Positions 1-64,000 of a DNA stretch of 64,000 nucleotides are shown here, in pieces. The stretch is from Sphingopyxis sp. HIX. Its GTDB lineage: Bacteria > Pseudomonadota > Alphaproteobacteria > Sphingomonadales > Sphingomonadaceae. The DNA lies in NCBI RefSeq assembly GCF_001468285.1, contig NZ_LNSB01000008.1:1-64000 (forward strand), read 5' to 3'. The translations under genes and the position numbers were made by a program. The notes beneath the pieces were generated by a model. It ran no database searches and had not been told where the DNA came from. It saw only the letters and a program-made list of their open reading frames with translations. The first letter of the stretch is position 1. Each line of letters begins with the position of its first letter.

Positions 1-20
1 TCCCGCAAGCGGGAGGGGAG
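1..20. repeat. Truncated copy of the 'CCCTCCCGCAAGCGGGAGGGG' palindrome family
   Basis: The window opens with the right half of a short GC-rich palindrome (TCCCGCAAGCGGGAGGGGAG). It matches the arms of the element at 33585-33701. The left part lies outside the window. It looks like a non-coding interspersed palindromic element. Nothing else is recognisable before the first gene at 135. Confidence 0.6.
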
Positions 21-134
21 ATCGACGTCCGCTTCCCACCCCAAAACAGCCCCAAAAACTTTGAACGCAAGCATCGGGACGCAGGCTCCCCCATGTCCCG
101 CCATAAGGGCTCCAGCACAAAGAAAGGACCCCTC

Positions 135-599
135 ATGACCTACCGGATCACCGGGCTCGACCCCGACCCCTTCGCCCCTTATTTCGCGATGGACGATGCC
201 GAACTCGCCGCGGCCGGCGCCCGCCGCGTCACCGCCACCGCCGATCGCGGCTATCCGTGCCGCATCAGTCTCGACGACGCCCGCAAGGGCGAGGAACTCA
301 TCCTGCTCCACCATGTAAGCCACGACGTCGACACCCCGTTTCGCAGCGCCTATGCGATCTATGTGCGCACCGGGGTCCGGCCCCTGACCTGCGACGACAG
401 CCTGCCGCCCGCCTTCGCCGGACGGATGATGGCGTACCGCGGCTTCGACGATACGGGGATGCTCGCGGCGGCGCGGCTCGTGCCGGGCGAGGAGGGCGAC
501 GGCGCGATCCGCGACCTGTTCGCCGACCCGGCGGTTGCCTATATCCATGCCCAATATGCGACGAACGGTTGCTTCGCCGCGCGGATCGAGAGGAATTGA
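135..599 (+). CDS. DUF1203 domain-containing protein
   Basis: This is a 154-residue soluble protein of the DUF1203 family, whose function is unknown. Conserved-looking stretches are the N-terminal 'ITGLDPDPFAPYF', the 'GYPCRISL' segment around residue 40 and the 'HAQYATNGCFAARIER' end. I chose ATG 135 because AGAAAGGA lies just upstream (121-128). An in-frame ATG at 93 would add an unconserved basic tail. The gene ends 2 bases before ada and is probably cotranscribed with it. Confidence 0.85.
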   Translation: MTYRITGLDPDPFAPYFAMDDAELAAAGARRVTATADRGYPCRISLDDARKGEELILLHHVSHDVDTPFRSAYAIYVRTGVRPLTCDDSLPPAFAGRMMAYRGFDDTGMLAAARLVPGEEGDGAIRDLFADPAVAYIHAQYATNGCFAARIERN

Positions 600-601
600 C
601 C

Positions 602-1636
602 ATGGCGTTCGAGACCATGACCGACGACGAGCGCTGGGAAGCGGTCCGGGCGCGCGACAAGGCGCAGGACGGGCGCTTCGTCACCGGGGTGCTCACCACC
701 GGCATCTATTGCCGCCCGAGCTGCGCCGCGCGGCATCCGCTCAGGGAAAATGTCCGCTTCTTTCCGGACGGCGCCGCGGCGCGCGCGACGGGGCTGCGCC
801 CGTGCAAGCGCTGCCTGCCCGACGATGTCGCGCGCGACGAAAGTGCGGTGATCAAGGCGATCGCCGCGATCAAGGCAAGCGAGGAGCCGCTCGCGCTCGC
901 CGACCTCGCCGCGCGCACCGGCTATTCGCCGACGCATTTCCAGCGCGTTTTCACCCGCCACACCGGGCTGTCGCCCGCCGCTTATGCCCGCGCGCTGCGC
1001 GAGGAACGCGCGCGGCAGGCGCTGAGCGGCGGCGGCCGGGTGACCGACGCCATTTACGATGCGGGCTTTTCGGGCCCGTCGCGCTTTTATCAGAATATGG
1101 AGGGACGCATGGGTATGACGGCTTCGGCATGGATCAATGGCGGCAAGGGCGCGACGATCCACTGGGCAGTGGTGCCGACCAGCCTCGGCGACATGCTTGT
1201 CGCCGCGACCGCCAAGGGCGTGTGCCGGCTGAGCTTCGCCGAGGGGCGCGAGGCGCTCGAGGAGCGCTTCCCCGCGGCGAATCTGATCGAGGGCGGCGTG
1301 GAGTTCGAGTCGCTTCTCTCGCAGGTAATTGCCGCGGTCGAGGCGCCGGTTCATGGCTTCGACCATATCCCGATCGACGTGAAGGGCACTGCCTTCCAGG
1401 AAGCCGTGTGGCGCGAACTGAGAAAAATCCCCGCGGGCGAGACGCGCAGCTATACCGACATCGCCGCTGCGGTCGGCAAGCCCAAGGCGGTGCGCGCGGC
1501 GGGCAGCGCCAATGGCGCGAACAATGTCGCGGTGCTGATTCCGTGCCACCGTGTGGTACGCAGCGACGGATCATTGGGCGGCTATGCCTATGGCCTGCCG
1601 ATCAAGGAAGAATTGCTCAAAAGGGAGAGTTTCTGA
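602..1636 (+). CDS. ada: Bifunctional DNA repair methyltransferase / transcriptional regulator Ada
   Basis: Ada removes alkyl groups from methylphosphotriesters and O6-methylguanine in DNA and, once methylated, activates repair genes. At 344 residues it is full length. The N-terminal zinc/methyl-acceptor domain shows Cys37, Cys41, Cys68 and Cys71 (ITTGIYCRPSC-like and CKRC). An AraC-type helix-turn-helix follows at about residues 85-175. The C-terminal O6-methyltransferase domain carries the active-site PCHRV motif near residue 305. Its stop codon overlaps the start of the next gene by one base, so the two are translationally coupled. Autoregulation is expected from the family; I could not pinpoint an Ada box. 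Confidence 0.95.
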   Translation: MAFETMTDDERWEAVRARDKAQDGRFVTGVLTTGIYCRPSCAARHPLRENVRFFPDGAAARATGLRPCKRCLPDDVARDESAVIKAIAAIKASEEPLALADLAARTGYSPTHFQRVFTRHTGLSPAAYARALREERARQALSGGGRVTDAIYDAGFSGPSRFYQNMEGRMGMTASAWINGGKGATIHWAVVPTSLGDMLVAATAKGVCRLSFAEGREALEERFPAANLIEGGVEFESLLSQVIAAVEAPVHGFDHIPIDVKGTAFQEAVWRELRKIPAGETRSYTDIAAAVGKPKAVRAAGSANGANNVAVLIPCHRVVRSDGSLGGYAYGLPIKEELLKRESF

Positions 1637-2394
1637 TGTCCGACAAGATTGCCCAATTCAAGGCGCTCCACGTTCCCGGCGACCCGCTGATCCTGATCAA
1701 CATCTGGGATGCCGGGAGCGCGAAGGCGGTTGCCGCCGCGGGCGCCAGGGCGATCGCGACGGGCAGCTGGGGTGTCGCCAGCGCACAGGGGTCCTCCGAT
1801 GGCGAGAATTTCCCGCTCGACGACGCGCTCGATAATCTCGCGCGCATCCTGACGGTGACCGACCTGCCGGTGACGATCGACATGGAGGCGGGTTATGGCG
1901 ACGACCCCGCGGCGGTTGGCGCGTCGGTGGCGCGCGCGCGCGAAGCCGGCGCGGCGGGGATCAACATGGAGGACCGGCTGCCGGGGCAGAAGGACCTGCT
2001 GCCGACCGCCGACGCCGCTGCGCGCTACCGCGCCGCCGCCGATACCGGCCTCTTCGTCAACGCGCGCTGCGACCTGTTCCTCGGACGGGATGCGGCGAAG
2101 GACGGCGATGCGCTGGTCGCTGCGACGCTCGAACGCGCGCGCGCCTATGCCGATGCGGGCGCAGGGTCGCTGTTCGTGCCCTTCCTGCTCGATCCCAAAT
2201 GCATCGGCGCGATCTGCGATGCCTCGCCGCTGCCGGTGAATATCCTCCGCGGCAAGGGCGGGCCGACGCACCGGGAACTCGCCGGCCTCGGCGTCGCACG
2301 GATCAGCCACGGCCACCAGCCGTGGGCGGCGGCGATGGCCTGGCTCGGCGGGCAGGCGGCGCAGGTGCTGGGCGGCGCCGAACCCGATTATTGA
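1636..2394 (+). CDS. Isocitrate lyase / PEP mutase family protein
   Basis: This 252-residue TIM-barrel enzyme belongs to the isocitrate lyase/PEP mutase superfamily. These enzymes make or break C-C or P-C bonds next to a carboxylate, using Mg2+. The metal and substrate segments are visible: 'IDMEAGYGDDPAAV' near residue 80 and 'GINMEDRLPG' near residue 110. The KKCGH signature loop of true isocitrate lyase is absent, so the substrate is not known. It resembles the 2-methylisocitrate lyase/oxaloacetate decarboxylase-like branch. The ATG overlaps the ada stop (TGATG), giving a three-gene unit from 135. Confidence 0.88.
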   Translation: MSDKIAQFKALHVPGDPLILINIWDAGSAKAVAAAGARAIATGSWGVASAQGSSDGENFPLDDALDNLARILTVTDLPVTIDMEAGYGDDPAAVGASVARAREAGAAGINMEDRLPGQKDLLPTADAAARYRAAADTGLFVNARCDLFLGRDAAKDGDALVAATLERARAYADAGAGSLFVPFLLDPKCIGAICDASPLPVNILRGKGGPTHRELAGLGVARISHGHQPWAAAMAWLGGQAAQVLGGAEPDY

Positions 2395-2403
2395 GCCAGG
2401 CGG

Positions 2404-3951
2404 TCAGTCGTTGTCGGCGGGCTTTTCCGGCTCGGCCGCCGCGTCGGCCGCCGCGCCCTCGCGGCGGTCGCGCATCGCCTCCAGATGTTCGAGAAATTGT
2501 TCGCCGCCGCCGCCGTGCGGGTCGAAGGCGACCGATTGCGCGAGCTTGATCGCGGGCGCGAACTCGCCCTTGTTGGCGAGCGAATAGGCATATTCCATGC
2601 GCAGCTGGATATCCTCGGGCGCCAGCGAAAAAGCCTGCTCCAGCCCCTTGATCGCGATCTCGGGCGGCGTCACGCCCTGCTGCTGGAAGCTGCGGAAATA
2701 GGCGTAGAGCGGCACCGGGTCGTCGGGATTGGTGCGGTTGGCGTGCGCGATCGGCTTGCGTACCTCGCGCCAGGCGGCGGCGCTGAAATCCTCCTTGTTG
2801 TCCATGTCGATCGCCAGGAGGCGCCCGAGCAGGACGTTGGCGCGGACATGATCGGGGTCGAGCGCGATCGCCTTGTCTGTCGCCGCGCGCACCGCGGCCA
2901 GATCGCGCCTGTCCTCGTCGAGCTCCCATTCGGCCATCGCCAGTTCGAACCAGCCATTGGCGTGGCCCGGGTGCAGCGCGGTGAGCGCGCGAAGGTCGTC
3001 GCGGACCTTGGTCATGCGCGCATCGTCGCCATTGGCGCTCAGCCGTTCGAGCCTCAGTTCGATGAGCGCGTCTTCGGCGGTCGCGAGCGGGGCGATGGTG
3101 ATGCTGCCCGGAATCGCGATCGGCTCGTTCGTCCGGCGATAGGTCATCGGGCGGATCATGTAGCGATTGAGGTCCTTGTCGAGTTGCGCGAGGTCGCCGA
3201 ACGAATCGATCGCGGCCTGCTTCGCATCGTCGCCGCGATTGATCGCCTCGATATATTTGGTGAGCTGGCCGGCGCGCGACGGATCGCTGTAGAGCATGTG
3301 CGTCAACACCCAGGCGCGGCCGTAATAGACGTCGACCTGCCCCGACGTGCGCATCGCGCCCGGCCGCTCGAGGAGCAGCCTCTCGGCCGGTATCTTGGGC
3401 ATTTCGAGCAGGCCATAGGCGCGGCCATAGGCGGGGCGGCCGATCTCGGCCTTGCCGTCGCGGTCGAAATCGACGGTCGAATAATATTCGGCGAAGCCCT
3501 CGATGAACCACGCCGGGAAGGCGGCGTGGACATAACGCTTCATGAAATGATGGCCATATTCGTGAAACAGCGTCTGCTGCGGCGCCGAAGTGCCGAGCTG
3601 GCTTCCCATGTCCTCGCGGTGTGACACCGCGAAGCTGCCCTCGGGGTCGGGGGTGTAGAAACCTGCGATCGACGAGCCGCGCTTGCCTGACATCAGCCGC
3701 CCGGCTTCCTCGGCCTGCGGGACGAGGTAGATGGTCAGCCGGTTGGGCTCCTTGCCGCCGGGGATCTTGAATCGGAAGCGCAAGGTCGCGTCGAAACGCT
3801 GCAGATTCTCGGCGAACTCGCGCAGCGATTTCTCGCTTCCTTCGCTGTAGATGATGAAATTGTCGGTGTCGGCGCGCAGCCATTTGGCGTCCGCGCCCGT
3901 TGCCGCCAGCGCTGCCCCCAGCGCGAGCGTCCCCATTGCCCGCTTGAACAT
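2404..3951 (-). CDS. Secreted zinc metallopeptidase-like protein with TPR-type repeats
   Basis: The 515-residue protein begins with a cleavable signal peptide (MFKRAMGTLALGAALAATGADA), so it probably acts in the periplasm or envelope. The N-terminal half resembles DUF1570-type peptidases. It has an HExxH zinc motif in 'LFHEYGHHFM' near residue 130, followed by 'WFIEGFAEYYS', whose glutamates could supply the third ligand. The C-terminal half is helical and TPR-like ('ALDPDHVRANVLLGRLL'), which suggests partner or substrate binding. I chose ATG 3951 because it gives a proper signal peptide. The substrate is unknown. Confidence 0.82.
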   Translation of the reverse strand: MFKRAMGTLALGAALAATGADAKWLRADTDNFIIYSEGSEKSLREFAENLQRFDATLRFRFKIPGGKEPNRLTIYLVPQAEEAGRLMSGKRGSSIAGFYTPDPEGSFAVSHREDMGSQLGTSAPQQTLFHEYGHHFMKRYVHAAFPAWFIEGFAEYYSTVDFDRDGKAEIGRPAYGRAYGLLEMPKIPAERLLLERPGAMRTSGQVDVYYGRAWVLTHMLYSDPSRAGQLTKYIEAINRGDDAKQAAIDSFGDLAQLDKDLNRYMIRPMTYRRTNEPIAIPGSITIAPLATAEDALIELRLERLSANGDDARMTKVRDDLRALTALHPGHANGWFELAMAEWELDEDRRDLAAVRAATDKAIALDPDHVRANVLLGRLLAIDMDNKEDFSAAAWREVRKPIAHANRTNPDDPVPLYAYFRSFQQQGVTPPEIAIKGLEQAFSLAPEDIQLRMEYAYSLANKGEFAPAIKLAQSVAFDPHGGGGEQFLEHLEAMRDRREGAAADAAAEPEKPADND

Positions 3952-4029
3952 CGTCGTGAAAATCCCCCGGCCGGCCTTTCTGCAAACCCATGCTGCCAAG
4001 CGGCGTGCGGGCTGTAAAGTCTTCTGCGG

Positions 4030-6198
4030 TCAGACGAAACTATAGGGGTCGATATCGATCGCGAGGCGCGCCTTGTTGGGCCAGTCGATCCGGCCGATCC
4101 ATTCGCGAATTGTCCCCTGCAGGTCGAAACTGCGCGGCGCGTGAAGCAAAAGGCGGAAACGGTGGCGCCCACGCAGCATCGCCAAGGGGGCGGGCGCGGG
4201 GCCATAGACCGCGAGCCCTTCGGCGACCGGCGCCTTGTCGCCCAGCCTTTTGGCGACGCCGCGCGCGACCTCGATGTCCTCGGACGAGATGACCAGCGCG
4301 GCGAAGCGGCCATAGGGCGGCGCCCCCGCGAACTTCCGCGCCGCGGCCTCGGCGGCGTAGAAACCATCGCGGTCGTTGGCGACCAGTGCCGCCATGACCG
4401 GCGCATCGGGCACGCGCGTCTGGATCAGCACCTCGCCGGGCTTCACCCCGCGCCCCGCGCGCCCAGCGACCTGCGCGATCTGCTGGAAGGTGCGTTCCGA
4501 GGCGCGGAGGTCGCCGCCGTCGAGCCCTAGGTCGGCATCGACCACCCCGACGAGCGTCAGGTTCGGGAAATGATAGCCCTTGGTGACGAGCTGGGTGCCG
4601 ATGATGATGTCGACCAGCCCGCCCTCGACATTGTCGACGAATTCGGCCGCCTTGGCGGGCGACCACAAAGTATCCGAGGTGACGATCGCGACGCGCGCAG
4701 CGGGGAAGCGCAGCGCCACCTCGTCGGCGACGCGCTCGACCCCGGGGCCGCAGGCGACGAGGCTGTCCTCGTCCTCGCATTCGGGACACAGCCGCGGCGG
4801 CGGCATGACATGGCCGCAATGATGGCAGGCGAGGCGGTGGACCAGCCGGTGCTCGACCATCCATGCGGTGCAATTCGGGCACTGGATGCGATGCCCGCAG
4901 GTGCGGCAGAGCGTCAGCGGCGCGAAGCCCCGGCGGTTGAGGAACAGAAGGCTCTGTTCGCCCTTGTCCAATCGGTCGGCGAGCGCATCGACCAGCGGCG
5001 GCGCGAGCCAGGTGCCGCGGTCGGGTGGGTCGTGGCGCATGTCGATCGCCGCGAGGTCGGGCAAGGTCGCGCCGCCGAAGCGCGCGGGCAGCTTGATTTG
5101 GCGATAACGCCCCGCCTCGACCATCGCGAGGCTTTCGAGCGCGGGGGTCGCGCTCGCGAGCACGACCGGCAGCCCCTCGAAATGCCCGCGCATCACCGCG
5201 ACATCGCGCGCGTGGTAGTGGACGCCATCCTCCTGCTTGAAGCTCGTCTCATGCGCTTCGTCGACGACGATCAGCCCCAGATTGGTATAGGGCAGGAACA
5301 AGGCAGAGCGCGCACCGACGACGATCTTCGCCTCGCCGTTGGCAATGGCGTGCCACGCGCGGCGGCGCTCGGTCGCGCGGAGCCCCGAATGCCAGGGCAC
5401 CGGCTCGCAGCCGAAGCGCGCGGCGAAGCGCGTCAGCATCGGTTCGGTGAGCGCGATCTCGGGGAGCAGGACGAGCGTCTGCTTGCCCGCGTCGACCGCG
5501 GCGGCGATGGCCTCCATATAGACTTCGGTCTTGCCCGATCCGGTGACCCCGTCGAGCAGCAAGGTCTCGAATTTCGCGGCGGCGACGGCATCGCGAAGCT
5601 CGGCCGCCGCCGCGGTCTGTTCGTCCGACAGGTCGGGCGGCGCGAAGCCCGGGTCGGGTTGGGGATAGGGCGCGTCGGCCGATACGCTGACCGCCTCGAG
5701 CGCGCCGGTCTGGACGAGCCCGCGGATGACCGCGTCGCTGACTTCGGCGAGCGCCGCGAGTTCGCGCACCATGCCCTGGCGGTCGCCGATCTTTTCGAGC
5801 GCGACCGTCCGCTGCGGAGTCATCCGTACGGGCAGTTCGCCCGTCGCGCGATATTCGACGATCGGGCGGCGCGCGTCGGAAAAGGCCGCGCCGGGCAGCA
5901 CCATGCGCAGCACCGCGCCGGGCGGGGCGAGATAATAGTCGCTCGTCCATTCGACGAGACGGCGCAGCGGCGCGGGCACCGGCGGCACCGGCACGACCTC
6001 GTAGAGGTTGCGGAGGCGATTGTCGCCGACCGGATCGGGGGCGCCGAACGCGCTGTCCTCCCACACCACGCCGCCCATCTTGCGCGGGCCCAGCGGCGCG
6101 ACGACGACGCTGCCGAGCGGCGCTTCGCTGCCATAGGGCACACGATAGTCGAGCGGGCCGAGGGCGGCGGTCAAGAGGAGGACGCGGGCGCGGGTCAT
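4030..6198 (-). CDS. priA: Primosomal protein N' (replication restart helicase PriA)
   Basis: PriA recognises stalled or collapsed replication forks and reloads the replicative helicase. At 722 residues the protein is complete. It has the 3' DNA-binding domain at the N terminus, Walker A 'GVTGSGKTEVY' near residue 216 and the DEAH box 'VVDEAHETSF' near residue 313. The eight-cysteine zinc cluster inserted in the helicase core spans about residues 428-476 (CRTC..CPNC..CHHC..CPEC). Motifs V and VI ('GTQLVTKGYHFPNL', 'QVAGRAGRG') are intact. It is transcribed alone, with a palindromic element just upstream of its start. Confidence 0.97.
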   Translation of the reverse strand: MTRARVLLLTAALGPLDYRVPYGSEAPLGSVVVAPLGPRKMGGVVWEDSAFGAPDPVGDNRLRNLYEVVPVPPVPAPLRRLVEWTSDYYLAPPGAVLRMVLPGAAFSDARRPIVEYRATGELPVRMTPQRTVALEKIGDRQGMVRELAALAEVSDAVIRGLVQTGALEAVSVSADAPYPQPDPGFAPPDLSDEQTAAAAELRDAVAAAKFETLLLDGVTGSGKTEVYMEAIAAAVDAGKQTLVLLPEIALTEPMLTRFAARFGCEPVPWHSGLRATERRRAWHAIANGEAKIVVGARSALFLPYTNLGLIVVDEAHETSFKQEDGVHYHARDVAVMRGHFEGLPVVLASATPALESLAMVEAGRYRQIKLPARFGGATLPDLAAIDMRHDPPDRGTWLAPPLVDALADRLDKGEQSLLFLNRRGFAPLTLCRTCGHRIQCPNCTAWMVEHRLVHRLACHHCGHVMPPPRLCPECEDEDSLVACGPGVERVADEVALRFPAARVAIVTSDTLWSPAKAAEFVDNVEGGLVDIIIGTQLVTKGYHFPNLTLVGVVDADLGLDGGDLRASERTFQQIAQVAGRAGRGVKPGEVLIQTRVPDAPVMAALVANDRDGFYAAEAAARKFAGAPPYGRFAALVISSEDIEVARGVAKRLGDKAPVAEGLAVYGPAPAPLAMLRGRHRFRLLLHAPRSFDLQGTIREWIGRIDWPNKARLAIDIDPYSFV

Positions 6199-6253
6199 GG
6201 GACTGCGCAGGATATAGGGCGGCGGGTAAAATAGGAAAGCGGTCGAATAAGCC

Positions 6254-6341
6254 GTCGCCCCCGCGCAGGCGGGGGCCGCTGGCCACCTTATTCAGCGCCG
6301 CTGTGTAGACCGATTACGGCCCCCGCCTGCGCGGGGGCGAC
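6254..6341. repeat. Inverted-repeat pair of the 'GTCGCCCCCGCG' element family
   Basis: Two 24-base arms (6254-6277 and 6318-6341) are perfect inverted copies of each other, and each arm is itself a small palindrome (CCCCCGC..GCGGGGG). The same arms recur at 24794-24872, 36103-36190 and 40515-40602. They resemble REP/BIME-type elements. The pair lies between the divergently placed 5' end of priA and the 3' end of the PepSY gene. Confidence 0.9.
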
Positions 6342-6343
6342 GA

Positions 6344-7441
6344 TCACGTCGCCAGCGCCACTTTCTTCACCGCCCGCTTCGCGGGCTTGGGCCGCTTGAA
6401 CCAGAAGCTCCACACGGCAAGGCTGCCGAGCATCGTCATCGCAACGCCCGAGATCGTCAGCAATATCCGCCAGGTCCAGCCGCCGACCTTCGACGCGTGG
6501 ATCGGGAAGGCCATGTTGAACGCCTGCGCGCCCGAGGGCAGCGCGAGCGCGTCGCGCGCGGCGATCACTTCGCCCGTCGCGGCGTCGAACGCCACGGTGG
6601 TGCGGCCGTTGGGCAGCCATTCGGCGGGCTGCTTCATGCGCAGGCTGATCGGATCGCCCGGCTTGCGCGGCAGGCTCAGGATGCGGAACTCGGCGTCGGG
6701 AAAGCGGCGCCGCGCTTCGGCGAGCATCGCGGCATAGTCGGGCCTTTCGGCCAGCGGCCCGCCCTTGTATTTCGGCGGCTCGAGCGCCTTGGCGGTCTCG
6801 GCGACCGGGCCGAAGGGCGCGACGACCCCGAGCGCGAAGGGGCGGAAGATCATCATCGTGCCGGTGACGATCGAGATCAGCAGCAGCGGCGCGGCGATGA
6901 TGCCGATGTCGCGGTGGTGCCAGACGATCGACGGGCGGCTCATCCTTTTGGGCCACAGGCGAAGCTGGAAGGTCTTCCGCGTGCGCCACCACAGGATCGC
7001 GCCGCTGATCACGAAGAACAGCCCGGCGAGCCCCGCGATGCCGATCACCCATTCGCCGCTGTCGCCCGCGAAGAGATGGTGGTGGAAATCGAAGATCCAG
7101 AGCTCGGGCCGCTCCCACTGGCTCGCCCAGCGCGCCGCGATCTCGCCCGACTGGCTGGCATAGGCGCCCGCCTCCCCCCCATTCGGACCGCCGATGCGCA
7201 GCTGGTGCAGCCCGAGACGCTCGTCGGCATAGATGATGCCCTGCGCCCCCGGCGTTGCCATCAGCTTCTCGGTCGCCGCCGTCACGCTGGTGAGGTCGCC
7301 GCGCAGCGGATCGCCGCTGCCCGGCACCCCGATCCACAGATGTTCGTAGAGCAGGATCGTGCCCGACAGGCCGAGCAGCGCGAGCACGAGGCCGATCAGG
7401 CCCCCGGTCCAGCGGTGCAGCGTGTCGAGCAGCTTCATCAT
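6344..7441 (-). CDS. PepSY-domain integral membrane protein (PiuB-like)
   Basis: This 365-residue inner-membrane protein has four strong hydrophobic segments, at about residues 12-35, 135-157, 185-210 and 330-350, and a PepSY domain between them. The N-terminal 'LHRWTGG' motif is typical of the PepSY-associated TM family, whose members sit beside ferric-siderophore receptors and may reduce or release iron. It starts one base after the receptor stop codon, so the two are translationally coupled. A second ATG three bases downstream (7438) is an equivalent start. The iron role is inferred from family and context. Confidence 0.87.
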   Translation of the reverse strand: MMKLLDTLHRWTGGLIGLVLALLGLSGTILLYEHLWIGVPGSGDPLRGDLTSVTAATEKLMATPGAQGIIYADERLGLHQLRIGGPNGGEAGAYASQSGEIAARWASQWERPELWIFDFHHHLFAGDSGEWVIGIAGLAGLFFVISGAILWWRTRKTFQLRLWPKRMSRPSIVWHHRDIGIIAAPLLLISIVTGTMMIFRPFALGVVAPFGPVAETAKALEPPKYKGGPLAERPDYAAMLAEARRRFPDAEFRILSLPRKPGDPISLRMKQPAEWLPNGRTTVAFDAATGEVIAARDALALPSGAQAFNMAFPIHASKVGGWTWRILLTISGVAMTMLGSLAVWSFWFKRPKPAKRAVKKVALAT

Positions 7442-7442
7442 G

Positions 7443-9650
7443 TCAGAACCGGTAATCCCACCCCAGCGTGAAGGTCCGCCCGCGTCCCGCGAAGAAGGCG
7501 AGATTGTCGGTCGGTAGCCGTGTGTCGCTCGAATAGTCGATGTAGAATTTGTCGAACAGGTTCTGGATCGACAGGCTCAGCCCGCCGATCCCGGTCTCGT
7601 AGCGCAGGCTTGCATCGGTGATCGCATAACCGCCGAAATTGTTGCGCGGGTCGGGGTTCGCCTTGCCGTGGAAGCTCTTCGACAGGAAGAATTGCGTCTG
7701 CACCAGCGCCGAGACCGGACCCTTGTTGTAGCTTGCATTGAGGTTCAGCCGGTCGGGCGAGATGTTCGTGCCGTCGAGATCGGTGTCGACGATGCCGTCG
7801 GGGTTGGCGCTGTCGCTGTCGTACTTGCCCTGCAGATGCGCGTAGCCGACGCCGAGCCTCAGCCCGTCGATCGGCAGCGCGACGCGCAGGTTGAGCTCGA
7901 GCCCCTCGATCTCGACGCGTTGGCGCTGGACGTCGAAGATGCGGTCGGGACGCGCGATGAGCAGCTGGCCCTTGTCGCTCGACGACCAGAAATAGGTCGC
8001 GGTCGCGTCGAGCGGCCCGCGCTTCAATTCGATCCCGATCTCGCGATTGTTCGAAATGATCGGCGAGATATCGAGGAAATTGTCGAGATCGACCCCCGTC
8101 GTGTTGATCGCGCGCGTGATGCGGCCGATGTCGGGCACGGTGAAGCCCTCGGCATAGCTGGCATAGGCCCGGATCCCCGCCCAGGGCTCGACGATCACGC
8201 CGCCGTTGATCAGGAGGTCGCTGAACTTGGGCTTGCCGCCCGCGACGTCGACGCCGCCATAGGTCGATACGCCGCAATTGGTGGTGACCGTCGCCGAGCA
8301 GGCCCGGAAGGTGGTCGAGGCAAGGGTGCTGAAATCGTCGATCTTGATCTGGACATTTTCCCAGCGCACGCCGCCGGCGAGGCGGACGACGCCGTCGAAT
8401 AATTTGAGGTTGGCCTGGCCGAAGGGCGCGAGGCTGCGGAAATCGCTCGGCGGCACCCAGACGCGGCCGGTCGCGATCAGCGCCTGTTCGGTGCGGTCGA
8501 CGAGCGCGTCGAAACCGATCGTCAGCGTCAGGTCCTCGAAGCCCGGCAGCCCGCGCTCGTAGCTGAACTTGGCGCCGAGCTTGCGGCTGCGGTTCTGCGA
8601 CTGGTCGAACAGGGTGCCGACCGGCGCGAGCGCGGGGTCCTGGAACGTCGCCTGCACCGCGACCTCGCCGCCGAAGGTGTCGCGGCTGCGGTTGAAGAAG
8701 ATCTGGCTGACGAAATTGCCGCCGCCGAGGTCGGTGTCGGTCAGCGACAGCGCGACGCTCTCGGTGCGGTTCTGCGCCGATTCGCCCGGCGGGGTGCCGC
8801 GCACCGCGCTCGTCGGCACGCCGGTCAGGCGATTGCCGGGCAGCGCGATATAGTCGCCGTCGCCCTTCAGCTCGAAGCGGCTCGCGATGAGGTCGAGCCG
8901 CGCGGTATCCGACAGTTCGTAGCCGAGCCGCGCGAACAGCGAGAGGGTGTTCGAATCCTGCGTCTCGCCCTGCGTCAGGTTGATGCCGATGCGGCGGCCC
9001 TGCCCGTCGTAAAAGGCACCGCGCTTTTCATAGGCCGCGCCGAAAGTCGCATCGAAGCGGCCGGCGCGATATTGGACGAGCCCCGCGGCCTTGCCGCCGA
9101 GACCGTCCTTGCTGAAGCCGTTGTCGGCGGTGCCTTGCAGCAGCACGCGGCCGCTGAGCCCCTCTTCCTTGGGCGCGCCGACGGTGACCTGGTTGACGAT
9201 GCCGCCGGTGCCGCCGATGCCCTGCAAGGCGTTCGAGCCGTAGATCAGCTCGACGCGGTCGATGAAGAAACCATCGATGGTGAAGCCGTCGCGGCTGCCG
9301 TCGCGCAGCGGCGTCGATTGCGGGATGCCGTTGATCGCGTAGAGCGGCGAGCGTCCGCGCAACGTCTCGCCCGCGCCCGAGAGCTTCTGCCGCGTGGGGG
9401 AGAAGCTGGGGGTCAGGCTCGATACCGCATCGGTGATCGAACCCGCGATCGCGATCTGCTGATCGAGGCTGTCCTTGCCGATGACGTCGATCGTCAGCGG
9501 CAGCGCATTGGGCGGCAGCACGGTGCGCGCGGCGGTGACGATGATCGTCTCCTCGCCATTTTCCTCGTCGACGGGGGCCGTGTCCTGCGCGAAGGCGGGG
9601 AAGGGCAGCGCAGTGCCGACGAGCGCGGCGACGATCCATTTGCGATTCAT
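7443..9650 (-). CDS. TonB-dependent siderophore-type receptor
   Basis: This outer-membrane receptor of 735 residues has a signal peptide (MNRKWIVAALVG..AFAQ), a TonB box-like 'EETIIVTA' near residue 33, a plug domain at about residues 45-160, a 22-strand-type barrel, and a terminal aromatic residue ('TLGWDYRF'). It should import ferric siderophores or similar ligands using TonB energy. I chose ATG 9650 because AGGAG precedes it by six bases; the longer frame begins at a TTG (9656). With the coupled PepSY gene it forms an iron-uptake unit, probably Fur-controlled, although I could not define a Fur box. The ligand is unknown. Confidence 0.9.
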   Translation of the reverse strand: MNRKWIVAALVGTALPFPAFAQDTAPVDEENGEETIIVTAARTVLPPNALPLTIDVIGKDSLDQQIAIAGSITDAVSSLTPSFSPTRQKLSGAGETLRGRSPLYAINGIPQSTPLRDGSRDGFTIDGFFIDRVELIYGSNALQGIGGTGGIVNQVTVGAPKEEGLSGRVLLQGTADNGFSKDGLGGKAAGLVQYRAGRFDATFGAAYEKRGAFYDGQGRRIGINLTQGETQDSNTLSLFARLGYELSDTARLDLIASRFELKGDGDYIALPGNRLTGVPTSAVRGTPPGESAQNRTESVALSLTDTDLGGGNFVSQIFFNRSRDTFGGEVAVQATFQDPALAPVGTLFDQSQNRSRKLGAKFSYERGLPGFEDLTLTIGFDALVDRTEQALIATGRVWVPPSDFRSLAPFGQANLKLFDGVVRLAGGVRWENVQIKIDDFSTLASTTFRACSATVTTNCGVSTYGGVDVAGGKPKFSDLLINGGVIVEPWAGIRAYASYAEGFTVPDIGRITRAINTTGVDLDNFLDISPIISNNREIGIELKRGPLDATATYFWSSSDKGQLLIARPDRIFDVQRQRVEIEGLELNLRVALPIDGLRLGVGYAHLQGKYDSDSANPDGIVDTDLDGTNISPDRLNLNASYNKGPVSALVQTQFFLSKSFHGKANPDPRNNFGGYAITDASLRYETGIGGLSLSIQNLFDKFYIDYSSDTRLPTDNLAFFAGRGRTFTLGWDYRF

Positions 9651-9723
9651 TCTCAACTCCTGTTTGCGGTGCCGCTAGTGCGACACATTCGCAAAGGCAA
9701 GGAGTTTTGGGGGCTGGCGTTCT

Positions 9724-9874
9724 TAATCCTCCCTGTCGCGAAGCCGTGGGGAGGGGGACCACCCGCAGGGCGGTGGAGGGGGCGATGCCATAAACCTCGG
9801 CTCAAGGCCGCCACCCCTCCACCATGCTTCGCATGGTCCCCCTCCCCATCGCTTCGCGACAGGGAGGATTAAAA
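9724..9874. repeat. Long inverted repeat with nested palindromes
   Basis: Left arm 9724-9780 and right arm 9815-9874 are imperfect inverted copies. Both contain AATCCTCCCTGTCGCGAAG and GGGGAGGGGGACCA or their complements. The right arm also carries a small internal hairpin (ATGCTTCGCAT). The element fills most of the intergenic stretch between the receptor's 5' end and the patatin gene. I see no ORF in it, so it looks like a miniature interspersed element. Any promoters for the two divergent genes must lie in the remaining short flanks. Confidence 0.85.
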
Positions 9875-9947
9875 GGGCCGCTCTCTGCCGCATCGCCACC
9901 ACGCGCAAGGGTGACGCCGCGCCGCAAATCGCGCTATCACCCCCGCC

Positions 9948-12266
9948 ATGCGGGAAAAGGAACTGCGCTTCGCCCTGATTTGCTACGGCGGCATCAGCCT
10001 GGCGGTATATATGCACGGCGTCACCAAGGAGATCTGGCGCCTCGCGGCGGCGTCGCGCGCCTTTCACGACGGCGGCGGGCAGCGCGGGTCGGGCGCGGTC
10101 TATCGCGACCTCCTCATCGCCATCGCCGAGCGCGGCGGCACGCGGCTGCGCATATTGCCCGACATCGTCGCGGGGGCGAGCGCCGGGGGGATCAACGGCG
10201 TCTTCCTCGCGCGCGCGCTCGCGACCGGCCAGTCGCTCGATCCGCTGACCGAGCTGTGGCTGAAGGACGCCGACGTCGACAGCCTGCTCGACCCCGATGC
10301 GCGGCCCTTGTCGGCGGCGACCAAATTCTGGGCGGTGCCGATCGCCGGCTGGATGATGAAGAAGCGCGGCAACGTGATCGACCGCACCGTCGGCGAGGGG
10401 GCGCAGGATGAGGTGCGCGCGAAGCTGTCGCGCTTCGTGCGCGCGCGCTGGTTCGAACCGCCCTTCGGCGGCGCGACCTTCTCGAACCTGCTGCTCGACG
10501 CCTTCGACGCGATGGAGGCGGGGCCGCAGGGGCCGCCGCTGGTCCCCGCGGGGCAGCCGGTCGACCTGTTCGTCTCGGTCACCGACTTTGCCGGGCATCG
10601 CGTCGCGCTGTCGCTCAACAGCCCGCCGCGGGTGACCGAGGACGAGCATCGCCTCGTCCTCCATTTCCGCGCCGACGGCCGCTCGGGCAAGCCGCTCGAC
10701 GATGTTCCGGGCTTGGCGGCGGCGGCGCGCGCCACGGCGAGCTTTCCCGGCGCCTTCCCGCCCTTCACATTGCGCGAACTCGACGCGGTGCTCGAAAAGC
10801 GCGGCGTCGCTTGGCCCGGGCGCGATGCCTTCATCCGGACGCAGCTTCCCGCGGGCGGCGAGGGCGACCCCGCCGACCGCGTGCTGATCGACGGCTCGGT
10901 GCTCGCCAACGCGCCCTTCCGCCCCGCGATCTCGGCGCTCAAGCAGCGCCCCGCGCGGCGCGAGATCGACCGGCGCTTCATCTACATCGACCCCAAGCCC
11001 GATTATCGCGCGATCAGCATCGGCAAGTCGGGCGAGGTCGCCGAGGGCGAGGCGGCGCGGCTGCCGGGCTTCCTGCCGACGATCCTCGGCGCGATGTCCG
11101 AAATCCCGCGCGAACAGCCGATCCGCGACAATGTCGAGGCGATCGAGGGCATGTCGCGCCGCATCCGGCGCATGCAGCATATCGTCGACGCGATGAAGGT
11201 CGAGGTCGAGGAGCAGGTCGCGGCGCTGTTCGGCACCACCTTCTTCCTCGACACCCCGACCACCGCGCGGCTCGCCAAGTGGCGCGCCAAGGCGCAGGAA
11301 GAGGCGGCGGCGCGCGCGGGCTTCGCTTTCTCGCCCTACGGCCATCTCAAGCTGTCGGCGATGGTCGAGGAGCTCGTCGGCATCGTCGACCGGCTCGCTC
11401 CGCCCGAGGGCGATATCCACCGCGGTATCCGCCGCCAGACGATCTGGGACGAGGTGCGCGCGCGCGGGCTCGACCGCATTTCGGGCAAGCGCGGCGCGGG
11501 GGCGAGCAACGATGCGGTGACCTTCTTCCGCACCCATGACCTCGGTTTCCGGATCCGCCGCCTGCGCTTCCTCGCGCGCGAGCTCGACCGGGTGGTCGAG
11601 GCAAAGCGCGACGGACGCGACCCCGCCTGCGACGCGATGCGCGACACGATCTACGCGGCGCTCGGCCTCTATCTCGAGCGCGAGGGCGACAGCTGGTTCG
11701 CCGATCTCGACGTGCCCGCCGACGCCGATGCCGGGCAATGGATCGAGGCGATCGGGGCGCGGCGCGACCTGATCGGCGCCGACGCGGCGGCCGACGCGCT
11801 GATCGCCGAGGGTCTGGGCGCGCTGCCCAAGGACGACCGGCGCGCGCTGTTGCTCGCCTATCTCGGCTATCCCTTCTACGACATCGCGACGCTGCCGCTG
11901 CTGCAGGGCGAGGGCTTCGACGAGTTCGACCCGATCAAGATCGACCGCATCTCGCCCTCCGACGCGACCGCGATCCGCGCCGGCGGCGCCGCGGCGATGC
12001 TCAAGGGGATCGAGTTCAACGCCTTCGGCGCCTTCTTCAGCCGCGCCTACCGCGAGAACGACTATCTCTGGGGCCGCCTCCACGGCGCCGACCGGCTGAT
12101 CGATATCGTGGCATCGAGCGTCACCGGCGAGGGCGCGCTGGCGGGCGAGGAACTGGCGGCGATCAAGCGCCGTGCCTTCCATGCGATATTGGACGAGGAG
12201 GAGGCGCGGCTGCCCAAGATCGCGGCGCTGATCGCCGAACTGAGGGGCGAGATCGGGCCGGTCTGA
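9948..12266 (+). CDS. Patatin-like phospholipase (DUF3376-type)
   Basis: The 772-residue protein has an N-terminal patatin fold with the oxyanion glycines in 'YGGISLAVYMHG' (residues 14-25), nucleophile Ser78 in GASAGG (GxSxG) and the partner aspartate in 'VLIDGSVLANAPF' near residue 315. The Ser-Asp dyad is intact, so lipid acyl-hydrolase activity is likely. The long C-terminal region resembles DUF3376 of patatin-related proteins. There is no signal peptide, so it is probably cytoplasmic or membrane-peripheral. It appears to be transcribed alone and converges with the MBL-fold gene. Confidence 0.9.
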   Translation: MREKELRFALICYGGISLAVYMHGVTKEIWRLAAASRAFHDGGGQRGSGAVYRDLLIAIAERGGTRLRILPDIVAGASAGGINGVFLARALATGQSLDPLTELWLKDADVDSLLDPDARPLSAATKFWAVPIAGWMMKKRGNVIDRTVGEGAQDEVRAKLSRFVRARWFEPPFGGATFSNLLLDAFDAMEAGPQGPPLVPAGQPVDLFVSVTDFAGHRVALSLNSPPRVTEDEHRLVLHFRADGRSGKPLDDVPGLAAAARATASFPGAFPPFTLRELDAVLEKRGVAWPGRDAFIRTQLPAGGEGDPADRVLIDGSVLANAPFRPAISALKQRPARREIDRRFIYIDPKPDYRAISIGKSGEVAEGEAARLPGFLPTILGAMSEIPREQPIRDNVEAIEGMSRRIRRMQHIVDAMKVEVEEQVAALFGTTFFLDTPTTARLAKWRAKAQEEAAARAGFAFSPYGHLKLSAMVEELVGIVDRLAPPEGDIHRGIRRQTIWDEVRARGLDRISGKRGAGASNDAVTFFRTHDLGFRIRRLRFLARELDRVVEAKRDGRDPACDAMRDTIYAALGLYLEREGDSWFADLDVPADADAGQWIEAIGARRDLIGADAAADALIAEGLGALPKDDRRALLLAYLGYPFYDIATLPLLQGEGFDEFDPIKIDRISPSDATAIRAGGAAAMLKGIEFNAFGAFFSRAYRENDYLWGRLHGADRLIDIVASSVTGEGALAGEELAAIKRRAFHAILDEEEARLPKIAALIAELRGEIGPV

Positions 12267-12272
12267 TCCGCG

Positions 12273-13235
12273 TCAGTGCGAATGCGGCCCCTCGCCATGG
12301 TCGTGCTCGCCCATGACGTCGAGCGACCGGTCGGGCCGGTGCCCGCGGGGATGCCCCTTTTCGCTGTTATAGATCGACGCGACGAAACCGTCGGTCGGCA
12401 TGAAGCCGCCCTTGATCTCGTATTTCGCGGCGAGGTTCATCGCGGTGACCTCGTCCTGCGTCTTGCCTGCGGCCTTGGCGCTTTCGACCGCGGCGATCAC
12501 GTCGGCGAGCATCGCGCGATAGGCCGCGAGATCGGCCTTGGTCGCGAGCGGGCCGTGGCCGGGGATGATCACGCTCTTGTCGTCGGCAAGCGCGAGCACC
12601 CTGTCGGCGGCGGCGACCACGCCATAGGCCGACCCGCCGCTGTCCAGATCGATGAACGGCAGGCTGACCTTGTGGAAAAACAGGTCGCCCATGTGGAAGA
12701 TATTCGCCCGCTGCCAGTGCAGGATCGAATCGCCGTCGGTGTGCGCGTGCGGGGCGTGCATCACCTTGATCGTATCGGCGTTGAGGTGGAGCGTGATGCC
12801 GTCGTGATAGGTGAGCACGGGCAGCGCCTGCTTGGGGCTCGGGGCTACCGGCTTGCCGCGCACGACCTGCTCCGACGTCATACGCTCGCGGACATGGTCG
12901 TGCGCCATGATCATCGCGCCCGCCTTGCCGAAATTCTCGTTCCCGCCGCTATGGTCGCCGTGCCAGTGCGTGTTGATCAGCCATTTGGCAGGCGGCGCGC
13001 CGAGCGCCGCGATCGCCGCCTCGATCTTCGGGGTCAGCGGCGCATATTGGTCGTCGACCAGGATCGTCCCGTCGGTCCCGTGGCTGACCGCGATATTGCC
13101 CCCGGCGCCGAAGAGCACCGCGAGGCCCGGCGCGACGCTTTCGGTCCGGATCTCGACCTTCGACCAGTCGGTCTGCGCGAGCGCGGGCAGCGGGGCGGCG
13201 AAGAGGGCCGAGGCAAAAAGGGCAGCGCGGATCAT
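12273..13235 (-). CDS. Periplasmic MBL-fold metallo-hydrolase
   Basis: This 320-residue secreted protein has a signal peptide (MIRAALFASALFAAPLPALAQ) and a metallo-beta-lactamase fold. The zinc motif 'THWHGDHSGG' lies near residue 90, with later ligands in 'HAHTDGDS' near residue 165 and 'IPGHGPLATKADL' near residue 225. It is likely a binuclear zinc hydrolase. The substrate cannot be read from sequence, and quinoprotein relay-like or generic roles are both possible. The C terminus is unusual: it ends in a histidine-rich tail (GEHDHGEGPHSH) that could store metal. It ends 7 bases from the convergent patatin gene. Confidence 0.88.
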   Translation of the reverse strand: MIRAALFASALFAAPLPALAQTDWSKVEIRTESVAPGLAVLFGAGGNIAVSHGTDGTILVDDQYAPLTPKIEAAIAALGAPPAKWLINTHWHGDHSGGNENFGKAGAMIMAHDHVRERMTSEQVVRGKPVAPSPKQALPVLTYHDGITLHLNADTIKVMHAPHAHTDGDSILHWQRANIFHMGDLFFHKVSLPFIDLDSGGSAYGVVAAADRVLALADDKSVIIPGHGPLATKADLAAYRAMLADVIAAVESAKAAGKTQDEVTAMNLAAKYEIKGGFMPTDGFVASIYNSEKGHPRGHRPDRSLDVMGEHDHGEGPHSH

Positions 13236-13293
13236 GAAGGGCCTTTCGCGGAGGATCGCGCGAAGGTTACCGGGACAGGGTCCAGATGCAAAG

Positions 13294-13474
13294 TCCTTCT
13301 CCCCGTGTGGGAGAAGGATAGGGAGCCTTGTCGCGTAGCGATTAGGCGGACTTGGATGAGGGGTCTGCGAGCCTCCGGCTCGCGCGGTCCTTTGGACCGT
13401 GACCCCTCACCCAGCTTTGACTAGGCGGCAAGCCGCCAAGTCTGCGCAACCCTCTCCCACAAGGGGAGAGGGAT
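13294..13474. repeat. Nested inverted repeat between dnaJ and the MBL hydrolase
   Basis: The outer arms are TCCTTCTCCCCGTGTGGGAG (13294 onward) and its inverted relative ACCCTCTCCCACAAGGGGAG (13449-13474). An inner pair, GATGAGGGGTC and GACCCCTCACC, lies at about 13355 and 13401. There is no ORF. The element ends 3 bases before the dnaJ stop codon and may act as its 3' structure. Confidence 0.75.
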
Positions 13475-13477
13475 GGG

Positions 13478-14602
13478 TTAGTCCGTCAGATCGTCCCACA
13501 TATCCTTGATCTTCGAGAAGAAGCCCTGGCTCGCGGGGCATTCGTCGCCGGTCTCGGTCTCGCGGAATTCGGCGAGCAATTCCTTCTGGCGCGCGCTGAG
13601 CCTGGTCGGGGTCTCGACATCGACCTGGATGACGAGGTCGCCGTGGCCGCGGCCGTTGAGCACCGGCATGCCCGCGCCGCGCTGGCGGAGCTGCTTGCCC
13701 GACTGGAGTCCCGCGGGGATGCTGATCTCGTGCTTGGTGCCGTCGAGCCCGGGGATGGTGATGCAGCCGCCGAGCGCCGCGGTGGTGAAGCTGATCGGTG
13801 CGCGGGTGAACAGGGTCGTGCCCTCGCGCTCGAACAATTTGTGCCGCGCCATGTGCAGGAAGATATAGAGGTCGCCCGGCGCCGCGCCGCGCGCGCCGCT
13901 CTCGCCCTCGCCCGACAGGCGGATGCGCGTGCCCTCGTCGACCCCGGCGGGGATGTTGACGGTCAGCGTCTTGCGCCGGTCGACGCGGCCTTCGCCGTGG
14001 CACTGCCCACAAGGGTCGGCGATGACCTCGCCCGAACCCTGGCACTGCGGGCAGGTGCGCTCGACCATGAAGAAACCCTGCTGCGCGCGCACCTTGCCGT
14101 GGCCGGCGCAGGTGGTGCAGCGGTGGGTCGAGGTGCCGGGCTTGGCGCCCGACCCGTCGCACGCGTCGCAGCGCGCGGCGACATCGACCTGGATCTCGCG
14201 GCTGATGCCGGTGAAGGCGTCCTCGAGCTTGATCTCCATGTCGTAGCGAAGGTCGGCGCCGCGCGCGGGGCCGCGTTGCTGCTGCCGTCCGCCGAAGGCC
14301 GAGCCGAATATCGATTCGAAGATGTCGCCGATATCGCCGAAGTCCGCATTGCCGCCGCCGAAGCCGCCCGCGCCGCGCACGCCTTCTTTGCCGAAGCGAT
14401 CGTAAGCCGCGCGCTTCTGCGGGTCCTTCAGACAGTCATAGGCTTCGCTGATCGCCTTGAAGCGCGCCTCGCTGTCGCCGCACCCCGGATTCTTGTCGGG
14501 GTGGTATTTCATCGCGAGCTTGCGATAGCTCGCCTTCAGCGTCGCGTCGTCGGCAGTGCGCTCGACTTCGAGCAGTTCGTAATAATCGATGTCGAGCGAC
14601 AT
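13478..14602 (-). CDS. dnaJ: Chaperone protein DnaJ
   Basis: DnaJ is the Hsp40 co-chaperone that delivers unfolded substrates to DnaK and stimulates its ATPase. The 374-residue protein has the J domain (residues 1-72, HPD in 'MKYHPDKNPG'), a Gly/Phe linker (about 75-115), four CxxCxGxG zinc repeats (about 145-210) and the two substrate-binding C-terminal domains. It lies downstream of dnaK in the same orientation, separated by 122 bases that carry two identical 25-base palindromes. It may therefore be cotranscribed with dnaK under heat-shock control. Confidence 0.97.
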   Translation of the reverse strand: MSLDIDYYELLEVERTADDATLKASYRKLAMKYHPDKNPGCGDSEARFKAISEAYDCLKDPQKRAAYDRFGKEGVRGAGGFGGGNADFGDIGDIFESIFGSAFGGRQQQRGPARGADLRYDMEIKLEDAFTGISREIQVDVAARCDACDGSGAKPGTSTHRCTTCAGHGKVRAQQGFFMVERTCPQCQGSGEVIADPCGQCHGEGRVDRRKTLTVNIPAGVDEGTRIRLSGEGESGARGAAPGDLYIFLHMARHKLFEREGTTLFTRAPISFTTAALGGCITIPGLDGTKHEISIPAGLQSGKQLRQRGAGMPVLNGRGHGDLVIQVDVETPTRLSARQKELLAEFRETETGDECPASQGFFSKIKDMWDDLTD

Positions 14603-14614
14603 GGCGTTTCATCC

Positions 14615-14701
14615 ATAAATAGGGACAGTCCCTATTTATCCCCTGTTCCAAATTTTCGCCGCTGCCGCCGCGCCCGATAAATAGGGACTGTCCCTATTTA
14701 T
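14615..14701. repeat. Pair of 25-base palindromes (ATAAATAGGGAC..) between dnaK and dnaJ
   Basis: Copies at 14615-14639 and 14677-14701 are each near-perfect palindromes (ATAAATAGGGAC-A/T-GTCCCTATTTAT). They are exact inverted copies of one another around a 37-base centre. They are AT-rich against a very GC-rich background and sit only 13 bases upstream of the dnaJ start. The arrangement looks like a miniature element with palindromic ends. Similar GGGACAGTCCC repeats often accompany REP-associated transposases, but no such gene is present in the window. Confidence 0.9.
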
Positions 14702-14724
14702 GAGCGCGGCGGTGCGCGCGTGTC

Positions 14725-16632
<1,908 letters not shown>

Positions 16633-16699
16633 TGATATTCCGTCCTTGTTGCTTCTCCGGCGCCCTGAAAAGGCACGCCGTCCATGGGATTTGTTGGGG

Positions 16700-16730
16700 G
16701 CGATATAGGTGCGCTAATCCTTGGCACAAG
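16700..16730 (-). promoter_or_regulatory. Sigma-32 (RpoH) type promoter for dnaK
   Basis: Read on the minus strand there is a -35 CTTG (16727-16730), a 17-base spacer and a -10 CCTATATCGC (16700-16709). This agrees with the alphaproteobacterial heat-shock consensus CTTG-N17-CYTATNTNNG at all but the last position. It would give a leader of roughly 60 bases before the dnaK ATG. No CIRCE element is visible. Confidence 0.7.
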
Positions 16731-16787
16731 GACTCAATGGGCTTATCGGGAACAGGAAAATCGAGCCATTTACTGGAGACTGATGCC

Positions 16788-17342
16788 ATGAAGCCCTTCG
16801 CCCATCGCCTGTTGCTCGGCGCCGCGCTCGCCGGGACCGCGCTGACCCTGACCGCATGCGAGGAAAATCTGGGCAAGGGCCAGCCGCTCAACGTCGTCAG
16901 CGGGCATATCGTGATGGGCGCGACCCCCGACCGCCCCGCGGTCGGCTATTTCCGCGTCGAGGGCGGCCCGGTGCCCGTCGAGCTGGTCGCGGTGACCGCC
17001 GACCTCGCACAGCGCGTCGAGATGCACGAAAGCGTCAAGGAGAACGGCGTGGTGACGATGAAGCCGCTGTTCCGCGCCGACGTGCCGGCAAAAGGCGAGC
17101 TGATATTCAAGCAGGGCGGCAAGCATCTGATGATCTGGAACATCAATCCCGCCGCGGTGCGCGCGGGCAAGCTGCCGATGGCCTTCGTCTTCACCAACAA
17201 CAACAACGAACGCATCCTGTTCGACATGCCGATCAAGCAGGCCTCGGCCGCGGGCGCCGACGGCAGCGCCGCGACCGCGCCCGCCGCGATGGATCATGCG
17301 GCGATGGGGCATGGCGAGCCGGCGGACGCGGCGAAGAAATAA
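16788..17342 (+). CDS. PCuAC-type copper chaperone lipoprotein
   Basis: The 184-residue protein has a lipoprotein signal (LTLTAC, Cys at residue 24) and a PCu(A)C/DUF461 domain. The copper ligand pattern is visible as 'VEMHESVKENGVVTM' followed by 'GKHLMIW'. This family delivers Cu(I) to the CuA or CuB site of cytochrome oxidase in the periplasm. The C terminus adds a His/Met-rich stretch (MDHAAMGHGEP) that could bind more copper. The ATG at 16788 has GGAG about 10 bases upstream. The next gene begins 7 bases after its stop. Confidence 0.9.
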   Translation: MKPFAHRLLLGAALAGTALTLTACEENLGKGQPLNVVSGHIVMGATPDRPAVGYFRVEGGPVPVELVAVTADLAQRVEMHESVKENGVVTMKPLFRADVPAKGELIFKQGGKHLMIWNINPAAVRAGKLPMAFVFTNNNNERILFDMPIKQASAAGADGSAATAPAAMDHAAMGHGEPADAAKK

Positions 17343-17349
17343 GCCCGAC

Positions 17350-17847
17350 GTGACGGGGGGCGGGGACCGCGACGGACGCCGGCTGACGGAGGGCGAGGTT
17401 GCGCTGGCGCGCAGCGTCTTCGGCGATGCGATCGACTATGATGCGGTGCGCGTGCGCCACCGCAAATGGATATTCTTCCAGCCGCGCGGCGTCGTGATGG
17501 CGCCGATGGGGCATCTGCATTTCCACCCCCGCGGCGACGTCTATTGCGACGACTTCTCCTGCCCCGCGAAGGACGAGCTGCGCGCCAAGGGGCTGTTCAT
17601 CCACGAAATGACGCATGTCTGGCAGGCGCAGCAGCGCGGGCGCTGGTATCTCGTGCTGATGCGCCACCCCTTCGCGACCTATGACTACAGCCTCAAGCCC
17701 GGCTGGCCGCTCCACCGCTACGGCATCGAGCAGCAGGCCGAGATCGTGCGCCATTACTGGATGCTCAAGCAGGGCATGACGATCGGCGGCGCGCCTGGAA
17801 TCGAGGCTTATCGCGCGATCCTGCCTGCCGAATGGAAGGCGGCATGA
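17350..17847 (+). CDS. Conserved small protein with HExxH motif ('vgr-related' family of sphingomonads)
   Basis: This 165-residue protein has one strong motif, 'LFIHEMTHVWQ' near residue 82. It is an HExxH zinc-metallopeptidase signature and is followed by a conserved 'YGIEQQAEIVRHY' whose glutamate could be the third ligand. There is no signal peptide or membrane segment. Homologs in sphingomonads carry the uninformative name 'vgr related protein'. I propose GTG 17350 as the start because it directly follows the copper chaperone stop. The only ATG upstream in frame lies inside that gene. Proteolytic activity is an inference from the motif. Confidence 0.7.
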   Translation: MTGGGDRDGRRLTEGEVALARSVFGDAIDYDAVRVRHRKWIFFQPRGVVMAPMGHLHFHPRGDVYCDDFSCPAKDELRAKGLFIHEMTHVWQAQQRGRWYLVLMRHPFATYDYSLKPGWPLHRYGIEQQAEIVRHYWMLKQGMTIGGAPGIEAYRAILPAEWKAA

Positions 17848-18416
17848 GCGATTTCGAATTCGTCTTTGCGCTCTACAGCCTGCTGCTCGGCCTTTCGATG
17901 GTCGAGCTGCTCGGCGGGCTCGGGCGCGCGATCGAAGCGCGTTTCGCGGCCGAGGCCGAGCGCGAGCGCTTCGCGATCGGCTGGCTGACCCCGCTGCTCG
18001 CGGTCTTCGTGATGCTCGACCTCCTGTCCTTCTGGAGCGCCGCGTGGGTCGCGCGCGACGATATCGCGGTGTCGAACGCGACGCTGATGGCGGTCGCGGG
18101 CTTCGCCAGCCTCTATTTCCTCGCGGCGCGGCTGGTCTTCCCCTCGCACCCCGAGGGCTTCGCCGATCTCGACGTCCATTATTTCCGCGTGCGCCGGATC
18201 GTGCTCGGGCTGCTGCTGATCTTGCTCGCTGCGCAGCTTGGCTATTATCTTGCGCAGCCCGACCTCGCCGCCAACCTCGCGCGCCCGCTCGCATGGATCA
18301 TGACATTGATCCTCGTCGCGCTGATGGTCGCGGCGATGTGGGTCAAGAGCCCGCGGTGGAGCGCGCTGCTGCTCGCCGCGCTCGTCGCGCGCTATGTGGT
18401 GATTTACCTGCTATAG
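17844..18416 (+). CDS. Integral membrane protein of unknown function
   Basis: The 190-residue protein has about five hydrophobic segments, at roughly residues 5-25, 45-66, 78-98, 120-140 and 150-188. I do not recognise the family. Its ATG overlaps the stop of the preceding HExxH protein (ATGA), which implies translational coupling, and it ends 23 bases before the PH-domain gene. The operon from the copper chaperone to this point suggests an envelope-related role, but no motif supports a specific function. Confidence 0.75.
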   Translation: MSDFEFVFALYSLLLGLSMVELLGGLGRAIEARFAAEAERERFAIGWLTPLLAVFVMLDLLSFWSAAWVARDDIAVSNATLMAVAGFASLYFLAARLVFPSHPEGFADLDVHYFRVRRIVLGLLLILLAAQLGYYLAQPDLAANLARPLAWIMTLILVALMVAAMWVKSPRWSALLLAALVARYVVIYLL

Positions 18417-18439
18417 GTTTTCGATCGAAGGAGAGTGCC

Positions 18440-18883
18440 ATGCCCGAAATCCTCGACCGCTTCCGTTCCTCGACCTGGGGCTGGCTGCGCGGCACCCTGC
18501 TCGGCTGGCTGACCCTGCTGCTCTGTCTCGTCGGGGTGGGTTTCGTCATCATCGCGGCGATCTGGGTGCACAACCTCATGGTCACCTATGAGGTGACCGA
18601 GGACCGGCTGATCCTGCGCAAGGGCATTTTCGTGAAGAGCATCGACGAGATCGAGCTCTACCGCGTCAAGGACATCCGGCTCGACTTCACCCTCGTGAAC
18701 CAATGGGCGGGGATCGGCACGATCAGCATCGATTCCTCCGACGAAACGACGCGCGGGGGTGCGCTCGTCATGCCCTATATCGCGCGCGCGGCCGAACGGC
18801 GCGAGGAACTCCGCCGGCTGGTCGATGCCGCGCGGCAGAAGCGCCGGGTGCGCGAACTCGACGTCGCGAGCGACTTCGCCTGA
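18440..18883 (+). CDS. Membrane protein with bacterial PH domain (YdbT/DUF304 type)
   Basis: The 147-residue protein has one long hydrophobic segment (about residues 20-48) followed by a PH-like domain of the bPH_2 type ('YEVTEDRLILRKGIF.. YRVKDIRLD.. GTISIDSSDE'). Such proteins are membrane-anchored and poorly characterised. AAGGAG (18428-18433) supports ATG 18440. It is the fourth gene in a same-strand run that starts with the copper chaperone. Confidence 0.85.
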   Translation: MPEILDRFRSSTWGWLRGTLLGWLTLLLCLVGVGFVIIAAIWVHNLMVTYEVTEDRLILRKGIFVKSIDEIELYRVKDIRLDFTLVNQWAGIGTISIDSSDETTRGGALVMPYIARAAERREELRRLVDAARQKRRVRELDVASDFA

Positions 18884-18948
18884 CGCTTAACGCGGCGCTA
18901 ACCGCGCTGTGCTAGGGCGGTCCCCGTCATTTCCAGGGGGACGGAAAG

Positions 18949-19350
18949 ATGAAAAGCCATTTGCTGGCGATGCTTGTGCTCGCCACGCTTAGCGCATGCG
19001 GCAGCGAGGCCGGGAGCAGCCCGGCGACCTACAAGCTCACCGCGGGCGAGGTGCGCAGCCATCTCGTCAACCGCGGTTATCCCGCGGGCAGCCTCGAGGG
19101 CGCCGAGGATCGCACCGTCGAAGCGCGCGAAATGGGCGACGACCATATCCAATGGTTCATCCACAACGGCAGCGGCACGGGCTATCTCTGCCACACGGTG
19201 ATCGAGGCGGCGAACGAAGACGGCAGCGAGACGCGGCTGGCGAACAAATGCGAGACCCCGGCGCATCCCGAAAAGAAGGTCGCCGCGCTGACGAAGATGA
19301 TCGATTCGATCCTCACCGCCGACCGCGGGGACCCCTTCGCCAAGAAATAA
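18949..19350 (+). CDS. Small hypothetical lipoprotein
   Basis: The 133-residue protein begins with a lipoprotein signal (MKSHLLAMLVLATLSACG, lipobox LSAC, Cys17), so it should be lipid-anchored in the envelope. The mature part has two further cysteines (near residues 80 and 100) that could form a disulfide. I do not recognise a family. AGGGGGACGG just upstream supports the start. Confidence 0.75.
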   Translation: MKSHLLAMLVLATLSACGSEAGSSPATYKLTAGEVRSHLVNRGYPAGSLEGAEDRTVEAREMGDDHIQWFIHNGSGTGYLCHTVIEAANEDGSETRLANKCETPAHPEKKVAALTKMIDSILTADRGDPFAKK

Positions 19351-19391
19351 TCCGCTGGCCAAGCGCCCGGCGTTCGTCCTATGTTCCGCGC

Positions 19392-20744
19392 ATGGACCCG
19401 CTCTCGCTTCTGCTCGCCCTTGCCGCCCTCGCAATCGGGGGGCTGATCGGCTGGCTTTTTGCGGGGCGGCAGGCGGGGGCGCTCAAGGCCGAGCGCGACA
19501 GCCTGACCGAACGGTTCAAGAGTGCGGTCACCGACCTCGCCGCCGAGGCCGAGGCGCGCAAGGCGGCCGATCTCCAGCTCGCCGGTCTGGTCAGCGAACA
19601 GCGCGCGCGCGACGAGGCGCATGCGGCGCAGATCGCGCAATTGAAGGACGCGCAGGCCGCGCTCACCGCGCAGTTCCGCGAGGTCGGCCAGACGATGCTC
19701 GGCGAGGCGCAAAAGGCCTTTCTCGAACGCGCCGATGCGCGTTTCCGCCAGAGCGAGGAGAGCGCGGGGCAGAATCTGAGGGCGCTGCTCAGCCCGGTCC
19801 ACGAGCGACTGCAGAAATATGAGGAGGCGGTGGGCAAGGTCGAGGCCGAGCGGCGCGACGCCTTCGGGCTGCTTCACGGCCAGATCGAATCGATGCGCGC
19901 GGGGACCGAACGCGTGTCGAGCGAGGCGGCGAAGCTGGTCAACGCGCTGCGAAACGCCCCCAAGGCGCGCGGGCGCTGGGGCGAGCAGCAGCTCAGGAAC
20001 GTGCTCGAAAGCTGCGGGCTTTCCGAACATGCCGATTTCCAGACCGAGGTCAGCGTGGCGGACGGCGACGGCGGGCGCCTCCGCCCCGACGTCGTGGTGC
20101 GGGTGCCCGGCGGGCAGAATCTCGTCATCGACGCCAAGGTGTCGCTCAACGCCTATCAGGATGCGTTCGGCGCCGTCGACGAGAGCGAAAAGGCGGCGCA
20201 TCTCGCCGCGCACGCCGCGGCGATGAAGGCGCATGTCAACACCCTCGGCGCCAAATCCTACTGGAACCAGTTCGACGACACGCCCGACTATGTCGTGATG
20301 TTCGTCCCCGGCGAACATTTCCTCGCCGCGGCGCTCGATCATGACGCCGACCTTTGGGACTATGCTTTCGACCGCAAGGTGCTGCTCGCGACCCCGACAA
20401 ACCTCATCGCGATCGCGCGCACCGTCGCCGCGGTGTGGCGGCAGGAAAAGCTGGCGGGGCAGGCGCGCGAAATCGCGGCGCTCGGCAAGGAGCTTTATGC
20501 GCGCCTCTCCATCATGGGAGGGCATATCGCCAAGGTCGGGAAAAATCTCGATCAGGCCACGGGAGCCTACAACGCGTTTATCGGAAGCTTTGAGGATCGC
20601 GTGCTGGCTCAGGCACGACGTTTTGAGGCTCTTGATATTGAGACCGGCGACAAGGACATCCCGACCCTACCGGTCGCCGAACAGTCGGCGCGCCCGCTGG
20701 CGAAGCTCGCCAGCGCGCCGGCGGCGGTCAACGACGGGGAGTAA
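19392..20744 (+). CDS. rmuC: DNA recombination protein RmuC homolog
   Basis: RmuC-family proteins limit inversions at short repeats and have a PD-(D/E)xK nuclease-like core. The 450-residue protein starts with a membrane anchor (residues 4-24), followed by a coiled coil (about 30-190) and the RmuC domain ('RGRWGEQQLRNVLESCGL' near residue 195, 'NLVIDAKVSLNAYQDA' near residue 245, 'VMFVPGEHFLAAAL'). ATG 19392 was chosen because it places the anchor at the N terminus. The 3' flank carries palindromic elements. Confidence 0.93.
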   Translation: MDPLSLLLALAALAIGGLIGWLFAGRQAGALKAERDSLTERFKSAVTDLAAEAEARKAADLQLAGLVSEQRARDEAHAAQIAQLKDAQAALTAQFREVGQTMLGEAQKAFLERADARFRQSEESAGQNLRALLSPVHERLQKYEEAVGKVEAERRDAFGLLHGQIESMRAGTERVSSEAAKLVNALRNAPKARGRWGEQQLRNVLESCGLSEHADFQTEVSVADGDGGRLRPDVVVRVPGGQNLVIDAKVSLNAYQDAFGAVDESEKAAHLAAHAAAMKAHVNTLGAKSYWNQFDDTPDYVVMFVPGEHFLAAALDHDADLWDYAFDRKVLLATPTNLIAIARTVAAVWRQEKLAGQAREIAALGKELYARLSIMGGHIAKVGKNLDQATGAYNAFIGSFEDRVLAQARRFEALDIETGDKDIPTLPVAEQSARPLAKLASAPAAVNDGE

Positions 20745-20757
20745 CCTCCACCCCGTT

Positions 20758-20777
20758 ATTCCCGCGGAAGCGGGAAT
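20758..20777. repeat. Short palindrome after rmuC
   Basis: ATTCCCGCGGAAGCGGGAAT is a small perfect-stem hairpin 14 bases after the rmuC stop. It resembles the interspersed GC palindromes elsewhere in the window. It could act as a 3' structure but has no T-run, so I do not call it a terminator. Confidence 0.6.
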
Positions 20778-20836
20778 CGAGCTTTCGCTTCGCTTGACGG
20801 CCGGCGCCGACGGTGGATCCCAAGACCCTTTGCGTT

Positions 20837-20884
20837 CTTTGCGCCTTTGCGTGATTCAAAATTATCTCACGCAAAGGCGCAAAG
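20837..20884. repeat. 18-base inverted repeat (CTTTGCGCCTTTGCGTGA)
   Basis: The arms 20837-20854 and 20867-20884 are perfect 18-base inverted copies around an AT-rich 12-base loop. The sequence composition differs from the GC palindromes. It lies in the 232-base gap between rmuC and the convergent META-domain gene, which otherwise holds no recognisable feature. Confidence 0.8.
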
Positions 20885-20976
20885 GCACGAAGAAGGAAAA
20901 AGCTGGATCGCTTGGAGAGTCGCGCGCCTCTCCGCGCCCTTCGCGGGGATGACGGGGTGAGAGTGCGCGCGACGGC

Positions 20977-21687
20977 TCAGATCGCCCGCTTGAGCACCGC
21001 CGTGCGTCCCTCGGCGCCGGTCAGGATCAGCGTGCCGTCGCTCGGAAAGTCGAGGCTCACCGGCCCGCGCATCAACGCGAAGAAGGCGTTCTCCTGCGTC
21101 ATGCCCGGCCCCGGGCACGCCATTTCGGTCGCCATCAGCGGCCCCGCGGTGAGCGTGCCGCCCTCGCGCTCGTAGCTCCCTGAAAAACGGTTGCACCCCG
21201 CGCTGCCGCTCAGCCGCCCGGCCTCGAAGGCGAGCGACGTCGGCCGGTCCCTTGCCACCGCCACGCCGCCGATCGACACGAAGCTCCAACTGGTGCCCGC
21301 AAGCTCGGTGGGCGGCAATATGCCGCCGCCGCAGCCCTGCACCGTCTTGCCGTCGGCGGTGAGCGTCACCTTGTCGCGGTAGCGCCGGTCGCTCATGCCG
21401 TCGCTGCATTCGCCGTGGGTGATGTCGACCGTCAGCCGCTGGGTGACGTAACGCTCGCCGTTGAAGCTCGGCCGGGCGCCGGGGTTGGGGACGAGGATCT
21501 TGGTGTCGCCATAGTCGCCGTCATAGTTGAGCAGCCCCGGCGTGATCTCGAGCGTCCAGCCGGGCTCGGTGCCGAGCGCGAAATAGCGCGCGGCGGGCGG
21601 GGTGCCCGGGGTCTGCGGCGCCTCGGCGGCGGGGACGCAGGCGGCGAGGGCAATGCCGAGCGTTGATACGGCAAGCGGCTTGAACAT
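20977..21687 (-). CDS. META domain-containing lipoprotein (HslJ-like)
   Basis: The 236-residue protein begins with a lipoprotein signal (MFKPLAVSTLGIALAAC). It has an N-terminal domain of the 'uncharacterised membrane protein' type ('GTEPGWTLEITPG..') and a C-terminal META/HslJ domain ('LAGTSWSFVSIGG.. GSAGCNRFSGSY.. MACPGPGMTQENAFF'). HslJ relatives are envelope proteins linked to heat or novobiocin resistance. ATG 21687 gives the lipobox; the longer frame from 21714 would hide it. Confidence 0.88.
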   Translation of the reverse strand: MFKPLAVSTLGIALAACVPAAEAPQTPGTPPAARYFALGTEPGWTLEITPGLLNYDGDYGDTKILVPNPGARPSFNGERYVTQRLTVDITHGECSDGMSDRRYRDKVTLTADGKTVQGCGGGILPPTELAGTSWSFVSIGGVAVARDRPTSLAFEAGRLSGSAGCNRFSGSYEREGGTLTAGPLMATEMACPGPGMTQENAFFALMRGPVSLDFPSDGTLILTGAEGRTAVLKRAI

Positions 21688-21705
21688 GGTCGTCTCTCCA
21701 AAACC

Positions 21706-21777
21706 CGTTCGCATCGAGCGAAGTCGAGATGCGTCGTGCGCGATGCTCGGGTGTCTCGACTTCGCTCGACACGAACG
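21706..21777. repeat. 27-base inverted repeat (CGAGCGAAGTCGAGA core)
   Basis: Arms 21706-21732 and 21751-21777 are imperfect inverted copies with core CGAGCGAAGTCGAGA. They fill most of the space between the 5' end of the META lipoprotein gene and the 3' end of the SpoU methyltransferase gene. This is another interspersed palindromic element without coding content. Confidence 0.8.
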
Positions 21778-21824
21778 GAAGAGAGGAGGGTGTAGTTGCG
21801 CCGCGGTGTCGCGTCGCTGAACGG

Positions 21825-22646
21825 CTAGCCCCGCCGCCGCTGGTTCAGCACCTCATAGGCCATCACCGCCGCCGCGACCGCGGCGTTCAGGCTGTCGGCC
21901 TTGCCCATCATCGGCATCTTCACGCGCATATCGGCGGCCGCGGCATAGGCCTCGGGCATGCCCTGCGATTCGTTGCCGACCAGGATGAAGGTCGGCGCCG
22001 CATAGGCCACCGCCTGATAGTCGGCCGTATCCTCGCCCAGCCAGGTCGCGACCAGCTGCCCCGGGCCGCCGCGCAGCCAAGGCAGGAAATCGTCCCATTC
22101 GGCCTGCACGAGGCGCTGGGTGAAGATCGCCCCCATGCTCGCGCGTACCGCCTCGACGCCATAGGGGTCGGTCACATCGCCGAGCAGGATCAGCCCGCCC
22201 GCGCCGACCGCGTCGCCGGTGCGCAGCATCGTGCCGAGGTTGCCCGGATCGCGGAGGCGCTCGGCGACGAGCCAGATCGGCGCGGCAGTGCGGTCGAGGT
22301 CGGTCAGCGTCGTCTTCGGCTCCGCGTAAATCGCAACGATCGCCTGCGCATTCTCCTTGCCCGACAGCTTCGACAGGATCGCGGGCGTGGTGTCGATCAC
22401 CTCGCCGCCCGACGCCAGCGTCGCCGCGACCAGCGCCTGCGCCAGCGGATGCGCGGCGCCCTCGTCGGCGAGGAACAGCCATTTCGGCAGCACGCCCGCC
22501 TCGCGCGCCTCGGTCGCGATGCGCAGCCCTTCGGCGAGGAACAGCCCCTCGGCGCGGCGATGCCGCTTCTCGCGCAGCAGCCGCATCCGCTTGATCAGCG
22601 GGTTGGAAAAACTCTCGATGCGCGACCGGCGGCCCGTCTGGGTCAT
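21825..22646 (-). CDS. TrmH/SpoU-family RNA 2'-O-methyltransferase
   Basis: The 273-residue SPOUT methyltransferase has an N-terminal L30e-like substrate-binding region and a C-terminal trefoil-knot domain. The three family motifs are visible: 'AERLRDPGNLGTMLRTGDAVG' near residue 130, 'FILVGNESQGMP' near residue 220 and 'VKMPMMGKADSLNAAVAAAV' near residue 240. The target rRNA or tRNA nucleotide cannot be assigned. Its start lies just downstream of ptsH on the same strand, so it may be the last gene of the PTS transcript. Confidence 0.92.
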   Translation of the reverse strand: MTQTGRRSRIESFSNPLIKRMRLLREKRHRRAEGLFLAEGLRIATEAREAGVLPKWLFLADEGAAHPLAQALVAATLASGGEVIDTTPAILSKLSGKENAQAIVAIYAEPKTTLTDLDRTAAPIWLVAERLRDPGNLGTMLRTGDAVGAGGLILLGDVTDPYGVEAVRASMGAIFTQRLVQAEWDDFLPWLRGGPGQLVATWLGEDTADYQAVAYAAPTFILVGNESQGMPEAYAAAADMRVKMPMMGKADSLNAAVAAAVMAYEVLNQRRRG

Positions 22647-22650
22647 GCCG

Positions 22651-22929
22651 TCAATCCTCGCCGAAGCTGTCCTTGACCAGCCCGACCAGCTTGAGCAGCG
22701 CCGCGTCGGCGCCGTCGCCCTTGGTATGGATCGTGATCGAATCGCCCTTCGCGGCGCCCAGCATCATCAGCCCCATGATCGACGTGCCGTTGACGCGCGA
22801 TCCGCCCTTTTCGACCTCGACCGACACGGTCTCGGGCAGGCGGCTGACGAAGGTCACGAACTTGGCGCTCGCGCGCGCATGCAGCCCGCGCTGGTTGGTG
22901 ATCTCGACCGTCTCGCTCGTCTCGTTCAT
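22651..22929 (-). CDS. ptsH: Phosphocarrier protein HPr
   Basis: The 92-residue HPr has both phosphorylation sites. His17 in 'RGLHARASAKF' accepts phosphate from EI, and Ser50 in 'NGTSIMGLMML' is the HprK target. With a truncated HprK and a mannose-type EIIA next to it, and no sugar permease, this is a regulatory (nitrogen-type) PTS. It overlaps the EIIA stop by four bases (ATGA), so translation is coupled. Confidence 0.96.
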   Translation of the reverse strand: MNETSETVEITNQRGLHARASAKFVTFVSRLPETVSVEVEKGGSRVNGTSIMGLMMLGAAKGDSITIHTKGDGADAALLKLVGLVKDSFGED

Positions 22930-23354
22930 GGACCCACCCCCAGCATTTCGGATGCAACGGAGATATATTTCTGCCCCGCCTCTTTTGCGGCGATCACTGC
23001 CGGGCGGAGTTCCATGGTCTTGCGCGCGCTTTCGAGGCGGATCAGCATCGGCAGGTTCACGCCGGCGATCACCTCGGTGTGCCCGGCGTCGAGCAGGCTG
23101 ATCGCGAGGTTCGAGGGGGTGCCGCCGAACAGGTCGGTCAGCATGATCACGCCGCGGCCCTCGTCGACCTTGTGGATCGCGTCGGCGATTTCCTTGCGCC
23201 GCATCTCCATATTGTCGTTGGGGCCGATGCACACCGTCGCGATCGCGCGTTGCGGGCCGACGACATGCTCCATCGCGGTCACCATTTCCTCGGCGAGGCG
23301 GCCATGGGTCACCAATACCATTCCAAGAAGCGGCAATGCCTTGTCGGTGCCCAT
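22926..23354 (-). CDS. PTS IIA component, mannose/fructose-sorbose family (EIIA-Man type)
   Basis: The 142-residue EIIA domain has its phospho-acceptor His17 in 'GMVLVTHGRLAEEM'. 'MLTDLFGGTPSNLA' near residue 80 is the family's dimer/active-site loop. In alphaproteobacteria this stand-alone EIIA pairs with HPr and HprK in signalling rather than sugar uptake. I chose ATG 23354 because the upstream in-frame extension (to 23444) overlaps rapZ and is not conserved-looking. The gene lies 13 bases after rapZ. Confidence 0.93.
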   Translation of the reverse strand: MGTDKALPLLGMVLVTHGRLAEEMVTAMEHVVGPQRAIATVCIGPNDNMEMRRKEIADAIHKVDEGRGVIMLTDLFGGTPSNLAISLLDAGHTEVIAGVNLPMLIRLESARKTMELRPAVIAAKEAGQKYISVASEMLGVGP

Positions 23355-23367
23355 GCAGTCGAAACCC

Positions 23368-24306
23368 TTATGCTTGTTTGCCGCCGGATGCGGGAGATGC
23401 GGACGGGGGCTTGCCCTCAAGCCCATCTTGCGGGGCGGAGTCAAGGTTGCGGTGGGTCACCGTCGGCGCATGGCCCGCCGCGCGGAGCGTCGCGGCCACA
23501 CGTTCGGCGACATGGACCGAGCGATGGCGCCCGCCGGTGCACCCGAAGGCGATGGTGACATAGCTCTTCCCCTCGGCGCGGTAGCGCGGGAGGAGCGCGA
23601 GGAGCAGCGATTCGATCTGCGCCACCGTCGCCTCATAGGCGGGGTCGGCGATGACATAGGCCGCGACCGCGGGATCGAGCCCGGTGCCGGGCTTCAGCAC
23701 CGGGTCCCAATGCGGGTTGCGCAGATAGCGCATGTCGAACACCAGGTCGGCGTTGCGCGGCAGCCCGCGCGCGAAGCCGAAGCTCAGCACGCTCAGCACC
23801 GGCTCGTCGGTCCCCGCTTCGCCGAAACGCTGGCGCACCTCCTGCTGCAGGTCGTTGCTCGAATAATTGGTGGTGTCGATGACATGCTGCGCCCAGCGGC
23901 GGAGCGGCTCCATCGTCTCGCGCTCGCGCGCGATGCCGTCGGCGGCGGGGCGGTCCTCGGCCATCGGGTGGCGGCGGCGCGTCTCGGAGAAGCGGCGCTC
24001 GAGCTCGGCGCCCGCGCAGTCGAGGAACAAAGTGTCGATGTCGCGCCCGCCCGCCTCGCGCAGCTCCTTCATCCGCTTGACCAGCGGTGCGGGCTTGAAG
24101 CCGCGGCTGCGACTGTCGATGCCGATCGCGAGCGGGCGGCTCTGGCGCCCCGGCCCCGCGGGCGCCGCGAGCAGCGCGTCGAGCAACGCGGGGGGCAGGT
24201 TGTCGACCACCTCCCAGCCCAGATCCTCGAGCACTTTCAGCACCGTCGACTTGCCCGCGCCCGACAGGCCGGTGACGAGCAGCAGGCGCTGGCCGCCGTC
24301 GCTCAT
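23368..24306 (-). CDS. rapZ: RNase adapter protein RapZ (YvcJ family P-loop protein)
   Basis: The 312-residue nucleotide-binding protein has Walker A 'GLSGAGKSTVLK' at about residues 13-24. The conserved C-terminal half includes 'FGFARGLPRNADLVFDMRYLRNPHW', here split as 'SFGFARGLPRNAD' and 'MRYLRNPHWDP', and 'IAFGCTGGRHRSV'. In enterobacteria RapZ directs the RNase E decay of GlmZ and senses glucosamine-6-phosphate. The exact role in alphaproteobacteria is not established. It overlaps hprK by four bases and sits inside the PTS operon. Confidence 0.95.
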   Translation of the reverse strand: MSDGGQRLLLVTGLSGAGKSTVLKVLEDLGWEVVDNLPPALLDALLAAPAGPGRQSRPLAIGIDSRSRGFKPAPLVKRMKELREAGGRDIDTLFLDCAGAELERRFSETRRRHPMAEDRPAADGIARERETMEPLRRWAQHVIDTTNYSSNDLQQEVRQRFGEAGTDEPVLSVLSFGFARGLPRNADLVFDMRYLRNPHWDPVLKPGTGLDPAVAAYVIADPAYEATVAQIESLLLALLPRYRAEGKSYVTIAFGCTGGRHRSVHVAERVAATLRAAGHAPTVTHRNLDSAPQDGLEGKPPSASPASGGKQA

Positions 24307-24749
24307 GCCGCGCTGCCCAGCCGGTCGAGCGCCATCAGCACCTTGATCGGCGCCGAAGCCTCGAAACCCGCGAGCAGCAGCGCGGGCAGCGCGTGGCCCG
24401 CGATCGTCTCGCTCTGGTTCGCGGGCGGCATGCGCTCGGGGCGCTCGGCGAGGCGCACCGCGAGCGCGAGCGGCACCGGCGCGACGAAGGGCTGGTCGAC
24501 GATGCCGATGCCGCGTACCTCCATCTTGCCCGCGAGGTTCGCCGGCGGGCGGCACCACAGGCGGCCGCGGTCGAACCAGATGTCGCAGCGGTCGTCGGCG
24601 ACCAGCCGCGCGCCGCGGTCGATCAGCCGCAGCGCCAGGTCGGACTTGCCCTGTCCCGATGCGCCGAGGATCACTATGCCGCGGCTGCCCGCCGCGACGC
24701 AGCTGGCGTGGATGTTGACGATATCGAGTGCGGTCCGGCGCGGCAGCAT
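24303..24749 (-). CDS. hprK: HPr kinase/phosphorylase, short alphaproteobacterial form
   Basis: The 148-residue protein corresponds only to the C-terminal kinase domain of HprK, as is normal in alphaproteobacteria; Gram-positive forms are about 310 residues. Walker A is 'GASGQGKS' (29-36), preceded by the conserved 'IHASCVA' and followed by 'DRGARLVADD'. It phosphorylates or dephosphorylates Ser50 of HPr. Overlap with rapZ (ATGA) indicates coupling. It follows chvG after a 125-base gap that contains a palindromic pair. Confidence 0.93.
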   Translation of the reverse strand: MLPRRTALDIVNIHASCVAAGSRGIVILGASGQGKSDLALRLIDRGARLVADDRCDIWFDRGRLWCRPPANLAGKMEVRGIGIVDQPFVAPVPLALAVRLAERPERMPPANQSETIAGHALPALLLAGFEASAPIKVLMALDRLGSAA

Positions 24750-24793
24750 GGCGGAGAGGCTTACCGGCGTGTCAGCACGGCTGCAAGCAAAGC

Positions 24794-24872
24794 GTCGCCC
24801 CCGCGCGAGCGGGGGCCACGGGAGAGAGGTAGCGCAAGGCTGCTTGCGGGCCCCCGCCTTCGCGGGGGCGAC
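24794..24872. repeat. Inverted-repeat pair of the 'GTCGCCCCCGCG' element family
   Basis: Arms 24794-24817 and 24849-24872 are 24-base inverted copies (differing only in the 3-base centre of each arm). They are of the same family as the elements at 6254, 36103 and 40515. The pair lies between chvG and hprK, almost abutting the chvG stop codon, and separates the two-component genes from the PTS genes. Confidence 0.9.
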
Positions 24873-24874
24873 GG

Positions 24875-26488
24875 TCAGCTCTCGCCGCCATCCCCCTCCG
24901 CCGCCGGCAAAGTGATCAGCAGGCTCGCGCCCGGCTGGCCGTCGTCGCGGTCGCGCGCGGCGATATGGCCGTTGTGCCCCTCGACGATCGTCCGCGCGAT
25001 CGCGAGGCCGAGGCCGCTGTGGCGGCCGAAGGCGCCGTCGGGACGCTCGCTGTGGAAACGGCGGAAAATGGCGTCGCGCTGCGCGGGCTCGATCCCGGGG
25101 CCGTCGTCGTCGACCCCGATATGGACGTCGCTGCCCAGCCGCGTCGCGCGCACGCAGACCAGCCCGCCGGGAGGCGAGAAGCTGATCGCATTGTCGATGA
25201 CATTGTCGATCACGCGTTCGAGGCGGTGACCGTCGCCGAGCACCATCGTCGTGCCCTTGCGCGGGCGCGCGAAGGCGATGCGCGGCTGCGGCATGTCCTT
25301 GCCTTCCGCCCGGGCGGCCCTGGACGCGAGCATCGATTCGATCATCAGCCCGACGTCGATCGGCTCGAAACTGGTGCGCGACAATTGCGCGTCGATGCGG
25401 CTCGCGTCGCTGATGTCGGTGACCAGCCGGTCGAGCCGCCTTACATCCTCGTCCGCAATGGCCAGCAATTGCGCGCGCTGCTCGTCGGTCTTGACGCGCC
25501 CCAGCCCCTCGATCGCCGAGCGTACCGAGGCGATCGGGTTCTTGAGCTCGTGCGTCACGTCGGCGGCGAAATGCTCGCCGGCGTCGATGCGCTCCCTGAG
25601 GGCTTGCGTCATGTCCGACAGCGCGCGCGCGAGCGTGCCGATCTCGTCGCGGCGGCTCGGCAGGCGCGGCACGACGACCTCGCGCGCGCGTCCCAGCCGC
25701 ACGCGCACCGCGGCACGCGCGAGCTTGCGCAGCGGCCGGACGATCGTCCGCGCAAGGAAGAGCGAGAGCAGCACCGACGTCAGCAGCACGATCGCGACGA
25801 CCACCGCGAGCCGGAAGCGCTCGGCGCGCACCGTGCGCGTGATGTCGCGCGCATTGAGCGTCATCAGCATCACCTGCGGCGTGTCGAGGTCGACGATCCG
25901 CGTCGCGGTGAGCAGGGGCGTGCGTTCGGGGGCGTAACGGAAGCGTGTGGTGCCCGCGCCGCTCTTCAGCGTCTGTACGACCTCGGGCCAGGCCGCGCCG
26001 CGGTCGACCGCGGGTTCCTCGAAATCGGGATAGTTGGGCGCGCCGACGATCCAGTCGATGCCGCGGTCCATCGCGCGCGCGGCGTCGCGCTTCCACGGCT
26101 GGATAGTGGGATCGCGCAAAGTATAGGTCGGCGGGCCATGGTCGAAGCTGTCGTAGCTGCGCGTGCCGTCGGCGGCGTAGAAGCGCAGCCGCGACGCGGT
26201 CGCCCGCGTGAAGGCGTCGATCAGCCGCTGGCGCTGGTCGGGGCGCGCCGCCTCGAGCGCGTCGTCGAGCTGCGCGAGCTGCTCCTCCATCACCCCGACA
26301 CGCGTGTCGACCAGTCGGCTGCGGTAGGTGTCGAGGTAGAAAAAGCCGCCTGCGAGCAGCGCGATCGCGACGATGTTGACCGCCAGGATGCGCGTGGTCA
26401 GCGACCAGCGCGCCGACCAGACCAAAGGCTGGTCCTCGGCGTCGCGCGCGGGATCAGCCTTCGTCGGCAAAGCGGTAGCCCGCCCCAT
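24875..26488 (-). CDS. chvG: Sensor histidine kinase ChvG
   Basis: The 537-residue inner-membrane kinase has TM1 (about 32-52), a periplasmic sensor domain (about 55-230), TM2 (about 232-255), HAMP, the phospho-acceptor His in '[15 protein letters not shown]' near residue 310, and an ATPase domain with N box '[11 protein letters not shown]', G1 'DDDGPGIE' and G2 'GLGLAIA'. ChvG/ExoS senses acidity and cell-envelope state in rhizobia and Agrobacterium. Its start overlaps chvI by 35 bases, and the conserved chvI-chvG order supports the assignment. Confidence 0.92.
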
Positions 26489-27164
26489 AGAGCGTCGCGA
26501 TCGCGTCGAAATCGGGGTCGACTTCGCGGAACTTGCGGCGCAGGCGCTTGATGTGGCTGTCTATCGTGCGGTCGTCGATATAGACGTCGTCCTGATAGGC
26601 GGCGTCCATCAGCTGGTTGCGGCTGCGCACGATGCCCGGGCGGCTCGCCAGCGTTTCGAGGATCAGGAATTCGGTGACGGTCAGCGTCACGTCCTTGCCG
26701 TCCCATTCGACCTTGTGCCGCGCTGGATCCATACTCAGCCGGCCGCGCGTGATCGGATCGGCGACGGGTTCGTCCTCGTCACCGGGCGCATTTTTGTTGA
26801 GCTCGACGCGGCGCAAAATCGCGCGGATGCGCGCGATCACCAGCCGCTGCGAGAAGGGCTTGGCGATATAGTCGTCGGCGCCCATCGCGAGCCCCAGCGC
26901 CTCGTCGATCTCGTCGTCCTTGCTGGTCAGGAAGATCACCGGCAGCTGGCTCTTTTCGCGCAGGCGCCGCAGCAGTTCGAGCCCGTCCATGCGCGGCATC
27001 TTCACGTCGAAGACGGCCAGGTCGGGCGGATTGTCGATCAGCGGCTTCAGCGCCGCCTCGCCGTCCGAATAGACGCGCGTCACGAAGCCCTCGGCCTGGA
27101 GCGCGATCGACAGGGATTGCAGGATGTTGCGGTCGTCGTCGACCAGCGCGATGGTTGCCGTCAT
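26454..27164 (-). CDS. chvI: DNA-binding response regulator ChvI
   Basis: This 236-residue OmpR-type regulator has the receiver domain at residues 3-118, with the phospho-acceptor Asp53 in '[11 protein letters not shown]', conserved 'LTSKDDE' and 'IAKPFSQ', and a winged-helix DNA-binding domain at the C terminus ('[21 protein letters not shown]'). It is the partner of ChvG. It is transcribed divergently from pckA across a 267-base gap, an arrangement conserved in alphaproteobacteria, where ChvI influences pckA. Confidence 0.94.
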
Positions 27165-27431
27165 GCTCTTTCCATAGGGGCGGACGTCCCGGCAACTAGC
27201 CGATGTGCCGCCCGGTCACAACATCGCGCGCTTGCTACCGGTTCCCTTAGGGCGCGGGCGCCGAACCGGGCTTTAATCTTTTGACCTCATCCTCCAACCT
27301 CGCTAACGCGGCCGCAATTTCGGAATTCGACGTCCCGTCGGCACCCATGTTCATGCGGGCCCAGCGCTTTCGCTTGGCATGCGCTGCATAGGTATGCAAA
27401 GGCGGGCGGAAAGTTGGGAAAGGCTTGAGTC

Positions 27432-29033
<1,602 letters not shown>

Positions 29034-29036
29034 TTG

Positions 29037-29068
29037 ACCCGGAAACTTCCGGGTGCTCATTCACCCGG
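29037..29068 (+). promoter_or_regulatory. Two overlapping, mutually exclusive hairpins after pckA
   Basis: ACCCGGA (29037-29043) pairs with TCCGGGT (29048-29054). CCGGGTG (29049-29055) can instead pair with CACCCGG (29062-29068). The second stem reaches into the GGAGGG ribosome-binding site (29067-29072) of the next gene. There is no T-run, so it is not a clear terminator. It might limit translation of the downstream gene. Confidence 0.4.
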
Positions 29069-29081
29069 AGGGACCGGACCA

Positions 29082-29531
29082 ATGACTACCGATTTTTCGC
29101 CGCGCCTGTTCGCAGGCGACCATGAAATCCGCGCGATCGGCGAGGGCCTGCTTGCGCGCACCCTGCCGCGCGAAGCCTGGACGCACGAGGCGCATCTCGG
29201 CGCCTGCCTCTGGCTGCTCAGCGAGCGCCCCGATATCGATGTCGACGCCGACATCGCCACGATAATCAGCCGCTTCAACGAAAGCGTCGGCGGCGTGAAC
29301 GACGATCATGGCGGCTATCACGACAGCATCACGCGCGCCTATGTCGCGGGGGTGCGGCTATTCCTGTCGGAAACGGCGGAGACTGGATTGGCGGCGCGCG
29401 TCAACGCGATGCTGCTGTCCGACGTCGGTCGCCGCGACTGGCCTTTGCGCTTCTACAGCCGCGAACTGCTCTTCTCGGTTCCGGCGCGGCGCGGCTTTGT
29501 CGCGCCCGATCTCGCGCCGCTGCCCGCCTAG
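29082..29531 (+). CDS. Conserved hypothetical protein
   Basis: The 149-residue soluble, mainly helical protein has no recognised domain. Notable stretches are 'WTHEAHLGACLWLL' near residue 32 and 'DHGGYHDSITRAYVAGV' near residue 75. The conserved-looking His/Asp residues hint at metal or ligand binding, but I cannot name a function. GGAGGG 10 bases upstream supports ATG 29082. It follows pckA by 48 bases and converges with the next gene, overlapping its stop region by four bases. Confidence 0.72.
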   Translation: MTTDFSPRLFAGDHEIRAIGEGLLARTLPREAWTHEAHLGACLWLLSERPDIDVDADIATIISRFNESVGGVNDDHGGYHDSITRAYVAGVRLFLSETAETGLAARVNAMLLSDVGRRDWPLRFYSRELLFSVPARRGFVAPDLAPLPA

Positions 29532-30442
29532 AGCGTCATCCCTGGCGTCCAGCCGCTCTCCGCGAGAAAGGCGGCCGGGTCCTTCATCTCGATGATCGCC
29601 TTGATCGCCGCCTTCTTGTCGGGACTGCGCTGATAATAGGCCTTTGCGACGCGGTACCCGACCCAGTAACCAAGGTCGCCGGGCCAGTCGGCGCTGCCGA
29701 GCTGGTTGTAGACCCAGCGCGAATCATTCGCCTTGCCGTCCTTTTCGGCGAGGAAGGCGGCCTCCACCGCCGTTTCGCGTCCGGCGGCCCAGCGGTGCAG
29801 ATGCGTGTAAGCGACCGACCCGCTGATCTGTTCGGCGACGAATTCGGCCGCCCCCTCGACCAGCGCCGCGTGAAGCACGGTTTCGCTGTCGCTTTCGACC
29901 TGCGCCAGCGGCTGCTGGGCGTGGACATATTCGTGCGCGATCACATGGACGAAGCGGTCTTCGTCGTCGGCTTCGAAAAATCTCGCCGCGCACAGCGCCT
30001 CGAGCGAAACGTAAAGTCCCTTGCCGTTCGCCGCCGCGACCGGCGCGCCGCGGCTGATCGCGATGGTGATCGGCGGGAAGATCGCCTGCGGATAGAGCGC
30101 CGCCAGCCGGTCGGCCGCCGCCGTCAACCGGCCGCGAACATTGCCAAGCGTGGCGGCGCAGCCCCGCGCGTCGGCAAAGAGCTGCGGTTTTTCGCGCAGC
30201 GCCTTTGCGACGCGTTCGGGCGTGATCCGGCGCATGACCATGAAGTCTTCGAGCCCCGGCGATGCATCGGCGAGATAGCGCGCCGCGAGCGCATCGGGAT
30301 CGGCGGCAAGCGCGGGGTCGTCGTACAGCGCATAGAATCGCTCGACGTCGCTCGTCACGATCCGGACGCGCGGCGGGGAATTTTCGGCCGCGCCGGGCGC
30401 GGCGATCAAGAGCGCGCCCAGCGCGGTCGCGATGAAACGCAT
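29528..30442 (-). CDS. Secreted zinc protease-like protein (DUF2268-type)
   Basis: The 304-residue protein starts with a signal peptide (MRFIATALGALLIAAPGAAE) and has an HExxH motif in 'HVIAHEYVHAQQP' near residue 160. 'LVEGAAEFVAEQI' follows about 30 residues later, the expected place for the third zinc ligand. The layout resembles DUF2268 predicted proteases. ATG 30442 overlaps the stop of the upstream DUF885 gene by one base, so it is translationally coupled and probably works in the same compartment. Confidence 0.85.
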   Translation of the reverse strand: MRFIATALGALLIAAPGAAENSPPRVRIVTSDVERFYALYDDPALAADPDALAARYLADASPGLEDFMVMRRITPERVAKALREKPQLFADARGCAATLGNVRGRLTAAADRLAALYPQAIFPPITIAISRGAPVAAANGKGLYVSLEALCAARFFEADDEDRFVHVIAHEYVHAQQPLAQVESDSETVLHAALVEGAAEFVAEQISGSVAYTHLHRWAAGRETAVEAAFLAEKDGKANDSRWVYNQLGSADWPGDLGYWVGYRVAKAYYQRSPDKKAAIKAIIEMKDPAAFLAESGWTPGMTL

Positions 30443-32289
30443 CACCCCTTCGCGCCCCTCACATATTCGTCGACATTCTGCGCCAGCACGTCGAGCGGGA
30501 CGTTGCCGCCCTTGACCACGACATCGTCGAAATCGCGGAGGTCGTATTTCGCGCCGAGCGCCTTTTGCGCCAGCCCGCGCTGCCGCACGATCTCGCTGTG
30601 CCCGACCTTGTAGCCGCAGGCCTGCCCGGCCCAGCTGCAATAGCGGTCGACCTCGCTCGCGACCTCCAGCGGGTTCGAGCCGTTTTCCTTGACGAAGAAC
30701 TCGACCCCCTGCTCGCGCGTCCAGCGCTTGGCGTGGAGCCCGGTATCGACGACGAGGCGGCACGCGCGGAAGGCGAGCGACTGGAGATAGCCCAATCGCC
30801 CGACCTCGAAATCGTCGTAGAGGCCAAGCTCGTCGGCGAGCTGTTCGGCATAGAGCGCCCACCCTTCGGAATAGGCGTTGAACGCCAGCATCGTGCGGAT
30901 GAGCGGCATCGCATGCGCATATTCGCCCTGCCAGGCGTGGCCGGGGATCGCCTCATGCATCGTGAGATCGGGCAGCGAATATTTGCTGTGGAGTTCGGTG
31001 GTGCGGAGGTTGATCCAGAAGCGACCCGGGATGCTGCCGTCGATCGACCCGGCGCCGCCATAGGCCGCGGGCGCGCCGGGCTCTTCGGCGAGCGGCAGGC
31101 GCTTCACCTCGACATTGCCCTTCACCAGTGTGCGGAACGCGCGCGGCAGTTCGGCGCGGATCTTGCCGAGCCATGTCTGGATATAGGCGACGATCTCGGC
31201 GCGGCCGGCGTCATTGTCGGGGAATTTATACTTCGGGTCCTTGGCGAGCGCGTTCATGCGGTCGCCGACCGAGCCCTCGCTATAGCCGATCTTGCGCAGG
31301 ATCGGGTCCATCTGGCCGTGCAGCGCGGCGAGTTCCTCGCGGCCCATCGCGTGGACCTCGTCGGGGGTCATGCGCGTCGTGGTCGAGGCGCGGAGGCCCC
31401 AGGCATACCATTCGTCGCCGCCCGGGCGCGCCCACATGCCGGCGTCCATCGTCGCCTTGGGGCGCTGCGCCTTCAGTTCGGCGAGCTGGCGCTCGAGCGC
31501 CGCGGCGACGGGACCCTGGACGATCTTCGCCGAGCGCGCGTTCCAGTCGCCCGCGAGCTTCGCCTCGCCGGTGCGGCGGACGAGGCTCTCGACCATCGAC
31601 CCGCCCGCCTTGGCGTCGGCCAGGCTCGCTTCCATCTGCTTGACCGCTTTGTCGATCAGGAAGGCGGGGGCGATCAGCCCCATGCCGCCCGCGGCCTTCA
31701 GCCGCTCGGTCTCGCCGTCGAGTACGCCGGGGAAGGCGTTGAGGCGCGACAGATAGGCTTCGGCATCGGCGGCAGTCTTCACCGGATGATCGCTGTCGAG
31801 GAACTTCGGAATGTCGAGATAGGCGCCGACATTCTGGATCACCACATAGGGCGTGTTGCGCCAGCCGCCGACCGCGACGTCGCCATAGGGCAGGGCAAAG
31901 CCGTCGAGCGCGACGCTGTACGCGCTGTCGACCACCGCCAGGCTGGTGCGCGTCTTGTGATCGAGCCCGCTCTTGTCGAAGGCGCGCACGCGCGCGACGT
32001 CGGCCTTCAGCGTCTCGGCGAGCGCCTTCATCCCCGCGGCCGAGCGGTCGCCGAGCTTGCCGCGCTCGGCGGCGCGGTGGCCGGTGTCGATGCCGAGCGA
32101 GGTCGCGCCCTCGGGCGACTGCGCGAGCAGATTGTCGGCGATCGACTGGAGCAACGCGTCGGCGGGAGTGGGGGCGGGGACGACCTGTTCGGCGGCTGCC
32201 GGGCCAGCAACGGCCAGGCTCGCGGTCCCCGCGCCGAGCGCGGCGAGCGTCTGGCGGCGGCTGATCGGGGTGGAAAGCGGGTTGGACAC
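30442..32289 (-). CDS. DUF885 family peptidase, Tat-exported
   Basis: The 615-residue protein begins with a twin-arginine signal ('ISRRQTLAALGAGTASLAVA') and carries the DUF885 zinc-binding signature 'MHEAIPGHAWQ' near residue 460. Members are putative M32/M3-like metallopeptidases of unknown substrate. I placed the start at GTG 32289 because GGGAG lies six bases upstream; a further in-frame GTG at 32337 would add 16 residues before the Tat motif. It is coupled to the downstream DUF2268-like gene. Confidence 0.88.
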   Translation of the reverse strand: MSNPLSTPISRRQTLAALGAGTASLAVAGPAAAEQVVPAPTPADALLQSIADNLLAQSPEGATSLGIDTGHRAAERGKLGDRSAAGMKALAETLKADVARVRAFDKSGLDHKTRTSLAVVDSAYSVALDGFALPYGDVAVGGWRNTPYVVIQNVGAYLDIPKFLDSDHPVKTAADAEAYLSRLNAFPGVLDGETERLKAAGGMGLIAPAFLIDKAVKQMEASLADAKAGGSMVESLVRRTGEAKLAGDWNARSAKIVQGPVAAALERQLAELKAQRPKATMDAGMWARPGGDEWYAWGLRASTTTRMTPDEVHAMGREELAALHGQMDPILRKIGYSEGSVGDRMNALAKDPKYKFPDNDAGRAEIVAYIQTWLGKIRAELPRAFRTLVKGNVEVKRLPLAEEPGAPAAYGGAGSIDGSIPGRFWINLRTTELHSKYSLPDLTMHEAIPGHAWQGEYAHAMPLIRTMLAFNAYSEGWALYAEQLADELGLYDDFEVGRLGYLQSLAFRACRLVVDTGLHAKRWTREQGVEFFVKENGSNPLEVASEVDRYCSWAGQACGYKVGHSEIVRQRGLAQKALGAKYDLRDFDDVVVKGGNVPLDVLAQNVDEYVRGAKG

Positions 32290-32415
32290 GGGCGGCTCCC
32301 TTGCGCGACTTGTTTCGGTTGAAACCTGTCTAGGCACCCGCGCGCGGCGGTCAACGAAAAGGGGCCGGGAAAGCCTGTGCTTGCCCGGCCCCGGTCGAAA
32401 ATTATCGCGCGTTGG

Positions 32416-32811
32416 TCAGTCGGTCAGGTCGGCGGGCACCGTGCCGCCGTTCGCCGCCAGCTCGCGCATCACCGCCTTGTGCAGCCAGATGTTCATCTCG
32501 GCGCTGCCGTCGAGGTCGCCGGTATAGCCGAGCTCGGTTGCGAGCTCCTTGCGGTTGGCAAGGCTCGGGTCGATGTCGAGCAATTTCATCAGGTCGACGA
32601 TCGAGGTGCGCCAGTTGAGCGGCTGGCCGGCATTCGCGGCCTGCGCCGACAGGATCGCTTCCACATCGACCTCGCTGATCGCGACCGGCGCGGCGGGGAC
32701 CGGCTGCGGCGCGGCGGGCGCGCTGGTCGTCGCCGGGGCGGCGGGAGCAGGCGTCGCGGCCTCCGCCTTCTTGCCGAAAATCGCGTCCTTGATCTTGCTG
32801 AAAATACCCAT
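32416..32811 (-). CDS. DUF3597 domain-containing protein
   Basis: The 131-residue protein begins 'MGIFSKIKDAIFGKK', has an Ala/Pro-rich linker (about residues 18-45) and a helical C-terminal DUF3597 domain ('PLNWRTSIVDLMKLLDIDPS.. RKELATELGYTGD'). Function is unknown; some relatives carry LysM domains and are envelope-related. It is divergent from the DUF937 gene at 32980. Confidence 0.88.
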   Translation of the reverse strand: MGIFSKIKDAIFGKKAEAATPAPAAPATTSAPAAPQPVPAAPVAISEVDVEAILSAQAANAGQPLNWRTSIVDLMKLLDIDPSLANRKELATELGYTGDLDGSAEMNIWLHKAVMRELAANGGTVPADLTD

Positions 32812-32979
32812 GGTGATGCTCCCACATTGATGCGGCGGTGCGGATTCGCACCGCCACAGACTAGGCTTGGGCATGGGGAGATGACAGCTCAATGAACGGC
32901 TCGTCCCCCGCCCGCGCGCTGCTATGATAACGCCCGGCGCCGCCTTTCGATCCGCGCGCCGCAGTGGGAGCATAACATC

Positions 32980-33576
32980 ATGAATCTGACCGATATCCTG
33001 AGCCAGGCCGGCGGCATCGAATCGATGGCCAAGGACCTCGGCATCCCGCCCGCGATGGCCAAACAGGGTGCCGACGCGCTGCTCCCCGCGATCCTCGGCG
33101 GCTTCAAGAAACAGGCGCAGGGCAGCGGCGGCGGCGCTGCCGGACTCGAGGGCCTCGGCGGGCTGCTCGGCCAGCTCGGCGGCGGCGGCCTGCTCGACGC
33201 GGTGATCGGCCCGCAGCCGACCCCGGTCGAGCAGGGCAACGACGTGCTCGGCCAGATTTTCGGGACCAAGGAGGTCAGTCGCAGCGTCGCGGGCGACGCC
33301 GCGGCGAAGACCGGCATCGACGCCGGCACGCTCAGGAAAATGCTGCCGATCCTCGCGATGCTCGTCGCGGGCTATATGGCGAAGCAGGGCGGCGGCGAAG
33401 GCGGCGGCGGCTTGGGCGGCATGCTCGGCAATGTGCTCGGCGGCGCGGTCGGCGGCGGCGCGGCGCCCGCGAGCGACGGCGGCATGCTCGGCGGGCTCGG
33501 CAAGCTCATCGACATGGACGGCGACGGCAACCCGCTCGACGATATCATCGGGATGGCGGGCAAGCTGAGGGGGTGA
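32980..33576 (+). CDS. DUF937 (YidB-like) glycine-rich protein
   Basis: The 198-residue protein has two glycine-rich low-complexity regions (about residues 48-70 and 130-170) around helical segments ('LLPAILGGFKKQA', 'KMLPILAMLVAGYMAKQG'). It ends with a Ca2+-binding-like loop 'DMDGDGNPLDDIIG'. It belongs to the DUF937 family of unknown function. GGGAG at about 32966 supports ATG 32980. It has no signal peptide. Confidence 0.85.
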   Translation: MNLTDILSQAGGIESMAKDLGIPPAMAKQGADALLPAILGGFKKQAQGSGGGAAGLEGLGGLLGQLGGGGLLDAVIGPQPTPVEQGNDVLGQIFGTKEVSRSVAGDAAAKTGIDAGTLRKMLPILAMLVAGYMAKQGGGEGGGGLGGMLGNVLGGAVGGGAAPASDGGMLGGLGKLIDMDGDGNPLDDIIGMAGKLRG

Positions 33577-33584
33577 GCTGAAAT

Positions 33585-33701
33585 CCCCTCCCGCAAGCGG
33601 GAGGGGCAGCGAGGCTTGCGAGCTTGCTCGCTAGCCGCAGCGGGGTGGGCAGAATGAACCGTTGCAAGCCCACCCCCAACCCCTCCCGCAAGCGGGAGGG
33701 G
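33585..33701. repeat. Composite palindromic element with 22-base GC arms
   Basis: The same 22-base palindrome (CCCCTCCCGCAAGCGGGAGG, plus GG) occurs at 33585-33606 and 33680-33701. Between them are GGGGTGGGC and GCCCACCCC in inverted orientation and a CGAGCTTGCTCG-like hairpin. The element fills the gap between the convergent DUF937 and GNAT genes. A partial copy starts the window. Confidence 0.85.
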
Positions 33702-33707
33702 AGACCA

Positions 33708-34301
33708 TCAAGCCGCCAGCAGCCTAAGCTCCTGACGGAAATCCTCGTCCACCCCGATGCGATCACGCATCGGGGTGACGGCGCCGTCGTCGGCGTCGCC
33801 TTCCTCGAACAGCGCGCAATCGGCCTCGCCGCCGCGCGCCAGGCTGTAGCGCTTGGCGACCTGCCCGGTGGGCTTGAAGCCCAGCTTGCGCAGCACCGCC
33901 CCCGACGCCGGATTGTCGAGGAAATGGCCCGCCGCGAGCTTCGGCAGCTGCATCGCGCGCGCGATGCGCATCAGCTGGCGCCCCGCTTCGGTCGCGAAGC
34001 CCAGCCCCCAATAGGGGCGCGCGATCCAATAGCCCATTTCGAGCTGGCCGTCGGGGTCGGGCGAAATACCGCAGCCGCCGACGAGGCGCGGCGCGCCGCC
34101 GGTGCGGCTGAAGATCAGGAAGCGCGGCTCGGCGGGGTTGATCGGCTTGGCGAGGAATTCCATCGCCTGCGCCTCGTGATAGGGCCAGGGCGCGGTCGCG
34201 AGGTTGCGCACCACGCTCTCCTCGCCGATCGCCTGCGCCAGCGCGGGCGCGTCCTCGATCCAGCCGGGCCGCAGCAATAATCTTTCGGTTCGTGCGAACA
34301 T
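33708..34301 (-). CDS. GNAT family N-acetyltransferase (RimJ/RimL type)
   Basis: The 197-residue protein starts with the family hallmark 'TERLLLRP' and shows the acetyl-CoA pyrophosphate loop region 'YWIARPYWGLGFATEAGRQLM' (in two parts: 'YWIARPYWGLGFATEA', 'GRQLMRIA') and 'NPASGAVLRKLGFKPTG' near residue 140. The acceptor is unknown. It lies downstream of rplU-rpmA on the same strand but behind an intrinsic terminator, so it probably has its own promoter. Confidence 0.9.
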   Translation of the reverse strand: MFARTERLLLRPGWIEDAPALAQAIGEESVVRNLATAPWPYHEAQAMEFLAKPINPAEPRFLIFSRTGGAPRLVGGCGISPDPDGQLEMGYWIARPYWGLGFATEAGRQLMRIARAMQLPKLAAGHFLDNPASGAVLRKLGFKPTGQVAKRYSLARGGEADCALFEEGDADDGAVTPMRDRIGVDEDFRQELRLLAA

Positions 34302-34426
34302 TTACGTCACTCCCATTTGCCTGTCGCCGTGGCGCCAGATGGTGACGCTTTGACGACAATCGATAGAGAGGGAGATGATCGGCCCGATTTTCGCGCCCGT
34401 TCGCCAAGTGATGGATTACGGGCAAG

Positions 34427-34464
34427 AAAAAAGGGAGACCGGGGGTGACCCGTCTCCCTCTTTT
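34427..34464 (-). terminator. Rho-independent terminator downstream of rpmA
   Basis: Read on the minus strand, GGGAGACGGG pairs with CCCGGTCTCCC (one bulged C) and is followed by TTTTTT. The flanking A/T runs on both sides would let it work in both directions. It closes the rplU-rpmA transcript about 75 bases after rpmA. Confidence 0.8.
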
Positions 34465-34539
34465 CGAACCTGGTTTCCGCCTGGTGGCGGAAAGGACGGC
34501 TCCGGGTCATCCCTTGGGACGACCCGTCGGCGATCGTCC

Positions 34540-34809
34540 TTATTCGGCGGCTTCGGCCATCATGTCGACCGAGACATATTTGCGGCCGAGCTTGCCGTCG
34601 TGGAATCGCACGCGGCCATCGGCGGTGGCGAACAGGGTGTGATCCTTGCCGATGCCGACGTTGACGCCCGGGTACACCTTGGTCCCGCGCTGGCGCACGA
34701 TAATATTGCCGCCGATCACTTCCTGACCGCCGAACTTCTTCACGCCAAGGCGACGGCCGGCTGAGTCGCGACCGTTGCGCGAAGAACCGCCTGCTTTCTT
34801 ATGTGCCAT
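34540..34809 (-). CDS. rpmA: 50S ribosomal protein L27
   Basis: L27 reaches toward the peptidyl-transferase centre of the ribosome. The 89-residue protein has the expected '[20 protein letters not shown]' N terminus with no Firmicute-type cleavable extension, and the core '[15 protein letters not shown]'. It follows rplU by 43 bases, the normal rplU-rpmA operon. Confidence 0.98.
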
Positions 34810-34852
34810 GACTGATGCTCCTTAAATCTTGGGCCGAGCCGCGGGTTCGCGC

Positions 34853-35347
34853 TCAGGCGTCCTTCTTGGGGGCTGCCTTCTTGGCAGCGGGCTTCTTTTC
34901 GGTTTCAGCCTTGGGGGCTTCGGCCTTGGGCGCTGCGGCCTTCTTCGGCGCAGCAGCCTTCTTCTCGGTGGCGGGCGCAGCGGCCTTGGCTTCGGTTGAC
35001 GCGGCCTCTTCCTTCGGCGCGGCTTCCTTCTTCGGCGCTGCCTTCTTGGCTTCGCCGACCGACAGGATGCGCAGCAGCGTCAGCGACTGGCGGTGACCGT
35101 TGCGGCGGCGGTAGTTGTGCCGGCGGCGCTTCTTGAACACGATGACCTTTTCGCCGCGCGTCTGCGCGATGATCTCGGCCGAGACGGTGAGGCCCTTGGC
35201 GTCCTTCACCTCGCCGCCGTCGCCGGCCAGCAGGATGTCGCCCAGCGACACGGTGTCACCGGCTTCACCCTCGATCTTCTCGACGGCGATCTTGTCTCCA
35301 GCGGCGACGCGATACTGCTTGCCGCCCGTGCGCACGATTGCGAACAT
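34853..35347 (-). CDS. rplU: 50S ribosomal protein L21 with long C-terminal extension
   Basis: Residues 1-100 are a standard L21 ('[18 protein letters not shown]', '[17 protein letters not shown]'), which binds 23S rRNA. The usual length is about 103 residues, but this protein has 164. The extra 60 residues are an Ala/Lys/Pro/Glu-rich repetitive tail ([15 protein letters not shown]-like) that is probably disordered. Such tails occur in some alphaproteobacteria. Confidence 0.97.
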
Positions 35348-35436
35348 GGTCTTCCATCCAATCAGAAACTAAAACACCCGCGCTGCCAGTCACCCGCCGA
35401 AGCAGGCGATTTTTCCGGCATGCGGGAAAGTCAGGC

Positions 35437-35465
35437 CCACTAGCGAGCGCGGGCCGAGCTGTCAA
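35437..35465 (-). promoter_or_regulatory. Possible sigma-70 promoter for rplU-rpmA
   Basis: On the minus strand a perfect TTGACA (35460-35465) is followed after 17 bases by TAGTGG (35437-35442), a weak -10. The distance to the rplU start (about 80 bases) is reasonable. The -10 mismatch keeps confidence low. Confidence 0.4.
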
Positions 35466-35574
35466 CCGCATATTTCCGTGCTTTTGCGGCTTTTTGCGGC
35501 TTCCGCCCGATTCGCCCCGACCCCGCCGATTCGGCGCTTGCTGGACGGGCGCGGCGCCCATATCAGGGGCGGCA

Positions 35575-36096
35575 ATGAAGCGCATCCTCCTTTTGCTGCC
35601 CGCGGCGCTTGCCGCCTCGCTGTCGTTGACGGCCTGCGCCGCCGCGCAGAGCCGCGAGGGGCCGTCGCTCGCCAAGCGCCCGGTCGAGGGGCGGCTCAAC
35701 GTCGCGCCGCCGTCGGTGGTCGTGCCGCCGCCGGGGCCGCTGCCCGCCGACCTCGCGGGACGTCTCGCGCGCTGGGACGCCGACGGCAGCGCCGCGCAGC
35801 AGGCCTTCGCCGCCGAGCGCGACCCCACGGTCGCGCTGGTCACCGCCGCCGCGGGCGCGCCGGTCGCGAGCGAATCCTGGGTCGTTGCGCAGCAGGCGAT
35901 CTCGCGCCTCGTCGCGGCGCGCGCGCCGATCACCGCGGCGCTCGCCGACATCGACCGGCTCTATGTCGAGCGCACAACCGAGGAAGCGATCGACGGCCTG
36001 CCCGACATCTACGCGCTGCGCGAACGGCTCGCCGAAACGGTCGCGGCGCAGGACGCGGTGATCGAGGCGCTGAGCAAGCAGCTGCCGGGGGAGTAA
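35575..36096 (+). CDS. Hypothetical lipoprotein
   Basis: The 173-residue protein has a lipoprotein signal (LPAALAASLSLTAC, Cys21), a Pro-rich spacer (about residues 45-60) and a helical C-terminal half ending 'AQDAVIEALSKQLPGE'. I do not recognise a domain. ATG 35575 gives the signal peptide; the longer open frame from 35338 lies in the rplU upstream region. It converges with pspF across a palindromic pair. Confidence 0.7.
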   Translation: MKRILLLLPAALAASLSLTACAAAQSREGPSLAKRPVEGRLNVAPPSVVVPPPGPLPADLAGRLARWDADGSAAQQAFAAERDPTVALVTAAAGAPVASESWVVAQQAISRLVAARAPITAALADIDRLYVERTTEEAIDGLPDIYALRERLAETVAAQDAVIEALSKQLPGE

Positions 36097-36102
36097 GAGA
36101 GC

Positions 36103-36190
36103 GTCGCCCCCGCGAAGGCGGGGGCCGCCGCCGGTTTGCGCAACGAAGCAGCATCAGGCCGACTACGGCCCCCGCCTGCGCGGGGGCGAC
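36103..36190. repeat. Inverted-repeat pair of the 'GTCGCCCCCGCG' family, left border of the psp block
   Basis: Arms 36103-36126 and 36167-36190 are inverted copies of the 24-base family sequence (3-base centres differ). The right arm ends 2 bases before the pspF stop codon. A sister element at 40515-40602 lies just after the last psp-linked gene, so the whole stress locus is bracketed. Confidence 0.9.
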
Positions 36191-36192
36191 GT

Positions 36193-37224
36193 CTAATTCA
36201 ACCCATGCTTCTTCAGCGCATGGCGGATCTGGTCGTAACTCAGCCCCAGCGCCTCGGCCGCGATCTTCTGGTTGAAGCGGCACCGTGCCATCGTGTCGGC
36301 CAATATCTGCTTCTCATAAGCGTCCACGGTCGCGCGCAGGTCGCTCACCGGCCCCGACGGTGGCGCGACCGGGGCGGGCGCCTCGACCGCCGCGCTGGCC
36401 GGCGCTGCCGCCCCCTCGGCCTTCGCCGTCGTGTTGCGCACCGCCGGTTGCCACGGGCTCGCAAAAGGATCGAAGCTCAGCGCATCGACGGGCTTCGACG
36501 GATCGGCCCAGCGATAGATGCCGCGCTCGATCACGTTCCTGAGCTCGCGGACATTGCCCGGCCAGTCGTGCCCCTCCATCGCCGCGAGCGCGCGGGGGCC
36601 GAAGCCCGGCCATTCGTCCCAGCCGAGCACCGCGGCCATGCGCGTGCCGAAATAAGTGGCGAGCACCTCGATATCGCCTTCGCGCGCGCGGAGCGGGGGC
36701 AGGGTGATCACCTCGAACGACAGCCGGTCGAGCAAGTCGGCGCGGAAGCGATTGTCGTCGACCAGCGCGGGCAGATGCTCGTTGGTCGCGGCGACGATGC
36801 GCACATCGACGCGGATCGGCCGCGACGACCCGACGCGCGTCACTTCGCCATATTCGACCGCGCGCAGCAGCCGCTCCTGCGCCCCCATCGACATCGTCGC
36901 GAGTTCGTCGAGGAAGAGCGTGCCGCCGTCGGCCTCCTCGAAGCGTCCCGCGCGCGTCCGCGTCGCGCCGGTGAAGGCGCCCGCCTCGTGCCCGAACAAT
37001 TCGCTCTCGATGAGCGTCTCGGGCATCGCGGCGCAGTTCATGATGACATAGGGGCGGTCCCAGCGCGCCGACAGCCGGTGCAGGCGCTCGGCGATCAGCT
37101 CCTTGCCCGTCCCGCGCTCGCCGATCACCAGCACCGGGCGGTCGAGCAATGCCGCCTGGCTCGCGCGGTCGACCGCGTCCTGGAAGGCGGCCGACTGGCC
37201 GATGAACTGCGTTTCGCGCTCCAT
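36193..37224 (-). CDS. pspF: Phage shock protein operon transcriptional activator PspF
   Basis: This 343-residue sigma-54 activator has a AAA+ domain with Walker A 'GERGTGKE' near residue 35, the GAFTGA loop in 'AGAFTGATRTRAG' near residue 80 and Walker B 'GGTLFLDELA'. It has no N-terminal receiver domain, as is typical for PspF. A Fis-type helix-turn-helix ends the protein ('IAAEALGLSYDQIRHALKKHG'). An unusual Ala/Pro-rich linker (about residues 255-290) precedes it. It is divergent from the psp operon. ATG 37224 was chosen; the frame stays open to 37260, but that would overlap the probable operator. Confidence 0.94.
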   Translation of the reverse strand: MERETQFIGQSAAFQDAVDRASQAALLDRPVLVIGERGTGKELIAERLHRLSARWDRPYVIMNCAAMPETLIESELFGHEAGAFTGATRTRAGRFEEADGGTLFLDELATMSMGAQERLLRAVEYGEVTRVGSSRPIRVDVRIVAATNEHLPALVDDNRFRADLLDRLSFEVITLPPLRAREGDIEVLATYFGTRMAAVLGWDEWPGFGPRALAAMEGHDWPGNVRELRNVIERGIYRWADPSKPVDALSFDPFASPWQPAVRNTTAKAEGAAAPASAAVEAPAPVAPPSGPVSDLRATVDAYEKQILADTMARCRFNQKIAAEALGLSYDQIRHALKKHGLN

Positions 37225-37229
37225 TCCCA

Positions 37230-37272
37230 ATGATTGGCAAATTTTCCCGCTGATTGGCAAGCGAAATTGCCC
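37230..37272. promoter_or_regulatory. Probable PspF upstream activating sites
   Basis: TGATTGGCAA occurs twice in direct repeat (37231-37240 and 37251-37260), and the second copy continues into GCGAAATTGCC, making an imperfect palindrome. The sites lie 65-95 bases upstream of the sigma-54 promoter, the usual distance for PspF enhancer sites, and right at the pspF start, which would allow autoregulation. Confidence 0.55.
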
Positions 37273-37324
37273 ACCGAAGCGATTTCACCGTGAAGTTGCG
37301 CAGTTTTGCGCGGGTTCGGGCAAT

Positions 37325-37340
37325 TGGCACGCCCCCTGCA
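37325..37340 (+). promoter_or_regulatory. Sigma-54 promoter of the psp operon
   Basis: TGGCACGCCCCCTGCA fits TGGCAC-N5-TTGCW with one mismatch, and the invariant GG and GC are exactly 10 bases apart. It faces the psp genes and lies 58 bases before the ATG of the first gene. Together with divergent pspF this is a classical PspF/sigma-54 control region. Confidence 0.85.
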
Positions 37341-37398
37341 TGGTGTCTTGCGAACCGGCGCAACTCGCACCGGTGCAGCGAAAAAGGGACGGACGACC

Positions 37399-37572
37399 AT
37401 GAAGACGATTTTTGCCCAGGCCACCACCTTCGCGCTCAGCGCGGCCGGCGCTCTGGCGATCCTCGTCGGCGTGATCGACCAGCCCAAAGTCGCCTTCGAC
37501 ATCGCCGCTTCCCCGGGCGGGATGGCGCTGGCGGCCGCTGCAACCACCCCGGCGGTCGGCCAAATGGCTTGA
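37399..37572 (+). CDS. 57-residue single-pass membrane protein, first gene of the psp operon
   Basis: The short ORF has one hydrophobic segment (about residues 8-27, 'TFALSAAGALAILVGVID') and an Ala-rich tail. AAAGGGAC about 10 bases upstream is a fair ribosome-binding site. It is the first gene after the sigma-54 promoter and is followed by a strong intrinsic terminator before pspA. I do not recognise a family, and it is not PspD, PspE or PspG. It could be a small stress effector or a leader peptide. Confidence 0.65.
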   Translation: MKTIFAQATTFALSAAGALAILVGVIDQPKVAFDIAASPGGMALAAAATTPAVGQMA

Positions 37573-37578
37573 CCGGCA

Positions 37579-37630
37579 CTGGTGCCGGGGCACTCTCCCC
37601 CCTTGCCCCGCCCCGGCACCAGCATTTTTC
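37579..37630 (+). terminator. Intrinsic terminator/attenuator between the leader gene and pspA
   Basis: CTGGTGCCGGGGC (37579-37591) and GCCCCGGCACCAG (37610-37622) form a perfect 13-base-pair stem with an 18-base loop, followed by CATTTTT. It lies inside the operon, 7 bases after the leader stop and 40 bases before the pspA ATG. It should make pspA expression depend on read-through or on a separate promoter. Confidence 0.8.
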
Positions 37631-37669
37631 AACAACAAGGTCTCAAGATTTCGTCAGGAGTTTAGTCAA

Positions 37670-38332
37670 ATGGGTATTTTCTCACGCACCCGCGACATCA
37701 TCGCCGCCAACGTCACCGACCTGCTCGACCGCGCCGAGGATCCCGAAAAGATGATCCGCCAGATCATCTTCGAGATGAACGAGACGCTGGTCGAAGTCCG
37801 CGCTTCCGCCGCCCGCACCATCGCGGACCAGAAGGAAATGCGCCGCCACATCGCCAAGCTCGAAAGCCTGCAGGACAGCTGGAAGGAAAAGGCCGAACTC
37901 GCGCTGTCGAAGGACCGCGAAGACCTCGCCACCGCCGCGCTCGTCGAAAAGCAGAAGGCCGGCGACATGGCCGAACGGCTGAAGAGCGAGATCGCGGTCC
38001 TCGACGAGGCGCTCGCGGGCTATGAAGCCGATATCGCCAAGCTGCAGAAGAAGCTTTCGGAAGCGCGCGCGCGCCAGTCGAGCGTCGTCAACCGCCTCGA
38101 AAGCGCCGAGAACCGCTACAAGCTGCGCGAGATGACCAGCGGCGACCGCGTCGAGGATGCCTTCTCGCGCTTCGAGATCCTCGAACGCCGCGTCGACGAG
38201 GCCGAAGGCCGTGCCGATGCGCTGGGCCTCGGCTACAAGAAGTCGCTCGACGAAGAGATCGCCGAGCTGCAGGCCGCCGACAAGGTCGCCGACGAACTCG
38301 CCGCGCTGAAAGCCGCGCAGGGCAAGAAGTAA
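37670..38332 (+). CDS. pspA: Phage shock protein A
   Basis: PspA is a peripheral membrane ESCRT-III-like coiled-coil protein that restrains PspF at rest and stabilises damaged inner membrane. The 220-residue protein starts 'MGIFSRTRDIIAANVTDLLD', the amphipathic membrane-binding helix, continues with 'AEDPEKMIRQII' and then long coiled coils (about 30-215). Length and motifs are typical. It is followed 12 bases later by pspB. Confidence 0.96.
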   Translation: MGIFSRTRDIIAANVTDLLDRAEDPEKMIRQIIFEMNETLVEVRASAARTIADQKEMRRHIAKLESLQDSWKEKAELALSKDREDLATAALVEKQKAGDMAERLKSEIAVLDEALAGYEADIAKLQKKLSEARARQSSVVNRLESAENRYKLREMTSGDRVEDAFSRFEILERRVDEAEGRADALGLGYKKSLDEEIAELQAADKVADELAALKAAQGKK

Positions 38333-38344
38333 GGAGCGAGACCG

Positions 38345-38617
38345 ATGGAAGAAGTGATCATTGTCCCGATCGTCATCGGCACGCTCTTCCTCGGTCTGCC
38401 CTGGCTGATCCTCCACTATGTCACCAAGTGGAAGCAGGCCAAGACATTGACCGGAGAGGACGAACAGTTGCTCGACGAACTTTACGATACGGCTCGCCGG
38501 CTCGAGAATCGTCTACATACTGTTGAACGCATCATCAGCGCCGACCATCCCGATTTCCGCCCCGCGGTTCGCAGCGATGAAGATCTGGCGCAGCTCGAAA
38601 TGACCAGGAGGAACTGA
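38345..38617 (+). CDS. pspB: Envelope stress response membrane protein PspB
   Basis: The 90-residue protein has an N-terminal membrane helix (about residues 4-26), a short basic stretch and a coiled coil ('RRLENRLHTVERIIS' near residue 52), then 'DHPDFRP'. PspB and PspC relay membrane stress and relieve PspA inhibition of PspF. The motif R-L-x-x-V-E-R-I is the one repeated in the downstream small genes. It is separated from pspC by one base. Confidence 0.94.
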   Translation: MEEVIIVPIVIGTLFLGLPWLILHYVTKWKQAKTLTGEDEQLLDELYDTARRLENRLHTVERIISADHPDFRPAVRSDEDLAQLEMTRRN

Positions 38618-38618
38618 G

Positions 38619-38999
38619 ATGTCTGCCAGCCGCACCAAATTCTACCTCGACAAGCAGAACGCCAAATGGAGCGGCGTGTGCGCGGGGATCGCCGACTATA
38701 GCGGGATCGACGTCCTCTGGGTTCGCGTCGGCGCGGTGCTGATCACGCTGATGGGCGGTTTCCCCTGGACGCTGATCGCCTACTGGCTGGTCGCCTGGAT
38801 GGGAACGGCCAAGCCCTTCGCGCTCTACGGCTCGAACGAGGAAGCGAAGTTCTGGCAGGGCGTGCGCTCGAACCCCAGCGCTTCGACCCGCGACATCCGC
38901 TCGCGTTTCCGCGACATCGACCGCCGGCTCGCCGACATCGAGATGTACTACACCAGCCACAACCGTCGCCTCGCCGACGAGATCGACAGCCTGCGCTAA
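38619..38999 (+). CDS. pspC: Envelope stress response membrane protein PspC
   Basis: The 126-residue protein has a PspC domain ('KFYLDKQNAKWSGVCAGIAD' and 'WVRVGAVLITLMGG', two membrane segments at about 40-62 and 65-83) and a C-terminal cytoplasmic coiled coil. The coiled coil ends 'RLADIEMYYTSHNRRLADE-IDSLR', closely like the ends of the downstream small proteins. It is the partner of PspB in PspF/PspA control. Confidence 0.94.
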   Translation: MSASRTKFYLDKQNAKWSGVCAGIADYSGIDVLWVRVGAVLITLMGGFPWTLIAYWLVAWMGTAKPFALYGSNEEAKFWQGVRSNPSASTRDIRSRFRDIDRRLADIEMYYTSHNRRLADEIDSLR

Positions 39000-39029
39000 G
39001 CGCCGCTGACGGCAACAGGGAGAAGAGAG

Positions 39030-39329
39030 ATGAATTTCGGTGGAACCGGTTTCGTCCTCGCCATCATCGCATTGTCGATCGGCGGCTGGATGTTCACCAC
39101 CTGGATCCGCGCCAAGCATGGCTATCCGGTCGAGAATGAATGGGGCGGCACTGTTCATCGAACCGACCCCGACGCTGATCGAAAAATCAAGCTGCTCGAA
39201 GGCGATAATGCCAAGCTCGCCAGCCAGATCGGCCGGCTCGAAGAACGGATTTCGGTGCTCGAACGCATCGCGACCGAAAACAACGGCCAGGCCGCGCAGC
39301 TCGCCGACCAGATCGACCGCCTGCGCTGA
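39030..39329 (+). CDS. PspB-like small membrane/coiled-coil protein, tandem copy 1
   Basis: The 99-residue protein has an N-terminal membrane helix (about residues 5-25), the juxtamembrane motif 'GGWMFTTWIRAKHGYPVENE', a charged linker, and a coiled coil ending 'RISVLERIATENN..LADQIDRLR'. The last part matches PspB and PspC. It is clearly paralogous to copy 2 (shared GGW-x-FTTW-x-R-x-K-x-GYP-x-EN-x-WG). The start has GGGAGAAGAGAG upstream. Likely a regulator or sensor partner in the Psp response; function inferred from position and motif. Confidence 0.85.
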   Translation: MNFGGTGFVLAIIALSIGGWMFTTWIRAKHGYPVENEWGGTVHRTDPDADRKIKLLEGDNAKLASQIGRLEERISVLERIATENNGQAAQLADQIDRLR

Positions 39330-39340
39330 GGGGAAACATC

Positions 39341-39658
39341 ATGGATCTCGATTTCTTCAATGCCGTTGCCCCCGTCGCCGCGATCGTCGGCCTGGCCGGG
39401 GTCGGTGGCTGGGTCTTCACCACCTGGCTGCGTGTCAAGAACGGCTACCCGCTCGAGAATAGCTGGGGCAAGGCGGTCTATCCCAGGACCAGCGACGAGG
39501 CGATGGAACGCGTCAAGTTGATCGGCCAGGAAAATGCCCAGCTCCGTGCCGAGCTCGGCTCGGTCAAGGACCGGCTGGCGGTGATCGAACGCATCGTCAC
39601 CGACGAAGGCCACCGGCTGAGCCACGAGATCGAGGCGCTGCGGCGCCCGGCCAATTGA
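39341..39658 (+). CDS. PspB-like small membrane/coiled-coil protein, tandem copy 2
   Basis: The 105-residue protein has a membrane helix at about residues 8-28, 'GGWVFTTWLRVKNGYPLENS' after it, and a C-terminal coiled coil 'RLAVIERIVTDEGHRLSHE-IEALR'. It is a close paralog of copy 1, 11 bases upstream. The pair probably arose by tandem duplication. Confidence 0.85.
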   Translation: MDLDFFNAVAPVAAIVGLAGVGGWVFTTWLRVKNGYPLENSWGKAVYPRTSDEAMERVKLIGQENAQLRAELGSVKDRLAVIERIVTDEGHRLSHEIEALRRPAN

Positions 39659-39669
39659 GGAGTTGAACG

Positions 39670-39942
39670 ATGAGCGGCGGATTTGTCCTGGGCTTTTTCT
39701 TCATCGTGGTCGCCGTGCCGACCATCATGGGGATCGGCTACGCCGCCTATGAGCGCCACCTGAAGTTCAAGGAACGGCAGCTCAAGGCGATCACCAACGA
39801 GACGGCCGAGAAAGCGGCGCAATATGCGGCGCAGACCGAACGGCTGGAGCAACGCGTCCGCGTTCTCGAGCGCATCGTTACCGACAAGGGAATTGATGTC
39901 GCCGACGAGATCGAAAAGCTGCGCGACGCCCCGCTCAACTGA
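39670..39942 (+). CDS. PspB-like small membrane/coiled-coil protein, tandem copy 3
   Basis: The 90-residue protein has a membrane helix at about residues 4-25, then 'YAAYERHLKFKERQLKAI' and a coiled coil 'RVRVLERIVTDKGIDVADE-IEKLR'. In size and layout it is the closest of the set to PspB itself. It follows copy 2 by 11 bases, with GAGGAGTTG before the ATG. Confidence 0.85.
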   Translation: MSGGFVLGFFFIVVAVPTIMGIGYAAYERHLKFKERQLKAITNETAEKAAQYAAQTERLEQRVRVLERIVTDKGIDVADEIEKLRDAPLN

Positions 39943-39965
39943 AACGACAAGGAAGGAACCTCCCC

Positions 39966-40229
39966 ATGGGTCCGTTTGAAATGGTCCTCGGCATCGTCGC
40001 GATCGTGACGATCGGCGGTATCATCAAGGCCAAGCACGGCATCCGCCGCGACAACAAGGGCAATGAATATTTCGTCGGCAATGCCGCCGACAAGGAAGAG
40101 ACCAAGGCCCTGCTCGCCGAAATCCGCGCGCTCAAGGAGCGTATCCAGGTGCTCGAACGCATCGCCACCGACGGCAACCGTGCCGCGACCCTCGACGAAG
40201 AGATCGAGCGGCTGCGCGACCGGCCCTGA
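39966..40229 (+). CDS. PspB-like small membrane/coiled-coil protein, tandem copy 4
   Basis: The 87-residue protein has a short membrane helix (about residues 4-20), 'KAKHGIRRDNKGNEY' (recalling the KHGYP motif of copy 1) and a coiled coil 'RIQVLERIATDGNRAATLD-EEIERLRDRP'. AAGGAA upstream supports the start. Confidence 0.85.
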   Translation: MGPFEMVLGIVAIVTIGGIIKAKHGIRRDNKGNEYFVGNAADKEETKALLAEIRALKERIQVLERIATDGNRAATLDEEIERLRDRP

Positions 40230-40258
40230 CCACGAACGCCGACAAAGGAGCAACGCTC

Positions 40259-40507
40259 ATGGCTTTCATCACTCCCGACCTCACCGCCGCGGCGGTCGCG
40301 CTCAGCGCGCTGGCGATCGTCAGCCTCGTCGCGCTCCGCGGCTGGCGCGACTGGATCCAGCTCAAGCGCGACGAACTCGCCGCGGGCCATGTCGCCACCG
40401 TCGCGCACGATGCCACCGTTCCGCACGCCGGCTCGCGCATCGAGATCGCCGACCTCAAGGAACGGCTGCGCAAGCTCGAAGCGATCGCGGCGGGCGTCGA
40501 CCTCTAA
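40259..40507 (+). CDS. PspB-like small membrane/coiled-coil protein, tandem copy 5 (degenerate)
   Basis: The 82-residue protein has a membrane helix at about residues 8-27, 'RGWRDWIQLKRDEL' and a shortened coiled coil 'IADLKERLRKLEAIAAGVDL'. The LERI motif is altered to LEAI and the terminal 'DEIxxLR' is missing, so it is the most diverged member. AAAGGAGC precedes the ATG. It is the last gene of the presumed operon; a palindromic pair follows 7 bases later. Confidence 0.8.
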   Translation: MAFITPDLTAAAVALSALAIVSLVALRGWRDWIQLKRDELAAGHVATVAHDATVPHAGSRIEIADLKERLRKLEAIAAGVDL

Positions 40508-40514
40508 GTTACTC

Positions 40515-40602
40515 GTCGCCCCCGCGAAGGCGGGGTCCGGAGGCGGCCTGGTTCTGCCTCACTGCGTAAAACGGCGGCGGCCCCCGCCTTCGCGGGGGCG
40601 AC
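40515..40602. repeat. Inverted-repeat pair of the 'GTCGCCCCCGCG' family, right border of the psp block
   Basis: Arms 40515-40538 and 40579-40602 are inverted copies of the 24-base family sequence, with one change in the left arm (GGGGTCC for GGGGGCC). The spacing (40 bases between arms) equals that of the left-border copy at 36103-36190. It separates the psp genes from sufE. Confidence 0.9.
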
Positions 40603-40654
40603 GAGGAAGGGACGGGGCTTCCAACTTCCCCCCAAATCTGTCACTGGCGCGCGC

Positions 40655-41065
40655 ATGCGCAGCCTCGACGACATCTTCGAAGAATATGACTTTCTCGACG
40701 GCGACGATCGCTATCGCCTGCTGATCGACCTCGGGCGCAGCCTCGATGCCATGCCCGATGCGCTCAAGACCGATGCCACGCTGGTGCGGGGCTGCTCGGC
40801 CAGCGTCTGGGTCTATCCGGTGCCGCAGCCGGACGGCCGCCTTCATTTCCTCGCCGACAGCAATGCCGCGATCACCAAGGGCATCGTCGCGCTCGTCCTC
40901 GCCGCGGTGCAGGACCGGCCCGCCGCCGAGGTCGCGGCGATGGACGTCGCCGCCGCGCTCGCTCCCTTCGACCTCACGCGCCAGCTGTCGTCGAACCGCA
41001 CCCAGGGCGTCCCCAACATGATCGCGCTCGTCCAGGACACCGCACGGCGCATCGCCGCGGGCTGA
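40655..41065 (+). CDS. sufE: SufE family sulfur acceptor protein
   Basis: The 136-residue protein accepts persulfide from the cysteine desulfurase SufS for Fe-S cluster assembly. The acceptor Cys47 lies in 'LVRGCSASVW', the family signature, and 'LSSNRTQGVPNMIALV' near the end is conserved. The rest of the suf cluster is not in this window. A strong intrinsic terminator follows. Confidence 0.95.
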   Translation: MRSLDDIFEEYDFLDGDDRYRLLIDLGRSLDAMPDALKTDATLVRGCSASVWVYPVPQPDGRLHFLADSNAAITKGIVALVLAAVQDRPAAEVAAMDVAAALAPFDLTRQLSSNRTQGVPNMIALVQDTARRIAAG

Positions 41066-41120
41066 GCCGCCGCGCCGGGCCCATCGGCGCGGCACCCACC
41101 ACCGGTCCTCGGCGCAAGAA

Positions 41121-41154
41121 AAAAGGGCGCGGGAGTTGCCTCCCGCGCCCTTTT
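41121..41154. terminator. Bidirectional rho-independent terminator between sufE and the large TonB receptor
   Basis: AAAAGGGCGCGGGAG (41121-41135) pairs perfectly with CTCCCGCGCCCTTTT (41140-41154) around a TTGC loop, giving T-runs on both strands. The two flanking genes converge, so it can terminate both. Confidence 0.9.
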
Positions 41155-41176
41155 CGTTGGCCGAAGCCGGGTCGGT

Positions 41177-44100
41177 TTAGAAGCTGACCTTCACGCCGAC
41201 GCGGATGCCGTAGAGCGACTGGCGGCTAACCAGCGCCGCGTCGGGCGCGCGCACGTTCGAGTAACGATACTGCGCGCAGGTCTGGTTCGAGCCGGTGTTG
41301 ACCACCCCGGCGCCGGGCGCCGTGCCCGTCGCCACCGGGGCGCTGAGGCACTGGACCGAAACCAGCGCCGCGGTCTGCGGGAACCCGACCTGGCGGAGCG
41401 AACCCCAATCGCTGTCGATCATGTTCAGCACATTCTCGATATCCGCGAACAGCTTCACCTTGGCATCGCCGACGAACAGCGGCAGTTCCTGGCTGACGTG
41501 CAGATCGACCTTGAAGAAATCGGGCGACTGCTGCGAGTTCTTCGCGATGATCTCGCCGCGATATTTCTCGATGCCGAGCTGCTCGACCATGGCGTTGAAC
41601 GCGGTCTCGCTCGCGGCCGAGTCGAACGACACGCGCGTGTCGTTCGCCGTCGGAACATAGAGCAGGTGCCGCGCGCCGTTGCCGACCGTGCCGAACACGG
41701 CCGAGCGGTTGGTCGTGTCGTTCATCGTCAGGCTGAACGGACGGCCCGAACGATATTCGCCGAACAGCGAGAAGCGCGTTTCATTGTCGCCGAAGAACTC
41801 GCGCTTGAAATCGACGCTGAACTTCCACTGGTCCTTGATCTGGTAGATCGAGGTGCCGTAGGCCGCGAAATTCGGATCGGCAAAGGCGTTGTTCGAATAG
41901 AGCGATCCCGCCGTAGCCGAGGTGATGGCGTTGGTGTCCTTGACGTCCGAACGCGTGTAGCTCGCGTCGAGCGACAGGCCCCAGTCCCAGCTCTTGGCGA
42001 TGCGCGCGACGCCGACATAGGAGCGGCCGCGGCTGTCGTTGGTCATCAGCAGGTCCTGGTTGGTCGTCCCGGTGCCGGCGAAGGGGCCATAGCGGGTGCG
42101 GCCGTCGGGCAGCGTCCCGATCGCCACCGAGCGGAGGTCGGTCCACTGATAGGCCTGGATCACATTGCCGTACAGGAAGTCGACGCCGAACAGCCATCCA
42201 TCGCCCAGCGCGCCCAGGTCGGCCTCGTAATTGGCCGACAGGGTGGCGCGCATCTGGCGGCCGACCTTGATGTCGGGGTCGATCGCGTTCACCGGCGCGG
42301 CGGCCAGCGAGGCGATGTTCGTCGCCACGAAATTACCCACGCCGGCGGGGATGTCGCCGGTCACGCCGTTCAACGCGGCGGCGCAGAGCGCCGGGTTGGC
42401 GGGCGAAATGTTGCAGGTCGCCGCCGAGGCATTGCGCTGGATGTCGATCGCATTGGTCAGCTGGCCGGTGTTCGAATAGCTGTTCGACAGGAACACGTCG
42501 GGCGTGCCGCCGGCGAAGATGCCGACGCCGCCGCGGATGATCAGCCGGTCGTTTGCCTGCCAGTTGAACCCGAAGCGCGGCTGGAACACGCCCTCACCGC
42601 TGAATGTGTTCCTGTTGCTGATGCCGGTGCGCTGCAGGAAGTTGCTGTTCAGCGGCACCGCCGTCGGGTTGTCGTACAGGTCGTAGCGCGCGCCGATCGT
42701 CAGATCGAGGCCCGGCGCGGCTTCCCAGTCGTCCTGGATGCCGAAGGTGTAGGCGCGGCTGGTGAAGTTCGCCGCGGCATCGTCCGGGTTCAGGCTCGGC
42801 ACCGCGGCGCCATAGCGCAGACGGCTGGCCACCTGGTTCTGGAAGTCGGCGATCGAGTCGAAGTAGAAATCGCCGAGCGAGCGCTGCAGGAACAGGTTGA
42901 AGGTGTTGATCTCGGTGTAACCGACCGTCGCCTTGATGCGGTGGCTGCCCGCTTCCTTGCGCGCGGTGAAGTCGATCGACAGATTGTCGGTGTTGAGGTC
43001 GTTCGACTGGCGGCTGACGTCGGGCCCGAAGAAGATGCGCGAGCCGCCGCAGGTGGTGAAGGTGCTGGCGCCCGAGGTGACCGAAGTCGGGTCGAGGCAG
43101 ACTTCCATCTGCGGGAATTCGCGGCCGCCGAACGGCGTCTGGTCGCGGTTGTAATCGCGATACGACGCGCGCAGTTCGGTCGAGAAGCTGTCCGACCATT
43201 GCGAGTTCAGCTGGAACACGCCCGAATTGACCTCTTCGGCCAGCTCATAGCCGTTCGAAAACAGGCCGAGCGCGAAGGGCGGGGTAATGAAGGTGTTCTG
43301 CTGGAACTGCTGGGTGCCGACGTTGCGGACATAGGTCAGCGACAGGCGATGATCGTCGCTGACGTTCCAGTCGATCTTCGCGACATATTTTTCGTCTTCT
43401 TCGACGGCGTTCTGGATCTGGCCGAGCGTGTCATAACCATAGACCGACTGCGCGATCGCGCTGACCTGGTCGATCTGCGCCTGGGTGATGCCCGGAACCT
43501 GCGCCGCAAAGCCAGCGCCGACGCCGTTGTCGAACGGATCCGATTCCTCGGTCTTCTCATAGGCGAACATGAAGAACAGCTTGTCCTTGATGATCGGACC
43601 CGAGATCAGGCCGCCATATTGCTTCGAATCGAAGTCGAGCGCGACGTTGGTGCCGCGCGTGCGGTCGCCGGTCAGCTTGTCGTCGGTGTAGGTGAAGAAG
43701 GCCGAGCCCGAGAAGCGGTTGGTACCCGAACGCAGCACGACGTTGATCGCGCCGCCCTGGAAATCGCCTTCGGAGATATCATAGGGTGCAACCTTGACCG
43801 ACAGCTGTTCGATCGCGTCGAACGGCACCGGGCCGCGGCTGGTGGGCAGGCCGCCGTTGTTGAGGCCGAAATCGTCCGAGAACTGCACACCGTCGACCGA
43901 GAAGCGGTTGAGGCGGCCGTTCTGGCCGGCGACCTCGATGGTGCGGCTGTTCGAAAGGTCGATCGTCACGAACGGGTCGCGGCGGGCGAGGTCGCGGATG
44001 TCGCGGTTGATCGAGGCGGCGCCTTCGATCGCGTCGCGGTCGAGCGAGGTGATCGGGCCGGTCGACTTGGCGATCGCGCCGGTCACCGACGAGGCGGTGA

Positions 44101-44455
44101 CGACGATCGCCGTGTCTTCGAGCATGATCGGCAGGCGGAAGGGCTGGCCGGCCTGCAGGAAGAGGTCGGTGACCTGCGCGGTGTCGTAGCCGTCGGCGGT
44201 GACCTGGACCGTGAACGGGCCGCCGACGCGGAGGCCGTTGGTCGAGAAATTGCCGTCGCCGTCGGTGGTCGAGCGCGACACGGTGCCCGACGGCACGTGC
44301 GTCACGACGACTTCGGCGCCCGGAACCGGGCCGTTGGCCGTTTCGACGGTGCCGCGGACCGACGAGGTGGTTTCCTGCGCCGCCGCCGGCGCCGCGATGA
44401 CCGTCGCCGCGCTGATGGCCATCAGGCTCGCGGCGATCGAATAACGAAGTTTCAT
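41177..44455 (-). CDS. Large TonB-dependent receptor with carboxypeptidase-regulatory-like domain
   Basis: The 1092-residue outer-membrane protein has a signal peptide ('MKLRYSIAASLMAIS..APAAAQ'), an N-terminal Ig-like carboxypeptidase-regulatory domain (about 28-115), a plug domain ('FSVDGVQFSDDFGLN', 'GGAINVVLRSGTN') and a long barrel ending in Phe. This 'Oar/CarboxypepD-reg' type imports large substrates such as peptides or oligosaccharides; the ligand is unknown. ATG 44455 has AAAGGGGAC upstream. No partner enzyme lies beside it. Confidence 0.9.
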   Translation of the reverse strand: MKLRYSIAASLMAISAATVIAAPAAAQETTSSVRGTVETANGPVPGAEVVVTHVPSGTVSRSTTDGDGNFSTNGLRVGGPFTVQVTADGYDTAQVTDLFLQAGQPFRLPIMLEDTAIVVTASSVTGAIAKSTGPITSLDRDAIEGAASINRDIRDLARRDPFVTIDLSNSRTIEVAGQNGRLNRFSVDGVQFSDDFGLNNGGLPTSRGPVPFDAIEQLSVKVAPYDISEGDFQGGAINVVLRSGTNRFSGSAFFTYTDDKLTGDRTRGTNVALDFDSKQYGGLISGPIIKDKLFFMFAYEKTEESDPFDNGVGAGFAAQVPGITQAQIDQVSAIAQSVYGYDTLGQIQNAVEEDEKYVAKIDWNVSDDHRLSLTYVRNVGTQQFQQNTFITPPFALGLFSNGYELAEEVNSGVFQLNSQWSDSFSTELRASYRDYNRDQTPFGGREFPQMEVCLDPTSVTSGASTFTTCGGSRIFFGPDVSRQSNDLNTDNLSIDFTARKEAGSHRIKATVGYTEINTFNLFLQRSLGDFYFDSIADFQNQVASRLRYGAAVPSLNPDDAAANFTSRAYTFGIQDDWEAAPGLDLTIGARYDLYDNPTAVPLNSNFLQRTGISNRNTFSGEGVFQPRFGFNWQANDRLIIRGGVGIFAGGTPDVFLSNSYSNTGQLTNAIDIQRNASAATCNISPANPALCAAALNGVTGDIPAGVGNFVATNIASLAAAPVNAIDPDIKVGRQMRATLSANYEADLGALGDGWLFGVDFLYGNVIQAYQWTDLRSVAIGTLPDGRTRYGPFAGTGTTNQDLLMTNDSRGRSYVGVARIAKSWDWGLSLDASYTRSDVKDTNAITSATAGSLYSNNAFADPNFAAYGTSIYQIKDQWKFSVDFKREFFGDNETRFSLFGEYRSGRPFSLTMNDTTNRSAVFGTVGNGARHLLYVPTANDTRVSFDSAASETAFNAMVEQLGIEKYRGEIIAKNSQQSPDFFKVDLHVSQELPLFVGDAKVKLFADIENVLNMIDSDWGSLRQVGFPQTAALVSVQCLSAPVATGTAPGAGVVNTGSNQTCAQYRYSNVRAPDAALVSRQSLYGIRVGVKVSF

Positions 44456-44720
44456 GAATGTCCCCTTTGGTGCATTTGGCAGGCACGCGTTTAGGGGCGC
44501 GCCTGACCTGCGAGCGCCCCTGAAGCCCGCATGTGGCACGATTGTGACAGCAATTGTGACAGCGCAAGCCACGCGCGGCGGGCCGTTTGGCTGAGGTTCA
44601 AAAAAGCGCGAATTTGCGTCGCAGCGCGAAACTTATCCACAAGCGCGGCTGCGTTTTTCCTCCAGGGTGTTGCTGCAATGCAACATCGCTGGCGCGCGCC
44701 ATGGCGGCGCGCGCCGCGAC

Positions 44721-45992
44721 TCAGGCCGCGTCGCCCGCGGCTTCCTTGGCCTTGTCGGCATAGACGCGCACCGGGTCCTTGCGGCCCTCGACGACATCCT
44801 TGTCGACGACGATCTCGACCACGTCGGTGAGGTCGGGCAGGTCGAACATCGTGTCGAGCAGGATCGCCTCGACGATCGAGCGCAGCCCGCGCGCGCCGGT
44901 CTTGCGTTCGATCGCCTTCTTGGCGACCGCGACCAGCGCGTCGTCGGTGAAGGTCAGCACGACCTCCTCGAGGTCGAACAGCTTGCGATACTGCTTGATC
45001 AGCGCGTTCTTGGGCTCGCCCAGAATCTTGACCAGCGCGTCGACGTCGAGGTCTTCGAGCGTCGCGATCACCGGCAGGCGGCCGACGAATTCGGGGATCA
45101 GGCCGAACTTCAGCAGATCCTCGGGCTCGATCTGCTTCAGCACCTCGCCCTGGCGGCGCTCGTCGGGGCCGGCGACATGCGCGCCGAAACCGATCGACTT
45201 GCCCTGCAGGCGGTCGCCGATGATCTTTTCGAGCCCGCTGAACGCGCCGCCCGCGATGAACAGGATGTTCGTCGTGTCGACCTGCAGGAATTCCTGCTGC
45301 GGATGCTTGCGCCCGCCCTGCGGCGGCACCGACGCGGTCGTGCCTTCCATCAGCTTGAGCAGCGCCTGCTGCACGCCTTCGCCCGACACGTCGCGGGTGA
45401 TCGAGGGATTCTCCGCCTTGCGGCTGATCTTGTCGATCTCGTCGATATAGACGATGCCGCGCTGCGCCTTTTCGACATTATAGTCGGACGACTGCAGCAG
45501 CTTGAGGATGATGTTCTCGACATCCTCGCCGACATAGCCGGCTTCGGTCAGCGTCGTCGCGTCGGCCATGGTGAAGGGCACGTCGAGGAAGCGCGCGAGC
45601 GTCTGCGCGAGCAGGGTCTTGCCGCTGCCGGTCGGGCCGACGAGCAGGATGTTCGACTTCGCCAGTTCGACGTCGTCGCCGCGGCCCGAGTTGGCGAGGC
45701 GCTTGTAGTGGTTGTGCACCGCGACCGACAGCACGCGCTTGGCGGTGTTCTGGCCGATGACATAATTGTCGAGGTGCTGGCAGATTTCGAGCGGCGTCGG
45801 CACCGCGCCGTCCTTGCGCGCGGCGACCCCGCCCTTGATCTCCTCGCGGATGATGTCGTTGCACAGTTCGACGCATTCGTCGCAGATGAAGACGGTCGGC
45901 CCGGCGATCAGCTTGCGCACTTCGTGCTGCGACTTGCCGCAGAAGGAGCAATAGAGGGTGCTCTTGCTGTCGGAGCCAGAGAGCTTGGTCAT
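44721..45992 (-). CDS. clpX: ATP-dependent Clp protease ATP-binding subunit ClpX
   Basis: ClpX is the AAA+ unfoldase of the ClpXP protease. The 423-residue protein has the N-terminal zinc domain with Cys15, Cys18, Cys37 and Cys40, Walker A '[12 protein letters not shown]' near residue 120, Walker B '[10 protein letters not shown]', the GYVG pore loop ('[11 protein letters not shown]') and the ClpP-docking IGF loop, here 'SIGFGAHV'. It lies downstream of clpP on the same strand with a 280-base gap containing a palindromic element. Confidence 0.98.
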
Positions 45993-46186
45993 AAAATTCC
46001 TTTTGGGGCCGGGCGAATCGCCGCCGGGCCCATGCTGGCGCCGCCCCCGCTGGAGACGCCGCCGATCATCCTAGCCCCCGTCACCCCGATTACAATATGG
46101 CAATTGGGTGACATGGATACAATGTCCCGGCTAGGCCCAAGCCGCCAACAGCCCGTCAAGAAACGCGGTTACCGGCTTATGTTTTC

Positions 46187-46262
46187 CGTCACCCCGGGCC
46201 CCGACCCGGGGTCCCGCTCGGCCACGTCGACCAGCGGGACCCGGATCAAGTCCGGGGTGACG
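46187..46262. repeat. Inverted repeat of the 'CGTCACCCCGG' type
   Basis: The left arm begins CGTCACCCCGGGCCCC and the right arm ends CCGGGGTGACG. Both also contain the GGGACCCGG/CCGGGGTCCC segment, so the element folds as nested stems. It lies between the clpP stop and clpX and ends 11 bases after clpP. This motif is common between genes of alphaproteobacteria (general knowledge). Confidence 0.8.
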
Positions 46263-46272
46263 ACAGGGTTCG

Positions 46273-46923
46273 TCAGGGCGTCGGGCCCTCGCTCACATCC
46301 TTGGGCGCATCGTCGCCGGGCAGGCCGGGACGGCGGTCGTAGACATGGTCGACGATGCCGAAGGCCTTGGCCTCGTCGGCTTCGAGGAAGGTGTCGCGGT
46401 CCATCGCTTTCTCGATCTCTTTCAGCGACTTGCCGGTATATTTGACATAGAGGTCGTTCATCCGCTTGCGGATGCGCAGGATTTCCTTGGCCTGAATCTC
46501 GATGTCCGACGCCATGCCGCGCGCGCCGCCCGAGGGCTGGTGGACCATGACGCGCGCATTGGTCAGCGCGACGCGCATGCCGGGCTCGCCCGCGGCGAGC
46601 AGGAAGCTGCCCATCGACGCGGCCTGGCCGATGCACACGGTGCCGACGCGCGGGCGGATGTACTGCATCGTGTCGTGGATCGCCATGCCCGCCGTGACGA
46701 CGCCGCCCGGCGAGTTGATGTACATATAGATGTCCTTCTTCGGATTTTCCGATTCGAGGAACAGGAGCTGGGCGACGATCAGCGAGGCCATCTGGTCCTC
46801 GACCTCGCCGGTGACGAAGACGATCCGTTCGCGCAGCAGGCGGGAGAAAATGTCGAAGCTCCGTTCGCCGCGGCTCGTCTGTTCGACGACGACGGGAACC
46901 AGTGCGCTCAGCGGGTCGATCAT
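46273..46923 (-). CDS. clpP: ATP-dependent Clp protease proteolytic subunit ClpP
   Basis: ClpP is the tetradecameric serine peptidase that degrades substrates unfolded by ClpX or ClpA. The 216-residue protein has the catalytic triad Ser103 ('[11 protein letters not shown]'), His128 ('VMVHQPSGG') and Asp177 ('[10 protein letters not shown]'). No internal anomaly is seen. It is divergent from the hypothetical gene at 47091. Confidence 0.98.
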
Positions 46924-47090
46924 TGGAAATTCGTCCTTCGTTGTTCGGGATGCCGCGCCGAGAATCCGGCGGGTCTGCCCCTCCGCGCTCTACATCGGCG
47001 GCGCGCGCAAAGGTTTCAAGGGGGCAAACGAGGGGCCGCTCCGCTTTGTCCGGGGCAGACATGCCGTGGGGCTAGGCCTATAGGGGTGCG

Positions 47091-47909
47091 ATGGACGCAA
47101 GCGATCGCCGAAAGTCCGGCCCGCCCGAAGATGTGCCGCTACTGCCCTGGTACCAGGGGGCTTTCACGCACGCCTTCGTCGCCCTCCATCCGTTTTTCAC
47201 CATCGACGGCCTCGATCCCGGCGTTTGCGAGAGTGGGTCGCTGATCCTTCGGCGGTCCGGGGCGCCCGAGGAAGCGGACCTGCTCGAATGGGCGGACGCC
47301 GCGCGCGCAGACCGGCGACGCGGCAAGGAGATCGACGGCGAAAGGCTCGATTCGATCGCCAAGGCGTTCGGCAAGCCCGTGCGATGGCGGACGATAGGCC
47401 AGGATGCCGGCATCGCCGATCACTGCGAACTCGATCGGGCGCTCCGAACCCATATCGGCGGCTTGCGGCGCGATCTTGCCGATCCGCGATTGACCGAACA
47501 GTTGCTGCATCATTGCGATCGCGATGCCATATTCCTGCCGACCGAGGGGCGGTTCGAACCGATCATGCAGGATGCCCTGATGCACATGTTCGCCCGCGCC
47601 GGGTGCCGCCGGATATTCGCCGGCGACGCGTTTGGCGACGAAGAGCGACTGGTCGACGTCGAAGCATTGACCGGCGGTCGGCCTTGGGTCGGCGTGGAAG
47701 ATGTCCCGGCTTATGGTGCAAGGCGCTTGTTCGCCCCCGACCTGTCGCTTCTGGCCTGGGTGCATTGGGACAGCTTCCAGACCGTGATCTTCGGCACCGA
47801 AGACAGCCTCGCCGGATTGCGGCTCGACGATCTGTTCGAAGGCTTTTGGTGTTCGGAGGACACCGTCACTTACTGGCTGACGCAGCCGCCAATTCCGCTG
47901 GTGCAATAG
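47091..47909 (+). CDS. Hypothetical protein, possibly DUF2711 family
   Basis: The 272-residue soluble protein has no signal or membrane segment. 'GAFTHAFVALHPFFTID' near residue 22, 'VRWRTIGQDAGIADHCELDRAL' (in two parts: 'VRWRTIGQDAGIADH', 'CELDRAL') near residue 98 and 'LLAWVHWDSFQTVIFG' near residue 222 look conserved and remind me of the DUF2711 family, whose function is unknown. That assignment is from memory and tentative. It is transcribed away from clpP and converges on fdxA. Confidence 0.7.
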   Translation: MDASDRRKSGPPEDVPLLPWYQGAFTHAFVALHPFFTIDGLDPGVCESGSLILRRSGAPEEADLLEWADAARADRRRGKEIDGERLDSIAKAFGKPVRWRTIGQDAGIADHCELDRALRTHIGGLRRDLADPRLTEQLLHHCDRDAIFLPTEGRFEPIMQDALMHMFARAGCRRIFAGDAFGDEERLVDVEALTGGRPWVGVEDVPAYGARRLFAPDLSLLAWVHWDSFQTVIFGTEDSLAGLRLDDLFEGFWCSEDTVTYWLTQPPIPLVQ

Positions 47910-47942
47910 GGCACGCCCCTCGTCGGAGCGGCCACGACAGCC

Positions 47943-48281
47943 TCAGTCGCCTTCGCCGGGCTCGGCCGAGAAATGCGTTTCATATTTGCCCTCGACGCCC
48001 TTGAACTCGTCGGCGTCGGCGGGGGTTTCCTTCTTGACCGTGATGTTCGGCCATTCGGCGCTGAACTTGGTGTTGAGCTCGAGCCACTTCTCGAGCCCGC
48101 TCTCGGTGTCGGGCAGGATCGCCTCGGCGGGGCATTCGGGTTCGCACACGCCGCAGTCGATGCACTCGTTCGGGTTGATGACGAGCATATTCTCGCCCTC
48201 GTAGAAACAGTCGACGGGGCACACCTCGACGCAGTCCATATATTTGCACCGGATGCAGGCGTCGGTGACGACATAGGTCAT
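47943..48281 (-). CDS. fdxA: Ferredoxin FdxA (7Fe-8S)
   Basis: The 112-residue ferredoxin has nine cysteines placed for one [3Fe-4S] and one [4Fe-4S] cluster (Cys9, 12, 17, 21, 25 and 40, 43, 46, 50), as in Azotobacter ferredoxin I. The acidic C-terminal tail is typical of the alphaproteobacterial FdxA. It follows the S4-domain gene on the same strand, a conserved order. Confidence 0.96.
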
Positions 48282-48455
48282 GGGTATCGGCTCCCTTTGA
48301 AGGCGGCGTCCTCGCCGTCCGTCAGATGCGTTTCCAGCGCCTCTAAGCCGCGCGGCGCGGGCCCGTCAACGCTAAGCGACTGTTGCGAATCACTCTCACC
48401 CGCTAGCCGCTTTTCGCCGCGCTGGCGGCACAGCTTTTCTGGGCGTGCCGATAGC

Positions 48456-48752
48456 TCAGCTGGCGGCGGGGGCCTCGCCCCCCAGCCGTTCGTAACAGGC
48501 CTGCGCCTCGGGCGCGGGGCCGCGGCGCAGCGGCAGCGACAGGAGGCGGATCACCTCGATCCTTTCGCCGACCGGCAGCACCAGGGTCTCGCCCGCGTGC
48601 ACCGCGGCGGAGGCACGGGTGATGCGGCGGCCGTCGAGGCGGATATGCCCCGCCGCGACCATCGCCTGCGCGATGCTGCGTGAGCGCGCGAAACGCAGAT
48701 ACCATAATAATTTGTCGAGCCGGATGCTCCCCGCGGCGCCCGGGCTCGCCAT
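48456..48752 (-). CDS. S4-domain RNA-binding protein (Hsp15-like)
   Basis: The 98-residue protein has one S4 RNA-binding domain ('IRLDKLLWYLRFARSRSIAQ', 'GHIRLDGRRITRAS') similar to Hsp15/HslR, which rescues stalled 50S-nascent chain complexes. It overlaps the helicase stop codon by one base, so it is translationally coupled to it. The 174 bases between its stop and fdxA show no further feature. Confidence 0.92.
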   Translation of the reverse strand: MASPGAAGSIRLDKLLWYLRFARSRSIAQAMVAAGHIRLDGRRITRASAAVHAGETLVLPVGERIEVIRLLSLPLRRGPAPEAQACYERLGGEAPAAS

Positions 48753-51556
48753 CAGTCTTTCCGCGCGTCGGCGAGCAGCGCGGCGAGGCCGGCGAAGGGG
48801 CTGTGCGGCGAGGGGCCGCGGCGCGGCGCGCGGTCGGGCCGCTCGGGGCGATCCTGCCGCGGCGGCGGCGCGCCGCCCGGTTTGCCGTGTTTGCGGCGCT
48901 TGTCCTTGTTCGGTTTGCCCGGCGCCGACAGCGGCTGGCCATTTCGCGCCGCGTCGGGGCGCCCCGGCTGCTGCGCGCGCTGGCCCGCCTTGTGGGTATG
49001 CTTGTGCCCCTGCTTGTGGCGCGGTTTCTTGTCGCGGCCGCGGTGTCCCGACCAGCGCCAGCGGTCGAGCTCGGGCTCGCCGACGCTGCGGAAGCCAAAG
49101 GCCTGGAGCAGCCCGCGCCGCGCGATGGTGTCGAGCCCCAGCGAGGTCGCGAGCGCGGGGTCGATCAGGAAACCCGCGGGCGGCGGGGCCGCAGACGGCG
49201 CGTCATGGCCGCCATGGTCTTCGTCATGCTCGTCGCCGCCCACGATCGGCGCGGCGGGCTTGGCGTCGGCCTGGAGGCGCGCGGCGTGCGCCTGGCGCGC
49301 GAGCCTTTCGGCCATGTCGATGCGCAGCCAGCCTTCGCCGCAGCGGCGGAAACCCGCGATGCCGAGGCCGACGGGCGGCCCGTCCTTCTGCCACACCGCG
49401 CCGTGCGGCGGCAGCGGCGGCAGGCGCCCGCCCTGCTGCGCGGCGAGCAAGGCGGCGCGCCAGCGCACCGCCTCGGGCTTCAGCAATAGGGGATGGAACA
49501 GGTCGAGCGAGCCGATGGTGAGCCCGATCTTGCGCAGCAGCGGCCTTTCCTCGGCGCTCATCGCCGTCAGCTGCTCGTCGACGCGGTCGCGCGCGACGAA
49601 ACCGCCGCCGTCGACCAGCGCGGCGAGCAGTGCGCGCACCCGCGGCGGCGTGAACAGATCGCCCGCGGCCTCGCCCATCGCGGCGAGCGGACCGGCGTGG
49701 CGCGCGAGCTGCGCCGCGACGAAGCGCTGCAGCCGCTCGACGATCGCCTGTACCTGCGGCACCTCCAGCCGGCGCAGCGCGGGTTCGACCAGGATCGCCG
49801 GCTGCACGAGCGTCGGTCCCTTGGCGAGCGTCGCGATCACGTCGCCGTGCCACGCGATGCGCGGGGTTTCGCCGGGCTCGCTGATCAGCGCCAGTGCGCT
49901 ATCGTCGCCCTCGGCGAGCGCGCCGGCGCGGCGCGCGAGTTCGGCGCGCAGATGCTTTTCGGCGGCGGCGAGCAGCAGCCGGTGGTCGCTGGCGCGCGCC
50001 TTGGCGTCGACCTTGAACTGAAACCCTTTGAGGGTGCCGATCGCCTCGCCGTCGACCGCGACGGTGCCGTCGGCGCCGACCGCGACGGGCAGCGCGGCGT
50101 GGCGCTGCCCCGCATCGCGGATGAGGAGCGCGAGGCGGCGGTCGACGAAGCGCTGCGCGAGCGCGGCGTGCAGCGCGTCGGAGAGGCGCGTCTCGAGCGC
50201 CTGCGTCTGCTGCGTCCAGCCCGCGGCGTCGGCGATCCAGTCGCCGCGCTGCGCGATGAAGCAGAGCGTACGCACCGCCGCGATGCGGCTCGCGAGCTGG
50301 TCGATGTCGCCGTCGGTGCTGTCGAGCCGCGCGAGCCTTTTGGCGAACCAGTCGGGGTCGATCATCCCGTCGCCGCTCGTCCGCCACTGCCACAGCTTGA
50401 ACACCGTGCGGCTATGATGCTCGGCGCCGAGCTGTTCGAAATCGGGAAGGCCGCAGGCGTCCCACAGGCGCTGGACGGCGTCGAAGTCGCTGCCGCGCAT
50501 GCGCACTTCCATGTCGCCCGCGAGATGCTTGAGCACCGCGAGGTCGACCGCCTCGGGCGCGGCGCGCAGCCGCGGATGCGCGGGCGGCTGCGCAAGGTCG
50601 GCCAGCAACTGATCGAGCGTCGCATAGCCCGGCGTCGGATTGCGCCAGTAGACGCTCTGCAGCGGCGGGAAATGATGCCCCTCGATCGCGTGGATTTCCT
50701 CAGGCGTGAAGCCGCCCTGCGGCAAGCCGACGGTGCCGAAGGTCCCGTCCTGCTGGTGCCGCCCGGCGCGCCCGGCGATCTGCGCCATCTCGCTGATCGT
50801 CAGCCGGCGGAGGCGGCGTCCGTCGAATTTCTGTAGCGAAGCGAAGGCGACATGCTGGACGTCGAGGTTGAGCCCCATGCCGATCGCGTCGGTCGCGACC
50901 AGATAGTCGACCTCGCCCGCCTGGAACATCTCGACCTGCGCGTTGCGCGTGCGGGGCGACAGCGCGCCCATCACCACCGCGGCGCCGCCCGCGAAGCGGC
51001 GCAGCATCTCGGCGATGGCATAGACCTCCTCGGCCGAGAAGGCGACGACCGCCGATCGTTTGGGCAGGCGCGACAGCTTGCACGAACCGGCATAGCTCAG
51101 GGTCGAGAAGCGCGGGCGGGTGACGATCTCGGCCTCGGGCACCAGGTCGCGGACGAGGCCGTGGATGCTCGCCGAGCCGAGGATCATCGTTTCCTCGCGT
51201 CCGCGCGCGCGCAGCATGCGGTCGGTGAAGACATGGCCGCGCTCGGGGTCGGCGCCCAATTGCGCCTCGTCGATGCCGACGAAGGCGACCTCGCGTTCGA
51301 GTGGGAGCGCTTCCATCGTACCGAGCAGGTAGCGCGCGTCGGGCGGCATGATCCGCTCCTCGCCCGTGACCAGCGCGACCTGTTTCTCGCCCTTGATCGC
51401 GACGACGCGGTCGTAAACCTCGCGCGCGAGCAGGCGGAGCGGGAAGCCGATCATGCCGCTCGACCGGGCGGTCAGCCGCTCGACCGCCAAATGGGTTTTG
51501 CCGGTGTTGGTGGGGCCAAGGACGGCCTTGACCGGGCTGGAATCGGGAGACGACAT
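48752..51556 (-). CDS. Suv3/MgpS-like superfamily 2 RNA helicase
   Basis: The 934-residue protein has Walker A 'LGPTNTGKTHLAVERL' at about residue 13, a DEAQ box 'VGIDEAQLGAD' near residue 92, and motif VI 'QIAGRAGRHQQDGTFGTVG' near residue 270. It therefore resembles mitochondrial Suv3 and bacterial MgpS helicases. The C-terminal 120 residues are a basic, disordered tail (KKPRHKQGHKHTHKAG-like), probably for RNA binding. ATG 51556 was chosen because it directly precedes the helicase core. It is coupled to the S4 gene, suggesting a shared RNA or ribosome role. Confidence 0.9.
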   Translation of the reverse strand: MSSPDSSPVKAVLGPTNTGKTHLAVERLTARSSGMIGFPLRLLAREVYDRVVAIKGEKQVALVTGEERIMPPDARYLLGTMEALPLEREVAFVGIDEAQLGADPERGHVFTDRMLRARGREETMILGSASIHGLVRDLVPEAEIVTRPRFSTLSYAGSCKLSRLPKRSAVVAFSAEEVYAIAEMLRRFAGGAAVVMGALSPRTRNAQVEMFQAGEVDYLVATDAIGMGLNLDVQHVAFASLQKFDGRRLRRLTISEMAQIAGRAGRHQQDGTFGTVGLPQGGFTPEEIHAIEGHHFPPLQSVYWRNPTPGYATLDQLLADLAQPPAHPRLRAAPEAVDLAVLKHLAGDMEVRMRGSDFDAVQRLWDACGLPDFEQLGAEHHSRTVFKLWQWRTSGDGMIDPDWFAKRLARLDSTDGDIDQLASRIAAVRTLCFIAQRGDWIADAAGWTQQTQALETRLSDALHAALAQRFVDRRLALLIRDAGQRHAALPVAVGADGTVAVDGEAIGTLKGFQFKVDAKARASDHRLLLAAAEKHLRAELARRAGALAEGDDSALALISEPGETPRIAWHGDVIATLAKGPTLVQPAILVEPALRRLEVPQVQAIVERLQRFVAAQLARHAGPLAAMGEAAGDLFTPPRVRALLAALVDGGGFVARDRVDEQLTAMSAEERPLLRKIGLTIGSLDLFHPLLLKPEAVRWRAALLAAQQGGRLPPLPPHGAVWQKDGPPVGLGIAGFRRCGEGWLRIDMAERLARQAHAARLQADAKPAAPIVGGDEHDEDHGGHDAPSAAPPPAGFLIDPALATSLGLDTIARRGLLQAFGFRSVGEPELDRWRWSGHRGRDKKPRHKQGHKHTHKAGQRAQQPGRPDAARNGQPLSAPGKPNKDKRRKHGKPGGAPPPRQDRPERPDRAPRRGPSPHSPFAGLAALLADARKD

Positions 51557-51836
51557 TTTCTTGAGGTCCAAGCTGGCATGCGCCGCGCTGCGGTGCAACA
51601 GGGGATCGACGGACGGCGCGGCGAAACCGCATTTTTCTTTGATCTCACGCCATGTCCCGCCTCCGCCACGGCTCGCCGCAAGGCCCGCCGCGGCGCCGGG
51701 CATTAAATTGACTTTAACGGTCTTTCTTTACAGACGAACGGTCGGAAACATCTTCGGCGGCCGGGCACGGGAGGTGCCGCGGGCGACCGGGCGGGGGTTG
51801 CAGTCTTTGTTCCAGCGTCACGAACCCATCGCGGGC

Positions 51837-53396
51837 ATGACCGGCAACGCGGCCGCGCTGTCGATGACGCAGGCGATTCCCTTCGGGCGCAATGGCGCCG
51901 CGGATCCGCTTCCCGAGCTCAAATGGCATGAGGCGCTGCGCGAGCGGTTCGCGCATCTCGACCTCGTCCCCGACCTTGGCGACAATATCGGTTCGGCGCA
52001 TTGGTGGCGCGGGCTCGCGACGCTGACCCTGCTCTGCGGCGGCGCGATCGCGACCTTCCCCGGGGTCCAGCCCTTCGTCGCGGGCGGCGCCCCCGCGCTC
52101 GACACCGCCGACTTCAACGAAGCGCGCGCGCAGATGATCGTGCCGCTCGCACTCGGCGGCGACACCGGGCGGCACATGGCGGCGACCGACGCGGTGCGCC
52201 CGCTGACGCAGACCCCCGAACGCCCGCAGATCGAACTCACCGCCACGCTCGGCAGCGGCGACAGCTTCGCGCGCCTGCTCGAACGGTCAGGGGTAGGAAG
52301 CGCCGATGCGCAGGCGCTCGCCCGCCAGGTGTCGTCCGCTGTGCCGCTCGCCGATATCGCGCCGGGCACGCGCATCGACCTGATCCTCGGCCGCCGCGCC
52401 GCGCGCACCATGCCGCGTCCGGTCGACGCGCTCGCGATGCGCGCGCGCTTCGACCTGCGCATCGAGATGGAGCGGATGAACGGCCAGCTCGTCATGCGCC
52501 GCATCCCGATCGCGGTCGACGCGACCCCGCTGCGCATCCGCGGCCGGGTCGGCGACAGCCTCTATCGCTCGGCGCGCGCCGCGGGCGCCCCCGCCGAAGC
52601 GGTGCAGGCGTATCTGCGCGTCATCGGCAAGCAGATTTCGGTCGGCAGCGAGATTCGCGCCGGCGACGAATATGACATCATCGTCGACTATCGCCGCGCC
52701 GAGACCGGCGAGACCGAGGTCGGCAAATTGCTCTACGCGGGGCTCGTCCGGAACGGCAAGCAGCGGCTGTCGATGATCGAATGGACCGTCGACGGGCGCC
52801 TGCAATGGTTCGAGGCGTCTGGCGCGGGCGAGACCAGCGGCGGCATGGTGCGCCCGACCAACGGCCGCCAGACATCGGGCTATGGCCTGCGCCGTCACCC
52901 GATCCTCGGCTACAAGCGCATGCACAGCGGCGTCGATTACGGCGGCGGTTACGGCGCACCGATCTACGCGGTCACCGACGGCGTGGTGACGATCGCCGGG
53001 CGCCACGGCGGCTATGGCAATTTCGTCAAGCTGAGTCACGGCGGCGGCATGGGCACCGGCTATGGCCATATGAGCCGCATCTCGGTGCGTCCCGGCCAGC
53101 GCGTCAATCGCGGCCAGCTGATCGGCTATATCGGCTCGACCGGGCTCTCGACCGGCCCGCACCTCCATTTCGAGGTCTATCGCAACGGCCAGGCGGTGAA
53201 CCCCGCCTCGGTCAGCTTCGTCACCCGCGCGCGGCTCGAGGGCAAGGCGCTCGCCGACTTCCGCGCGCGCATCCGCCAGCTGACGACGGTCGCCCCCGGC
53301 GCGGCGCTGACCCCGGTGGCGGCGAAAGCGGCCGAGGGGCCGAAGCTCGGCAGCCTCGCCGATGTCGCCTCGAAGCGCGTGGGCGGCGGGATCTGA
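51837..53396 (+). CDS. M23 family metallopeptidase (LytM domain)
   Basis: The 519-residue protein has one N-terminal membrane segment (about residues 57-78), a linker with an OapA/LysM-like region (about 215-275) and a C-terminal LytM endopeptidase domain with zinc ligands in 'HSGVDYGGGYGAP' near residue 363 and 'GPHLHFEVYRNG' near residue 442. It likely cleaves or regulates cleavage of peptidoglycan cross-links. The start is uncertain. ATG 51837 is the first ATG downstream of the divergent helicase start that keeps the anchor. A TTG at 51807 with a G-rich site upstream is an alternative, and the frame stays open far upstream. Confidence 0.85.
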   Translation: MTGNAAALSMTQAIPFGRNGAADPLPELKWHEALRERFAHLDLVPDLGDNIGSAHWWRGLATLTLLCGGAIATFPGVQPFVAGGAPALDTADFNEARAQMIVPLALGGDTGRHMAATDAVRPLTQTPERPQIELTATLGSGDSFARLLERSGVGSADAQALARQVSSAVPLADIAPGTRIDLILGRRAARTMPRPVDALAMRARFDLRIEMERMNGQLVMRRIPIAVDATPLRIRGRVGDSLYRSARAAGAPAEAVQAYLRVIGKQISVGSEIRAGDEYDIIVDYRRAETGETEVGKLLYAGLVRNGKQRLSMIEWTVDGRLQWFEASGAGETSGGMVRPTNGRQTSGYGLRRHPILGYKRMHSGVDYGGGYGAPIYAVTDGVVTIAGRHGGYGNFVKLSHGGGMGTGYGHMSRISVRPGQRVNRGQLIGYIGSTGLSTGPHLHFEVYRNGQAVNPASVSFVTRARLEGKALADFRARIRQLTTVAPGAALTPVAAKAAEGPKLGSLADVASKRVGGGI

Positions 53397-53481
53397 GATC
53401 ATATCGCCCTCCCGCCTGCGGGAGGGGTGGGTTTGCCCAATATCCATTTGCCCCGCGGCGCGACGCCGCTATGCACGCGCC

Positions 53482-54480
53482 ATGACCCATGCCGCCTTTC
53501 CCGAGCTGCGCCTGCGCCGCACCCGCCGGACCGCGTGGAGCCGCGCGATGGTGCGCGAGACCCAGCTCACGCCCGCGAACCTCATCTGGCCGCTGTTCGT
53601 CTGCGCGGGCGAGGGCGTCGAGGAGCCGATCGCCAGCCTGCCCGGCGTGTCGCGCTGGTCGGTCGAACTGATCGTCGAACGCGCCGCCGAAGCGATCGAG
53701 GCGGGCATCCCGTGCATCGCGCTCTTCCCCTATACCGAGGCCGATCGCCGCAGCGAAGACGGCGCCGAGGCGCTCAATCCCGAGAATCTTATGTGCCGCG
53801 CCGTGCGCGCAATCAAGGCGGCGCATGGCGATGCGATCGGCATACTCACCGACGTCGCGCTCGACCCCTATACCAGTCACGGGCAGGACGGGCTGGTCGA
53901 CGATAGCGGCCATGTCCTCAACGACGAGACGGTGGAAGTGCTCGTCGGCCAGGCGCTGGGCCAGGCGCGCGCCGGCGCCGACATCATCGCGCCCAGCGAC
54001 ATGATGGACGGCCGCATCGGCGCGATCCGCGCCGCGCTCGAGGACGAAGGTTTCGGCCATGTCCAGATCATGAGCTATGCCGCCAAATATGCCTCGGCCT
54101 TCTATGGCCCCTTCCGCGACGCGGTCGGCTCGCGCGGGCTCCTCAAGGGCGACAAGAAGGGTTACCAGATGGACCCCGCCAACGCCGAGGAGGCGCTGCG
54201 CGAGGTGGCGCAGGACCTCGCCGAGGGCGCCGACAGCGTGATGGTCAAGCCCGGCCTGCCGTATCTGGACATCGTGACGCGGGTGAAGGCGGCGTTCGAG
54301 GTCCCCGTCTTCGCCTACCAAGTGTCGGGTGAATATGCGATGATCGAGGCCGCGGCGGCGGCGGGCGCGGGCGACCGCGACGCGCTCGTCCTCGAAACCT
54401 TGCTCGCCTTCCGCCGTGCCGGCGCCTCGGGCATCCTCACCTATCACGCGCTGCATGCTGCGAGGCTGTTGAATGACTGA
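53482..54480 (+). CDS. hemB: Porphobilinogen synthase (delta-aminolevulinic acid dehydratase)
   Basis: HemB condenses two 5-aminolevulinate molecules to porphobilinogen in heme synthesis. The 332-residue enzyme has the two Schiff-base lysines, Lys202 ('SYAAKYASAFYGP') and Lys256 ('VMVKPGLPYLD'). The metal loop is 'LTDVALDPYTSHGQDG', with Asp in place of the cysteines of zinc enzymes, typical of Mg2+-dependent forms. Its end overlaps the next gene by eight bases. Confidence 0.97.
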   Translation: MTHAAFPELRLRRTRRTAWSRAMVRETQLTPANLIWPLFVCAGEGVEEPIASLPGVSRWSVELIVERAAEAIEAGIPCIALFPYTEADRRSEDGAEALNPENLMCRAVRAIKAAHGDAIGILTDVALDPYTSHGQDGLVDDSGHVLNDETVEVLVGQALGQARAGADIIAPSDMMDGRIGAIRAALEDEGFGHVQIMSYAAKYASAFYGPFRDAVGSRGLLKGDKKGYQMDPANAEEALREVAQDLAEGADSVMVKPGLPYLDIVTRVKAAFEVPVFAYQVSGEYAMIEAAAAAGAGDRDALVLETLLAFRRAGASGILTYHALHAARLLND

Positions 54481-56749
54481 TTCCGCCGCGGGCGCCGCCG
54501 CTCCCGCAAGCCCGCGCCGCTGGCTGTTCGTCGCGACGATCCTCGTCGGCAGCTTCCTGCTCTTCCTGGTCCAGCCGATGGTCGCGCGCATGGTGCTGCC
54601 CAAATTGGGCGGCGCCCCCGCGGTGTGGAACAGCGCGATGCTCGTCTATCAGGCGTTGCTGCTCGGCGGCTATGCCTATGCGCATTGGCTCGGGCGCTTC
54701 GCGGTGCGGCGCCAGGCGATGATCCATGTCGGGCTGCTCGCCGCCGCGGCGCTGTGGCTGCCGATCGGCATCGCCAATATCGCGCCCGCCGCGCCGGGGC
54801 AGGAGGCGCTGTGGGTGCCGTTGCTGCTCGTCGCGTCGATCGGCCCGGTCTTCTTCGCGGTCGCGGCGCAGGCGCCGCTGATGCAGCGCTGGTTCGCCGC
54901 CGACGCGCGCGCGGGCGATCCCTATTATCTCTATGCCGCCTCGAACCTCGGCAGCTTCGCGGGGCTGCTGAGCTATCCCGCGCTGGTCGAGCCCAGCCTG
55001 CCGCTCGCGGCGCAAAGCTGGGGCTGGACCGCGGGCTATGCGCTGCTCGTCGCACTCGTCGTCGCGGTCGCCGCCGCCCGCTGGCACGCCGCGGCGCAGG
55101 CCCCCGCCGCCGATGCCGCTGCGGCGGTGCCGCCCCCGGGCTGGCGCCGCCAGCTCCACTGGCTGCTGATCGCTGCGGTTCCCTCGGGGCTGATGCTCTC
55201 GACGACGACGCACCTCACCACCGACATCGTCGCCATGCCCTTGCTGTGGGTGCTGCCGCTCGGCCTCTATCTCCTGAGCTTCGTGATCGCCTTCTCGACC
55301 GCCGACCGGCTGGTCCAGATCTTCGCCTTCATCGCGCCGCCGGTGCTGCTCGCCGCGGGCGGGATCGCGCTGCTCAGCAGCGGCGGCGGATCGATGATGA
55401 TCGCGCTCGCCAGCCTCGCGATGCTGTTCGTCGTCGCCGTCGCGCTGCACGGCTATCTCTATCATCTGCGCCCGGCGCCGCGGCATCTGACGCTCTTCTA
55501 TCTGATCATGTCGGCGGGGGGCGTGCTCGGCGGGCTGTTCGCGGCGCTCTTCGCGCCGCTCGTCTTCGACTGGGCCTATGAGCATCCCTTGCTCGTGCTC
55601 GCCGCCGCCGCGCTGCTGCCGCTGCCCGCGCTCTTCCCGTGGAACGAGTGGCTGAAGCTGTCGCCGCGCACGGGCGCGATCGTCGCCGCGGTGCTCGTCG
55701 CGGCAGCGTGCACTATCGCGCTGAAGACCGGTTTCGCCTGGACCGGCCGGCTCGAGGGGTGGGAGGGCGCCGGCGCGCTCGCGATCCTGGTGATCGGCCT
55801 GCTCGTCACCGGCTGGCGCTGGGCCTATGTCGCGACGCTCGCGGCGCTGATGGTCGCCATCGGCGGGGTCGACACGATCAAGGAGAGCTTCTCGGGCAAC
55901 CGCGTGCGCAGCTATTTCGGCGTCTATACCGTCACCGACGACGGCTTCCGCCAGGAACGCCGCCTCGCGCACGGCACGACGCTGCACGGGCTGCAGCTGA
56001 CCTCGCCGGGGCACGAGCGGCGCCCGACCACCTATTATGGCTTCCAGTCGGGGGTCGGGCTGACGCTCGACAAGGCCGACCTGCTCGCGGGCCCCAATGC
56101 CTCGATCGGCATCGTCGGGCTCGGCACCGGCACGCTCGCCTGCTACCGCAAGCCGGGGCAGGCGTGGACGATCTTCGAGATCGACCCGGCGATGGTCGCG
56201 ATCGCGCGCGATCCATCGAAATTCACCTTCATCAGCGATTGCGCGCCCGACGTGCCGATCGTGATCGGCGACGCGCGGCTCCAACTCGCCGAGCAACCAC
56301 CCGCCAGCTTCGACATCCTCGTCATCGACGCCTTTTCGTCGGACGCGATCCCGCTGCACCTGCTCACCGCCGAGGCGTACGACGTCTACACCCGCGCGCT
56401 GAAGCCGGGCGGCATCCTGCTCGTCCATATCTCGAATCGCTTCTTCGGGCTCGAACCCGTGCTCGCGGCCGAGGCGAAGGCGCGCGGCTGGCAGGCGGCG
56501 ATCCGCATGGATCCGGCGACCGGCGGCGAGGCGGGCGGGCTAACCAGCTCGAACTGGGTCGCGTTCACCGCGACGCCGCAGCGCATGCAGCGGTTGACCG
56601 GGGGCATCCAGCCGCGCGAAAAGGCCTTCGACGACGGCGTCTGGGTGCCGCTCGACGGCCGCGCGGGTTTTTCGCGCTGGACCGACGACTATGCCTCGAC
56701 GCTGCCGATCCTGATCTGGAAACATATTATCGGAGGTCGCGACGAATGA
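54473..56749 (+). CDS. Fused membrane/spermidine-synthase-like protein
   Basis: The 758-residue protein has an N-terminal part with about a dozen membrane helices (residues about 15-460) and a C-terminal cytoplasmic SAM-binding Rossmann domain (about 535-720) with 'IGIVGLGTGTLACY', 'FEIDPAMVAIA' and 'DILVIDAFSSDAIPLHLLT'. This 'fused MFS/spermidine synthase' architecture is common, but true aminopropyl transfer is unproven. It overlaps hemB by 8 bases and the carbonic anhydrase by 4 bases. Confidence 0.88.
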   Translation: MTDSAAGAAAPASPRRWLFVATILVGSFLLFLVQPMVARMVLPKLGGAPAVWNSAMLVYQALLLGGYAYAHWLGRFAVRRQAMIHVGLLAAAALWLPIGIANIAPAAPGQEALWVPLLLVASIGPVFFAVAAQAPLMQRWFAADARAGDPYYLYAASNLGSFAGLLSYPALVEPSLPLAAQSWGWTAGYALLVALVVAVAAARWHAAAQAPAADAAAAVPPPGWRRQLHWLLIAAVPSGLMLSTTTHLTTDIVAMPLLWVLPLGLYLLSFVIAFSTADRLVQIFAFIAPPVLLAAGGIALLSSGGGSMMIALASLAMLFVVAVALHGYLYHLRPAPRHLTLFYLIMSAGGVLGGLFAALFAPLVFDWAYEHPLLVLAAAALLPLPALFPWNEWLKLSPRTGAIVAAVLVAAACTIALKTGFAWTGRLEGWEGAGALAILVIGLLVTGWRWAYVATLAALMVAIGGVDTIKESFSGNRVRSYFGVYTVTDDGFRQERRLAHGTTLHGLQLTSPGHERRPTTYYGFQSGVGLTLDKADLLAGPNASIGIVGLGTGTLACYRKPGQAWTIFEIDPAMVAIARDPSKFTFISDCAPDVPIVIGDARLQLAEQPPASFDILVIDAFSSDAIPLHLLTAEAYDVYTRALKPGGILLVHISNRFFGLEPVLAAEAKARGWQAAIRMDPATGGEAGGLTSSNWVAFTATPQRMQRLTGGIQPREKAFDDGVWVPLDGRAGFSRWTDDYASTLPILIWKHIIGGRDE

Positions 56750-58020
56750 GCGACATCAGCATCATCACGGTCAACGGCAAGACGCCGCAGATCGACCCCA
56801 GCGCCTTCATCGCGCCCGGCTGCCGGATCATCGGCGACGTGCGCATCGGCCCCGACGTCAGCATCTGGTATAATTGCGTGCTGCGCGCCGACGTCAGCCA
56901 TATCGTCGTCGGCGCAAGGTCGAACATCCAGGACGGCAGCGTCGTCCATTGCGACGGCCCGATGCCGCACCGTCCCGAGGGCTTTCCGACGATCATCGGC
57001 GAGGATGTGCTGATCGGCCATCTCGCGATGGTCCACGGCTGCACGCTCGCCGACCGCGCGTTCGTGGGGCTCAAGGCGACGGTCATGAACGGCTGCACCA
57101 TCGGCAGCGACGCGATGCTCGCCGCGGGCGCCTTGCTCACCGAGAACAAGGAAATCCCCGAGCGCGAGCTCTGGGCGGGATCGCCCGCGCGCCGCGTGCG
57201 CGAGATCGGCGACGAACAGGCCGCGGGCATGCAGGTCGGCGTCGCGCATTATGTGCTCAACGGGCGCATGCACAAGGCGGCGGTGGAGGGGAACTCGTCA
57301 GCTGAAGCTCACCATCGCATAGAGCATCGGGATCGACAGCAGGGTGTTGGTCCGCGAAAAGATCATCGCGGTCTTCGCGGCCTTGGCCTTGGTCGCATCG
57401 TCGGCTTCGACGATGCCCAGCGCCTTCTTCTGGTTCGGCCAGATCACGAACCACACGTTGAACGCCATGATCAGCCCCAACCACATGCCGACGCCGATCA
57501 GCTTGTACGGGTCCTGCAGCGTCAGCGCGGGCGCCAGATATTTGGCGTGGCCGGCGATGCCGAGGCCCAGCAGCACGGTGGCCAGCGCCGCCCAGCGGAA
57601 CCAGAACAGCGCGGCGGGCGCGATATGCTTCGACACGCCGGGCTTCAGCTCGGCCGGAATCTTGGGCATCGTCGGGATCTGGACGAAGTTGAAATAATAG
57701 AGCAGCCCGATCCACAGCACGCCGAAGAAGGTGTGCAGCCAGCGCATGACCGCCATGGCGGCCGCGCCGCCATCCTCGAAATTCTGGCCGTTGAGGCCGA
57801 GCATCAGGGCGATCGCGAGCACGAGCCCCGCGCCCAGCACGGCGTGCAGATTACCGAAAAACTTGTCCATTTGCAGTTCCCCCTCGTTTGTGTGGGGCGC
57901 GGCGCGACCCGGTGCCCGGGCCACGCTATGCCAGCGACGGGGGGAGGGTTCAACTTTTGTCGGTCGCGGGCTCCTCGGGCATCGCGAGGCCGTTCTTCAG
58001 CATCACCGGCAATTGCGTGA
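56746..58020 (+). CDS. Gamma carbonic anhydrase family protein with run-on 3' end
   Basis: Residues 1-183 are a left-handed beta-helix hexapeptide protein of the gamma carbonic anhydrase (YrdA/PaaY) family. Three zinc histidines are visible in 'SVVHCDG', 'LIGHLAMVHGC' (two), and 'QDGSVVHC' is typical. Family members end at about 170-190 residues, near position 57300. Here the frame has no stop there and stays open to 58020, running 241 residues antisense through the next gene. The +1 frame stops at 57303-57305 (after ELVS). Either a single-base error or recent frameshift near GAGGGGAAC (about 57288), or a lost stop codon, explains this. The functional protein probably ends near 57300. Confidence 0.75.
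   Translation: MSDISIITVNGKTPQIDPSAFIAPGCRIIGDVRIGPDVSIWYNCVLRADVSHIVVGARSNIQDGSVVHCDGPMPHRPEGFPTIIGEDVLIGHLAMVHGCTLADRAFVGLKATVMNGCTIGSDAMLAAGALLTENKEIPERELWAGSPARRVREIGDEQAAGMQVGVAHYVLNGRMHKAAVEGNSSAEAHHRIEHRDRQQGVGPRKDHRGLRGLGLGRIVGFDDAQRLLLVRPDHEPHVERHDQPQPHADADQLVRVLQRQRGRQIFGVAGDAEAQQHGGQRRPAEPEQRGGRDMLRHAGLQLGRNLGHRRDLDEVEIIEQPDPQHAEEGVQPAHDRHGGRAAILEILAVEAEHQGDREHEPRAQHGVQITEKLVHLQFPLVCVGRGATRCPGHAMPATGGGFNFCRSRAPRASRGRSSASPAIA
57298..57870 (-). CDS. PuuD-like integral membrane protein (DUF989 type)
   Basis: The 190-residue protein has about five membrane helices (near residues 8-28, 38-60, 88-108, 120-142 and 168-188). 'WLHTFFGVLWIGLLYYFNFVQ' (in two parts: 'RWLHTFFGVLWIG', 'LLYYFNFVQIPTMP') has the conserved His and Trp of the membrane part of urate hydroxylase PuuD. 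It lacks PuuD's cytochrome c domain, so urate oxidation is unlikely without a partner. It lies wholly antisense to the run-on end of the carbonic anhydrase frame; codon use and helices support this strand as the real one. Confidence 0.85.
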   Translation of the reverse strand: MDKFFGNLHAVLGAGLVLAIALMLGLNGQNFEDGGAAAMAVMRWLHTFFGVLWIGLLYYFNFVQIPTMPKIPAELKPGVSKHIAPAALFWFRWAALATVLLGLGIAGHAKYLAPALTLQDPYKLIGVGMWLGLIMAFNVWFVIWPNQKKALGIVEADDATKAKAAKTAMIFSRTNTLLSIPMLYAMVSFS

Positions 58021-58630
58021 GCGTGAAGAGGAAGGAGAGGGCGGTGATGCCCCAGACCTTGATCGTCAGCCACAGATCGAAGCTCATCGCCTTCGCCTGG
58101 ATCAGCTCGTACATCACATGGTTGGCGATACCGAGCGCGGCGAAGAACAGCCCCCAGTTGCGCGACAGCAGCATCCAGCCCCGCTCGGTGATCCCGTCGA
58201 GCGCCGACTGGAGCAGATATTTGAGCATCGGCTTGCCCGCGAAATAGCCGCCGAGCAGCAGCGCGGCAAAGGCGCCATAGATGATCGTCGGCTTCATCAC
58301 GATGAAGCTCTCGTCGTGGAAATAGACGGTGAGCGCGCCGAAACCGATGACGAGGATGCTCGACAGCCACAGCATCGGCGAGATGCGTCCGAGCTTCCAT
58401 TTCGACACGACCATCGCGATGACGATCGCCACCATGAAGGCGACCGTGCCCTTGATCGCCGCAGTCGTCGCCGCAAAGGCGCCGGTGCCGCCCGAGCTGA
58501 ACTTGTAGGCGAGGAAGAAGACCAGCAGCGGCCCGAAGTCGATCGCGAAATTGAGCGCGCCATGCTTGGCGGGCGGCGGCGCGGGGACGGCCTCGGGGCC
58601 GGTGGGAAGCTGGTCGAGCGTGTCGCTCAT
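57950..58630 (-). CDS. yciB: Inner membrane-spanning protein YciB (septation protein A)
   Basis: The 226-residue protein has five membrane helices after a hydrophilic N-terminal 25 residues. Typical YciB motifs are 'FAIDFGPLLVFFLAYKF' near residue 28 and 'RNWGLFFAALGIANHVMYEL' near residue 160. YciB/IspA-family proteins affect cell-envelope synthesis and septation. Its start overlaps ftsY by four bases (ATGA). Confidence 0.94.
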   Translation of the reverse strand: MSDTLDQLPTGPEAVPAPPPAKHGALNFAIDFGPLLVFFLAYKFSSGGTGAFAATTAAIKGTVAFMVAIVIAMVVSKWKLGRISPMLWLSSILVIGFGALTVYFHDESFIVMKPTIIYGAFAALLLGGYFAGKPMLKYLLQSALDGITERGWMLLSRNWGLFFAALGIANHVMYELIQAKAMSFDLWLTIKVWGITALSFLFTLTQLPVMLKNGLAMPEEPATDKS

Positions 58631-59553
58631 CTGATATTTCCTGCAATGATGCCCGCGATCTCGTCGGCATCGAACGGGCGAAGGTCGTCGATGGTTTCGC
58701 CGATGCCGATCGCGTGGATGGGAAGCCCGTGGCGCTCGGCCGCGGCGACGAGCACGCCGCCGCGCGCGGTGCCGTCGAGCTTGGTCATGACGAGGCCGGT
58801 GACCCCCGCGACCTCGCGGAACACGTCGATCTGCGACAGCGCATTCTGCCCCGTCGTCGCGTCGAGCACCAGCACGACGTCGTGCGGCGCGGCGGGGTTG
58901 AGGCGGCCGAGCACGCGCTTGATCTTCTCGAGCTCGTCCATCAGCTCGCGCTTGTTCTGGAGGCGCCCGGCGGTGTCGACGATCAGCACGTCGATGCCCG
59001 TCGCGGTCGCCTGCTTGACCGCGTCGAACACGATCCCTGCGGCATCGCCGCCCTCGGGTCCCGCCATGATCGGCACGCCCAGCCGCTCGGCCCAGACCTT
59101 GAGCTGGCCGATCGCGGCGGCGCGGAAGGTGTCGCCCGCGACGAGCATCACGCCATAATCCTGCTCCTGGAACAGGTGCGCGAGCTTGGCGATGGTCGTG
59201 GTCTTGCCCGACCCGTTGACCCCGATCACCAATATGACCTGCGGGCGCGGGAAGGCGTCGATCTCGAGCGGCTCGGCGACCGGGCGCAGCACCGCGCCGA
59301 TCTCGTCGGCGACGATCTTCCTCAGTTCCTCGGTATCGTTCGCGACCGCGTCGCGGCGCGCGGCGAGCCGGTCGCGGATGCGCGCCGCCATCGCGGGACC
59401 CAGGTCGGCGGTGATCAGCGCTTCCTCGATGCGGTCGAGGTCGTCCTCGTCGAGCCGTGCCTTGCCGGTCAGCCCCGACAGATTTTCGCCTAGCCGTTCC
59501 GACGTGCGCTTGAGCCCGCCGAACAGCCGCTCGCTCCAGCTCGCGCCGCTCAT
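58627..59553 (-). CDS. ftsY: Signal recognition particle receptor FtsY
   Basis: FtsY docks SRP-ribosome complexes at the membrane through its GTPase. The 308-residue protein is the short form, lacking the acidic A domain of E. coli, and contains the N domain and G domain: G1 'GVNGSGKTTTIAKL' near residue 108, 'DTFRAAAIGQLK', 'DTAGRLQNK' and 'TKLDGTARGG'. It overlaps mtaB and yciB by four bases each in a dapF-mtaB-ftsY-yciB operon. Confidence 0.97.
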   Translation of the reverse strand: MSGASWSERLFGGLKRTSERLGENLSGLTGKARLDEDDLDRIEEALITADLGPAMAARIRDRLAARRDAVANDTEELRKIVADEIGAVLRPVAEPLEIDAFPRPQVILVIGVNGSGKTTTIAKLAHLFQEQDYGVMLVAGDTFRAAAIGQLKVWAERLGVPIMAGPEGGDAAGIVFDAVKQATATGIDVLIVDTAGRLQNKRELMDELEKIKRVLGRLNPAAPHDVVLVLDATTGQNALSQIDVFREVAGVTGLVMTKLDGTARGGVLVAAAERHGLPIHAIGIGETIDDLRPFDADEIAGIIAGNIR

Positions 59554-60788
59554 GCTGCCAGCTCCGCGGCGAGGCGGTCGCCGTCGCGCGCACCGATCCG
59601 CACCGGCACGATGCTGCCGGGCATCGCTTCGCTGTCCAGCATCAGCCCCACAAAATTCTCGCCATGGCCGCTGCGCCCGTCGCGTTCGACCAGCATCTTC
59701 GTCATTCTACCCACTTGTTCGTCCATCCAGAGGTGCCGCCGCCGCGCATTGGCCTCGCGCAGGATCGCGGCGCGCGTCCGCGCGATCGTCCGTCCGACCT
59801 GCGGCATGCGCGCGGCGGGCGTCCCGGCGCGCGCGCTATAGGGAAAGATATGGCCGAAGACGATGTCGCAATCGTCGATCAGCGCCAGGCTGTTCGCGAA
59901 CATCGCGTCGTCCTCGGTCGGAAAGCCCGCGATCAGGTCGGCGCCGATCGCGATCGCGGGCCGCGCCGCCTTCAATCGCCCCACGAGCTCGACGACCTGC
60001 GCCCTCCGATGCCGCCGCTTCATCCGCGTCAGCACCATATCGTCGCCGGCCTGCAGCGACAGATGGACATGCGGCATCACGCGCGCCTCTTCGGTCAGCA
60101 GCGCGAACAAGGCATCGTCGATCCGGTTCGGGTCTAGCGACGACAGCCGCAGCCGTTCGATGGGCAGCGCCAACAGGGCCTCGACCAGCGCCGCGAGCGT
60201 CGTCCCATTGTCGTCGCCATAGCTTGCGAGGTCGACCCCGGTCAGCACGATCTCGCGCTGCCCGCGATCGAGGGCGACGCGCGCCGAGTCCAGTATCGCA
60301 TCGACCGTCGCCGACCGCGCCGTCCCGCGCGCGATCACCGTCGCGCAAAAGGTGCAGCTGTGCGAACAGCCCGTCTGCACGCCGAGGAAAGCGCGCGCAT
60401 GGTCGGCGCCGGAGAGGGCGGGAGAATAAACTGCCGTGTCCCCGCCTTCGCGGGGGAACAGGGAAGAAGTCGGACGGTAACTCTCCACCAGCCCCTTCAC
60501 GTCATTGCCGACCACCCGCGCACCCATCTCGGCGAAGCGTTCGGCCTCCAGCTCCGCCGCGCATCCGGTCACCACGACCTCGGCCCCCGGCCGCTCGCGC
60601 AACGCCCGCCGCACCGCCTGCCGCACCTGCCGCACCGCCTCGTCGGTCACCGCGCAGCTGTTGAAGATGATCGCGTCCTTCGCGCCCGCCGCGCTCGCCG
60701 CGGCGCGCACCGCTTCGCCCTCGGCGATGTTGAGCCGGCACCCGAAATTGACAACGTCAAGGCCGCCGTCCAAAACCTCGATGCTCAT
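59550..60788 (-). CDS. mtaB: tRNA t6A37 methylthiotransferase MtaB
   Basis: MtaB adds a methylthio group to t6A37 of tRNAs reading ANN codons. The 412-residue protein has the UPF0004 domain with three cluster cysteines ('VNFGCRLN' Cys17, 'FNSCAVTDE', 'VTGCAAE'), the radical-SAM motif 'TGCSHSCTFCATV' near residue 140 and a C-terminal region that lacks an obvious TRAM domain. Between the first two domains (near residue 118) is an insert, 'SSLFPREGGDTAVYSP', encoded by a palindromic repeat. It overlaps dapF and ftsY by four bases each. Confidence 0.94.
   Translation of the reverse strand: MSIEVLDGGLDVVNFGCRLNIAEGEAVRAAASAAGAKDAIIFNSCAVTDEAVRQVRQAVRRALRERPGAEVVVTGCAAELEAERFAEMGARVVGNDVKGLVESYRPTSSLFPREGGDTAVYSPALSGADHARAFLGVQTGCSHSCTFCATVIARGTARSATVDAILDSARVALDRGQREIVLTGVDLASYGDDNGTTLAALVEALLALPIERLRLSSLDPNRIDDALFALLTEEARVMPHVHLSLQAGDDMVLTRMKRRHRRAQVVELVGRLKAARPAIAIGADLIAGFPTEDDAMFANSLALIDDCDIVFGHIFPYSARAGTPAARMPQVGRTIARTRAAILREANARRRHLWMDEQVGRMTKMLVERDGRSGHGENFVGLMLDSEAMPGSIVPVRIGARDGDRLAAELAA
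60439..60460. repeat. Palindromic repeat element inside mtaB
   Basis: CCCCGCCTTCGCGGGG, with extra flanking matches, is one arm of the GC palindrome family found between genes elsewhere in the window. Here it lies in frame within the mtaB coding sequence and is translated as part of 'LFPREGGDTA'. It does not interrupt the reading frame. Confidence 0.75.
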
Positions 60789-61591
60789 CCGAACTGCGCC
60801 CAGTCGGTCTCGCCCTCGAACACGCGCGTCGCGGCGCCGCTCATCACGATCGACTCGCCCGGCGCCCAGCGGATGACGAGGTCGCCGCCGGGCAGCGACA
60901 CCGTCACCGGCGACTTGACCTTGCCCGCGCGGATCGCCGCGACCGCCGTTGCACAAGCACCCGTGCCGCACGCCTGCGTCAGCCCCACGCCGCGCTCCCA
61001 CACGCGCAGCTGCAGGCAGTCGGGGCCGTCGAGGCTCGCGACATTGACGTTGACGCGCTCGGGGAACAGCGGGTCGGTCTCGATCCGCGGGCCGAGCTCG
61101 CCCAATGCCACCGCATCGGCCTCGGGCACGAAAAAGATGATGTGCGGATTGCCGACATTGACCGCGGCGCCATGCTCCAGCTCGTCCCACGCGACGGGCA
61201 TGTCGCGCGTGTCCATCGGCATCGCGAGCGGGATATGCTCCCAGTCGAACACCGGCTCGCCCAGCACCACCTCGGCGCCGCCATCGGCCGGCGTCACGCG
61301 CAGCATGCCGCCCAGCGTCTCGATCACCGACGGCTGGCCGAGCAAGGTCGCGACGCAGCGCGTCGCATTGCCGCACGCCTCGACCTCGCCGCCGTCGGCG
61401 TTGAAGATGCGCATCCGCACATCGGCATGCGTCGAGGGTTCGAGCAGGATCAGCTGGTCGCAGCCGATGCCGTGGCGCCGGTCGGCAATCGCATGCGCGC
61501 GCGCCGGGGTCATCTCGACCACGCTCTCGCGCGCGTCGATCACGACGAAGTCGTTGCCGAGGCCATGCATCTTGGTGAAGCGATCCGCCAT
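60785..61591 (-). CDS. dapF: Diaminopimelate epimerase
   Basis: DapF interconverts LL- and meso-diaminopimelate for lysine and peptidoglycan synthesis. The 268-residue enzyme has both catalytic cysteines in place: 'EACGNATRC' near residue 74 and 'TQACGTGACA' near residue 210. The N terminus 'FTKMHGLGNDFVVID' is the family hallmark. It heads the dapF-mtaB-ftsY-yciB run, each gene overlapping the next by four bases. Confidence 0.97.
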   Translation of the reverse strand: MADRFTKMHGLGNDFVVIDARESVVEMTPARAHAIADRRHGIGCDQLILLEPSTHADVRMRIFNADGGEVEACGNATRCVATLLGQPSVIETLGGMLRVTPADGGAEVVLGEPVFDWEHIPLAMPMDTRDMPVAWDELEHGAAVNVGNPHIIFFVPEADAVALGELGPRIETDPLFPERVNVNVASLDGPDCLQLRVWERGVGLTQACGTGACATAVAAIRAGKVKSPVTVSLPGGDLVIRWAPGESIVMSGAATRVFEGETDWAQFG

Positions 61592-61625
61592 ATCCCGCGC
61601 ATGTAAGGCGGCGGGGCGGCGAAGT

Positions 61626-62051
61626 CTAGCGAGGCGGGCTGATCGGGCGCGACCGTGGCCGTCTAATTCTCCCCTCCCTGGAAGGGAGGGGTTGGGGGTG
61701 GGTGTCGCCGAGGCACTCGGCGACGTGCGCCAACACGGTCTGCGCGGCGCCTTCGGGATTGCTTATCACATCGCTGTTCCAGAGCCGGATCACGCGCCAG
61801 CCGTTCGTCTCAAGATACGCCGTGCGCGTGGCATCGTAATCTTGCTGACCGACATGCTGGCTGCCGTCGAGCTCGACTGCCAGTTTCGCTTCGCGGCATG
61901 CCAGATCGATGATGTAGTTCCCGACGACCAGCTGCCGCGTGAATGCAGGCCGGTAGCGCGATAGCAGCCGCCACAGCTTCCGTTCAGCCGGCGTCGAATC
62001 GCGCCGCAATCGGCGCGCGCGTTCGGTCATCTCGGGCGGGACGCGGTGCAT
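61626..62051 (-). CDS. DUF559 (Vsr-like) endonuclease domain protein with repeat-encoded tail
   Basis: The 141-residue protein has a PD-(D/E)xK-like DUF559 core ('RRDSTPAERKLWRLL', 'YIIDLACREAKLAVELDG', 'YLETNGWRVIRLWNSDV') with the putative catalytic Asp, Glu and Asp visible. DUF559 proteins resemble Vsr mismatch endonucleases, but activity is unproven. The last 25 residues ('DTHPQPLPSREGR..') are encoded by a palindromic repeat, and an inverted copy lies just upstream of the start. The gene is thus nested between repeat arms. Confidence 0.87.
   Translation of the reverse strand: MHRVPPEMTERARRLRRDSTPAERKLWRLLSRYRPAFTRQLVVGNYIIDLACREAKLAVELDGSQHVGQQDYDATRTAYLETNGWRVIRLWNSDVISNPEGAAQTVLAHVAECLGDTHPQPLPSREGRIRRPRSRPISPPR
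61669..61704. repeat. Left arm of repeat pair around the DUF559 gene
   Basis: CCCCTCCCTGGAAGGGAGGGG plus GTTGGGGGTGGGTG is inside the 3' coding end of the DUF559 gene. It is the inverted relative of 62084-62120. Confidence 0.8.
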
Positions 62052-62083
62052 GAAAGAAGAATAGAGCGGCGAGCTTCGCTCGC

Positions 62084-62120
62084 CAACCCACCCCCGGCCC
62101 CTCCCTTGCAGGGAGGGGAG
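62084..62120. repeat. Right arm of repeat pair around the DUF559 gene
   Basis: CAACCCACCCCCGGCCCCTC followed by CCTTGCAGGGAGGGG is the inverted relative of 61669-61704. It lies between the DUF559 start and the stop codon of the GGDEF/EAL gene. Confidence 0.8.
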
Positions 62121-62123
62121 ATA

Positions 62124-63761
62124 CTATGCCGACCGCCGCCGCTCGTCCTCTGCCGCACCCGCATCGGGCGCCACCGGCGTGCGCAGCAGGCCGCGGTCGG
62201 CGAGCAGCTTCGCGGTCGCCATTGCCGACGCGGGTTTGCCATAATGCCAGCCCTGCGCCTTGGCACAGCCGAGGCGGGTCAGTTCGATCGCGGTCGCCTC
62301 ATCCTCGACGCCCTCGGCGGTGATCGGCATCGCCAGGCTCTCGCCCAGCCGCACGATCGCGACGACGATCGCCTGCGCATCGGGGCTGCCCTGCATCGCC
62401 GCGACGAAGCTCTTGTCGATCTTGATCCGGTCGAAGGGCAGCGCGCGCAGATGCGACAGCGACGAATAGCCCGTCCCGAAATCGTCGAGGGAGAGCGACA
62501 CGCCCTGGTTCTTGAGGCTGGTGACGATCGAGCGCACCAGCGGCAGATTCTCGAACAGCGAGCTTTCGGTGATCTCGACCTCGAGCTGGCTCGCGGGGAA
62601 CCCCGTCTCGACCAGCAGCTTGGTGAGCTTCTGGCTGAACCACGGATCTTTCAGCTGCTGCGGCGAGATATTGACCGCCAGCGTGATCGACGGGTCCCAG
62701 CCCTTGGCGATCTCCATCGCGTGGCGCACGACGCGCAGCGACAATTCGCCGATCAGCCCGCTTTCCTCGGCCACCGGAATGAAGCGGTCGGGCTCGACCA
62801 TGCCATGCTCGGGCGAATCCCAGCGCATCAGCATCTCGAAACCGACCAGCCGGCCGGTCGCGATGTCGACCTGCGGCTCGAAGAAGGGGACGAACTCGTC
62901 GCGCGGCATGCCGCTGCGGATGCCGGTCTCGATCTGGTTGCGGACCTGCACCGCCATTTCCATGCCGGCCTCGAACCAGCAGAAGCGGTTCCGCCCCTCG
63001 TCCTTGCAATGATACATGGCGATGTCGGCCTGGCGCACCATAGTGTCCATCGAGATGTCGGCCGCGGTCGCCAGCGACAGGCCGATCGACGCGCCGATGC
63101 GGATCAGCTGGCCGTCGTGGGTCACCGGCTCCTCGAGCGTCGCGACGATCTCGGCCGCCAGCGCCTCGATATGCGGCTTGCCCGCGGGTTCGAACACCAG
63201 CATCGCGACGAACTCGTCGCCGCCCAGCCGCGCCATCAGCGCGCTCGGCGGCAGCACCGCGGCGATGCGCTCGGCGGCGACCTTCAGCATGCGGTCGCCC
63301 GCGGCGTGGCCGTGGATGTCGTTGACCGTCTTGAAATGGTCAAGGTCGAGCAGGAAGAGCGCGACATGGCGGCGCTCGGCGGCGGCGCTCTCGATCAGCG
63401 CCTGCCCCTGGTCGAGCATCGCGCGGCGGTTGAGGAAATCGGTGAGCGGGTCGCGGTCGGCGAGGTAGCGCGCCTGCTGCTCGGCCTCGGTGCGCGCGCG
63501 GATTTCGCGGTGGAGATCCTCGTAGCGGCGCCAGCCGAACAGGATCAGCGCGATGTTGAGGATCAGCGTCGCGGCGAGCACCTGGTCGGTGCCGCCGCCG
63601 ATCCCCGACAGCGCGCGGACGACCGACTGCATGACATTGCTGCCGGTGCCGACGAACAGGATGATCGCGGCGACGACGATGCCGCCCGCGACGATATCGC
63701 GTTTCGCCCCCTCGGCGCGGTCGGGTGCTTTCGGCGGAGCGGCAGTCGCCATATTTCGCAT
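62124..63761 (-). CDS. Membrane-anchored GGDEF/EAL cyclic-di-GMP enzyme
   Basis: The 545-residue protein has two membrane helices (about 23-42 and 60-80), a GGDEF domain with intact 'RLGGDEFVA' near residue 195 and an EAL domain (about 290-530). In the EAL domain the signature is 'GFEMLMRW', so EAL is changed to EML, but the metal and catalytic residues 'NISPQQL', 'EITES', 'DDFGTGYSS', 'KIDKSF' and 'GVEDEATA' are present. No RxxD inhibitory site precedes GGDEF. It may both make and degrade c-di-GMP. ATG 63761 was chosen; ATG 63752 is possible and the open frame reaches 63929. Confidence 0.9.
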   Translation of the reverse strand: MRNMATAAPPKAPDRAEGAKRDIVAGGIVVAAIILFVGTGSNVMQSVVRALSGIGGGTDQVLAATLILNIALILFGWRRYEDLHREIRARTEAEQQARYLADRDPLTDFLNRRAMLDQGQALIESAAAERRHVALFLLDLDHFKTVNDIHGHAAGDRMLKVAAERIAAVLPPSALMARLGGDEFVAMLVFEPAGKPHIEALAAEIVATLEEPVTHDGQLIRIGASIGLSLATAADISMDTMVRQADIAMYHCKDEGRNRFCWFEAGMEMAVQVRNQIETGIRSGMPRDEFVPFFEPQVDIATGRLVGFEMLMRWDSPEHGMVEPDRFIPVAEESGLIGELSLRVVRHAMEIAKGWDPSITLAVNISPQQLKDPWFSQKLTKLLVETGFPASQLEVEITESSLFENLPLVRSIVTSLKNQGVSLSLDDFGTGYSSLSHLRALPFDRIKIDKSFVAAMQGSPDAQAIVVAIVRLGESLAMPITAEGVEDEATAIELTRLGCAKAQGWHYGKPASAMATAKLLADRGLLRTPVAPDAGAAEDERRRSA

Positions 63762-64000
63762 GTCCCCCACAATCAGCGGCCCTTTTGCGCGCGAAGCGGT
63801 GAAATTTGCGTTAAGTTTGGAAGGCGCGCCTTCGCTTGCCTTTCGCCGCCATTTCCCGTAATGGCGCCCCCGTCCGGCGGCATATCGCGGCCGGGCATAT
63901 CGACATCCGCGACGGAAAAACCTGTCCACGGATACCGCTGGTTGGCGAGGTTTCGCTCACCGGCGTGTTTTGCGTTGCGGGCGTCGAAAGCAAGGATTTT
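63762..64000. other. Unassigned right end of the window
   Basis: This 239-base stretch lies upstream of the GGDEF/EAL gene and runs off the window. It probably contains that gene's promoter. A plus-strand frame is open at the right edge (from about 63860), but it has no recognisable domain and no clear ribosome-binding site, so I do not call a gene. Confidence 0.4.

Follow-up and report, generated by a model that had tools for sequence, protein, structure and literature searches.

PspC-type C-terminal tails on separate anchors in the sphingomonad psp operon: putative additional docking sites for PspA

We analysed a stretch of 64,000 nucleotides from Sphingopyxis sp. HIX (NZ_LNSB01000008.1, positions 1 to 64,000; hereafter the window), which contains a psp locus with pspF divergent from pspA-B-C, followed by five small open reading frames (ORFs) that we call c1 to c5. 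The features of the locus, with the evidence for each in parentheses, are as follows.

36193-37260, minus strand: pspF, sigma-54 activator (TIGR02974, E = 2e-141, above cut-off)
37325-37340, plus strand: sigma-54-type promoter-like site TGGCACGCCCCCTGCA, 5' of the operon (consensus scan, 13.3 of 14.3)
37670-38332, plus strand: pspA (TIGR02977, E = 3.9e-81, above cut-off)
38150-38272, plus strand: PspA residues 161-201, helix 4/5 region resembling the PspC tail (profile alignment with PspC tails)
38345-38617, plus strand: pspB, which passes as PspB (PF06667, E = 2.7e-28; TIGR02976, E = 2.7e-26)
within 38453-38569, plus strand: part 1 (first half) of the module in PspB, part 2 absent (profile link to c1-c3, 83-86%)
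38619-38999, plus strand: pspC (TIGR02978, E = 2.4e-34, above cut-off)
38859-38996, plus strand: PspC tail, residues 81-126, putative docking module with both parts (shuffles and profiles)
39030-39329, plus strand: c1, 99 aa, hydrophobic N-terminus and module at 39180-39326 (shuffles and profiles)
39341-39658, plus strand: c2, 105 aa, hydrophobic N-terminus, linker and module at 39491-39643 (shuffles, profiles and AlphaFold2)
39670-39942, plus strand: c3, 90 aa, a different anchor and module at 39778-39939 (shuffles, profiles and sub-cut-off TIGR02976/TIGR02978 matches)
39966-40229, plus strand: c4, 87 aa, short anchor and module at 40068-40226 (shuffles and profiles)
40259-40507, plus strand: c5, 82 aa, anchor and part 1 only at 40391-40504 (profile link to c4)

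The ORFs from pspA through c5 are spaced by 1-30 bases, and the last one ends at 40507. The divergent pspF, the sigma-54-type site and the order pspABC mark the locus, as far as its sequence goes, as a psp operon of the PspF regulon. When 57 of the 60 family loci described below were scanned with a weighted sigma-54 consensus, a site scoring at least 12.5 was found within 700 bp ahead of pspA in 55 of them, compared with 17 of 571 other 700-bp windows from the same loci. Inside the operon of Sphingopyxis sp. HIX, the best score was 11.8 upstream of c1 and at most 10.3 upstream of c2-c5; therefore, pspA-B-C and c1-c5 are likely to form a single PspF-driven transcript. A sufE gene (PF02657, E = 1.4e-32) lies 147 bases after c5, the gap containing inverted repeats, and SufE-like frames are present in 55 of the 61 loci.

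The first-pass annotation had proposed that PspB, PspC and the five downstream proteins share one C-terminal module, and both the place it pointed to (38880-40500, where we find the PspC tail ending at 38996 and c1-c5 at 39030-40507) and the motifs it named (GGWMFTTWIRAKHGYP in c1, GGWVFTTWLRVKNGYP in c2 and RLENRLHTVERI in PspB) were borne out. The module itself consists of two parts. Part 1 is a helix of the form R-[LIV]-x-x-[LIV]-E-x-[IY] in PspB, PspC and c1-c4, which we also assign to c5 because c5 links to c4, and part 2, which in the window reads [VAY]-T-[DSE]-x(4-7)-[LV]-x-x-[EQ]-I-x-x-L-R, occurs in PspC and c1-c4 only. PspB carries the end [DS]-A-[ED]-x-P-x-[WF]-R in place of part 2; the c5 tail consists of part 1 only, and its C terminus is very conserved, nearly invariant. 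In a structure model of PspC with a middling mean pLDDT of 76.7, the tail is predicted as a helix at residues 86-114, a break at 115 just after T-S, and a second helix at 116-125. The AlphaFold2 model of c2, built on 34 of 63 relatives, has helices at residues 3-33 and 51-101, the latter unbroken and with a pLDDT of 69-95 by ten-residue block. The hydrophobic N-termini, and for c2 alone this model, suggest a membrane segment in the copies, and c1-c4 are probably small single-span inner-membrane proteins of this PspF/sigma-54 operon.

To judge the likeness of the tails, we used shuffles in which each residue is kept in its own heptad phase (2000 per pair). PspC outscored them against c1 (p = 0.001), c2 (p = 0.0005), c3 (p = 0.01) and c4 (p = 0.0005), and c1-c4 did so among themselves in all six pairs (p = 0.0005); the comparison with shuffled coiled coils that had been set to refute the module thus went in its favour for PspC and c1-c4 (p 0.0005-0.01). 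For PspB, the values were 0.0025 with c3, 0.029 with c4 and 0.056 with both c1 and c2, and for c5 with c1-c4 they were 0.001-0.02, while in the window PspB-PspC (p = 0.10), PspC-c5 (p = 0.11) and PspB-c5 (p = 0.22) did no better than the shuffles. Accordingly, no single module runs through all seven proteins: PspC and c1-c4 have both parts, PspB is without part 2 and c5 has part 1 only, and the claim that PspB and PspC end in the same element falls on the missing part 2.

Profiles built from the 61 operons (61 PspB, 61 PspC and 43-75 sequences per copy type) gave the same picture. PspC matched c1-c4 at 93.9-96.5%, with scores of 33-43 over 33-36 columns, that is, the last ~35 residues; among the decoys, reversed copies reached at most 21.7, PspA windows at most 20.8 against PspC and 23.6 against c1, and the best of 54 SMC coiled-coil windows 13.1 at the same setting. 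PspB matched c1-c3 at 83-86% (score 26-27 over 15-22 columns) and c4 at 64%. Since the c5 profile stands at 0.5% with PspC and at 94% with c4, c5 is, judged by profile, like c1-c4 and not like PspC. A direct relation of PspB to PspC, which we considered and rejected, is weak and depends on the setting: the profile match is 10.6% with PspB as the query and 57.8% with PspC as the query at another setting, 35% in other alphaproteobacteria (score 20.2, reversed 8.8) and 5% in a third, gammaproteobacterial set (score 14.6, reversed 13.2). The window PspB matches the PspC model at E = 0.003, and 20 of the 61 sphingomonad PspC-PspB pairs have p ≤ 0.05. The profiles of other alphaproteobacteria and stand-alone genes omit L127, L130 and L137 (PspB), L135 (PspC) and six stand-alone loci.

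We also searched 6471 frames with a profile of 60 PspC tails that excluded the window. After PspC itself, c2 came next (E < 1e-3 in 40 of 64, median 19.3 bits), the medians of c1, c3 and c4 being 13.0, 8.0 and 7.3 bits; the controls gave 4.3 bits for PspB (whose profile comprised the 39 of 60 sequences matching the trimming anchor), 4.3 for reversed PspC, 1.8 for PspA and about 0 for heptad shuffles. Of the 60 reversed PspC frames, 15 matched at E < 1, so that the PspC tail is partly palindromic. In a reciprocal search with 14 proteins of other lineages, collected with the copy profile but none of them from sphingomonads, c3, c4, c2 and c1 were the top four of the entire genome to which the window belongs (E = 1e-15 to 7e-5, next match 0.07). 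Among solved structures, a profile of all seven tails retrieved only unrelated chains (E ≥ 0.06), and the PspC profile alone had no match up to E = 1.

None of the copies passes as PspB or PspC. The TIGR02976 (PspB) cut-off of 51.7 bits was not reached by c3 (22.4), c4 (14.4) or c1 (13.9), and c2 and c5 had no match to this model; likewise, c3 (15.9) and c4 (12.2) stayed below the PF06667 cut-off of 25.6. The c3 protein matches TIGR02976 and TIGR02978 both at E = 1.1e-4, each below cut-off. The copies resemble PspB (PF06667, TIGR02976) in size, in the N-terminal hydrophobic segment, in part 1 and in these sub-cut-off matches, but c1-c4 lack its helix end LDAExPxWR and have the PspC-type part 2, T-[DE]-...-[LV]..[EQ]I..LR, instead, and the N-terminal halves are unmatched. 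None of c1-c5 matched the PspC domain PF04024 at E ≤ 1, so unlike PspC, c1-c4 are without this domain; they do have a C-terminal tail of the PspC type, which c5 does not. In E. coli PspC (C-terminal domain, TIGR02978), this tail reads R-L-x-x-M-E-x-x-V-T-S-x(4)-L-x(3)-F-x-x-L, with both parts as in c1-c4, but ending in F..L where the sphingomonad tails end in EI..LR.

The N-terminal halves match at 99% for c1-c2 and 86% for c1-c4 but at 27% for c2-c4, c3 and c5 reach at most 37% with any other, and PspB at most 7% with any copy. Since these halves are mostly unalike, the arrangement is that of one tail on several anchors, and the spread by duplication and fusion that had been suggested holds partly. 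Tandem Repeats Finder found no tandem repeats at the DNA level, so that any duplication probably dates far back. What seems to be the same phenomenon is named by Ravi et al. 2024 (PMC11237479) in two single sentences, once as 'PspB duplicates' and once as 'PspC fused to a divergent C-terminal PspB'; the example they give is AOL22920.1. In the accessible text of PMC11237479, we found no tail anatomy, no assignment of the copies to the PspC type, no stand-alone genes and no resemblance to PspA. 'PspB duplicates' are already in print; what is new here is to read the copies as multiplied PspC tails carried by separate anchors.

Copies of this kind are widespread in the family. With c1 as the query, 125 of 149 family genomes had a match at E ≤ 0.01, and all 60 family loci examined have pspA-B-C followed by 3-7 copy ORFs, although these loci were picked from the 125 genomes with a match, which counts against the docking reading given below. 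Including the window, and at a cut-off of 1e-3, three copies were found in 8 operons, four in 16, five in 23, six in 9 and seven in 5, at least one further copy-like frame in one locus (L059) being uncounted. The c5 type is present in 55 of these 61 operons, and without it there are two to six copies per operon. Class-wide, the copy profile matched 11 of 240 genomes at E ≤ 0.001, three of them family members. Of the others, G329 has two c4-like genes ~80 kb from its own psp operon, and in the other seven the matches (4.6e-8 to 6.6e-4) fall within frames that are 143-623 aa long, the one in G182 lying in pspC. Phylum-wide, matches were found in 30 of 299 genomes. Of 20 stretches examined, 18, from outside the class, have small genes around which nothing within ~2.5 kb matches PspA, PspB or PspC; of the remaining two, one repeats the situation of G329 and the other is a psp operon. 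From their E. coli-like sequences, we infer that the lineages with such stand-alone genes, like the third PspABC set, are gammaproteobacteria. In one such family (f169), the genes occur in 64 of 79 genomes, and in its class 9 of 203 genomes match, some weakly or via PspB or PspC itself. Our 53-row stand-alone set includes four other proteins, namely PspB of L225, L228 and L229 and PspC of L232, all with p > 0.6. A protein of L146 matches two models at once, though below both cut-offs: that of PspB over residues 1-69 (2.2e-10) and that of PspC over profile positions 44-121 (3.2e-6). It is by these matches the best bridge between PspB and PspC. An anchor with a tail also lies 3' of pspC in another alphaproteobacterial family (L121) and outside the class (L225).

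What might these tails bind? In published work, PspA is bound by the C-terminal domain of PspC when the system is on (PMC5596341), binding to PspA is lost in a PspC zipper mutant (PMC3068692), and the V125 substitution in Yersinia abolishes the PspC-PspA interaction (PMC6003685). In E. coli, V105D is reported to abolish PspC-dependent signalling, for which PMC6003685 cites a manuscript in preparation; residue 105 of E. coli PspC (NC_000913.3) is the V of ERYVTS, in the shared tail at the joint of parts 1 and 2. Since the PspC tail binds PspA and V105 lies in the shared tail, PspA is the likeliest partner of c1-c4. In this column, the residues of c1-c4 are A, V, V and A, respectively. That of the window PspC is Y instead of V, which counts against this assignment, as does the score of the non-sphingomonad PspC-tail profile against c4 (20.6), which is below that of the best PspA window (28.9). 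We think it somewhat probable that c1-c4 are extra membrane-anchored tails for PspA docking, placed on other anchors and multiplying the docking sites, a reading based here on tail similarity, operon position and conservation, and in print on the binding of PspA by the PspC tail. We infer the membrane topology of c1-c4, their binding of PspA and their co-induction. Induction of the operon would then put more docking tails on the cytoplasmic face, and PspA could be recruited or anchored at several sites, or via tails of differing affinity, and not by PspC alone. For c5 and PspB, with part 1 only, pairing with other tails would be more likely than binding PspA. The common docking surface proposed at first is thus well founded for PspC and c1-c4, poorly for PspB, and half present in c5. 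PspF had been named as another partner, for which we found no evidence.

A different use of the tails would be pairing with one another, PspB, PspC and c1-c5 forming a membrane complex of mixed coiled coils, the composition of which decides when the PspC tail is available to PspA, the copies then being PspB-like inhibitors or tuners instead of anchors. Part 1 is indeed what PspB, PspC and the copies share, and the single long helix modelled for c2 would suit such a complex. The titles of Flores-Kim and Darwin 2015/2016 reportedly point the same way, speaking of a protein-binding domain with different partners and of PspB-PspC cytoplasmic domains silencing the response. However, PspC and c1-c4 retain part 2, which PspB lacks, and the E. 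coli PspB zipper is dispensable for the interaction with PspC (PMC3068692), so that we consider this reading rather unlikely. It is less likely still that the copies serve another partner, such as an ArcB-like kinase, a secretin, a lipid or an Fe-S protein, and retain the tail for complex assembly only: the E. coli PspB zipper does contact ArcB (PMC3068692), the copies differ in anchor and linker, and a SufE gene follows here while SufE-like frames are present in most loci, but 147 bases containing inverted repeats set this gene off from c5, and no reasoning about tails and their partners ties SufE to the copies. Finally, a likeness due to mere convergence of heptads and composition, as the pairs at shuffle level, the score of up to 28.9 of PspA windows against other PspC tails and the matches of reversed PspC frames might suggest, was already disfavoured and is very improbable, since PspC-c1..c4 lie above heptad shuffles, reversed profiles and all 54 SMC windows (33-43 versus 13.1) and the likeness continues across the T-[DS] joint as far as the terminal EI..LR.

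The PspC tail also resembles PspA itself, a likeness first noticed when PspA windows served as decoys. Eight of ten tail profiles peak at PspA residues 144-168, the exceptions being the sphingomonad PspC tail and c5. We aligned PspC and PspA, each from sphingomonads, other alphaproteobacteria and gammaproteobacteria (nine combinations), with the helix 4-5 segment of PspA as the target. PspC beat all 54 SMC windows in eight of the nine combinations, and PspB in one (13.1 versus 11.9). Against 100 heptad-phase column shuffles, PspC beat all in six combinations, 99 in one and 91 in two. In four combinations the alignment takes in the entire tail and has a single gap, of four residues, after part 1; in one the gap lies elsewhere, and the others shown align over 24-27 columns only, mostly part 1. 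With the E. coli proteins themselves, residues 84-119 of PspC match residues 161-200 of PspA when one gap of four residues is opened (score 37, p = 0.017). Among the copies, c1 and c2 lie above the SMC windows in two of three PspA sets, c4 in one and c3 in none, the stand-alone set in two, and, against expectation, c5 in two (19.7 and 14.4 versus 14.3). Other alphaproteobacteria, and gammaproteobacterial PspC on alphaproteobacterial PspA, give helix 4-5 a higher score than the remainder of PspA, but for sphingomonad PspC on sphingomonad PspA it scores 19.2 versus 19.3-20.5 for hairpin segments, which counts against mimicry.

Compared with the C-terminal 80 residues of its own PspA, PspC had p ≤ 0.05 in 11 of 23 gammaproteobacterial, 7 of 18 alphaproteobacterial and 18 of 61 sphingomonad genomes, as against 3, 2 and 1, respectively, for the PspA hairpin, and 4, 2 and 6 for PspB with the C-terminal part of PspA. 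A co-variation of [FI] between PspA and PspC, striking in the first genomes, failed in the larger set, and this too counts against mimicry: excluding 18 rows without a clear residue in PspA or PspC (8 sphingomonad, 8 alphaproteobacterial and 2 gammaproteobacterial), the PspA/PspC pairs are F/F 12, I/I 2 and F/I 7 in gammaproteobacteria, F/F 4, I/F 3, L/F 2, I/I 1 and M/I 1 in alphaproteobacteria, and I/I 47 and F/I 6 in sphingomonads.

Polymer formation by Vipp1 requires helix 5, which attaches to the hairpin tip of adjacent subunits (PMC8281802). The PspC tail is similar to the helix 4-5 region responsible for this contact, but it is membrane-tethered and has four residues fewer between parts 1 and 2. 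The likeness above SMC level suggests, with moderate support and with the contrary results given above, that the PspC tail may mimic the polymer contact of PspA. More tentatively, the tails of PspC and c1-c4 may all mimic PspA helix 4-5, with PspC as a tethered pseudo-protomer that is amplified in sphingomonads, a proposal that we hold possible but would not favour. PspA-type subunits use helix 4-5 to hold on to the hairpin tip of an adjacent subunit; on this view, PspC would enter, seed or cap PspA polymers and thereby free PspF, and sphingomonads would have expanded the arrangement to PspC and another two to six tethered tails, those of c1-c4 being derived from the PspC tail or converged on the same form. 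PspA(145-222) raises the pspA promoter in a wild-type strain and inhibits without wild-type PspA (PMC6003685); the rise is, by analogy, how a PspC-like competitor would act. We found no mention of a likeness of the PspC tail to PspA in the accessible text of PMC11237479, PMC9239133, PMC6003685 and PMC11746142, nor among the literature matches listed, whose scope does not extend to subscription papers. How PspC removes PspA from PspF is a central question of the Psp response, and if the tail copies the PspA polymer contact, this step could be tested by swapping one helix. The sphingomonad operon offers several natural tail variants, each with its anchor, and further variants are found in stand-alone genes elsewhere. 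At p ≤ 0.05, PspC-PspB pairs (20 of 61) are no rarer in sphingomonads than PspC-PspA pairs (18 of 61).

A sigma-54-like site lies within 220 bp upstream of the tail gene at p<=0.05, judged against windows of the same locus, in 13 of 53 rows from other lineages, which consist of stand-alone tail genes (small genes outside the class with no PspA, PspB or PspC match within about 2.5 kb) together with three PspB and one PspC row. This is an excess by both the binomial (1.5e-6) and the Fisher (0.002) test, the rows being related to one another. Ten of the 13 come from a subgroup whose proteins start with M-N-[MVLIT]-T; in three further loci of this subgroup (L155, L159 and L258) no site within 220 bp reached p<=0.05 against same-locus windows. 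By parallel with E. coli pspG, a member of the PspF regulon, we propose that the stand-alone tail genes with such a site possibly belong to that regulon.

L160, L161, L253-L257, L259-L261: sigma-54-like site upstream of the small gene

Small tail genes also follow pspC in other lineages, and in L121 each tail type was apparently duplicated independently.

L121:3548-4111, another alphaproteobacterial family: two small proteins downstream of pspC, one with the PspC-type and one with the PspB-type tail
L225:737-1719, outside the class: psp operon of pspA, pspB, pspC and one small gene encoding a TM segment and PspC-type tail

In the window, c5 (40259-40507), the last of the five small ORFs after pspC, has a C-terminal stretch of about 22 residues that is near-invariant across 10 aligned members, yet the tail's second half is missing from it. 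Two intervals of the locus hold further features.

40515-40605, between c5 and sufE: GC-rich inverted repeats of the CCCCGCGAAGGCGGGG type, read by eye
37399-37572, between the sigma-54 site and pspA: 57-aa ORF with a hydrophobic N-terminus

The repeats are perhaps an operon end or an interspersed repeat, and the 57-aa ORF has tblastn matches in only two of 60 loci, the two from the window's own genus. Elsewhere in the family, one genome carries a copy-like match (G079:C6:209437-209580, E 2.9e-12) outside the psp operon.
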